Shown: piece by piece, positions 1-64,000 of the stretch | Layout: each line of letters starts with the position of its first letter | How positions within the stretch are numbered: position 1 is the first letter of the stretch | Source of the DNA: Halichondria panicea | Taxonomy: Eukaryota; Porifera; Demospongiae; Suberitida; Halichondriidae | Length of the DNA: 64,000 bases | Assembly: GCF_963675165.1 (NCBI RefSeq) | Contig: NC_087383.1 | Coordinates: 1,390,479 to 1,454,478 of the forward strand | Direction: 5' to 3' | Made by a program: the position numbers and the translations under genes | Notes under the pieces: model-generated | Told to the model about the DNA's origin: nothing | The model's database searches: none | The model's input: only the letters and a program-made list of their open reading frames with translations

Positions 1-909
1 TGGTATACTGATCCCGTTGGTACGAGGGTAAGTGTGGTTCATCCTGGGGGAGAGATTTCCTCCGTTAGTCAAGGCTGCAACGTGGGGAGTGATGTCAGCT
101 GAGGTGAGGGACCCACTAGTAGCTGAAGAGGAAGACAAGTACACACGATAAATTGTTGCGTTCATGATGTAGAAGTTTAATTGAGCTTCTGTCAACATGT
201 ACACTAAGTTTGCTAAACACTTAAACTTGCAAGACACAGTGTACCTACATGTACATGATTATATGTAGGGGCCTGGTGAGCTTGTAAGTTACCTTACAAG
301 CTCATATACATGTACACTGACTAAGCGGCGTAGGAAGCAATTTCTCAATGGGAGGGCTCTAGTTTTTAAAAAGTACGGCTATCTATTGATATAAAGTCAT
401 CTCTATAACCTAGAAATATGGGGGGAGCCCCCCCTTCCTACGCCACTGAGTATATTAACCAACTGACCGTATAATCAGGTTAATAAGCGCACTTGCATGG
501 TTAATAAGCGCACATCAACTAATAGGCGCATACTGGTTAGCAGACCAAGAGCCTTGATAGAAGGCACATGGTTCTCTGCCCGACAACTGGTCTCCACACT
601 TATTTATACGTATATACAAACCACTACTGCATCGAACTAATAAATACAGTACTTGCCTGCAAGATAGCGGCTGCCATACTCACCCCTGATGGAGGAAATG
701 GCGTCCTGAGGTGAGATAGTTCCACTGCGTCTCCTCTCTCTCTCATGGAGGATCTCCTCGTAGTTCTTGTTCAGGTACTCGAGGACTGTGTGGGCGTTAG
801 TGTAGAGGTCTAAGGTCATTAGGAACGTATTGAGGAAGTCCAGACCGTAGTAGTTGACCTTGACGAGACGCTCCAGCAGACTCTCAACACTGCCACAGTT
901 TACCTGTTT

Positions 910-955
<46 letters not shown>

Positions 956-3900
956 TGTGTGTGGGTGTGTGTGTGTGTGTAGCTATATAGTGTGTACGTG
1001 AACAGTGTACAATCATGAGTGTACACAGCTAATCCAGACTTGCATGTTTTAGAAGCAAATTTTATTGTAAGTTCAATAACAATCATTATGATGCTCACCA
1101 GTTGCTCTTTCCCTGTTTTGAAGGTGCTGTATCGTATGAACGGAGAGTCCAGCTCCACTGGCACTCCAGCACTCTGACTCTGTATGATCTTGTTCTGCTT
1201 CTCATTCTCAATGCACTGCAACAATAGTAAAGCTACCTCAAGTCAATGCACAACACTCACACACGACACCTTGTTAGCCCGTAGATACCATGACTACAAT
1301 ACAACAAATGTATTTTATTAACGGGATACTAAGAAAGTTGTAGGTATAGTAGGGATACTAGAATACAATGGCTCCACGGAGGCACTTTTCTCATGTAGAT
1401 CTCTCTCACCATCACACATACAAAGCACACACCCACACACTCCACACACACCCCCTCACCTGAGAGTAGTCGGTCATCCACTGAGCCTTCTCGTTGATGG
1501 TGCTGGCTATTAGCGTGAGTGACTCCGCCTCCACCTCCCCCGGGCACTCGATCCTCATGCCTCGGTAGTGGACCTCTACCACCTCAGAGGATGTGCACTC
1601 GGACACCTTACACTGCCTCAGGGGGAACACCTGTAGTCCAATTACATGTATAATAATAAGAGTTACGTATTCAATATTTACAACCACTGATTGCTTTCAG
1701 TTTTAGTCGGAAGTCCTCCACACATTAATTTTATTGAATTAAGAAAACAGAGGCTATATAGAGTTGATACTGTAACACCTTTCAGTCGAAATTCCTCTAT
1801 TTTATTGAAGCTAAACACAGAGGCTATATACATGTACATTTAGTATAGATTTGATACCACCTTCTAACTTACTCAAGCTATTATTATGGACATGGCTTAA
1901 TTAAGCACCTTGATGATTCTGTAGCAGTCTTGTGGTTTCTTGGTAACCCTCATGGTAACCAGCAGGTGTTTAGAGAAGAGGAAGCAATGTCGTGGCTGTG
2001 TCCGTAGTCTGCCCCGGGTGAGAGCGGTGAGGGAGGTGATGGAATTAGTGGGTTTGTCATCAGCTCGTAGGGCTTGGAGGAGTCCTGCATGAGGTACATA
2101 GTTCAATGTGCATGTCAAGCTATATTTGTCAACTTTTGCGCTCCCAATTCTTTCTCTTGACTACAGCTATATATATCCATATAAACTATGCTATCTGGAT
2201 GATATAGGGCTATATATAGATACATACAGCACATGCATCATATTGTGCAGCATAAGTACTTGTAGAGGCCTCTAGAATTATGCAGGTTACCCTCCATGAT
2301 GATGAAAGTGATACGCAGGATTCTTTCCTAGAGGCTTAAGTTATAAAAAGTTCTATATTTACGAGGCTAACCTTGTCTGATGAGTATCTGCTCCTTATCC
2401 AGCAGCTGCACACAGCCTCCCTCAATCATGTTCTCAATCTTGAGTACCTGACGAATATTCTCACTCTGTGTCACCTCATCCGTCACCGTCTATTGGGGGG
2501 GGGGGGGGAACGTTACTCTATTATTATTTACCGTAATGCTAGAAATTTAGTGTGTGATACAGACTAGTGCTATTTATGTGAGCGCCTATCATAATTATAT
2601 GACATCATTATTATTATATACATTTGTATCATGTACACAATTACTTTATTTGAGACCGGCACAATCGCCATTGAAATCGCGGCATTTAATCTAGCAAATT
2701 AATTAATCGCATAATAAAAATCGCATTATGTTTTTACATAGCCTCAAAATTGCCCAAAGCGCAATCTCATATATAACTAGCACTATGGAGATATCCTTAG
2801 ACTCCTTTCGCATTTGAGATTTATCAAACAATCATAGCTATACATGTGCAAGTAGATACAGGATGTACTTCTAGTGGTACCAGGTGTACTCCTGGTGGTG
2901 CTTATAACTGAGAGTACGCGTTTCCATAGTAATTAAAGTACACGAACCACTCACCTTTTGTATAAACTCCAGCTCTGTGATTGTCTCAGTGATAGTAACG
3001 TAGTCAACGTGCTCTGTGGGTGTGTGTGCTTTCAACTCTTGCAGGTCTTGTATGTAGGAGGAGATTCTTTTGAGGGGAGTTACAAGTAGGGAGTCCAGTG
3101 ACACGCCTGCTGGACCCGGCCGCCCCTGGATTGTTTCCAGGAAGGACTTGAATGCAGGCTTGGTCGTGAGGGCTAGGAGCACCTATGTGAATACGGGATT
3201 AATTAGCCTACTAGCAGACCACATAAAGGTTTTATATATATGGAGCATGATATTTCCAGTACATAAATGTACAGCTGATATGGAAATCATATCAGATGTG
3301 GAAGAAATATAACCCAAGGAGGCAATGTTCATAGAACACCAACCACCATATGTATACTAGGCCTGGTAATATTAATTGTGTATAATTATACATGTACAGC
3401 ATAGAACCATAATTATAATTATGATTCTATGATGAGAAGAATCAAATATATGAAAGTGTTATATTCCTTACATCCAAGGCATGACTGTGGTTCCCTATGA
3501 ACTGGTGGTAGATATCCATCATGGGCACAAACAACTTGAGAACATCCCCTACGTATGATGAAAGAAACCATAATTACCATAATTAACAGTAAACAACTAA
3601 TTTGATGAAGTACGATAGCTATGCTACTAGTTCATATATGAACAAATTAAATCAACTATGGCAGTTCGAACAGCAACTGTTGTGCAATAACAGCATATGG
3701 GAATGTTTATGTTGTCTCAAGCATCGGAACTTCATAAACATCTGCTCAGCTGCACTGTATCTTAATGTGATGCGTTAACAACATTATTTTTATGTTTATA
3801 TTATAACAGTTATTATAATTATACAAGATATGATTTGTTGATAATTAAGTTAATACCGTATAGTGAGTATATTTCGAGGGTATAAATGTTCGTGGTTTTC

Positions 3901-6900
3901 GTGGATTAGGCATGTAACGCGAACATTTATACCCACAAATTTATTATCACATGCATTGCATGCTGCAGAAAGGCATGCTATTTCGCGAAAATTAAATCCG
4001 CGAAAACCTTTCCAAAGTGCATTTCCGCGAAAGTTTATACCCTCGAAATATATACCCGCTATACAGTAGTCATTACTCACCAAGGACCACCACTGGCCAC
4101 TTCTCAATCTTCGAGTGTAAACCACGAAGATACAGCTGATGGAACAGGAGCAGCTCCTCACTATGGTGATTGATTTAACATAAACATGACTACAAGATAA
4201 CAAGCAAAAACAAGTTTGGGTAATAAATGAAAGTGAAAGCTTACAGGAGGAATTTGTGGTACTCTTACCAATTTCTAAAGATGTCTGTGACCTGTTCCTT
4301 AGAGAGTGGTGGTTTCCTAGAGCCTGAGGCAATGTCACACTGAGGTAGGTACTCTTCAGCCAGCAGCTGCAGCTGACTCACGTAATCCTCCTCTGAGGCC
4401 ACAAACTTCCATATCAACTGCATGGAGTGGATCAAGGGAGCAGTCACTTCATACACTTAATTGCTATAATATTATAAACTGAGATTGGTAGCACTTTACT
4501 GCTGTACAATGCACAGGTCAGCTATATAATTATGGCAGATACATGTAATAATTACAGCACTGTACAATCACTTCTTTTTCAATGCTCTCGTATAGTTAGC
4601 CAGAGCACAACTAAAGACATCCTACTAAAAGTAGCTAGTCAGACAGAGACAAGTTAGCTGTTGTGTGTACCTGGTTCCTCTTCTTGAGCACTGCAGACTG
4701 GGGTGAGTCAAGGTAGTCCCTCACCACACGCTTCCAACGTCGTCTGATGAGCCACCCACGAATGTAGCTTTGAAGCTGTGTGTAGTGTGTGGAGTGTGTG
4801 AAGTGTGTGTATATAGTGTGTGAAGTGTGTGGAGTGTGTGGAGTGTGTGAAGTGTGTGGAGTGTGTGAAGTGTGTGGAGTGTGTGTATATAGTGTGTGCA
4901 GTGTGTGAAGTGTGTGGAGTGTGTGAAGTGTGTGGAGTGTGTGAAGTGTGGAGGAGTTACTTATTAGTATGATCGACACTGTGCTGAGTCTGCATTGTTA
5001 TGACTGACAGCTAGCTATAGCTGATATTGTTAGGTAGTGTGAATAACACACACGTATGTGGATGACTAGACTAAAGTTAGAGAAACGCTTTGAATGAGTC
5101 TGAGCCATTAGTCAAGTTTCATTACAGAAGCCACTGTTTCAAAACTATCAGCTTTTTTTTCAGAATAACTAGATCAAAGCTCACAAACTGCCAGTCAAAA
5201 TAGACAAACTTGTTTATGTATCAAGTATGTTTTAAGGACTAACAAAGTTCATCAAAACTGTCAAATATCAAGCCAGTCAATACACGTGCATACTTGCTTG
5301 TCAGTACATAATTCAGTCCACAGAATGCAACACTATATATGTGGTACCAGAATTCTTTAAATTTCCTTCCGTATTTCTCAGAAATTCAGGAAGCTTTTCC
5401 CTTATCTACCATTGTGATAATCTGATGCACTCACCACTCTAGCTTGTTCGTCTCTATTGGAGCTCGTCTTCTCAGGGGAGGCACTGACCACACCCAACGA
5501 TGGTCTCTTTCGAGTGTGAGCAGGAGATGCACTTTGAAGCTGTGAGGATGTGTGGGTGATGGAGTACCAAGTAGGTATTCACTGTCATAATTTATATGAA
5601 AACAAATAAATGGAGAAACCCCTAGTCGTGTGTGGAGAAAGAGTTACGCCTAGATATTGCCATGCTACCTGACAAATCTTTTGAGTGTGAGCAGGAAATG
5701 TACTTTGAAGCTGTGAGGATGTGTGGGTGATGGAGTACCAAGTAGGTATTCACTGTCATAATTTATATGAAAACAAATAAATGGAGAAACCCCTAGTCAT
5801 GTGTGGAGAAAGAGTTACGCCTAGATATTGCCATGCTACCTGACAAATCTTCCGAAACCTCAATCAATAGAAGCCAGGCTAAGCTTTGTGTTTAGGAAGC
5901 TAACTAAGAAACTTAAGACTACCTCACACCCGATGTTTCAATTCAGCAGTAAATGTAATGTATCACAACAATCATAATATACACCGTCAGCTAGAGCACA
6001 CAAGCATTAATGCTGCTTTATACATCAAGGCTTTCTCCGTGGTGTGGGAAAATCTACAAATTGTCTGACGAGTATGGTCAGCAAACAAGGAGAGAGTGTG
6101 GCCTCTGTCTGTACACACAACTAAAATGAGCCAATTTACCACAGAGAAACAGTGCCCTTTGAGGGGAGGGGGCTTAAGCTTGTCAAACTATAGCCATACA
6201 TAAACTCCACTACTGTATTATAGCCAAAGGTACAGGACTCTGGCAATTACATGTGTTTCGCCAGCTAATATGTAAGTAAATGCATGTAATTAAACCGTAT
6301 AACACTCACAGAAACGCTCTATAATTATAATTATAAAGCATGCAGCAGGTACATGTGTCACAGACCTCAGACCTAGAGAGAGCTTTTAGACTAGCTGATA
6401 CAAATGAAACACTTCTCTTATCATCTATGATCAATTCCCATTGATCATTTGCTTTTGGTATCAAATAATGGATACAGTGTTTACTTACAGCTCCTCTGAG
6501 GTGTTGAATGTCTTCCTGTGCCTGGAGGTTGGCTTTGGTGAGGTGGTCCACCTCTGACTTGTTAATGGATAGTGTGCCCCTCAGCTCTACACACAGGTCT
6601 CTCTGTTCCTCTAGGTCTCGCAACAGCTTGCTCATACTGTGTGCATGAGTGAGGAAACAGTGGGTCACTACTGCATGGTGAACCTGGATTGCTTCAGCCT
6701 TGGAAGCATTAGTCACAAGTGCATGAAACTCAGTGTATGTCTGTGGAGATATAGTAATCTCTACGTGTTTATTACATCTGTGTCACAGTCACAAGTGCAT
6801 GAGACTCAGTGTATGTCTGTGGGGATATAGTAATCTCGACGTGTTTATTACATCTGTGTCAACACACTGGAGTTTTTTAAGCTGTCGCAACTGACAATAA

Positions 6901-8221
6901 CATCTGCTCTCAGAGCATATTATTTTGTGTACATATGTTAGCGTCACAATATAGGTCATGTGGTACATTAACACACGTGTATATAATTATTGACAAGTCC
7001 TTTAATTCCCAAACTTACGTATATAAATATAATTATGACTAAAAGATGACCTATCTCGGAAATTGTGACCACAGTTTACTCAGTAGGGTCTCATAGATAG
7101 TAACATTTCAACCAATAAGTCTGTCAACTAAAGGAAACCAGTAGACAGCACTGCATGTGAGTCAGCTAAACAGGCTCACCATGCAGTGTGTGTGTGTGTG
7201 AATGTGTGGGTGCTATCCCAGAATCGTGGGGGAAGACAACGTTAGACTAGAAGTACTTCACACAGGAAATCATTAAGATACCACATGCAGGTGCCCTGGC
7301 TAACAAGTAGACTTAATAACCAACACCGAATTTTGATTGACTTTCAGTAAAGCTTTCCCTCCCTCCCACGATCGAGACACAATTATTATTATTATTATAA
7401 ATAAACTGTAAGTCAGTAGGTGTATTTTAGGTTGCAAACAGGATATGAGCTACGTGGGTCTAATATAAGAGTCGATAAGGTCATTTAAGTATCGATACTA
7501 TGAAAAGTCCATGACTTCGTATATAGTCATGACTTTTTGAGGAGAGACTTGAACTCACTTTGAATTGTTAAGAGCCTCGATCCAGCCGTCTCTTTCCTTG
7601 TCGTCACGAGCAACAAAGAAGTGTATCCTGTTGCTCGACCATTCACTGCTCACGCAAAACCCACCCTGGAGGAAAAATGATATCATTTTAAGTTTGTGCA
7701 ATGGTGCGTGTAGTATCAATTGCCTTTTAATTACGTACTTCAATACTTCAATAAACTGGAAAAAAACAACGCCAATGAGTATTAGGCTGGCTGACATGAT
7801 TTGCTGACTGTACTTTATAGCAGTATGCAGTGCTAATCACTGTTTCTGCGACCTTGTCAACTATCACCCTGCATGTCTCTCTCGTATTAAAGCTCCAGCA
7901 TACATCATTCATCAAGATAATAATATAGATGGAGCTGTAGCAAGCTCAGTACTTCACCTCCAAGTTAGCCACTGGCAGGCCAAGTTGCTCCACAGGTCTG
8001 CAGTTAGTGCCCTCCAGAAACACCACTCCCAGAGGTTTGGGGGAGCTCTCACCCTCAAAGTAAAACAGAAAGTTTCTGTACAAGCAGCACCATCTCTGAG
8101 ACAGCTTCTTGAGTTTCTGGTCACATTTCTGCAGATAAGCTTTCTTGCAGCCATGGGCCCGTGCCTTGGCGGCTAGCTCCAGCAGTTGCAACTCTTCAAA
8201 GCGTATAGTGTTTGTAGGCAT
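1..8221 (-). CDS. RASGRF: RasGRF-type guanine nucleotide exchange factor, 5' part (3' end off window)
   Basis: Calcium/calmodulin-linked exchange factor for Ras and Rac-type GTPases at the membrane. Fifteen exons, read on the minus strand from ATG at 8221: 7958-8221, 7559-7665, 6489-6636, 5435-5539, 4671-4775, 4269-4417, 4081-4160, 3472-3548, 2955-3182, 2372-2489, 1909-2084, 1460-1630, 1099-1215, 657-903, 1-122; phases agree throughout (738 codons to the edge). Domain order matches vertebrate RasGRF1/2: N-terminal PH (residues about 25-123, with LFYFEGESSPKP), coiled coil (6489-6636), IQ motif (QSYIRGWLIRRRWKR, exon 4671-4775), DH domain (exons 4417 to 2372, with RISSYIQDLQELKAHTP), second PH (2084-1099, with HCFLFSKHLLV), and the REM/RasGEF N-terminal motif (VESLLERLVKVNYYGLDFLN, exon 657-903). 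The CDC25 catalytic domain is not in the window. The exon at 657 ends in a GC donor (gcaagt). The donor at 1908 (gtgctt) is weak. Confidence 0.93.
908..980. repeat. (GT)n microsatellite
   Basis: Near-perfect GT dinucleotide run with a few GGGT interruptions, directly upstream (in gene sense) of the acceptor of the RasGRF REM exon. In minus-strand sense it is an AC-rich tract reaching the polypyrimidine position. An apparent poly-HT peptide here is an artefact of the repeat. Confidence 0.95.
3400..3431. repeat. 32-bp near-perfect AT-rich palindrome
   Basis: The two halves read as reverse complements with one mismatch (catagaaccataattat / ataattatgattctatg). It lies in a RasGRF intron. It could be a small cruciform or a relic of a mobile-element end; no function can be assigned. 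Confidence 0.8.
3856..4066. mobile_element. MITE family A, copy 1
   Basis: 211-bp inverted-repeat element flanked by TA on both sides. It starts CCGTATAGTG and ends CGCTATACAG. Inside are repeated CGCGAAAA / TTTCG..GG words facing each other, so most of it can fold. No coding capacity. It lies in a RasGRF intron and stops 14 bp from the donor of exon 4081-4160. TA target duplication and terminal repeats fit a Tc1/mariner-type non-autonomous element. Confidence 0.85.
4777..4955. repeat. Variable tandem repeat of GTGTGAA/GTGTGGA units
   Basis: About 180 bp of gtgtgtgaagtgtgtggagt-type units with two short tata interruptions, in the RasGRF intron just upstream (gene sense) of the IQ exon acceptor. 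Confidence 0.9.
5507..5850. repeat. 171-bp tandem duplication spanning a splice acceptor
   Basis: Two nearly identical 171-bp copies in direct tandem; for example actttgaagctgtgagg occurs at 5531 and again at 5702. The duplicated unit carries the 3' splice site and first bases of RasGRF exon 5435-5539 plus intron sequence, so a second, decoy acceptor sits about 171 bp upstream in gene sense. Confidence 0.9.
6714..6861. repeat. 76-bp tandem duplication
   Basis: Two copies starting cacaagtgcatga at 6714 and 6790 with few differences, in the RasGRF intron between the PH and coiled-coil exons. Non-coding. Confidence 0.9.
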
Positions 8222-8451
8222 ACTTCTGTTATTGACTCACTCAAGCAAAGCTAATTACAAGCTTTTTACAAGCTTATTTACATCTATGTGGTTTTATGAA
8301 GGTCAATCAGGAAGTTATTCTCACTACAGTGATGACGATTCATGACGCAATCAATAAACAAACATACGTTGCTATAGTGATAAAATTATTGTGTGAAGTT
8401 GCTGATTGACAAAACCCAACATAAAAATTACATGGCAACCTTGCATACAAA

Positions 8452-18689
<10,238 letters not shown>

Positions 18690-18975
18690 ATTAAGAACAA
18701 CTGGTACGGTAGGTCGTCGAACCTGTAAGCATTCACAGTTGGCAGTCAATCCACTGCAAACACAGATATCCACAACTCACCAAGAAGCGATTTTTCCTTG
18801 CTGTTCTTCTAATTATACGAAATCCCATCTCCACTGAGTAGCCTAATATTGTAAAATTAAATGTCCACATGGCTGCAGGTGATTGTGCAATCTACTCGAA
18901 TCTATTAGCCTACTAGCTCTCCACAAGCCGGCCAGGCCATCTTGCTATAATATAAAATTTATCACTGGGACAGGC
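18690..18975. promoter_or_regulatory. Divergent promoter region between PTPN9 and EFL1
   Basis: 286 bp separate the two start codons, which point away from each other, so both promoters and 5' UTRs must lie here or overlap the first exons. No clear TATA box is visible. Confidence 0.6.
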
Positions 18976-21900
18976 ATGATCTCTACTGCTACTCTAACAG
19001 AAAAGGTCCAACGGCTGCAGAAGTCTCCATCCAACATCAGGAACATCTGCATTCTGGCCCATGTGGACCATGGTATAACCTATAACATGCACACTGGCTA
19101 GCTAGCTGCTATCAATATCTCAGAGAGTATGAGTGCTGTGTGTGTATCTACTTACCTCTTTGACTTTTGTCATACAAGCAGGCCATCGTGACCCGTCTAG
19201 TCTGTAGCTTGTTGCAAGACTTGCCTTGTAAAGACTGTCTAAGCTAGCTGCAATAATAATTCTATTAGCCTTGAGTTCAATCACAACTAGCTCTGTTTCC
19301 CTATCAAATATTGATGCTATACTGGCTATCTGACTGTATGCTAATAGTTAATTGTATGTCACACTACTGTATTGTCTCTCCACATATGGTTATAGTGGCA
19401 TGTGCAAATTGCAGTATTTGCTATCAACTTCCTAATAAGCCATGGTCTTGTGTGCCCACAGCAGCTCTGCTCTGTATAATTGGACTTGTGATGTGTCTAG
19501 CAGATATATAGAGTGGAGTGCATTTCCTGTTTTCCCCAACCCTAAACTTTCTGATCTCTCGTTATCTTTCGCTCTTACTTGATTAGCGAGTCAACAAAAC
19601 CCATATCAATATAACTAATTGGTGCTTTTTAGTGGGAACCCGTTTTCTTCTGGTGTTGTTTAAACTTTATAGTCATGCTTTTGTCCTTTAAGTATTGTTT
19701 ACATTGTGCATGCACTACTTAACATGTTCTGTAACTTCCCTCAGGGAAGACTACACTAGCTGACTCACTGGTGGCTAGCAACGGGATAATATCTCAGAGA
19801 CAAGCTGGAAAGGTGTGCATTTCGTCGCTAGACTTGTTTAATTGCTTTGTTCTCCTGTAGCTGCGTTACCTTGACGATCGTGAGGATGAACAGCTGAGGG
19901 GAATCACGATGAAATCGAGTGCAATAGCTCTACAATATATAACAAGTGAGCTTACACGTACCTATACACATGTCCTACACACACGTACCTGTACACATGT
20001 CCTACACACACGTACCTGTACACATGTCCTACACACACGTACCTGTACACATGTCCTACACACACGTACCTATACACATGTCCTACACACACGTACCTGT
20101 ACACATGTCCTACACACACGTACCTGTACACATGTCCTACACACACGTACCTATACACATGTCCTACACACACGTACCTATACACATGTTCTACACACAC
20201 GTACCTGTACACATGTCCTACACACACGTACCTACCTGTACACATGTCCTACACACACGTACCTACCAATATATCTCCCAGACACTGCCTCTTTTGATCT
20301 CAAACTTTGAGTGTTTATAACTTGAGTTAGGATTGTGCATTTTCACAATTACTAGTCTCTATACACATGCAATGTTAATTATATCCTAAACTCTATCTGT
20401 TTTGATATAATTATAGCTAACTTCATAATGGGTTAGGATTGTGCATTTTCACAATTAAAAAAAATACCTTCTATAGCCCTTTGAAATACCTAGTCTGCTC
20501 TGAGTATTGATACATGTACTTCTCTCTTCACAGGTCACAATGAGTATTTGATTAACCTGATAGACTCTCCCGGTCATGTGGATTTCTCGGGTGAGGTATC
20601 TACTGGCCTCCGACTCTGTGACGGTGCTCTGGTTGTCGTGGACGCCTTGGAAGGGGTGTGTCCTCAGACGCAGGCCGTGTTGCAGCAGGCGTGGGTGGAG
20701 GGGATCAAACCGTGTCTGGTCATCAATAAAGTGGACAGGCTTATATTGGAGCTGAATTACTCGCCGACAGAGGCCTACTACCATCTGCAGCAGATCCTGG
20801 AACAGGTGAGACCAGCCATGCCCTGAGGCTATAGTGCGTAGTGTATGTTAGGGGGTGGGGCTTCCTTTCTTTTGGGATGATTGCTACTTATAATATTATA
20901 GTTCCTTCAATTGCATTTGCACTGTGAAAAATTACTAGGATTAGCCGGGGAAGGCACCAAAAAATATTGAAACAAGGGAGAGATTGGAGTATATAGTAGA
21001 CATGTAGGAGATGAAAGGGCGTCTAATTTACGGATTAATGTGGCGAGCCCAATAGTGAGGGAGGCATTGTCTAGCACCGTGTTTGATGGTGTGTGCAGGT
21101 AAATGCTGTGACTGGGTCACTGTTCACCACTGAGGTCATGGAGGCAGCTGCCACTGGAAACAAGGTACGGCATATACATGTACGTAACACTGGAACTAAC
21201 CGTCCAGTAACAATATCTCTTCGTTTAGGATCATTCCACTGACAAGGACGCTTCTACACAAGAGGGGGGAGAGGTAAGATTATAATGTTATCCATTTGTT
21301 AATTGCATCTCACTAGTCATGTGATTCCACTAAGGAGGAGGTGGTGTACGACTGGAGCGCTGGTCTGGAAGATACTGATGACTCGGCAATTTACTTTTCC
21401 CCTGAGTTAGGCAACGTGGTGTTTGCATCCGCTCTGGATGGGTGGGGCTTCAGGTATAGTCACATTAAACACAATATACCTCTAAAAGATTTTAAATGTG
21501 TTTTCTCTTGTTCAGTGTCAGCCATTTTGCCGAGCTATACTCCAAGAAACTTGGTATCCGTGCCGACGTGCTCAACAAGACCTTGTGGGGCGACTATTTC
21601 CTCAACACCAAGAGCAAGCGAATATTCAAAGGAGCTCAGGTAAGAGAGATCGAGTTGTTCGAAAGAGATTTCGTCTGTTACTGTAATTTTCATTTCTGAC
21701 ACTGCAGGCCAAGGGCAAGAAACCTCTGTTTGTACAGTTTGTACTGGATAATATATGGGCAGTGTACGATGCAGTGGTTGTGAGCAAGTGAGTGTGCCTG
21801 TGTTGTCAAAGTATTTTTAGCGGCCGAAATTGAGTCAGAAATTGTATCCCATACTATTGTGTAGTTTTGTGTGCCAAGAAATTTATTACTGTTTATTTGT

Positions 21901-24900
21901 GTAGGGGCCTGCTGACCGTGTTAGACCAAACACTTGGACACACTTAGTTGTCCCCACACTTATTGTATGCACTGAGTGTACAAAGCACTTATACTCCCAT
22001 TTAGCAAGCCCTCCTCATACACAGGCACACATGCACACGCACACACACACACACACACGCACACGCACACAGGAATAAAGAGCGTATTGAAAAGATCGTG
22101 TCGAGCATGCAGTTGAAGATAAGTGCTCGAGACTCACGCAACAACGACCCCAAGGTACACTTGGCCGCCATTTTCAACCAGTGGCTCCCGCTGGCTCCGG
22201 CACTGCTATCCATGGTAGTGGCCCACCTCCCTAGTCCAGAGCAGCTGTCTGGAGATAGAGTGGAGAAGCTGATGTGCAGTAATGCAAGAATCTTTGACTC
22301 CTTTCCTCTGGAGACACAGAGACTTAGAGATGGTGAGGACAGTTGGAGTTTCTTTTATTACTAGATAGATATCTTACATGTACCTGTATGTAGGAGAGAT
22401 GTTCATGTGTTAATAACCTTAATGATATCTTCAAGTCTTCTTCCATTTGCAATTTTTATAGTTCCCTGTGTTTTGTGTAGATTTCATCTCTTGCAATAAG
22501 AGTGTGGACTGCCCAACGATCATCTTTGTCTCGAAACTCTTCACTGTTGACAGACAAACGCTACCAGTACACCAAGTCAGGTGAGTATGTTCACTGTAGC
22601 TCTCAGAGAAACTCTAGATTTTGATATCCACGACATTTGTGATTCAGGATCTTCCATATATGTACGTTTAGGCTTGAATATAGTTATTATGTCCTATACT
22701 TATTATGTAGTGCTGAGGCAGCCTTAATTGATAGCCTTAAAATCTAAATGAAGTTTCTAGGGTACGTACAAGTATGATGTAATAATTATGATGTTGTGTG
22801 ATTGTTTCAATGCAGACCACTGACTGAGGTTGAGATAGCTGAGCGTAGACAGAAAGCCAGGGAGGCCCACCAGGCAAGGATGGCAGCACGACAGGAAGAG
22901 GAGGAGGCCACTCGTGAAAACGGTAAGTGCTATAAACTTTATAGACCTTCTAGCCAATTTTGAGACAGTGTTCGATCGTTAATATCTTCAATTCTTAACT
23001 TTTGTTTGACGTACATATGGGAGTTTCTCTCCTAGATATACAATTGGGTTTTCTTAACCACATATCCTTTCTCTTACAGAGTCTGCACCTAGTTCCACAA
23101 GTGCCTCGAGGCAAACCAGTTCCGAAGAGATTCAAGACCCCACCATCTTTCTGGCGTTTTCTCGAGTCTACAGCGGCGTTATACGTCGAGGACAACAGCT
23201 GTTCATCTTGCAGCCTCGCTACGACCCCAGCGATGACATCAAAATGGTCGATACTGCGCAAGGCCTCCCAGAACACTGTGCTAGCTTCACTGTGGGAGAT
23301 CTCTATATACTAATGGGGAGACAAGTACTACCTGTCGACGAAGTTCCTGCTGGAAACATTGTTGGAATAGCTGGAGCCGAGGATTACATCATCAAATCTG
23401 CCACCATTTCGAGCACTCTAGCATGCCCTGCTTTTCGGCCCATGGTCTTTGCAGCTTCTCCTATAGTACGAGTTGCCATAGAACCCCTAAACGCTGCCGA
23501 CATGCCAGCTCTGGTGAAAGGAATGAAATTGCTGAATCAGGCAGATCCGAGTGTGGAAGTGTACGTTCAAGAAACAGGGGAGCATGTACTAGCCACAGCC
23601 GGAGAGGTCCATCTCAAGAAATGTATCGACGATCTGCGCAAATCTTATGCGAAAGTTGACGTTCGAGTTTCGGATCCAATTATTCCATTTAGGGAAACTG
23701 TGATTCCCCCTCCAAAAATGGACATGGTGAATGAAGTAATTTCTAGCGAGAATGAGATTACAGGCCTCTCTACTCTTCAAGATTCTAGGGAACAAATGAC
23801 CAATACCACAACTTCTCATAAGACTCAGTTGTTGAACGTGGAGGCTGTTTCGTTGCCTGAGGACGTCACAAAACTGTTAGAAACTAACTCCCAATTTCTT
23901 AAATCATTGGCACTACTAACATCAAGCAAACGTGAAGTCAAGCTCAACCAAGAAACAATCGAGAAACTTCTAGAACTGAAATCATCTTTGAAATCTGCAT
24001 TCGAATCTCCCTGCCATGGCGATACCAAATGGGAAAATGCCGTCGATCGAATCTGGTCCTTTGGGCCGAAACACATTGGTCCAAACATTCTACTAAATTG
24101 TGTTTCTTCGTACCAACGTTCTTCTGTATGGAGTGTTCTTGAGACCCAGTCAACCAAGTGCCCCTTGAGAGACAACGATAATAGTATTGTGAGTGGATTT
24201 CAATTGGCCACACTATCGGGTCCGTTATGTGAGGAGCCGATGCGAGGGGTGTGCTTTGTCCTCCGAGAATGGAACGAGATTGAGCTGATAACCGAGGATG
24301 CGAACGGTCAGTCTAAAAGAGTTGGCCTGGACACCAAAAACATATCAAAAAATACTGGAGAACAAAATTTCGAAAACTCTACAAGTGTTTTTGCCCCAAG
24401 AAAGAAAATAACTTCTGGCCAGTTGATATCGTCAATGAAAGAAGCTTGCAGGAGAGCGTTTCTGGCTCGACCAGCTAGACTAATGGCTGCAATGTATACC
24501 TGTCGTATCCTAGCAACGGCCGATGTCTTGGGACGATTATACAGTGTCATTGGGCGTTGTGTTGGACGAATTATATCTGAGGAAATGATCGAAGGGTCGA
24601 CTGTGTTCTCAGTTGAAGCACTCATTCCAGTGGCAGAGAGTTTTGGGTTTGCAGAAGAACTGAGAAAGAGGACGAGTGGTCTAGCCAGTCCACAGCTCGT
24701 CTTCAGTCACTGGGAGGTCAGTATAGTAATTCAACTTGTTTAGCATTCCTTTGTTGCTTAAGGTAACATAAGTAGAGTACCGTATAGCGCGAAATTTTCG
24801 AGGGGCTTAATTTTCGTGGATTTCGTGGGTTAGCAATCCTACACGAAAATTAAGTCCACGAAAATCGTTCTTTACCTGCTATAACGTGCAAGATTTAAAG

Positions 24901-25336
24901 GCGTGGCTTCCGGTAAGCAGTCATTCCGCGAACATTGTGCAACGAAAATGCTTTTAGAGGCCAATCCACGAAATATAAGTGCCTCGAAAATTTCGCGCTA
25001 TACGGTATGTACATTCTTGTACGAATAGTATACTGAGTTTCTGTAGGTTTCTCATCTACTACTGTGTGTACAGTTTATTGATCAATTGGTGTATGCTATT
25101 TTGTCTTAACATTTTAACAAGTTACTGCTACATTCTATCTCGTGCAGGTGATTCCCAGTGATCCGTTCTGGGTACCCTCGACTGAAGAGGAGCTGCTTCA
25201 CTTTGGAGACAAGGCTGACTCGGACAACGTTGCCAGGGGATACATGAATGCTGTGAGGAGGCGGAAGGGTCTTCATGTGGATGAGAAGATTGTGGAACAC
25301 GCTGAGAAACAGAGAACTCTGAAAAAAAACAAATGA
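18976..25336 (+). CDS. EFL1: Elongation factor-like GTPase 1 (60S maturation, eIF6 release)
   Basis: Cytoplasmic EF-2-like GTPase that, with SBDS, evicts eIF6 from late pre-60S subunits. Fourteen exons, 1088 aa (human 1120): 18976-19072, 19745-19812, 19861-19945, 20534-20805, 21099-21164, 21229-21273, 21317-21453, 21516-21639, 21708-21787, 22073-22332, 22481-22580, 22816-22922, 23080-24716, 25148-25336; phases close exactly. GTPase motifs: AHVDHGKTT split by intron 1, [19 protein letters not shown]. The large exon 13 carries domains II-V with the family insertion; [35 protein letters not shown] and [11 protein letters not shown] match EFL1 rather than EF-2. The C-terminus [16 protein letters not shown] is almost identical to the human one. 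The exon 7 start could also be 21335 (in-frame alternative). An in-frame ATG at 18883 is possible, but 18976 fits the family N-terminus. Confidence 0.96.
19955..20265. repeat. 27-bp minisatellite in EFL1 intron 3
   Basis: About eleven copies of a unit containing cgtacctgtacacatgtcct. It starts only about ten bases after the donor of EFL1 exon 3. Long open frames on both strands here are produced by the repeat and are not genes. Confidence 0.93.
20326..20457. repeat. Pair of identical 26-bp direct repeats
   Basis: A 26-bp word beginning gttaggattgtgcattttca occurs at 20326 and 20432. Its core attgtgcattttcacaat is itself an imperfect inverted repeat. EFL1 intron 3, ahead of exon 4. Confidence 0.85.
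24780..25005. mobile_element. MITE family A, copy 2
   Basis: 226-bp element flanked by TA. Ends are CCGTATAGCGCGAAATTTTC and its inverted form GAAAATTTCGCGCTATACGG (20 bp perfect). Internal facing copies of gaaaattaag / cttaattttcgtgg. Last EFL1 intron. Confidence 0.92.
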
Positions 25337-25614
25337 ATGTTTTTTGTTTATGTATGTGCTATCATAATATCTGGATTTGCATTACTGTGGTTGATTGCAC
25401 GTGTGTGTGGGTGGGGCTGCCCTTTTATGTTTTGTCATGTGAGAATGGAATGTTGCTTGGCTCTGCATGAATGCATTCCTAGTCTAGTCATCCTAGATCT
25501 GGTACTGCACTGTTTCTTCTGATCTGCCCTGTTAATCCTAACCCTACACCCGTACCCCGGTGAGATACGTACTCTTTACCTTATAACATAAGTACCTATA
25601 ACTACCAGTTACTG

Positions 25615-25675
25615 GACAATAGCTTTTTTAGTCATTACTAGTCCATAATTATAATAAATTAAAAAAGCTATTGTC
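25615..25675. repeat. 15-bp perfect inverted repeat between EFL1 and the next gene
   Basis: gacaatagctttttt (25615-25629) and aaaaaagctattgtc (25661-25675) are exact inverse copies with a 31-base AT-rich loop. It could be a transcript-end hairpin, a small element, or chance in AT-rich DNA. Confidence 0.8.
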
Positions 25676-25729
25676 TAATAAACAATATAGATGTATACCT
25701 TACAAAATTCATTCCACAGCAAAACAAAG

Positions 25730-27477
25730 ATGAAAGTTCTTGGGAGCTTGTCTGCGCGGCTGTTGGTCCATGTCGGAGTCATTGTTATGAGCGTCACCAT
25801 CATCACCTGCTACATCATTGCAGTGAGCCTGGGCCACGTGAAACCATGGCTACCAACCATCAGTGCCTGCGGCGACCATGCACCCGAGGAGTTCCTCTTC
25901 AGATTTGGGATTTTCTGTGGGGCTATGTTGTTGGAGGTCGAGGCTTTTGCTCTGTACTTGTCTAAGAAGGCCTCGAGGACAACCTTTGCTCTCGGAGCTG
26001 TGGCTGCATTCTCCCTGGGAGTGGTCGCAGTGGTGGGAGCTAACGAGAACAATGTCCTGCACACAAGTGAGGTTACTATGTAGTAGTCAAAATTAGTTGT
26101 GCTTTTTACACCCTTGTCTGAACTAGTTCGGGAGCATACTGCCTTGCATGTATACAGCTTAATTCTTAATGATACGCTTTATGATCTCATGTTTACTTGT
26201 ACAGCTAATGCAGTGATCTTCTTTGTTTTTGAGGACATAATGTTAGTGCTCCTAACAGTGGATCTCCTGGGAAAGATGTCCTACTGCTCTCTTGGCATTA
26301 AAGTTGTCAGCTGCACTATTGCCTGTGCCTCAACCATTATGAGGAGTATCCTTGACAACACACATGTGATTACCCTATACCAGCATGTATTGTTAAAATG
26401 GTACCACTTTGGTACCAATTTTGATTTTAGCTACAGAACAATAGTAGGAGCCAGAGGTAGGGTTACCCAAACTTACAATGCATCTCACTGTCAAGTAGCT
26501 CAGGTAACCATGGCCCAGAGTAGGTATACCCCTACACAACTTTCATAATAATTATTGATGTTATATCATGTACATAGTCCTTGACCACAACCAGTTCTGC
26601 TGATGCACAACTTGCTGACAGTTGGAGATTTCCCTGCTCTGCCCATATTTGAGTGGTGAGTGGCGGTGTTGTACGTATTAGTAACTGCACACAATGCTGG
26701 CTCCATTGCTGACTCCATTGTTTAACAGATTGTGTTTAACAGATTGTTTTGCATGTTGCAGAAATTACTGTGGATACACTTTTACATGTTCACAGCAAGT
26801 ATGGCTATTGTATGTTTCCACTTTGCATCAGAGGTAGGCCATGTTTAAAAAGGATGCCAAAAGTTCAAAATCCATACAATTAATGGCTGCTGTATGCAAC
26901 AGCTATATAAATGCAGCTTTGCAGCTCTTTTCTCACTCTTGCAACTACCAATAGCTAGGATTCTAGTGCAGAGCTGAGTAGAGTAGCAACACTCCATGGA
27001 TAAATTTTACTGCATTGTTCTGAAAAGGCTACAATAGCATTCCAAGTAAGCAAAACTACATGTAGGTATAACTCGAGAACAAAGTGAAAATCCACAAATT
27101 GAAATCCAAGAAAACCTGAAACTCTTACTTGCAATCATTGAGCAGCTGTAGCAGTCTACACAGACAGACAGACAAACACACTATCGTATACCTCGCTGCA
27201 CATGCGCACACTGAGGTACTTATGTTTTCACTATTGACTACTAATATTTTGCTCCCACCTCAGGTCCAACACAGCCGCCATTATTGTGTACCAGCTATCC
27301 CTCTCCAACGAACTGGAATCCCTCGCATTGGGAATCTTGGAGACAGACTCGAGCAAGTCGACCACGCCCAAAACTCCACCCCCTGTCATAGCTGATAATG
27401 CTTCTCCTGTGTACGAGGTGACCGGACCATCCAAGAAACCAATTGCACTGGCCTACCTCAGCTCAGAAAAAGCCTAA
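25730..27477 (+). CDS. DRAM/TMEM150 (Frag1/Sfk1 family) multi-pass membrane protein
   Basis: Exons 25730-26066, 26205-26456, 26595-26655 and 27264-27477 give a closed 287-aa frame. Exon 1 encodes a first membrane segment (VGVIVMSVTIITCYIIAVS), then the family-type lumenal motif PTISACGDHAPEE, and two more hydrophobic stretches. Exon 2 adds VIFFVFEDIMLVLLTVDLLG and VVSCTIACASTI. The junction of exons 3 and 4 creates an EW pair typical of the last helix in this family. Relatives act in autophagy, plasma-membrane phosphoinositide regulation or GPI biology; which subfamily this is cannot be told. The C-terminal tail is polar with TPKTPPP. An in-frame ATG at 25691 is an alternative start. Exon 2-3 boundaries rest on phase and splice consensus. 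Confidence 0.68.
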
Positions 27478-27683
27478 GAACACTTATACTGAACTATACC
27501 TGTATATTTATTCTTATAGCGCTATTGCAGGTATTGTTTTTTTATGTGTGTTTTGTGTACGTGTTCAATTTGTTTGTGCTCAAACTTAAGTAGTCATACT
27601 AAACAAATTTTGTACAAACAATGATTGTAAGTATATAAAAATTATATCAAATGTTAATGATGTCTTTTGAGAATGGGAGGGAA

Positions 27684-30166
27684 TTAATTGTCATTTGCTG
27701 CTTTTTTTGGCTGTCTCAGGCCCATGGAGATCGTAAGTATGGCTGCCATCACCACCACCAATAAAATAACCCCTCCTCCAATAGCACACACCACTGACAC
27801 AGTCAATCGTAGCTCAGAGTTATCTGCATGAAAAGAGTCAGTAATAAGTAATACTGCAAAATATTAAGATACCTTGCGAGCAGGGGGGGGAGGGGGTATA
27901 GCTATGAATTCAATTACGTATAATTATATGTATGTTGATATGAAAAGTAGAGCACATAAGTTTAGGGTACAGCATGGTTAGTGAATGTGAGAACTCACCA
28001 TTCAACACACACGTCCTCCCATCACCTTCGTAGCCAGGGTGACATGTGCACTCAAAGCTACCCACAGTGTCAGCACAGTATGCTGATAGGTCACAAGGTG
28101 GAGGTTGCTGCTTACACTCGTTCACTTGTTTGCAGTCCTTCAGATTGTCCTTAAATGAGTAACCATCTCGACAGACACAGCTGTAACCAATTATCTCATC
28201 AAAGCAAACTGTGTTAGCTCCACAAAGACCACTCGTGCATGAGGTAGAATCTGTATGAATAAAGAGTATTTGAAGTCAGTGTGTACGTGTGGGTGGAGTG
28301 GGTGGAGTGGGTGATGTGTGTGTGGGTGGATGGGTGATGTGTATGAGGTGGGTGGATGGGTGTACAGTATTATTGTGTGGGTGTATATGAATGCAATACT
28401 GAAAACTGACATATGCTTGAATTTCCAGCTGGCGTCTCAAGCGTGAATGAGCTGTTATCAGCTAGCCCTTCAATTGTTACAAAGAGGGTGATGTTTTCCA
28501 AAGTCTGTACATGTACTTGTCGTTTTCTGTCTTTAAATCGGTTTATAGCAGTGTCTCTTAAAGACACAAGCATTTTAGGGTCGACGAAAATATCTTCACA
28601 CTCGGCATTTAATAGTCCATTTTCGAAAGAGAATGTATTTAAGGCTCTATTAGGAGTTGGTATAGTTATCGATGCATACAAAGCGATCTGTCCGTTTTTC
28701 ACGCATAGTCGCACAGTCACCCCTTCCCCCACGTCAACCTGATAGCGTACACGGTCCCCTCGAGAAAAATTAGTCTTATTACTGCCACTGTCACATAAGA
28801 AGGAAGAAGCTGTATTGGGGGGACAATTTATAAGAGAGTATATTGGAATGCAATTGAATTTAATACCTACCTTTGTAACAGATTTGGTAGGTACGATGTC
28901 TCCTGAATTCGGATAGAACTGCAGTGTTTTCGAAGCTGTCCAAGTTGTCAATATACTCTTGACCGGTTGCAATGGCACGCAGTTCAGTAGTGTTTATGTT
29001 GTCCGTTACTCCGATTACGTAATAGAGAGGTGATGGGCACAACTGTGAATTAATGAACAGGGGTGCCTCAAGGGTTGAGCCACACTCGGGAGAAACGCTA
29101 TTGGATTTTCCATCTGTCATGAGTATAACTAGTCGAAGGGCATCTTCTCTCCAGTTTATATGCAGTAATTGGCAGAGTCCAAGAGCCGTGTTTGTTGTAT
29201 AACCATCGAAAGGTAAGTTAGCAATAACGTCAAGTATCGTGTCTCGATCTCCCGTTAGATCGGAATGGATAGTTGCATAGTAACTGTAGGTGATAATACC
29301 GATTCGATTTTGATTGACATTGCTACTCAAGAGACCCTGAGTAAAGTTGCCAGTGAAATATTTTATTCTGTCCCAGTTGTCAGGGTGAGCAAAATTAATA
29401 CTGCCAGAAGAGTCCAGTACAAACATCATATCCGTTGGAACACTGCAAACTGCAATGAATTGTTATAATACGATAAAAACATGACTTGTATCAGATTAAT
29501 TATATAATTATAGTTATGTTTTTAGCCTAATCCAATTACCATGCAGTGCAGTGAACACTAACCTTCTTTGTCAATCCTGTTTGCAAATTCCTCGATACTT
29601 CCACTCGTCTCCCCACGATAGCATCGATACCAATACTCAGCGTACGCATCTTTGTCATCTAATGTTGGAATTGTTTCACACGATGCCTTGTCTGCATCAG
29701 TTGTGCTCTCCGCTGCTCTAAGATGGAGAACAAGCCTTGCTGCTATGAGAGAAAACTGTGGTTTGTTCAAACCAACAAATGATCCAGTTACCCAAGTTAT
29801 TGAAAGGACATCAGATATTTCATCCAATATGTCAGCGTAGTCAGGATTTCTTCGTATGAATACAATATCTTTGGTTTCGTCAAACGCACTTTCCGTCACT
29901 TGCCATATTCCACCAAGATGACTAACCGTGAATGTATCTGCATTTTGTCCGTAGTCAGATTCCACTAGAGCCAAATCTTTAAAGAACACACTGTCATCTC
30001 CTTCGGTCCAGAATGTGCTATCAGAAGGGAACATTGAGTCCATGATAGCTATGACTGCATCCACGACGTCTTCTCCTGCACCAAACTCTTGCAAGGTAAT
30101 GTCACGAATACTCGACCCAACACTGAGGATACTCAATAGAACAATCGCTGTACATTGCAGAGCCAT
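27684..30166 (-). CDS. Membrane-anchored VWA and EGF-domain extracellular protein
   Basis: Five exons, 657 aa: 29563-30166 (ATG), 28871-29449, 28411-28809, 27999-28250, 27684-27823; phases agree. N-terminal signal peptide (ALQCTAIVLLSILSVGSS). Residues about 25-200 form a domain I do not firmly recognise, with ESDYGQNADTF, GGIWQV and KPQFSLIAARL; the pattern recalls lysozyme/transglycosylase-like modules in marine invertebrate proteins (weak inference). Next a von Willebrand A domain with complete MIDAS: LDSSGSI, a Thr in GYTTNTALG, and MTDGKS. A linker with several N-x-S/T sites follows, then two EGF modules (CTSGLCGANTVC..., then NECKQQPPPCDLSAYC..., the latter calcium-binding type), one membrane helix (VSVVCAIGGGVILLVVVMAA) and a tail of about 17 residues ending KKAANDN. 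Likely a cell-surface adhesion or matrix protein. A TATA-like box lies just upstream. Confidence 0.85.
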
Positions 30167-30203
30167 TACTAGAGAGAGATTGTTAGGTCTTCAATTTGCT
30201 ATA

Positions 30204-30213
30204 CTTATATATA
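30204..30213 (-). promoter_or_regulatory. TATA box of the VWA/EGF gene
   Basis: TATATATAAG on the minus strand, 38-47 bases upstream of the ATG at 30166, which would leave a very short 5' UTR. Most other genes here show no such box. Confidence 0.5.
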
Positions 30214-30659
30214 CTCTGAATGACTAACTGTCTTACTAGCTATAGCCTTTTCCTCCTCCAGTATGTTTGTTATTCCAGAGTAGATTCATGACAGGCACCA
30301 GGCACATACCTCAATACTAATACAGTATTGTCTAATGAACTGCCCAGCAGGTGGTCATGAGAATTCATTGCTATATGAATCTCTTATAGGCAATAGCTAA
30401 TTAATTAGGTGTGTTCTCAATAATTAACTCTGGCTGGGTGTGCGCATAATACAGTCGTACATACGCACATAGAAGCAGTGGGGTGTACGTACACCAAAAC
30501 AATGATATGTATACAGTGATCAAAAAGTTGCATTCACATACACGATTTGTGCAGTTGTAAATAACGCTAGGCAATCTTAGTCTATCATGCACAACAAAAC
30601 ATGGTCAGCAAACAAAACAGAACAAACTTCTCTAATGTGAAAAAACAAAAACGTTTTTA

Positions 30660-32255
30660 CTACTTTTTCTTTGGCTGGCTAATAGATTCAGAGGCCCAGT
30701 CAGTGTGTACCGTGAAATGAGATGGCTGCTGTCTTTTGGCCGAGAACATGGATCCCTTGGTAACAGTCCTCTCAGTTAGAGATTTGCGTCTCTTGAGTTG
30801 TTCTCTGGCTGGTTTCCTATCACTTGGTTGACCTTGGTCAGCCATTGCAGTTTCTCTACATGCATGCAGAAGAGAAGTAATGCATGCATGTAGGTTAACT
30901 AAACATGTTATTATACTACAAACCTTGCAAGTTGCTGGAAAGCGTTTTGGGTTGCTCTTTCTTCCCTTGTTTTGCGAGTAGGTGTCATCACTGCTGAGCG
31001 TACCCTCGTACGATGGAGGGCAGCCCTGGCAGCAGGGTCAGGTCTCTTACCATGAGAGCTCAGAGTGCGGAAAAAGTTGGCAGCAACCTCTTTGTCTATA
31101 GACATTAATAATTGAAAATGATTTAGGAATCTAGCGCATTATCGAACCTTTTGGGTTAGCACTAGCAAGCCACCCCTCGACTCCAGGAACAAGATCTGGT
31201 GAAAGCGTGGCTTCCAAGTCCTGCATGCAATGAATATAACAGTACATGTAAGTTGCTTTAATATCACCTTCTGTACTGCTGATCTTGGTCGTTCAAAGGA
31301 AGCTCTTGGATTCCCTGAGTTGGAGTAGAAAATATAAATAATATACGAGGATGCCTTTTTTTAATAGCTAACCTGTCAGTTGTGTTTGAGGTTGAATTGG
31401 CTCCAATCGTTGATGCCCTCGTGAAGAGATGGGCCGAGACGACATGAGCTACGAGAAACATTGTGGAGTTAAAAAAAGATGAAATGATGAGTAGAAAGAA
31501 AAGATGAAACTTTCAAAGAATAAAGGTCATAATTAGTGCCTAAGGTTAATTGTGTCCTTCCTCCTCTGGCTATCCAGCAAACACTCAAACACTCATACAC
31601 TTTACTAAATACTGTAACTATACTACTATACTTACTGCAGAATCAGACATTCTTCTCTGACGACTCTGCTGGACCTGAGCGTGTCTTCCTCTTTCCTTCT
31701 CTGCACGAAGTTTTCCACGCAAGTCAACATCAACAGGAACAGTGCCTGAAGCATATATATATATACAACATTGCAGTATAGCTGCATGTGTTTGTCTGCA
31801 ATGATTCGACTTACGCATAGGGTCGTACACAAGCCCTTGGTAAGCATTCACTCGATACAGGTTAGGATCAAACTTCAGCTTGGCCAGCTCTGAGGTTGTC
31901 AGCACTTCATTGCCAGCATCTCCAACTGCATGTATACAGACATACATGCAACATTCACACTGGTATAACTTCTATAGGTGTGTGATCATGAGTTGCTTAC
32001 CTGTTCTATCCCCAATGTAGTCATCGTAAAACCTCTCTCTGATATCACTCTCAAACTCTACTCTTCTCGAACGAGACAGTTGTCTAGTTGGTGGGCTCCT
32101 CCATACCAAGTCATCCTCCTGTATGAAATGACATTCAGATCTATATAGAAAATGGAAATGATCCTTTTGCATACCCCTTTAGGATGATAGCCTTGTCTTG
32201 ATTCCAGTGGTGTCCTTGGGATTCTTAAAGCGTCCTTACTGTTACTATAGGCCAT
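30660..32255 (-). CDS. WL-repeat paralog A (unrecognised, possibly C4orf17-related)
   Basis: Nine exons, 327 aa: 32175-32255 (ATG), 32001-32118, 31815-31925, 31636-31745, 31373-31448, 31268-31314, 31148-31220, 30924-31095, 30660-30855; phases close exactly. Basic, low-complexity protein without signal or membrane segment. Features shared with paralogs B and C: a DDLVW...FYDDYIGD segment, VGDAGNEVLTTSELAK (compare TGDAKNEVPITNVAK in C), one helical unit VEGWLASANPKDKEVAANFF whose Asp codon is split by a phase-1 intron, and a C-terminal HFTVHTDW motif. From memory, the WL unit aligns without gaps to a segment of the uncharacterised human C4orf17. Function unknown; a cytoplasmic or ciliary role is only a guess. 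Divergent from paralog B over 434 bp. Confidence 0.82.
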
Positions 32256-32689
32256 TTTATATTATCTAGACTATATTGACGAGAATTCTTTCAGTAATTC
32301 GCACATTAGAGGTTGCGTTTATAGGTGTCAAATTTTGTAGCAATAGGCTATCAGCAGTTAGAAAGCTTAGCTAGTCTACTACACTATTAGCTTAGTTTAG
32401 TTTAAGGTAGGCAGCCTAGCAACAAAGATGGATCACATGCCCACTATGAGAAAATCAAAGTCATAGCTTACCTGCACAATCTCTTACATAACCTCTGGCT
32501 AGTGAATGACAAGATTCATAGAAGTAGAGCTGTCTGCCCGCTAAGTCTGCACTGGAAACATTATTGGATGCTCCTTGGCAACACCAGATAGCCTTCAGAC
32601 AGAGATACCTCAATAATAGCTAGACCTATAGCTAGACTAAAGATTTGTTTAATTGGCAAGGCTACCACCCACCCCTCTACCAGTGCAGT
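32256..32689. promoter_or_regulatory. Divergent promoter region between paralogs A and B
   Basis: 434 bp between opposing start codons of two homologous genes, so they probably share control elements. No TATA box is obvious. Confidence 0.5.
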
Positions 32690-34559
32690 ATGGCTGAGCC
32701 TATGAAACGTCCAAGCACTCGAGAAAGAAGAGCGGGCTCTGCAAAAGCAAGACTCACTCCAGACACATCTTTGTTAGCTGCTGAGAGACAACAGTACATT
32801 GTCAAAGAGGCAAGGGAAAGGGCTAAGTCTGCAAAGAACATCAAAGACAAGCACAAGGCATCTGCAAAGATGTTTACTGGAGGCTCAGCAAAGAGCAGAT
32901 TTGCTACAATGTATGCTACAGACTATGATGGCACCTTTGTGGCCCCAGCAGAGCCAAGACCTACTTCTCCAACAAGGAGAAACAATCCTCATCCTGGAAA
33001 GGTAAGCTCTGCAAAATAGTGGGAGGGGCTGCTCCTATCTAGAATTGAGACTCATTAGTAACACTATAGGCCAAATATTTACAGAACACAGTGACACTGC
33101 ATGTTGTTTTTGTTGTTTGCACAGCAATTTATGGTGTGGAGGATTCCCACAAGAGATATAGGAGGGACTCCATATGAAGAAGGCCTTGAGCTACCCCCTG
33201 AGTACATTACAAGGAATGAAAGTGAGTTAATTGAGGGTCAATAAAACGTATTTTTTTAGCTATTCTCAACTTCACATAGATTTTGATGCCATTGATGAGA
33301 TTTCTGGGAACTTGGGAGGCCTTCGTCTACCACCTGCTCGGCAAACAAGTCAGGAGTATGGTGCATACCTTCGCAAGCTCCCTCAATCACAATGTAAATG
33401 ACTATAGCACATCTTATATAGGATTCATTTAATCGTTGCTTTGTTTCTACAGATCAAGAGCCCCTCAGACCAAGAGTGAAGCCAGTGTCAAATGAGGTAT
33501 TACAGAACTACAGCCATAATTTTTAAATTTTATCTCTGTACACAGGTACTACTGCGTACTGTTGCTGGTGGCAACCAAGACGCTTTGGAGGATTGGCTCG
33601 ACACAGCTTCACCTGAAGGTACATAAGCAATGCTATAATAGTAGGGTCTATAATTATAGTACGCTGAGACAGTTCAGTAATGTAAGTGATTACATTTCTC
33701 TCATTTCTCAGAACGACACACAGTCCTGAAGATGCTCAAATCAGCTGAGGAAGCTCAAGTGAAAGATGTGAGATCACAGTAACCCTCGATCTAACTTACG
33801 AAATTTTGACTAAATTGCTATCCTCTTATTATAATTATGCAGGCTATAAACAGTGTGATGCAACCAACAGCTGCTAAAGCAGTGCATGGATGGCTGCAGA
33901 CAGCTGATGGTAAAGGTACGAACACATCTATTCAATTATAAAAGCAAAAATGTGCTATTGGAATCGGACTACAGCAACTCCTACTTACAAACTTTTAGTT
34001 TACATGTACTATCTTTTCTTCTTTCTGTACAGAGCGTGATGTTGCAGTCCGTCTCTTTAGCTCCCTCGGTCAGCGTCAGGGTGGTGGCATGAGGAAGCGC
34101 ACTTACTCAGAGCCGGGTACCCCTGATGGCCGCCCCCTGTCACGAAAAGCCATGCCCCCTCTCAGACCTGTCTCACAAAGCAGTTATGGGTGAGTGCTCT
34201 TAATAAACGACTAACCTCTGACATTGTATATAGGGAGAGAAGCTGTGTATCTATATTCGATATTCAGTAATGCATGGAATTTTATTGTGCCTTAAACATA
34301 CATGTGTAACGTTACACTACATTCTACCCCCTGCAGTGTTCAAGGAGAGAAACTTCGCACTCGTCGACTAAGTGCCCCCCCTGGTGCTCGTCCCAAACCG
34401 CTCCCAGCTGGCATATGGCATCACCAGTCTGTCCGTGACCCCCCGCCACAAGTATATCACAGAGGGTCTCTCTTTGGGGGGAAAAGGGAGGACGCCTCTC
34501 ACTTCACCGTACATCCTGAGTGGCCTGACTACTATGGCCCAAGAGACACAGTGCACTAG
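32690..34559 (+). CDS. WL-repeat paralog B (unrecognised, possibly C4orf17-related)
   Basis: Nine exons, 382 aa: 32690-33001, 33125-33221, 33280-33393, 33453-33496, 33546-33618, 33712-33767, 33843-33915, 34033-34189, 34337-34559; phases close. The N-terminus is very basic (SAKARL, SAKNIKDKHK, GGSAKSRF) and leads to TRRNNPHPGKQFMVWRIP, a segment also in paralog C. Two helical units follow: ALEDWLDTASPEERHTVLKM and VHGWLQTADGKERDVAVRLF, each split by a phase-1 intron in the conserved Glu codon, each first half in a 73-nt exon. The C-terminus holds GIWHHQ and HFTVHPEWP. An in-frame upstream ATG at 32645 exists. Function unknown. Confidence 0.85.
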
Positions 34560-35106
34560 CTTTGGATCTCACAAAATGTACACAATTTTGTATTTAGATA
34601 GAGAACTGTGATAAAATTAAATTTACAGGTCAGCACTAATTGCATGGTTGAATTGTTACAGTGTGTGTTTCAATGCAGTGTTGTCTCATACTGTTGTTCC
34701 TCCCCCATCACATTATAATTTTTGCATGCATAATTATTTCGTTAATAGTTTGTGCTCATGTGATGTTTATACTTATAAGGACTGCATGCATGTATAGCCA
34801 TATCATTGTTTAACAACAACTTTCTGCGTCATATTTCGTTAACTGTGTATACACACACGAGCAAGGTCAACTTGATTCATAATAAATATTTGCACACGAC
34901 AGACCTCCACATAATGAATACCATGGTATGTCAGAAATTTGGATCTTAGAAAGAATGCATGAATCTATGTTTAGGACAGACGATTGGTAAAAAATAATGT
35001 GCATAAATTAATTTGTAAAAATTGACAGTTGCACAATCTAAGTGTTATGTGCCAAAACTACCTAATTGCCGTGGAGTTACATATTCTAGTAAACACTAAT
35101 TCAGTT
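34560..35106. other. Convergent intergenic gap
   Basis: Lies between the stops of paralogs B (+) and C (-). AT-rich, with an AATAAA near 34879 that may serve as a poly(A) signal. No other structure seen. Confidence 0.5.
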
Positions 35107-37317
35107 TTATGCCGTTGGCCACTCTGGATGGTGTGTAAAGTGTTGTCCTCTGTACTTCTGTGGCTGATTAAACATGCCCCCAGCATGTGTAATGCCAGCG
35201 CCAGTGGGTTTTGGTAGTATCCGGTTGTGCCAAATCTCCGGCTTCAAGTCAATACCTCTCTCGTCCCTGAAATAGAAACAATTTAAGGAATGAGTAGATC
35301 AATAATAGTAATAATTTCTATGGGCTCTCAAAAACGTAAGTGTTGGGCATTCAGGGTTTATAGGTGACTTAAGGTTTATATGCAAGCATGCAGTGTTATA
35401 ACAATTCTAAGTACAGAAGTGAGCATACTACTATACATTAAATCGTACAGTGCACTTACTTGGTTGCTCGCATTGTCATCTTCTTTCCATGCAAACCAAA
35501 GCCTTTCCCATCAAAGACAGCACTTGCCGTTTGTCCTGTTTCCGGCTGCTTCTTGCGTCCTTGTTGATGATGCTTGGAGTAGCTTCCTCTGTGAGACTTG
35601 CTCTGCTGGTGAGAAGCTGAGTGTCTCCTAGGACGCAGTGTAATGGGATAGCTGTTAGCACGATAGTGGTTGTCTAAGCCGTTCATTTGATAGTTCTGAA
35701 TTGTGTAGAAACCTGGCGGCTGAAATCCTTGGTTGTCGTCAGTGGCGATCGCAAGTGTTTCCAAAACGTTAAGCAAAATTTTCCGCTCTGCACAATGAAA
35801 AATGGATGATTATAGCTATAGCAATAATAGTGTGATGGACTCTTCATACCTGATTCAGATGCATTCTGTAGCCAGCTCTGCACTTTTTCACTGGACTCTG
35901 GCTGTAGAACACTGTCTAATGCCTGCAGTATTAGTAAATCAGTTTGCAGCATTTCCTTTTGCCAAATGCTCATACATGCACTGTAGCTATATATACAAGA
36001 AATGTCCCTCACCAATTAACTTGTATATGAGCCTCCATCTACTATAAACATACCTTAGTCAGTCGTACATCTTCAGAGTTATCGTAGCCAGTTTGTAGCA
36101 TTTGAAGAACCAATTCTCTCTCTGTAAGTTGCACAGTGTCTGTTAATTCTAACACTGTCAGAATGAACCTCACCTCTAGAGGATGCCACCTTCAGCCATT
36201 TCTTCAACACAGGAAGTGACCCCTCTTTGACTGTACCTTTTATCATTCGACTCTGTGCGTAAAAATAAAGAAATTCAATATGACTATAATTCTACTATAT
36301 ATATAGTATATACTGATAGCTAAGACCATGCACTGCTCTCACCTGTGGACTAGCTGGTCGAAACATTTTCTTTGACTCTGTACTAGCATATCTGGGCATA
36401 ATTTGAGCCTTTGTTCCTGAAACTCCAGGCAGTAGACAAGCCCCTGATGCTTCAGCTGTGGGCAAGATGATACAGGATGCTCAACTAGTCTATTCTAATA
36501 GTGTAATGGTAAGGAATATTACCTGAGGCACTCTTCTTTCTCGGAGAGCCTGGATACTCTATTTTGGCAACGTTTGTGATAGGGACTTCATTTTTAGCAT
36601 CCCCAGCTGCCATGCATAAGATACATTTAAGAGCACAGTTATAGTTGTAGATGGTAGACACATTGATTTCACAGCTCACTGTTATAGTCGTTGGTGTAGT
36701 CCTCATAGAATCCTTCGTTGATGTACCTCCATGTGTCCGGGGGAGGGGGAATGGCCCTGTGGTGCTTGTGAGTGCGTCCTGGAAACTGCCATACCATGAA
36801 TGCCTGCAAACACCCACAACATTAGTGAGCTGGTATGGCTTCAGCTAAGGTGGGTGGGGCTCTTTTGCATGCAGATGCAGTGTGGACAATCCCAGCTAAG
36901 ACAATCACTTACATTTGATGGATGGGGGTTGTTTCGTCTTGTACTGGAAGCAGGTCTCATCGGGACAGGTGTACCTCTCTTCTTTGGGCCGAAATCCTCT
37001 AAGTACTTTGTCGTCCCCCATTGTGGGTCAACTGATGCAGCCTCTTTCTCTTTCCCCTGCCCTTGAAAAATGTGTGAAGCCTCTTGTTCTCTTCTTGACT
37101 CCAGAGCAGACTTGACTCTCCTCCTTGGCACTCTTGTGTGGAGCTCTGGAATTCCTGACATAGGTCTTTGCTGAGCTGTTGCTTCTTTCTCTGAGTTGTG
37201 GGGCCCATAGCCTGAGTCTTTAGAGAGTGGGTCACATTGAGAGGCAGACTGCAGACGAGCACCTGCTGACTTGCGACGCTCTAGACACCTCAAGCTTGCT
37301 TGAGAAGACATGTTCAC
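35107..37317 (-). CDS. WL-repeat paralog C (unrecognised, possibly C4orf17-related)
   Basis: Nine exons, 477 aa: 36913-37317 (ATG 37317; 37311 also possible), 36680-36803, 36523-36606, 36343-36455, 36174-36252, 36054-36121, 35850-35922, 35460-35787, 35107-35266; phases close. It shares STRRNNPHP and AFMVWQFP with paralog B, FYEDYTNDYN and GDAKNEV with A, and has two WL units: VLKKWLKVASSRERELVLQM and VQSWLQNASESERKILLNVL, both interrupted by the same phase-1 intron. The last exons encode a basic His/Gln-rich stretch, then PEIWHNRILPKPTG and HFTHHPEWP. No signal peptide or membrane segment. Confidence 0.83.
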
Positions 37318-37536
37318 CTTTAGTTTATGTTAATAGATCTAGCTATTACATAACCCCAATGAAGACTATGAATAAAGTTATGTTTATTAGTCTATGAACT
37401 ATTGGATATAGACTACCTCTCAAATTTTAATGCACCAAGAGCAAGAGCAATGAGCTGCTATAGATATAAAAAGCACAAAACACAATACTGAACACAAAAT
37501 TGATACATGAAAACACTGTCACATAATTAGATTGTT

Positions 37537-39603
37537 CTATACCACAGGAAATCCAGCGTCAGATGCTATGCCGCATGTATTTACACCTCTTCGCATTAGA
37601 ATGTACCCACCATCTCCCCAGGTTGTACCGTAGCTGCAGAAAGAAAGAGATAGAGAAAAGGAATGATCAATTTAAAGTATCATTTCCTTCAACTTGCCTG
37701 TTTTTTACGATCCAATAAGCTCCGTAGGTAGCATCTGTGCCGTATCCCACGACAACCATTTCATGAGTAGCATTTCTCGGATCAGTACTGCAGCTGCTGG
37801 AACTGTAGACACCTTCCCTATAGAACTGTGAACAAACAGCATTCATTACACCATTAGCTTGATGGACTGCATCTGTAACATCCGAAGTGTATACAAGAAG
37901 CTATTATATTATGGTATGAGCTCAATGTGACAGGTGAGATCATTGTCTCTCAGTAATAAGGTAGAGTTTTGGACAACAGTATTGAAATAGGAAGATATGA
38001 TAAATCGATATAAATGGAAACCGTGCGCAAGAGTTCTCATGTTTACAGCATTGCTATAGCAATTGACATTACCTGAAACACTCTGTGCATATGGTCAATC
38101 GCAACAGTCACAGGACCTTCCATTTGCACAGCCTCAGCTAGTGCCTCTTCATTGCCTGACTCGATAACTCGAATACTCGTAATCTTAGCACCAACATAGT
38201 CTGGACTGAAGTTACAAAAGCCACTCTGCATGGGGAAATAAATAATTCCAAATTCAATAAGGATCAAAATCAAAGCTTTCAAAGGGTTTAAGCTATACGT
38301 ACATACCACTGACTTGTAGGGATAGTATGCACTCGTGTCAATTCCTCCATTTTTGATTATGTACTCCCACGACGATATGTAGTTACCATTCTGACAAGCT
38401 GCATTGCCGTATGGCTCTGTAAATAGAAGGGGAACAATTATATGTGGAAGAAATACACACCATGCCGTAAGTTATATAGTTTCTGGTAATAATCAATGGA
38501 TTTGATATTAAGTTGTCAACAATTAAGTGTGTAACTTGCTTGAGCAGTCTAAGATCTCTTGCTCGCTCAGTGCAACAAGGTCACGTGATGCGATGGCATG
38601 TGCTCCTTCCACTGCACCTACACTTGCAAACGCAAAACAGGAGTGACAACGATAGTCCTCCTGCAGCCGTAAAAATATGTGCATCAAGATGTATTCACAT
38701 ACATATTATACTGCAGTGGCATTACTTGCTATCAATAAGAAGAGCTAAAAATCGTAATCTGATCTATATTATGGGCCCCACGGCTACTGACCAAAACACA
38801 AAATTGAATATTAATATGCATCATGCACTAGCTACATCAGGTCTAATACCACATCACTTATATACCTGGTTTTTGACTTGCGTTACAGCACCTCTGTCCC
38901 GCCAGTCCACCAGCTCTTCTCTGAGCTGCTCCTTCAAGTGGCCATGGCTGTAGGTGCTCATAAACATATCATTGTAGTTTCCTGAGTACTGCTTGTGACA
39001 CTTGTAGAAGTCACTCCATTCTTTAAATGTCTGCAAAAAACATTTGCCATGACAAAATTATCAATTGAATTGGTCCCCTTTAATTAAATCTTTGATTTAA
39101 GCTAAGCATTCCATGTGATAGACCAAACTATATACAGACAATGATTGTTCCCAAAAGGCCCAAATTTTGAGGAAAAACGTAGATAATAACAATTATAGTA
39201 TCAAAATCCCCTGTTTAAAGATGCTACATGCACCAAACTCTGGGTACATACCTATTAAGAATGTACTAATGACAATACTTACAATATCTCCAAAGTGGTT
39301 CATCCCAAGAGTGTAACCAAGCTTCTCTTGGTGATGATTGTGCTCTTCGATGTAAGCCAAGTTGTCCATCCACACAGTGAATCGTTTCAACTCATCCTCG
39401 TACGTTTTATACTGTCGGCTGTGCTGTACCTTCCAAAGTGTCCATGCTCCATTAAGTTTATTAATCTGAGAATAAGCTCCTCTCTTGGGTAATGATGATG
39501 ATGACCCAAATGGTGTAATTATTTGACTCAACAAGAAGAGGAGAAAAAAGAGATGTCTAATAGATTGGAGGACACTCTTAAAGTAGATCATTGTACTCGC
39601 CAC
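37537..39603 (-). CDS. Papain-family (cathepsin L-like) cysteine protease
   Basis: Secreted or lysosomal cysteine endopeptidase proenzyme. Seven exons, 364 aa: 39283-39603 (ATG), 38866-39030, 38540-38660, 38307-38416, 38073-38225, 37698-37825, 37537-37633; phases agree. N-terminal hydrophobic signal (LFFLLFLLSQII); I29 propeptide (LWKVQHSRQYKTYEDELKRF, MNHFGDI, FKEW); mature enzyme starts near VDWRDRGAVTQVKNQ. The catalytic Cys lies in CHSCFAFAS instead of CGSCWAF, and two extra residues separate the oxyanion Gln from it. The catalytic His is in ATHEMVVVGYG and Asn in VKNSYGTTWGDGGY; the C-terminus CGIASDAGFPVV is typical. Two introns use GC donors (after 38540 and 37698); with GT donors the DCS-KPYGN and KNS-YG junctions would lose frame. 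Confidence 0.9.
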
Positions 39604-40038
39604 TTTTTCATTTCTTCAGCCTACTGATTTCTACGTACTGTAGGTCTGTGGCTGTTGCTTATCAAGATATCGTATATATGTCGTAGACTGGAATGCTAAA
39701 TATCTATCACCTCTTGTACACCTATTAAAGTAAGTGAATGGTCAAAAGATGTCCACATGTATCGTTACAGTGTACAAATGTGTGGGAAGACCATGTTAGG
39801 ATCTGTCTGGCTACTATGGCAACTTGTTGCATTTTAACCTCTGAGGCACGTACACAAAATAAAATTGCCTATACAGGGAGTTCACTGAACAAGGTAATGA
39901 ATACGAACACACTCAATAAACTGACAGCAAAAAAAGAACTACGTAATTATAAAAATGTCAAAAAAATTTCAGGGACACACTTCCGTTACACAAGACAAAC
40001 TGGTTAAACTATTGTGCAAAAAAATTGTTTTAAAAAGT
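39604..40038. other. Gap between protease start and M28 peptidase stop
   Basis: 435 bp that should hold the protease promoter and the 3' UTR of the M28 gene. No conserved structure seen. Confidence 0.4.
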
Positions 40039-43000
40039 TTAGATATCACCGTCGACGTCTTCAAGGACATAGTCATACATGTACTCACTGGGATTCAAAA
40101 AACCTTTCAAATTGTCTTTCATCATGAGAGTCTGCAAAAATTCAATAACCAGTACAGTTACAGAACTAAAAATGGAACTTACATTCAAAACGGAAGCAGC
40201 TGCTTGTGCCATTTGTTCGTACACCTCTTGATTGATGTTATCAGTTGTGTCACAATACTGCAAGTGTGAGCAAGACATTCATAAGTCATAGAATGTGAGA
40301 ACAAAGAATCAAAGCATGCAAAAGCCGAATACATAATGTACATGTATTGACAAGGAACTAAAAAAAACAAAATCACCTGGTGATAGCAGGGGTCAAGGAT
40401 CGCACCAGCCAGTCCACCGAACATGAGCTGGTCCTCACGAGTCTTTGTTTCATCAGCACCAGTAGCCAGACCACCAGCTGGGGGGAGATGTACGTGTTGG
40501 TTAAATTAGTGTGAAATAAACATTAATTTTAAAGAACCCTCAGTCATGAGGGTATGGAGTTACTATGGTAAGGCTAGGGAATACGAAGTGGTTACCAGAT
40601 GTCAACGCCACTGATAACGCTAGGGAATAACTGTCAACACAGGCGGAGTGGTATACCTGGAATGTCAACGCCACTCTCAATGAAGGGTCCATAGTCGGAA
40701 CGTCCAGTGAATGGGGTGAGTTTGTACGGCAGCTCCAGAGACCTACAGTGCAGGAGTGCATGAGGAGAGAACAGAGCAGGGAGATATCTTACTTGAATCT
40801 TTCCACAAAGAGTTCTTGAATGGTTATACTTGCTTCACGCACGAGAGGATTCTCAGCCTATAAAGAACATATTCAAGTTCTAACACGTAAAGGGTGCACT
40901 TTTAAACTATAGCTTACGTCAGATCCGTTATAGATTTGCCGGATGTAATTTGGCGACCCCTAAAAGAATAAACAAGCACAGGTATATAATTCATGTACAA
41001 ACGGATCATTTACTTATACTTACAATCATATCAAAGTTGAGGTTGAGAGCGATTTCTCCATAAGCTGACTCAGGGAGGCTCTTCACGTAGTGGTAGGATC
41101 CCATGAGGCCCCATTCTTCAGCCGCCCAGAAGGCAAACAATACCTTGTTCTCTGGGTTAGTGCCACGTCTAATCAGCTGGAGGGCAATCTCTAGATTAGC
41201 CATGGAGCCACTCCTACAGGGAGATAGATTGACGATTGAGGATAGTTAACGCACTAATAGAATACAAACAGCTAATTATTTTCAATGGCAGGCAGAGACA
41301 CAACATATGGCGTAGAAACTAGCCTAATTTGCTCCTATAATACATGTGATACTATAATTGATATTAAAACAAATTCCCTAGGCAAGCATATTGGAATAAG
41401 ACCAATACTCACCCATTATCATTAATGCCAGGCCCAGCAGGTACAGAGTCAAGATGAGAGCCCACCTATATGGGGGAGTGTATATGTGTCAAACACATTC
41501 ATTGATAGCTAGACTATAAGCTTCTTAACACTTACTACAATGATAGAGTCTTCACTCCCTCCGTCAGTGTACGCTAGAATGTTGTACGTCATATAGAAAT
41601 CAACCATCATATTGACAGAGAGACTAACTGTAATATCTCCCTTTAAAAAAAGCAATTGTAGTGAAAGCTATAGAGCAGCGAATGAAAAGTGAACATACTT
41701 GTGGGTTAAAATCCTTGAGAAGATCTCCCACATTATAGTTAGTTCCAAGTAAGGGAAGATCGACAACTTTAAAGTCATCAGCAGTTTGCTCTGAGACAGG
41801 GATCAAGGGACAGATAGAATTATGATGGCCGATCTTGTAACACGGAATAGAATCTTACCGTAGACTCTCGCTGTGGGTGGTGAGCTTCTATATGTCTCAT
41901 CATCTGTCCTTGTCATTAATAGAGCAATCACTCCAGCACTCTTAGCGGCACTGGCCTGTTAGTAGGTGGAGCAAAGCAAGGGATTTAATAAGACCTCAAT
42001 GACTCATCACTGATGCTATTTTGAGGTGTCTACATAATCATACTGACAGTATCAAAGTGTATAAGTGTGTTATAGCTAGTAGATACGTTTTAAGTAGTTG
42101 CATAACTATGCATACTGTACACAAAACAAACAAATTTATATGGTGGATGAAATGTCTAAGTGGCGCCTGTATGAATGGGGTGAATACGGTAACTGTCAGC
42201 ACCTACCACGTCAAACAGGGAAGGGCACTTGCTGTAGTCAATGAGTGCTACTGTGTTATCTGTGAAATCACTCTCATTGCAACCTGGTGAAAACAAAAGT
42301 GAATGAGCAAAGAAGACTTATATTAACTTACCGGTAACTATGTTAAGTGTTCCACTGATTACACCGCCAGTGGCTCCAGAGTACCTCATCACATTGAACT
42401 GTGTCCCCTGGAGTGGTGGATAATACACAACAGGTGTGAGCAATGCATGCACACAATGACATTATTATATTCACGATTTTAATTAATTACTGCAATGAGA
42501 ATCACATGCACACACACACACACACACACAAGCGGACACATGATACAAGAAGAAGTTGTACCAGTTCAAAGTTGAAGGTGTAGTTCAGTATTTCTGCCGA
42601 GAGGGTGTGGTCACCATGGTTTTCATAGGTAGCCATCTAGAGGGGACACTCATTAGATCGAGTACAATGTATAGGGAACATGTCGCTACTGATCTTACCT
42701 TAAAATATTGCCTGGTGAGATTTGTGTAGCCGGCATTTTGTAGTTTTTCAAAGACTTGCTCTGAGGGATAGAGAGGAATGATCAATATCAAAAAGTTTGT
42801 AACAAGATAAGTGGATGTGCACATACCAGCAGATTCGTTGTATCCGTACATCACTGCTCGACTGTTCATATACAAACAGAAAAGAAAAAGTTAGTAACAG
42901 ACACAGATCAATAAAAGGGACTACATGTACATGCAGGCATACGTACGTATACGTACATGTATACTACTGTTACCTGTTGCTATTGGCTACTGCAATGTCT

Positions 43001-43824
43001 TCCAGATCCTATTCATAAATAAAAAACATCATGTGACATAGTTAATACAATTATAAAAGCTAGACAATTTTTTCCCACAGACACCCCAACACAATGACAG
43101 TCATAATGGCTGCATGGACATACTCAGTAGTACTCACTTCATTAGCACAATGAACAATTGACAATGCACATAAAAGCAAGTACATAATTATTATATAGCT
43201 GGAGCAGTAATTGGTGCCTTACGTGTATACACACTGCAGGTATTTACTGAACATGTACACATGTACACTGAGTGCATGAAACAGATATACGCATGTATAT
43301 AATGACACCTTCAAGTGAGCCATTAGGTTTTCAATCTTGATGGAGTTTTCAAGCTGCGCTTGACTGTTAGCAGCAACAGTTACTCCTGCTGCCACTCCAA
43401 TCACTACCACCAGTGCCACTGCAACGAGGACAACCACAGCCACAATCCACAAGGTCCGATTCTTGGAGCCAGACTTATAGTCATAGGAAAAGGATTGTGA
43501 TTGCCTGTAAAGGTGAACAGTTGTATATCGTCTGCCGTATAAATCACCTGAATCTACAGGCTATATTATAAGCAAAATTAATAATGGGTGCTAATAATGG
43601 GCAAATGTCTCTGCAAAGCCTGTTTGTGAGCTACCGATATGTATGTAGATTAGAATTTCAAAGCTCACCTGGTAGCCACAAGTGGATCGCTCTCAACCTC
43701 ACCACCAGCAAGTCCAAACTGCATGTACAAGCAAAAAGTTGCAGTCATGAAAAATTGAAGACGGCTAGATGCAAGACCATGCAACTGTATCATGTCAGCA
43801 ACTAACCTTTGCATTTTCTGCCAT
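40039..43824 (-). CDS. Membrane-anchored M28 zinc aminopeptidase with PA-type insertion
   Basis: Type II membrane metallopeptidase. Twenty short exons, 540 aa: 43807-43824, 43669-43718, 43309-43504, 42974-43008, 42827-42861, 42699-42760, 42562-42636, 42332-42407, 42207-42283, 41859-41955, 41699-41790, 41536-41640, 41413-41465, 41024-41213, 40918-40959, 40793-40857, 40657-40742, 40377-40477, 40183-40257, 40039-40131; phases close. Residues 1-40 cytoplasmic, membrane helix about 41-66 (WIVAVVVLVAVALVVVIGVA). A PA-like region spans exons 42407 to 41699 (VALIDYSKCPS, AGVIALLMTR). Dizinc ligands are all visible: SHLDSVPAGPGINDNGSG (His, Asp), WAAEEWGLMGS (catalytic Glu and Glu), NLNFDM (Asp), DPCYHQYCD (His). 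The motifs resemble aminopeptidase Y/S-type M28 enzymes of fungi and bacteria more than PSMA/NAALADase. Divergent from RIIAD1. Confidence 0.9.
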
Positions 43825-44066
43825 TTTCAAAGGAGATGTGTGGTCAGTCTACTTGCTTGCAAAATGATCCAGCTATAGTTAGCCTATACAGTATACAGTG
43901 CAAGTGGGGAGCTAGCTAGGGTTGTGTCTGTGCGCGCAGTGAGGCATGTGACTCTACGGAGAGCTTGTAAGGGGAATTCCATACATTTTGTTGCTGTAGC
44001 AACACTAACAAATAACATTATTCATTGTCATCACCTCAATGCACCCATTTCAGGAATCTACTAGCC
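43825..44066. promoter_or_regulatory. Divergent promoter region between M28 peptidase and RIIAD1
   Basis: 242 bp between opposing start codons. It includes a GC-richer patch around 43930-43960. No TATA box seen. Confidence 0.5.
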
Positions 44067-44530
44067 ATGGAGTTGGAGTTGCAACTGGAGACCAAGCTTA
44101 GCCAGAAGCCTAATCTGGAGCCAAATGACACCACTGCACTCACTAAAGAGCAACAAGATAAACTCAACCAGCACAAGGTATATAAAAGTGGGTGCAACGT
44201 ATTCCAATCTCATGTTCACGTTTAGGTAACATCAAGAATTGAGAACGAGTACTATCTAAGAAAGCATCCGGAACTGTCAGTATTGATCTCAAACTTTGTC
44301 AGGTGAGTGGTGTGCTTGTCTATTAATGAAAGCTCATCATTTACTATACACACACTGTATGATACAGTGAGGTCTTACTAACTCGTCCTGCCAAGATCAG
44401 AGAATTTGCTGCAGGTAATAACGCATTCTCTCAAATAATTATGTGCACCCCACAACCATTAAAATGCTTTTCTTATTATACAGAATATTTCACTGATCCC
44501 GAACTATCAGAGAAACACAAGATTCAATAA
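44067..44530 (+). CDS. RIIAD1: RIIa-domain protein RIIAD1
   Basis: Small protein with a PKA-RIIalpha-type dimerisation/docking fold; relatives with this domain dock to A-kinase anchoring proteins, often in cilia and sperm tails. Four exons: 44067-44177, 44226-44302, 44368-44414, 44484-44530; 93 aa, against about 92 in human. Signature residues: RIENEYYLRKHPEL, VSEVLLTRPAKIREFAAEYF, TDPELSEKHKIQ, closely matching vertebrate RIIAD1. An in-frame ATG at 44025 would add 14 residues; 44067 fits the family length. The 3' end converges with SMG5. Confidence 0.92.
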
Positions 44531-44683
44531 TGACAGCATTCATGTACACCATTTGAGGGCCTATACTACATGTACTTCAGAGAAATTAAGAATACAAAAC
44601 AAAAGAGCAGAGCATGAAAACTTGTACTGGTTTAGCTGTATATATGCTACTGTTGTTTGTTGTATAGTTAAAAAACTGTTTCT

Positions 44684-44689
44684 TTTATT
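44684..44689 (-). terminator. Candidate poly(A) signal for SMG5
   Basis: AATAAA on the minus strand about 95 bases past the SMG5 stop codon, in the 251-bp convergent gap with RIIAD1. A second AATAAA overlaps the stop codon itself. Confidence 0.45.
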
Positions 44690-44781
44690 ATCTGTTCTGC
44701 ACATAATTATATACAGGCAAATTATTACTAAAATGTCCCTTTGCCTACTATATACAGGCAAGCGGAGTCCCTTCACGACAT

Positions 44782-47700
44782 TTATTTTCGTTTTGTGGAC
44801 TCCTTCTTTTGCCATTTGCTATGAAAGTTCATCACACTATCTAGCTCCACTCCGTGTTGCCAAGCACTGTGAACAACTTGCATGAGTTGGTCAGAATCAG
44901 TGGGGCCAGGATCTTCCACTGTCTTCAGCAGTTTCTTGTGCAATAGAAGAGTCACTGCAGTCTTGTCTTGACCACTCTCACTGAAGCTCTGGTTGTAGTA
45001 GACAGCACAGTCAATCAGACGATCCAAATGCCTGTATGTGTGTGTAAAGTGATGGACGTAATCGAATGAACAACATTATAATTACCGTATAGCGGGCTAT
45101 TTTCGAGGTTTGACCCAGAAAAACGAAAATATAGTGCCTCGAACTTTGGTTTACATTTAGTATTGAAACCTCTCTACTGTAGGGGTGTGGTCATTTGAAC
45201 CACTATCCTCAAAAAAAAAATCCTCGAAATGTTTAGTTTAGTTTAGCAATCCGCGAAAATTTAGTACCTCAAAAAAACTCGCTACACGGTATATACTCAC
45301 ATTATAATTATGCACGACACTACTACAGATTGACACAAGCAATCATCCTAATTATAGTTACATGTTGTATGACTTTTGTTTTACATCGTACCAGATATCA
45401 ATGTCCATCTTAGAAGATTTCTTTGCGCTAGGTGAGATAGATTCCTCAGGCTGTTGTGCTCTGATGAACTTGTGGCCATCTTTGAACTCTCGCTCGAGAA
45501 ACTTGATCACTTCTCGAGCAGCATAATTGTCTCGTCCTTTCTTCATACTGTCCAACTCCTCAATGGCTGTATGAAAAAAGTGTGTATGCTAAAATTTATT
45601 ACAAGTATACTTACTCGACTTAGCAATCACAAAGATAAATTTCTCAGAGGTGAGAAGCTTTTTGACAAGATGGAGTCCAGTACAAAGTGAGTGAGCATCT
45701 GGTACGAGGTAGGGTGTGAAGAAAGTTGCTTGCTTCTTTGCTGACACCTCGAGAGTGGCCACTTCATGCTGTAGAGGGGGGGGGGGGGTAAAGATCACAC
45801 ACATGCATGCACATGCACAAACAACTCTGGCTGAATGACCTTACCTGTAGTTTCTGTTGAGCCATTGCATTCATTAACTTGGAGCGTTGTAACTGTGCCT
45901 ACATGTGTATGCAATTAGAACAAGGCTGGTACGTAGTGAAAACATGAAGTACTGTATCAGTGACAGCAGGCAGATGTATATACGTATGTATATATGAGAG
46001 ATAATTATACTGACTTGTTTTTCTTGCTCTAACTCTTTTTCTTTAGCTCTTTTCTCATCAATCTGCTGTTTCTGTGCCGCCCCGATGAACTTGTTAGTAA
46101 GGAGATCCCACGAGAACGAGGGGACAGTCTAAGCACAGTATAAAAGTGTAACATGCAGTCACCCATTCTCAATACAATAAATGAACTCACTCTGAGATCA
46201 GCAACAAAACGGCCAAACGTTGTGCAATAGCGGACTCTCTGTGCAGCCTACAAGATGAGATGCTTCATAATAATAATAATATACCTCTACACATACTGTA
46301 GGCTGACTGACACACACCTGCATGCTAATATTATATATACGTATATTATATAACTTAGCTCACATGCACATAATTATTGTAGCTGATACATACCTGCTTG
46401 GTGCTGGTTAGCTCAGAGTGTGAATTGTATACCAAACTAGCCTGGTAGCCAACTAGAGGTGGGAACCCTCTCAGAGCTATGTCCTCCAGTAAGGCAAAGT
46501 TGGTGAACTGCTCATCAATCTTGGCAGAGTCATCTAAGGGAGAACACATGCACCATCAACTAACGGCAAAGAACAGTACACATGCATGCACACTGACCTA
46601 AGCAAGACAGTTCGTCTTCGCTGGGAAGGAAGTTTATAAGAGATGCCAGATGAGACCAGATACCAGACAAGCCCTGTGTGTATAAATTAACAAATAGGAA
46701 TACTAATAAAGCTATCATAGAATACACAGTACAGAAAGATTCTAGTCACGTTCGTTTATTACAAATTAATAGTTGTAAGAAATTCAGCATGTGATACAAC
46801 ACCTATGTATAGAAATACAACAAACATACGTCACTTTCAATTACCTGTGTACTAGTAGCCACTGCAATTGGATAGGATTGTACCCACTCCATAAACACCC
46901 TCAAGGACATCAAGTAGCTCTCCTCAGCAACCAAACAGCACACACTGTACACAATAGACTGATGTCCGGTCTTCTCCATCAAATACAGTAAACCATTGTC
47001 AACTGACGTGGTGGGGTCTTGTTTAACTGACGAATCGATAGCATGGGAAGAAGGTACCAAAGATCCACTTGCAGTGTGAGGAAGCTCAGATTCGGTTTTC
47101 GCTTCTTCAAGTTTTGGCCTCGGAGCGTTGCTGAAGTTTGCGGCAAGGATGATTTGTCTTTTTGCTTTTTTCTGTACCGAGGCAGGTGACATGCCGCCTG
47201 CCGCTAAAGGCTGAGATGTGTTGGGAGGAGTTTTCTCCAGAGAAGGCAGTTTGTCCTTAGTGCCCTCGTCCTCTGAAGAGCTGCAATCTGAGAGCCTCTC
47301 GAGCATCTCCAGATCATCTTCCCCGAGGGTGTTAGACAGGTCCATAGAGAGGGTGTCATCATCACTGGCTGTGGACTCGTCATCACTGCTACTGAGAACT
47401 TCACATTCCTCCTCACTGGAGTCATTCTTATCACCACCTCTCCTTCGCCTTCGCCGAGTGAGCACTTTACGCAATCGTTTCTTCTTTTTCTCAACCATTT
47501 TCTTCTCTTCGGCCTGCTGCTTTGTTTTGGCCTGCTTTTGTTTTGAGATATCAGTAGCTCCTTTAGCTACTTCAGTAGCTGCACTCGAAGCAGTGACTTG
47601 AGACACATCGAATTTCACCTTTTGTAAAATTTCCACCATGCTGTCTCCTTGATCTAAGTATTGATCGAGAGGGGGGGCGGTTTGACCCGCTGGGGTAGCT

Positions 47701-50700
47701 AAGGCAACTGCTGTTGTGAGGAGGAGAGTGAGTCTCCTATGTGCATAGTGGAGCAGTTGAGAGAAGACAGAGAGAGCAAAAGAAGTGGCCGAGGTGGTGA
47801 ACGTTGAGCCTGGGTGGGTGGAGGAGGGACTGAATTTGGTAATTATCACCAAAATAACAAATTGTACACAATTAATTGAGCCATCTTTACATGACTACAA
47901 TCAAGAGTAGATATATAAGAGTACCATCAATACAAGTTATTAAGGGTACACAAACAGGGCTGCATCCAGGATTTGGGGTTAGGGGGGCAAATTGGGCAAA
48001 TAAAAAATGTAGGGGGGGGGCGAACCCTCTGCGGCGTATGCTTCAGTGCACGTCAAACTAAGAGGGTCTGGGGGCATGCTCCCCCGGAAAAATTGGGCCT
48101 TAGATCGATTCTGGTGCAATTTTAGCTCACAAGTAATTAAATTATATGCCTATTAATGAATCTGCCTGATCCTAGGGGGGGGGCAAATTACCCCCATCAA
48201 TGGAGCCCTGGTAAAGTTGAACTCACCAAGTGATCGAAGAGTGTGTGAGGCTAGAACGGCCAGTGCACACATCTTCAACATAACATCGTGAGGTATAGAC
48301 TCGTGTACTTCATACTGCTCCTGGTTGGTAGAGGAATGGATGTCAGATCTAAGAGCAGCCATCACTGTCACAGTAGCAGTACTGGCTAGCAGTGCTAAAT
48401 CGTGGTCTAGGCAATCTTCTAGACTGCTGTTGATAGCTCTACACAGTTTCTCAAGCTCCTTCTCATTTATTGAACTTAACACAGACCTGCAGTAAGTCAG
48501 ACAACAGTACATATTTCTTAAAGAATAAAACGTTTCAATTCAAGAGCAATCATTGATCTAACAAAATGCATCTTAAAATGCATAACTCAATAAGTTATAC
48601 CACGTTAGCTATCAATAGGTCAATTTCAGAAAAATGATAGTAATTATACAACCAATCACTGATCTAAACACATCATTAGATACGTACACTGTATTATATT
48701 AATAATACTATAATTAATTTTACTGCAGAGGGGTGTTATTAACAACACCTACATAAGCCATCTTTGCTATGGTAGAGGAGGACTGTACTTACTTTTCAGT
48801 AGGCTGGAGCATCTGTTGCAGACGGAGAAACCTAACCAGCAAGAGATCACGCGTAAATTCCCTGCACAGAGAAACACAGAGAAAATAAATTATATATCGT
48901 ATGTTTTGCGAGCATCAAACACAAGCGAATTTTGCAAGCGTTGATTACTTAGAACCGCAAAAACCGCAAAAACCACAAAAACCTATACTGGCACTGGTAT
49001 GACACACGATCCTTGCCAAAGCGCAATAGTTAGATTGCAATAGGTCAAATTTCTGCTAATGTGGCTTATTAGCAAAGATTACTCACGTTCAAAATAATTA
49101 TTCTAAAATGGTGAACTTAGAGAGCATTGCCAGTATTAAGTACCTAATATCCTGCTCAGTGGTGGTTTCCAGTTTTCTCTCGATTGTTTCCAGTCGGTTT
49201 TGGTTCTTCTCGTAGATACGGGTGAGGTTTGAGAGAGAACCAGAGAAAGGTTGAGAGGAGGTCACACTGCAATAGAAGGGGAGGGAGGGGGGAGGTTAGG
49301 AAGGATGGAGTGGATAACATGAAAGGTTGGGGGATAACATGTGGGTAACAATTTCCTGTTTAATGAGACCAGAACGGCAGTCATGCACACTATAATGTTT
49401 TGGCATTGAGACCATACTCATACACACACAATACTTAGAAGGTTATTTATTGTCCCTGACAACCACCCCTCAAGAGATGCACACACACTATAGACTCCCT
49501 GACAACCACCCCTCAAAAGATGCACATGCACACACACTATATAGACTCCCTGTCAACCACCATGCAGTCTAAACAAAACCACAGTCCCTTGTACACCTGG
49601 CTATTACAGTACCATACAACTGTTATAGAAGCGTCTACTCTCTCCTCAACCTATTAATTCCTATTATAGACACTGTCTAGTAGATATACAGTATGCTCAT
49701 TCCTGCTTGCCAAAGAGTTGCTCAGTGAAGCATGACAACAAACAGCTCAAGGGGAAATTAGCAGCAGCTATACAAAGACCTCAATGAAAGCAGAAGACTG
49801 CTAACTACGAAATAGGACACCACTGTCTGGAAGTCTTGTATGCCTCTCATGTAACTCATCAATTTCAGAACTGAAGCGTGAAATCAAGGAATGTAACGAG
49901 GGTATGAATGAATAGTAAGACTAGACACTTTGCCAAGGGGCATACGTACATGTACGTATCGCACATTTTTGTTTGACCATTTTCGACCTACCTTCTCTGA
50001 TAGTAGTAGGCTGCATCCAGCTGCTCGTTCCTGTTGCCGACCAGCGCAGCTAGCTGATTGTAGCTAGCACCTGCGCAAAAAAGAACACTTTGACTACATT
50101 GTATGTTTGTACTAACGATATCACCAAATATCGATAATGATGTCTCATGCCTTGCATAATTATACACTATGTACGTATATAAGAGAGTGAAAAAATTACT
50201 TCAAATTAAGTAAGTGAGTCTCTACTTACCCAAAAAGGCTCAAATTTATGCTAGAATAATCTACCAATCCCCGCTGTACAGGATACAGTTTGTTGCTACG
50301 CAGGGTACCTTGGCTTGGGTCCAGTGCTATAGCGTGATGGTAGTAGGCAACAGCTGTGTAGTGGTTCCCGCCCACTGTGACCTGGTAGCGGGCTGTATGA
50401 GCGTGGTGAGTTTCAATACCCGGAATCATAACAGCGGGTTAGCAGGCACACTTTGTCATGGTAACAGACATACCACAAGAATAATGTTCATTTACACAAG
50501 GCAGAACACAGTCTAATGCATGGTGGTCATGGATCTGATAAACAGATAATCCTGTGTGCAGATCTGGAAACGTTTATTACTAGAACGGTTTCATAACTTG
50601 TAGACACAGTACGAACATGTTGTTAGCACTACAGGTGTTTGTAGGCTAAACATTTGAGTATATTGAGCATCGTATAATTTAAGAGGTTTCCTAGTAACCC

Positions 50701-53700
50701 ATAAAGACGGCTACAGCTACGCACATCCAGGATATAAATCACGAATAAGGATGGCAGATATCACCAAAAAGACAAAATATCTAGAGCAGGATAAGGCTGA
50801 ATATTACCTCATCTTCTCCCCCACACCCCACACCACAACAGACTATACACAGCACCACAACAGCATTCTTAATACAATAGCAATCACATACACATGCAAT
50901 ATTTCTCCCTAGGCAAACTGAGTACCAAAGCTGAATACCGGGAGTACTCAAAACTGTCATCAATTTCCATGTAGATCACACTGTTAGCCTTCTTCTTCCA
51001 AGGCTATAAGCAGGTTTCACTGTGCCATGTGCCATGCAGCTTAATGCTCTACAAAAAATATATGGAGTAATGATATCTACGGGCAGCGCCCACACCCAAT
51101 TCTCAGGCTCACATTATCAGCTCTCCCAACTTCACACAAAACAAATTCGCTCTCTTTTCAGGACAACTATAAACGATGCATCATTATAACTTTCATTCCA
51201 GGATTGTAAGATGAGTCATTCCAACAGTTGCCAGACAATAAGCAGTGGCTCATGTGACCAGCAACAGAGGAACGCCACAAGCACCCTAATCTCAACCGCT
51301 CTCTGGGTTCAGTTGACAAAACGTGATTACTGTAAATGCCAATAGCCTCGTATTTTAGTCCAAGGAGGCCATTCTTCGCATTCCACTGTTTCCAGATACG
51401 CCTAAGTATTAGATACACCTTGAATTCTCCTTGTGGAAGACAATGCGCACATCTTAATATCATTACACCAGACAAATCCACTAGACAGAAATTTGCAGTG
51501 TTGTACTCGCAATAACAAGAAAATCGAATTTGCTTCCAGTTTACAATAACATTCCTGTACCAATAGCCCAAACACTTAATAGTGCCTCGAATAAATAATA
51601 AAGAACCAAAAATCATTCGATGACTTATTGTGACCATTTCGTTAGCAGTTTAATTAGATGAACATTATTATGGGTTCTGTTTAGACCTCCTTTGCTGCTC
51701 AGTGTACAAACAGTCCACCCTGATTGAAATGCTTTTCTCCACACAACAGAAATTGATAATTATCACTCCCAGTAGAGGAAGAGAAACCCTGTCAGAATAC
51801 TATACCCCAACCTGCGTTGCTAGGAGCTGAGGGATAGGTCATCAAGGAAACCTAGCTAGCTACTATACTATAGTTGAAAGGCAGAAAGCAAAAGTTACGC
51901 ATTTATAGACATGGTAATATAATCGATGTTGGCTCTAACTCACTAATATTCCTACAGAACTGTTTGTTATACAGTAGACACTTTGACAAGTCCTTACCCT
52001 CCCTCCCCCTTTGTCTACACTGCATGGTGTGTGTGGTGAGGGCCCCACACAGATCTGGCTAGATAGATGAGAGCAAAAGTTGCCAGCTATCAAAACACTG
52101 GGTAGGGAATTAACTGAGGAAGAGGATAACAAACCAACACAGGCATTGTTCTGTGGAAGGGCTGCAAAAGTGGGTGGACATTTTGAAATTTGATTTACAC
52201 CACTTGGAAGGATAACTGACCAACGTGCCTTTGTCGTAAAAGTGGGTGGACAGTTCAAATTTTGATATTGACCACTCAGCAGACAAGAGGAGGCTTACTA
52301 ACCATGTTGTTATTGTTCTTATAAAAGCTACAAAAGTGGGTGTATGTGCATGTGTTCAAATTCCCACATACCTTTTACATGAACAGTACATATACGTGAA
52401 CCGTACATATAATTTATATACTCGCAATCCCCACACAATTCTTCTTAACTACTACATACATCCTCACAAAATACTTTGAATTTTTCACCTGCTCATTGGA
52501 GAATATAATATGTTTTTAGGGAACATTTCGTGCTTGACCAGCTGAGTTAAAGGAATTTGGTAGTGGTTTCCCATGAGCCACATGAGAAGTAGATAGCTTT
52601 GAAGTAGGTGCCCCAGAACAAGTTAGCATGGTCAAGAAGCCCAGGTAGGATTGATGCATGGTTAGTGTTTCGTTTCAGTGTGGCTAACCACCAAACAAGT
52701 GTGAGCTAACAATTGAAATATAGGGGCTCTAGATAGGAGGGCAAATGGTTCTCTCTGAAAAACTTCAGTGCACCCAAGTCAATCAGCATTCTTCTAACCC
52801 ACTGTACAGACTTACTCTAGACTGATATCTGTATCATCACAACACAGGATATTATTGTGGTCAAGTGTGTACATGCATATCAGACATCTACAAAGAAAAC
52901 AGTGACCTTCCATGTGACTTGAGGTCAATCTTTAGAGCTTAGATTTGGAAGAGACAAGCTCCCTCCTCAACAATTCGACCCATAAAGGTTAGAGAGACTG
53001 AACAGAGGTCAACTGTGGGTGATAAATGATACCCAAGGAGTGATAAGACTTTCACAGTAACCTAATGAAAATTAACATTTAGCCACCCTGACCTCAGTTG
53101 GATTAGGAAGAAACAATAAGGCAGCTGCTTCTGAGTGGAGGGTCTGGTGGGCAGCTAGAAAACCAGGAAGCCTTAATGCACCACAGTACTGCACTACACA
53201 TGCAATATACACCACCTAGCTAAGTGGTTACAGTACTTAATGGAATTGGTTACGGGGAAGACTATAAAATCAGTGACAAAAAAAGACATGTGCAGAACTA
53301 CACTACATACCTGTGCCAAAATGCTAACTGGATTACCTGCTGGTATACTCAACTACATGCCCCAAGAGTTGTGGCCTACCAGTTGTCTTGCAAACTTGTA
53401 CTCACAACCACAGGGCCTCAATTAGGGGTACCACACATGCCAGAGACATGTAACTAAACCTCTAAAAAGGATCAGCTACAACATTGAGTAAGTACTGGTC
53501 ACTATTGACTGCACACACACAATTAATTGTAGCAAGACAACTGATAGTTCCCCATCACTGCACATTTCACACACACTGGGCCAAGTGTGTACAAGTACAA
53601 TGCATTGAGGGCAGGAGTTTTGGCACACCCAGGAACAGACAGAGTCGAGAGAAGTGGGTGTGGGAGGAAGTGAGGGGAAGACAGCTTAATGATGTCAGTT

Positions 53701-56700
53701 AATGATTCATTATCATAGTTAGTTTAAATTTCAAATTTTTAAATTTACTCTACTTGGTACAAGCTAATGTTAAATCCACTTGAAAAAATTTGATTGTACA
53801 TTACATGTTGTACTCTAATGATGAACAGCTGACCACCCACATAAAAGGAACCAAAAGGGTTATCAAAACATCCCTTAGCTATGGTAACCATGGGACTAAT
53901 CTGAAGCTGTGGCAAATAAGGTTCATAGGGATTATTGCGTAAAACATGTACTGCTCAAATTTGCCAAGGGGAGGATGTGAGGGTGTAGCTTCTTCCTACC
54001 ATAAAGTCTGCTGTAACGTAAACATTAATTAGCGGACAGAGGCTCAAAAAGGATACTAAAATTCAAACACACACTCACCGAGATCCCCTAAATGAATGAA
54101 GCACTGGTAGTACACATCCTTCAGCCATTTTAAACCGGCAGTCTTGAAATCAGCAGCTGGAATAATTAAGTAATTATCAGTGCACGTACGTACTACACTA
54201 TTCCTATAGCACTCACCGTCTGTGTTATTCGGACCTACTCCCGTTCTCTCCTCTAGCTTCTCTAACAGTGTACAGTAATAGTCGATACACATCTCAAGGT
54301 GGTTTCTATAAGACGTGCACAGCGGGCTCACTCCATCCACTGCCTATAAAATAAAATAAAACAACAGATTGGATTGGAATGCTTATGACAATAAATGAGT
54401 AAATTTTCAAGAGAGACTGGCTAGTGACTTTCACTACTTTCAGACATACTGAAAGACAGACTCAAGAGTAAGGAATTTTCAAAGGGGTTTGTACCAAGCC
54501 ACTCACAATCAGCCAAACTATATCAGCCTCCAAAATCAATATGCCATAGTAGAGGTCAGCCATGCATAGGAATGTGGGAAAGCAACTATCCAGGCATAAC
54601 TGTGGGTTGGTCCAGGTAGGTCATCCTGCCACAGTTGATGATGCTATCTCCCAGCCAGTGCAGTGGAAGCTCTGAGGAGCCCCAACACATGCTAGGCATC
54701 TCCACATCTGCTCTATCTGCGGTTTGCTCTCTCAATATCAGAGTTTAGAGGAGTCACTCTACTGTGACCAAAACGCAATATCTACGCCATTTCAGGGCTG
54801 TTTTGGGGTCTTATCGTGACTTACATCCGCAACTATGTCAACTTGGTCGAGACTTGTCAGCACCGGCTGGTTACCTCTTGGCTTATCGAGATCGGATAGG
54901 CTAATATGTGTGCACTATTATGTACTATGTGTACACAGCATATGCACTGATAACTTAAATGAATTGTACGTAGATACAATAGCATAATAATGTCAACGTC
55001 ATGTGGCAAACACAAAGGTCAGTATACTTACTGACTGTTATCTAAGCAGAGAAACAATCAGATGAGAGCATATGGAACATTCTGCACCATGCTCCACAAA
55101 ACAATGGTAACTCATGCATGAAACAGCTCGACTCAACCATTAACAAAACAACGAAGCTTCTCATTTTTCGAGTGGACAACAGTTTTATTATGGTTTTAGT
55201 TGGGCAGTAAAAACAACTTGTGTGTAAAAAGGCAAGGACCTTTCAAGTGTCTTAAGAGGCTCTGGTTTAGCAGTTTAGTTGTACCGCTTCAGCCCTACCA
55301 CATGTGCAGAGCACAAGGGCACCCCCGAGCTCTGGTGTATCATGCTTCACAAATCAGCGAAGTAGTCTGAACGAAATTGAGTTTTACAGTAAACAACTCA
55401 TTGTGGTCAATGATATGCTACTTTCACAGCTTGTACAGTAATTCGAACTTGATGGATTTTCGGCCCACAGACCCATTGGACAGGGACGATGCATTAGAGT
55501 ACATCTGTCTACGAATACCCTGGAGTTAATGAGCCATGACATTCTATTAAGATTGTTAGCATAGCCAGTACAAGTGTCCGTTATCGGATTACATGAGCAG
55601 CAGTGAATCCTGTTTACACTTTAGCGATGCACCTCATTGATTTTGCTGACAAAATACTAAGTGCTTTTGAGTTGGATATGAATTTGACTATCTCTAGAGA
55701 TTTTTCTCTGATTGGGTGTGTGCACCAACCCTTGACCAAACTGCCTACACAATACATACAATGAACATGTGCATGATGTGATAGAGTAGGTACAGATGAC
55801 CAGAGACTGCCTAATATAGCAGTATGTAACTGATAGTTCTGCTTCAAATCCTCCTGCTGAATGATAAGAAGCTGGCAGATAATAGATAGAGTAGTCCATC
55901 TGACAAAGCAGCTTTATCTGACCTCCACAATAAGGCTACCTATACCTCAAAATGGGTGTACATTGTTATCTGTATACTACACTGCATAGTCTTTGATGTG
56001 GTGGGATGCATGTAGATGAAGCATTTGATGTGGGTTCACTGATTAGACTAGCAGTGATCAAAATTGGCAGACTCTAATCCGAGCCTAGTAATGCAAAGTC
56101 TCACAGAAAATGTGAGTCAAATTCAATCAATGTCAAAGTGAGATCTTCTTTCCAGTACCTGACAACGTGGCGATGTAAACAGTAAACAGTCACTAAGATT
56201 CACTTACACCTTCGAATAACATACACAGACATAGGTTGGTAGGCAACAAGTATCAACCCTGAACATGCACAGTGGCTATTCCCCAGTAAGAAAACACTCA
56301 CCCCTCCAGTTTATTAGCATGCCTAAGGTGAGTGATCGGTGCTAAAGTAAATCAAAGTCAAAAAAGGCAATGAATTAAAAACTAGAGAGAGAGAGAGCCA
56401 GAAAGCTCTACTAAATGTGGGCGTAGTTTTACTTCACAGAGCACAAACAATCCATATTCAAAAAATCACATGCATGCAGTGACATGGCAACTATGCTGTT
56501 CTCCAATCCATACACACATTAAAGTCATACATACAAAGCTGGCACTTGGCTCGAGACTTATCAAAATAACGGGACCACATTACAAGACGTTTCTCCACAT
56601 GCAGTCCAAATTGGTTTGTTCCGCTTGCCAGAAAACGTGTCTACCCAGACACAAACAGGGAACAGTTAATTGAACACACAAATAGTCTCAGCCAATCACC

Positions 56701-57439
56701 TAATCCTCACATAATAGTACTGTACTGCAACTCTCAAACTAAATTCAATAACTGCAATTTTATTGAGACCTGCAGTTCCTTTCTCTGTATCAATGCTCGA
56801 AGCCTTAACAATTTCATTAAACAATTTCATCAAATTGGTCTACCAGTTTAGCCACATCAACTTAAACACAGGACGAACTTAGGCGCAGCCTACAGCCATA
56901 TCAAAGCACTGGGCTAGTCAAAATTGAAAGGACGGAGCCAATTTATCATAATAATGATAATGTTCTACATAAGTACATGTGAGCATTGTACTATCTATAA
57001 TGGTAAGCACAACTGGAGCCTTATCGGACAATTCTGGTTGTAGCTACCGTCATCATAGCAGTAAAATGGGATGATAACAGGGCAACCACAATATGAAAGT
57101 TTCTACAGGTAATCATACACGCGATATTATTGTATACATGTAATTATTGTACTGAACTTTGGGTGGGGAAGATACCTGTATGGGGGCAAATGCAAAGCTG
57201 GGCAAAACCACCATTAAGGCCTTATTATTGATGGCAACTAGTGATAATAATAACGTCCTTTTAGCTAATGAGAATATGTGATGGTTTACCTCGGAGATTG
57301 CCTTGCACTTTTGAACTACATTGTATGCAGATTTCTTCCATTGCAGCTCTTCAGCTTTCCTGCTGTGAGACGTACCCAAGAGTATCACTTGAAGGCTCTT
57401 GTCTCTGAGTCTATGAGGAGGAGACAAAGTAGCATGTGT

Positions 57440-57484
<45 letters not shown>

Positions 57485-57521
57485 TGTGTGTGTGAGTGTG
57501 TGTGTGTGTGCGCGAGTGTGT

Positions 57522-57569
<48 letters not shown>

Positions 57570-58161
57570 ATGTGTGTGAGTGTGTGTGTGTGTGTGTGTG
57601 CGCGCGCATGTGTGTGTGTGTGTGCGAGTGTGTGTGTGCGAGTGTGTGTGCATGTGCACGCATTAACAAAAGAAACACAGTGTTCATGTGTCTTGTTAAA
57701 CACAAGCCCTCATTCATACAATGCCTGATTGCTATTATGTGGGATCACATGATCACATTGGTACTGTAGTCAAGTTTTTGTCTGGGCTAACTTTTTTCTC
57801 AAAGCTTGTAGTTCAGTTCCAAACAGGTCCCGAGCATGATTGCATAGATGCGACTCTCTCTCAATTCTCTGTCCATATTCCCACGCATGCCTGCAAAGAA
57901 GAAGAGACATGAGACACAGGTGCTCAGTTCCCCCGTGTGTGATTCAATGTTGTTGTATGTACTGAAAGTTGATGCATGAATTATACTACCGTCTTATAAA
58001 CATTATAATTATGATTTATCAATAATAATAATTATTATTAGCAGATAGGAAAAAGTTTTGAATGTGTGGTTGTTGGTTATATCAATATCGTAATGAAGCA
58101 GCTCTCACTACCATCAATACCTCAACAGTCTTTTGCCTTCTTTCTCAGCTGAAGAAGCCAT
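44782..58161 (-). CDS. SMG5: SMG5, nonsense-mediated mRNA decay factor
   Basis: Adaptor that, with SMG7, binds phosphorylated UPF1 and promotes its dephosphorylation and mRNA decay. Nineteen exons, 1021 aa (human 1016): 58121-58161 (ATG), 57792-57890, 57290-57410, 54217-54343, 54079-54156, 50309-50392, 49992-50070, 49144-49266, 48793-48861, 48227-48486, 46845-47809, 46598-46673, 46394-46533, 46191-46247, 46015-46128, 45845-45898, 45615-45768, 45392-45566, 44782-45031; phases close. The N-terminal 14-3-3-like/EST1 region has [28 protein letters not shown] and [11 protein letters not shown]. The 965-nt exon holds a basic then acidic Ser-rich linker ([23 protein letters not shown]). A coiled coil ([18 protein letters not shown]) precedes the C-terminal PIN domain ([29 protein letters not shown]), which in SMG5 is known to lack full catalytic residues. 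Introns of 3.7 and 2.9 kb contrast with the rest. Confidence 0.96.
45085..45289. mobile_element. MITE family A, copy 3
   Basis: 205-bp element flanked by TA. Starts CCGTATAGCGGGCTATTTTC, ends ACTCGCTACACGG; eroded relative to the 24780 copy. Last SMG5 intron. Confidence 0.85.
47955..48210. mobile_element. Non-autonomous element with CAGGGCT ends (hAT-like?)
   Basis: 256-bp block that begins CAGGGCTGCAT and ends ATGGAGCCCTG, inverse copies with one mismatch. It contains G-runs and ggggcaaatt words on both sides. No clear target duplication. It sits 16 bp from the donor of SMG5 exon 48227-48486. Confidence 0.65.
48900..49115. mobile_element. MITE family B, degenerate copy 4
   Basis: Shares tgttttgcgagcatcaaaca, cacacgatccttgcca and tctgctaatgtggct with the copies at 13953 and 16406. 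Ends are eroded. SMG5 intron. Confidence 0.75.
49450..49565. repeat. Short tandem copies of ccctgacaaccacccctca
   Basis: Three partial copies (49453, 49497, 49549) about 45-52 bp apart with intervening CA runs, in an SMG5 intron. Confidence 0.8.
50393..54078. other. Long SMG5 intron without recognised content
   Basis: 3.7 kb between exons 54079-54156 and 50309-50392. A 156-codon open frame at 51167-51637 (-) has no recognisable domain or good codon pattern. No MITE ends of the CCGTAT type noticed. Confidence 0.6.
54344..57289. other. Long SMG5 intron without recognised content
   Basis: 2.9 kb between exons 57290-57410 and 54217-54343. A GC-richer patch at about 54600-54900 has no convincing open frame. 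A short ga-repeat lies near 56382. Confidence 0.6.
57434..57655. repeat. (GT)n microsatellite, about 220 bp
   Basis: Long GT tract with GA and GC interruptions just upstream (gene sense) of the acceptor of SMG5 exon 57290-57410. It creates poly-HT and poly-CV pseudo-frames on both strands. Confidence 0.95.
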
Positions 58162-60943
58162 CACTTTAGCTGTAAGAAAAGGATACATGTTAAGGTTTTG
58201 ATCAAACATGATAAAGAAAGTGTCCTAAAACACAATTTACCACATTCCTAACTTCCTGTCAAGAGAAGCCAACTAAACAGCCAACGTGTACAAAGGAGAC
58301 TGTATAAATTGGCAAACATTTCTGAATCTACATTCTTGTGCTTGGTTCCGGCTGCAAAGCTAAGAACATCATAGTTTCAACTGTTCAGGAGAAGAATGCC
58401 CTCTCATTGCCCTTCACCATGCTATAAAACCACCCCAAGGAGAAGGGTTAGAACCAGCAAAGACTCTTCCAAGACAATTGCATGGAGCAGCACGTTCCGG
58501 CTCGTTAGCTAAAGAACAACTGCTTGTAAGCGTTTGTTGTTGATTGATCAATGGACCATGCAGCAATGAACTCAAGCTACATGTAAGGTAAGTTTTTACA
58601 GGTGATTTTATTTATCTGATCTTACAGAACTTGGGACTCTGGCACAAGAATCCTGTTTAATATTTCAACAGGTGTCCAGTATCAAAAACAAGCTGACACT
58701 TCCTTCAAACTGCTCTCATCGCATCCACACCCAGTACTGGTTCAAAGTGATCGGGTTGCCGTCTGAGATTGGTGCAGACCGTAAATTCTCACGCGGCAGC
58801 TTGCTCACTTCGAAACATGTTGGAGTGTTATCGACACTAAAGTGTTATCAACACTAAAGGACATGTTCATCCCTCCTCTCAAGACAAAATCCCATGCCCA
58901 AGGAAAAAAGAAAAAGTGAGCATCTCTTGTCAAACCATCAGTGTGTGCAATCAGTATTTTGTCATCACTCATTTGTATCCATTGACGCTTATTATACGAC
59001 AGTTTCTGTTTGAGCTGTTCTCCAATTTGCACTCTACATTTTGAGTCTAGCACATTTACATGTTCATTCTATTGATCAACTCTTTTTTGTATATTCATCT
59101 AAACATTTAATTCAAGGACAATTCTTCTCGTGCCAACAAAGACCTATCCATAGTGATCTCTAAGGTGTATGGGACAACTATCTTTGAACTTTGTGGAGGT
59201 ATTTCTCCCATGCCAAATCATATACAGGCAGGTAATGCATGTTCTATTGTCACTCAACTGTGAAGTAGCACCTGTTGAAAGTCACCAACAAATAAAGTAT
59301 ATATACTGGTACCCTCTTTTAATATTGAAGAACTAAGCTGATTATTTATTACTTGAGCTATCTACAAGTTGTATATTTACAAGCTTTGCTATCTTATGCC
59401 TACATGTAGCTGAACAACTATCATACTGTGAAGTTATTAAAGTCAGTTCATCATCCCAGACTTTTTAATTATGGTTAATATGTGGTCTAGTGTTTCCAGC
59501 TTGTGGTTTAGTTTCTGCTGCTTCTGGTCAGAATGCTCACCACAGGAAGATCAACCACTGTGACCTGACTGTTGGCTTCTGTTGGATCCACCATTCACCC
59601 TCACCAAAACCTCCACAACAGCTCTTACTAGGCTTGAGAGATTCTCAAATAGGCAAAGCACTACAAAGGACCGAAAGGAAATAGACCAATGCACTACAGC
59701 ATAATAATACACACCAGCTAGCTGAAGCCTGGGTATACTTCATAATTACGATGATTTGCAAGTGTTTCTCATTAACTTGAGTACTCATCGAAATTTGAAT
59801 GTTCAGATATAATTATTTCGTTATCAATTCGTCATCAGAAATGACAGTCAGACTAGACTACACACCCTCAATTGTCATGTGCATTCATAGACTCATACAG
59901 TGGAACGACCACCTCTGAAGAGCAACCATACGCTATAAAATGGCCAAGAGCTCAGGTCCGGATTGAAACTACAATAACTTCAATGCAATGTAAAGCAACC
60001 TCTCAATAACGGCCGTCTCTTACTCCGTATAACAAGCAGCTTCTAGTCCCCAATCAGCTTTATATAGAAAATAACCTCCCAGAACGGAGAGCCACACACA
60101 GAAAATTATTGCTGAGATAGCATTAATAAATAATTAGCACAATAATTGTGAAAACCGCCTAGCTGTATAGTAGCTTGTTCCTACAGCCTTTTCAAAGCTT
60201 GTACGAGCTAGAGAAGCAGTTAGCAAAGCTCCAAGATTTATTTGCAGCAAGAATTGACTCATAGAGCATACTAGCCTCGATTCCAGGCCGCACTGAAGGC
60301 TTTGTGAGGGAGGCCAAGAGCATACATGTGGTTGGATATCGAAACCTCTCAACAAAGACCACCTTTCTATAACGGCCAAAAGGCGGTTCCTCAATGGTGT
60401 TTGTTTAAATGTATATTTTTGGGTATTTATTCGAAATTAAATTAATATAGCCGGCCCTACATCACCCTTTTGAGCTGTACGGAAATTTAGAATACGAGAT
60501 ATTAACTGGGTAGTTAAATATGAAAATTTGCACCAACGAAACTTAACTTACCGGCTATACGATATTATTATTATTATCAATTCTTCATGACGTGCATAAT
60601 TAGAAGAACACACCCTCAACTAGCGGAGTCATACTGTACTATAGTCCCATGTCTCTCATGTTACTCTAATTATTCTGGAAGTTGAGACACAGATATGAAT
60701 TACCTTAATGTGAGGAGAGAAAAGACCGGTTGTGTGAATGCAGAGCAGCTATAAAGGCAGCATATCCAACACCAAGAGATTGAGCAGCACCGTGGCCATA
60801 TTTTGCTGATTCAGCATCATACACTGAGCTACCACACCTTTGGGGGAGGGGCTGACACGTGGTGGAGAAAGCAGAAGCTCAAAAGAAGAGAAGCTTTGAA
60901 AGCAGTCACTTGGCCTACTCTGAGGGAAACAAAGTGTTAAAGC
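58162..60943. other. Intergenic region between SMG5 and MRPL54
   Basis: 2.8 kb between divergent genes. It contains small open frames (58672-58857 +, 58805-59053 -, 59490-59684 +) that I cannot connect to any family, and a repeat relic at 59896-60385. Promoters of both flanking genes should lie at its ends. Confidence 0.5.
59896..60385. mobile_element. Degenerate element with cagtggaac / ctctataacggcc ends
   Basis: Starts cagtggaacgaccacctc and contains several aacctctcaa/aacggcc words. The right arm (ctttctataacggccaaaag, then cggttcctcaatg) runs in roughly inverted order. The style is that of pogo/Tigger-type non-autonomous elements; heavily eroded. Confidence 0.5.
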
Positions 60944-61697
60944 ATGTCAAGATTTCACAGATGCTCGAGATTCTACTCCATCTGGTCAAAGTATTTGATG
61001 TTTAGTCCTTCAACTGGATCAAGGCCTATTATTACGACCAACCTGATTAGAATGGACAGATGCACGCATGTGTGGAGCCTAACTAAACAATTACATCCTG
61101 TTGCCCCTGGCCATACTGTTGTGCAGAAAAGAGGAGCAAAAAGTAAGCGATGTTAACAGTTATATTGTTCGTTTCCTTTTGAGATGATGCTTTACCCGAT
61201 CAAGTAGGCTTGTAACAGCACCGGATGTTCACGGGATGTAGAAACGCTCTAAATAATATCACTTTTCCTTAGCTAAGCTAACCCTTCCCTGCCTAAGATT
61301 AACATCCAGTGCTGTACATGCTAATTGTATGGTACTAGCTAGGTCATTAATTTTATATTGTCTAGTTAATGATCTTTACCTTACCATAATTATGCATACT
61401 TTCTCTGTCTTAGGTAAAGCTGCAAGTAAGAAGAACAAAGAAGATTCAACTAACATTACCAATTCGTCTGGTCCGTTGGACCCCACTGTGTGCAACGGTG
61501 TGAATATTTTAAAGAATGGCAGCGATCCTCCTATCAAACCAGACTCTGAGTATCCTGAATGGTTGTGGGGACTAATTGAAGGAGCCGAGACGCCCAAGAC
61601 ACCATCAGAGTTATCACCTGACACCAAGCAATATTGGAGAAGGCTCAACAAAGTAAAAGCTCACGATGGAAATGAACTACAAAAACGACTTAGATAG
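60944..61697 (+). CDS. MRPL54: Mitochondrial ribosomal protein mL54
   Basis: Large-subunit mitoribosome protein. Two exons, 60944-61142 and 61414-61697, 160 aa (human 138). Exon 1 encodes an Arg/Ser-rich, Asp/Glu-poor leader typical of mitochondrial import (MSRFHRCSRFYSIWSKYL). Exon 2 has NGVNILKNGSDPPIKPDSEY, PEWLWGLIEG, the PKTPSELSPDTKQYWRRLNK segment and a basic end KRLR, matching the MRPL54 core (GVNI...KPD.EYPEWL...YWRRL). Confidence 0.93.
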
Positions 61698-61954
61698 GAA
61701 TGTATGTAAACATTGTATTAGTTAACGCAAACTGTCTTTATGCAAAAAGAATAACTATCAATTCTATTAGCTGCGATTAATAGTATGCTGATTTTGTGTT
61801 TGTTGAGCTCTGTCATAAAGAGTTAATAATTACAGAGTCCCACCTACGCAATAAGTACATGCAGTGTTTACAGTGATGCCAGTGTTCCCAGTGTCCAGTT
61901 CGAATAGCCTGTTATGAGAATAAGCAATACAGTACATGTACAGTACATAAAAAC

Positions 61955-62337
61955 TAGGCCCTGATAAATTATGCTCGGAATAATTTAGCATAATAGGTGT
62001 CTAAAGAATAATTGGGAATAAAAAATAGGCGTAAATGTCCATTTTTGGTAAAGATCATTACATTAAGTTTTGCATAACGACGTTTTCATGACAAAAATGC
62101 TGAAGTTGGAATCAGTTCAAGTCAGCAAGATAACACTGAGAATCATGATTATATTAATTATGTCGTGTGTCAGTTGCATGTGTACATGTGCTGTGTTTAT
62201 GTCTACGTTTTATAATTATATGTCGCATTTTTTTGCACTTTTATGAGAATAATCGGGTTTTTTATGAGAATAATAGGCACATTTTTCAAGAATTAATAAT
62301 GGGTGAAAAAAAGCATAATATTATTTATCAGGGCCTA
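61955..62337. mobile_element. Inverted-repeat element with TAGGCCCTGATAAAT ends
   Basis: Left end taggccctgataaatta at 61955 and right end atttatcagggccta at 62323-62337 are inverse copies. Repeated tgagaataat/gaataatt words inside; no coding. It lies 167 bp upstream of the Miro start codon, so it may overlap its promoter. Confidence 0.75.
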
Positions 62338-62503
62338 ATAAAAACTTCTGTGGCATTGCTATGACTGTTTGCGCATGCACGCATCCCCTGCACCTGAAGA
62401 TCAGCCTCGGGGTCAGACCGCGGACTGCATGATTCAAGTAGCCGCGGTAATTGTTAGACTGGATGCACTTCAGTTAGAGTTTTATGATGGTGGTGTCAAC
62501 AGA

Positions 62504-63729
<1,226 letters not shown>

Positions 63730-63864
63730 TAACTCAGGGGCACAACCTTTTAAATAATGATGTCGTCTTAATACAAGTCTTTTGGGGACAGAATATTGCG
63801 AAATATACAGTAGGAAAGATATTGAATTTGTTGCCCTCTTCAAGTTGTTTTCTTTACAGTATTA

Positions 63865-64000
63865 CCGTATTAGCGACCATTTAATTGAGCCAGAGTCAGT
63901 GGCTTACATATTTCCTTCACGGTCAATAAAACATGACATTTCCTGGCCAATCACTATTTCTGTTTGCCCTCAAGGTATGTGGTGGTTATTATTGCTCTCT
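63865..64000. mobile_element. Left end of a further CCGTAT-type MITE (family E), cut by the window
   Basis: TA then CCGTATTAGCGACCATTTAA in the Miro intron. Its interior is unlike families A-D. The right end is outside the window, so the call rests on the terminus only. Confidence 0.4.

Follow-up and report, generated by a model that had tools for sequence, protein, structure and literature searches.

Three adjacent sponge genes with a repeated, intron-split WL unit look like a divergent TBATA-like branch

Introduction

How did three neighbouring genes of the sponge Halichondria panicea come to carry the same intron-split unit, and to which protein family do they belong? Their locus lies at 30660..37317 of the window, i.e., of the whole 64,000-nucleotide stretch of DNA analyzed here, whose coordinates are used throughout. 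We propose that genes A, B and C are paralogs in a divergent TBATA-like branch, that they arose by exon-pair and gene duplication, and that they may act as microtubule or flagellar adaptors. Taken as a whole, we give this account slightly better than even chances.

Results

Three adjacent paralogs, with A and C on the minus and B on the plus strand, had been described in an initial annotation, and open nine-exon readings as well as blastp between the genes bear this out. The spliced models, with exon borders assigned manually on the basis of splice signals and of homology, comprise nine exons each for gene A (30660..32255, minus strand; 327 aa, pI 10.4), gene B (32690..34559, plus strand; 382 aa, pI 9.9) and gene C (35107..37311, minus strand; 475 aa, pI 9.9). 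They are free of internal stops, and all 24 introns, eight per gene, have GT-AG borders. Exon start phases run 0,0,1,1,0,1,0,1,2 through the whole of each gene; the chance that one gene matches a given series is about 2e-4 to 4e-4. Alignment columns of introns 1 (within one column), 6 and 7 coincide in A, B and C, those of intron 2 in A and C, and those of intron 5 in B and C. Computed for a one-sequence database, blastp E-values between single genes were 2.4e-24 (B-C), 2.8e-9 (A-B) and 9.0e-7 (A-C). All three proteins are basic (pI 9.9-10.4) and rich in Arg, Pro and Ser. Judged by these models, A, B and C look like three intact protein-coding paralogs, and we conclude that they arose as copies of one another.

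The shared terminal motifs that had been noted earlier are likewise present in the spliced proteins. An RRNNPHP/FMVW segment is common to B (RRNNPHP at 32975..32995, plus strand) and C (36919..36939, minus strand), and a GDA-NEV segment to A and C. All three genes carry the C-terminal HFT-H--W motif, which reads HFTVHPEW in B (34500..34523, plus strand), HFTHHPEW in C (35119..35142, minus strand) and HFTVHTDW in A (30696..30719, minus strand). In B and C we recognized RRNNPHP by visual inspection; the N-terminal fragments of all three proteins had no Pfam match, the start of the SPATIAL profile included, and scanning the C-terminal fragments gave no Pfam match for HFT-H--W. We rejected a NOPS match (E 0.11), the sole one among these six fragments.

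The WL units, for which one or two per gene had been claimed, number two in B, two in C and one intact copy in A. Every one of the five is cut by a phase-1 intron in the codon of a conserved acidic residue (Glu in B and C, Asp in A), and the first-half exon measures 73 nt in four of them and 79 nt in unit 1 of C, as first described. In B (plus strand), unit 1 is encoded by exons 5 (33546..33618, 73 nt) and 6 (33712..33767, 56 nt), and unit 2 by exons 7 (33843..33915, 73 nt) and 8 (34033..34189, 157 nt), where exon 8 also holds a linker, as it does in C and A. The corresponding exons of C (minus strand) are 5 (36174..36252, 79 nt) and 6 (36054..36121, 68 nt) for unit 1, and 7 (35850..35922, 73 nt) and 8 (35460..35787, 328 nt) for unit 2. 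In A (minus strand), exons 7 (31148..31220, 73 nt) and 8 (30924..31095, 172 nt) encode the intact unit. Exons 5 (31373..31448, 76 nt) and 6 (31268..31314, 47 nt) of A occupy the positions of the first and second halves of unit 1, without the WL core and with phases as in B and C; as we read the gene model, they are a decayed remnant of that unit. We consider it improbable that the exon models of A, B and C are partly wrong, e.g., that exons 5 and 6 of A are skipped or intronic: the two exons align with B and C at low similarity, but their reading frame, GT-AG borders and phases are exactly those of B and C.

We compared these five units with each other and with the single unit of gene D, a gene on another contig of the same genome. 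All 15 pairwise comparisons scored above shuffles (z 4.9 to 8.2), with p values at the floor of 20,000 shuffles for 14 pairs and of 1e-4 for B1-B2. A position-free scan with the gene D unit carries more weight, because the units compared pairwise had been chosen by their WL motif; in each of the three genes its best window was a WL unit, with p always at the floor of 2,000 shuffles. The hydrophobic moment at 100 degrees, as for a helix, exceeded that of shuffles in both unit halves (p 0.0002 and 0.002), and in helix 2 the moment at 90 degrees was larger than that at 100 degrees. We infer that the WL unit consists of two amphipathic helices, predicted to form a hairpin.

It had been put forward that the locus originated by duplication of an exon pair and then of the gene, with inversion. 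This history is supported by unit identities that are mostly higher between genes than within them, and by gene D having a single unit. Units in the same position of different genes share 14/39 (B1-C1), 13/39 (B2-C2), 11/39 (A2-B2) and 10/39 (A2-C2) residues, compared with 8/39 (B1-B2) and 10/39 (C1-C2) inside a gene; in these pairwise counts the margin is small, with A2-C2 equal to C1-C2. The WL exon pair was hence probably doubled before the gene copies arose. Sequence and intron evidence suggests an ancestor in which an RNNPHP segment lay N-terminally and an exon pair of phases 0-1-0 encoded a single WL unit. As this pair starts and ends in phase 0, it is copyable without a frame shift, and it may have been doubled in the ancestral gene. 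The two-unit gene would then have been copied twice in place, giving the order -,+,-, and the core of the first unit would later have been lost in A.

Gene D (G000:C6:6216244-6219284, minus strand) matched PF15256 (SPATIAL, i.e., TBATA) in two stretches with 71.9 bits (E 1.2e-19), over the gathering score of 27 bits, and by this score it is a clear member of the family. Like B and C, it has RNNPHP before the WL unit, in the same order, and like all three genes it encodes a basic protein (pI 9.5). Its WL unit has the phase-1 intron in the same Glu codon, which in this one species is thus found in the five A/B/C units and in that of D. Unlike A, B and C, gene D has seven exons, one WL unit with a first-half exon of 82 nt, and no HFT-H--W motif. 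Moreover, its introns beside RNNPHP are placed otherwise than in B and C, so that the clearly common introns are only those of the WL units. In blastp, C matched D over the WL units (1.6e-8 and 5.1e-5), B matched D at 0.004, and A matched D at 0.012 over a long stretch of 21% identity.

As whole proteins, A, B and C stay below the PF15256 cut-off, with 16.6 bits for C and no SPATIAL match for A or B. A fragment of C with both WL units reached 28.8 bits against the cut-off of 27, and its single units 19.9 and 15.0 bits, a weak to moderate match overall, where E-values of unit fragments are somewhat optimistic because the fragments were cut after the whole-protein Pfam result was known. The B unit fragment scored 12.9 bits and was outscored by three unrelated families; the A unit fragment had no PF15256 match. 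Matches of unit fragments to TetR_C_16, Barstar, CHAD, DUF6176, DUF6235, Ferritin, Death_3 and GRIP were each below their own cut-off and were discarded. The profile searches that we made thus did not place A, B and C in unrelated families. Within a TBATA-like superfamily that includes PF15256 and gene D, these genes appear to form a divergent branch, because D belongs to PF15256 and has the same intron in its WL unit, C matches D, and the C fragment exceeds the cut-off. Alternatively, the WL unit might resemble that of SPATIAL merely as a short amphipathic hairpin in an unrelated family, as could be argued from a similarity only 39 residues long and from A and B scoring under the cut-off. We regard this as very unlikely in view of the C-D blastp value of 1.6e-8, the intron that cuts the A/B/C and D units at one and the same codon position and phase, and the N-terminal RNNPHP, for which B, C and D agree in order.

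Gene E of the same genome (G000:C9:6182454-6183665, plus strand) resembles B and C in its RKHNPQP segment (blastp C-E 7.8e-6, B-E 1.9e-4), and the NPHP segment of D aligns with those of E, B and C. It has four exons, unlike A, B and C; we found no WL unit in it by the position-free scan (best window p 0.26) and no blastp match to A. Further matches in the same genome were dropped as chance, i.e., of C on C14 and C4 (E 2.0 and 3.5), of A on C2 (E 0.10) and of D on C2 (E 0.031).

We searched solved structures in the PDB up to E 10. Neither the A/B/C three-protein profile nor gene C gave a match, and gene B gave one DNA polymerase IV sequence (E 1.8), taken as noise. The WL-unit profile gave six matches, the best being a nanobody (E 0.24). 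Helix 2 of the WL unit, i.e., the ER helix, aligned over 14 residues with two different PDB sequences (E 0.25 and 0.3) of SMRP1 (SPMIP6, sperm microtubule inner protein 6); the match excludes the WL half of the unit, and since the nanobody scores as well, we took it as noise and leave it as a lead. Such a match, together with the basic, Arg/Pro/Ser-rich composition, would suit proteins that are structural, either microtubule inner or axoneme-binding, and not adaptors for transport. We find this reading unlikely, as the SMRP1 match is at noise level and neither the A/B/C profile nor C or B retrieved an axonemal chain. Its detailed form, in which the short motifs FMVW and HFT-H--W, along with the ER helix, would sit on the tubulin lattice in the manner of small basic ciliary proteins, we hold to be just as doubtful.

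The head-to-head genes A and B leave 434 bp between their start codons (32256..32689), a possible shared promoter. As a possible sign of ciliary, RFX-regulated expression, we scanned for the X-box (RFX site) consensus GTTRCY-N1-3-RGYAAC with up to two mismatches. Two such sites occur in the A/B stretch, compared with about 0.6 expected from the window density, one lies upstream of D, and none was found in the 500 bp upstream of C or upstream of E. With the laxer left half GTNRCC and one mismatch, sites appear at 32411 in the A/B stretch and at 32241 over the start codon of A, among 33 in the window with both strands counted. A perfect GTTGCTGGTGGCAAC at 33561 sits within coding exon 5 of B. 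Neither the promoter nor the solved-structure searches support the inferred function.

Discussion

What might these proteins do? Mouse Spatial is located at microtubules. A, B and C probably act, by analogy, at microtubules of flagella or of sperm-forming cells, because mouse Spatial is reported to interact with the kinesin KIF17b in spermatogenesis (Saade 2007). Two places in the same genome (C8 and C2) match tektin above the cut-off, which implies that the genome codes for axoneme-type proteins. A, B and C may be basic, Arg/Pro/Ser-rich, mostly unstructured adaptors, where the helical hairpin or hairpins would dock a partner protein, while anchoring would fall to the N-terminal segment and to HFT-H--W at the C-terminus.

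TBATA, an animal gene that is itself poorly understood, has also been linked to UBA3. A role in control of the ubiquitin-like (NEDD8) pathway or in transcription, as proposed for TBATA, and not at microtubules, would agree with that link and with the term transcriptional regulator used for Spatial in an excerpt of PMC3832585. We think this rather improbable for A, B and C, for which Pfam searches with whole proteins and fragments gave no enzyme or DNA-binding domain above cut-off. On neurite outgrowth, the TBATA papers disagree: TBATA is described as required in PMC5343413 and Spatial/TBATA as an inhibitor in the excerpt of PMC3832585. Literature on sponges, choanoflagellates and Nematostella included none with TBATA among the matches listed.

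The human protein C4orf17, uncharacterised, presumably has an HPHP-type segment and a WL-type unit, and we take part of it to align without gaps to the WL unit of A, B and C. It may belong in one group with TBATA and A, B and C: one PCR primer, translated by hand, reads PHPRRV in one frame (excerpt of PMC4278271). In the literature searched, C4orf17 is hardly studied: it is named in 21 papers, is absent from every title and abstract, has at most six mentions in any one paper, and is never named together with TBATA. PF15256 was likewise absent from that literature, as were IPR037394, PTHR33772 and 'TBATA-like', which we take to be labels for the TBATA family.

More speculatively, and with a low probability in our own estimate, the WL exon pair could be a small, ancient, copyable protein module that belongs to animal cells with flagella and unites TBATA, C4orf17 and the A/B/C branch, and its doubling could have given a two-hairpin adaptor bridging kinesin-2 cargo transport and axonemal microtubules. 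If true, genes that in mammals are associated with the thymus, brain and testis would first have encoded components of the flagellum. A genome with D, A, B, C and perhaps E provides a defined module and a conserved intron for tracing the family, and its several members offer a simple test of an original flagellar role.

In D and in the unit fragment of C, the WL unit matches near the end of the 201-position PF15256 profile (about 158-199), and profile positions 4-43 weakly match the NPQP segment of E (12.6 bits). Compared with the profile, the WL unit is present twice in B and C, and all three proteins add the C-terminal HFT-H--W motif.

Gene models of three adjacent paralogs

The window is part of contig C7 in the 131-Mb genome G000. 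Splicing from its DNA gave models for three adjacent paralogous genes, i.e., A (32255 down to 30660, minus strand), B (32690 to 34559, plus strand) and C (37311 down to 35107, minus strand). A and B stand head to head across 434 bp, and the orientations run -,+,-. Each gene has nine exons with GT-AG introns and a single open frame ending in a stop. Exon start phases are identical in all three (0,0,1,1,0,1,0,1,2); the chance of one gene fitting a given phase series is about 2e-4 to 4e-4 with two phase-frequency sets. In the alignment of A, B and C, introns 6 and 7 coincide in all three genes, as does intron 1 to within one column. Intron 2 is shared in position by A and C, and intron 5 by B and C; the columns of the remaining introns differ.

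A perfect GTTGCTGGTGGCAAC palindrome at 33561-33575, the RFX X-box consensus, lies inside coding exon 5 of B, probably by chance. Gene C is adjoined by what by eye is a cathepsin L-like protease gene (37537-39615, minus strand) with the active-site stretch CHSCFAF, in which the Cys is retained; CGSCWAF is the usual form. Also by eye, a long open frame at 23058-24740 (plus strand) resembles an elongation-factor-2-like GTPase, and the simple Thr/His-rich repeat frames at 19861-20307 and 57116-57709 look like repeat DNA, not genes.

A, B and C as a probable divergent branch of the SPATIAL (TBATA) family

Whole-protein Pfam scans yielded a single weak lead, SPATIAL (PF15256, the family of TBATA) on C with 16.6 bits and E 0.01. 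A PF15256 profile search of G000 led to one place, gene D on contig C6, and gave no matches in 14 control genomes. The full model of D (7 exons, 444 aa) matched PF15256 in two stretches with 71.9 bits and E 1.2e-19. D reads YTRNNPHP, then an intron, then VRARHIKG. In blastp against one-sequence databases, D was found with C at 1.6e-8 for C's second WL unit (the predicted helical module of about 39 residues encoded by an exon pair) and at 5.1e-5 for the first, with B at 0.004, and with A at 0.012 across a long stretch of 21% identity. Against the PF15256 gathering cut-off of 27 bits, the fragment of C with both WL units scored 28.8 bits and that of B 12.9 bits; the A fragment had no match. A, B and C are probably a divergent branch of a known, poorly understood family. 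When G000 was queried with each of A, B, C and D, no further full members appeared among the best-scoring candidates, which sets a lower bound on membership.

A four-exon relative, gene E (G000:C9:6182454-6183665, in L025, plus strand), carries, as RKHNPQP, the segment that reads RRNNPHP in B and C, and was found with C at 7.8e-6 (blastp, one-sequence database). It scored 12.6 bits with PF15256, below the same cut-off, and no WL unit was found in it. Its start phases, 0,0,1,1, are the first four of the A/B/C series.

Downstream of gene D, on the minus strand, its last exon recurs as three partial copies, in L036 (G000:C6:6203500-6213400) at about 5930-6295, 991-1335 and 3563-3675, and from these we conclude that the D locus also gave rise to partial copies. 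Their matches contain stops or frame breaks.

WL units and their duplication

Five intact WL units are present, i.e., one in A and two each in B and C. The initial annotation had described a phase-1 intron in the Glu/Asp codon of every unit and first exons of 73 nt (79 nt in one). The spliced models bore this out for 5/5 units, the 79-nt exon being that of C's first unit. D has one unit, whose first exon measures 82 nt and which is interrupted by a phase-1 intron at the corresponding Glu codon. Ungapped scores of the six units exceeded shuffles in 15/15 pairs (z 4.9 to 8.2), and only W17, L18 and A21 are invariant among the 39 columns. In each half the hydrophobic moment for a helix is higher than in shuffled sequences (p 0.0002 and 0.002), so the unit is likely a two-helix hairpin. 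In A, exons 5 and 6 (76 and 47 nt) retain the unit phases and lack the WL core.

The exon pair is symmetric in phase (0-1-0). It was probably doubled before the gene was copied, as also proposed initially, since same-position units are mostly more alike between genes (14, 13, 11 and 10 identical residues of 39) than units within a gene (8 and 10), a narrow margin, and since D has a single unit. We regard it as highly probable that both the exon pair and the gene were duplicated here, a genuine and clean example within a divergent branch of the family.

Possible function

With pI values of 9.9-10.4, A, B and C encode basic proteins with a high content of Arg, Pro and Ser, which combine short conserved anchors with one or two predicted hairpins. 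We read them as putative adaptors. Tektin matches above cut-off occur at two places in G000. An X-box scan allowing up to two mismatches gave a mixed picture, with two sites in the 434 bp between A and B (about 0.6 expected), one upstream of D, and none upstream of E or in the 500 bp upstream of C. Searches with an A/B/C profile, with B, with C and with the WL-unit profile gave no match to solved axonemal proteins above noise, which counts against a microtubule or flagellum role; we consider such a role possible, though less likely than not. The evolutionary reading and this role, taken jointly, stand slightly better than even.

Human C4orf17, to which the WL unit had been likened in the initial annotation, is handled as a germline (cancer/testis) gene (PMC4278271). 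Papers disagree on Spatial (TBATA): one describes it as required for neurite outgrowth (PMC5343413), whereas another lists it as a neurite-outgrowth inhibitor and transcriptional regulator (PMC3832585). A phosphopeptide of it appears in boar sperm data (PMC8322956). Mouse Spatial is paired with KIF17b in the title of Saade 2007, as cited in two reviews, where one of the table rows citing that work gives SPATIAL with Co-IP (PMC9083010, PMC7279445).
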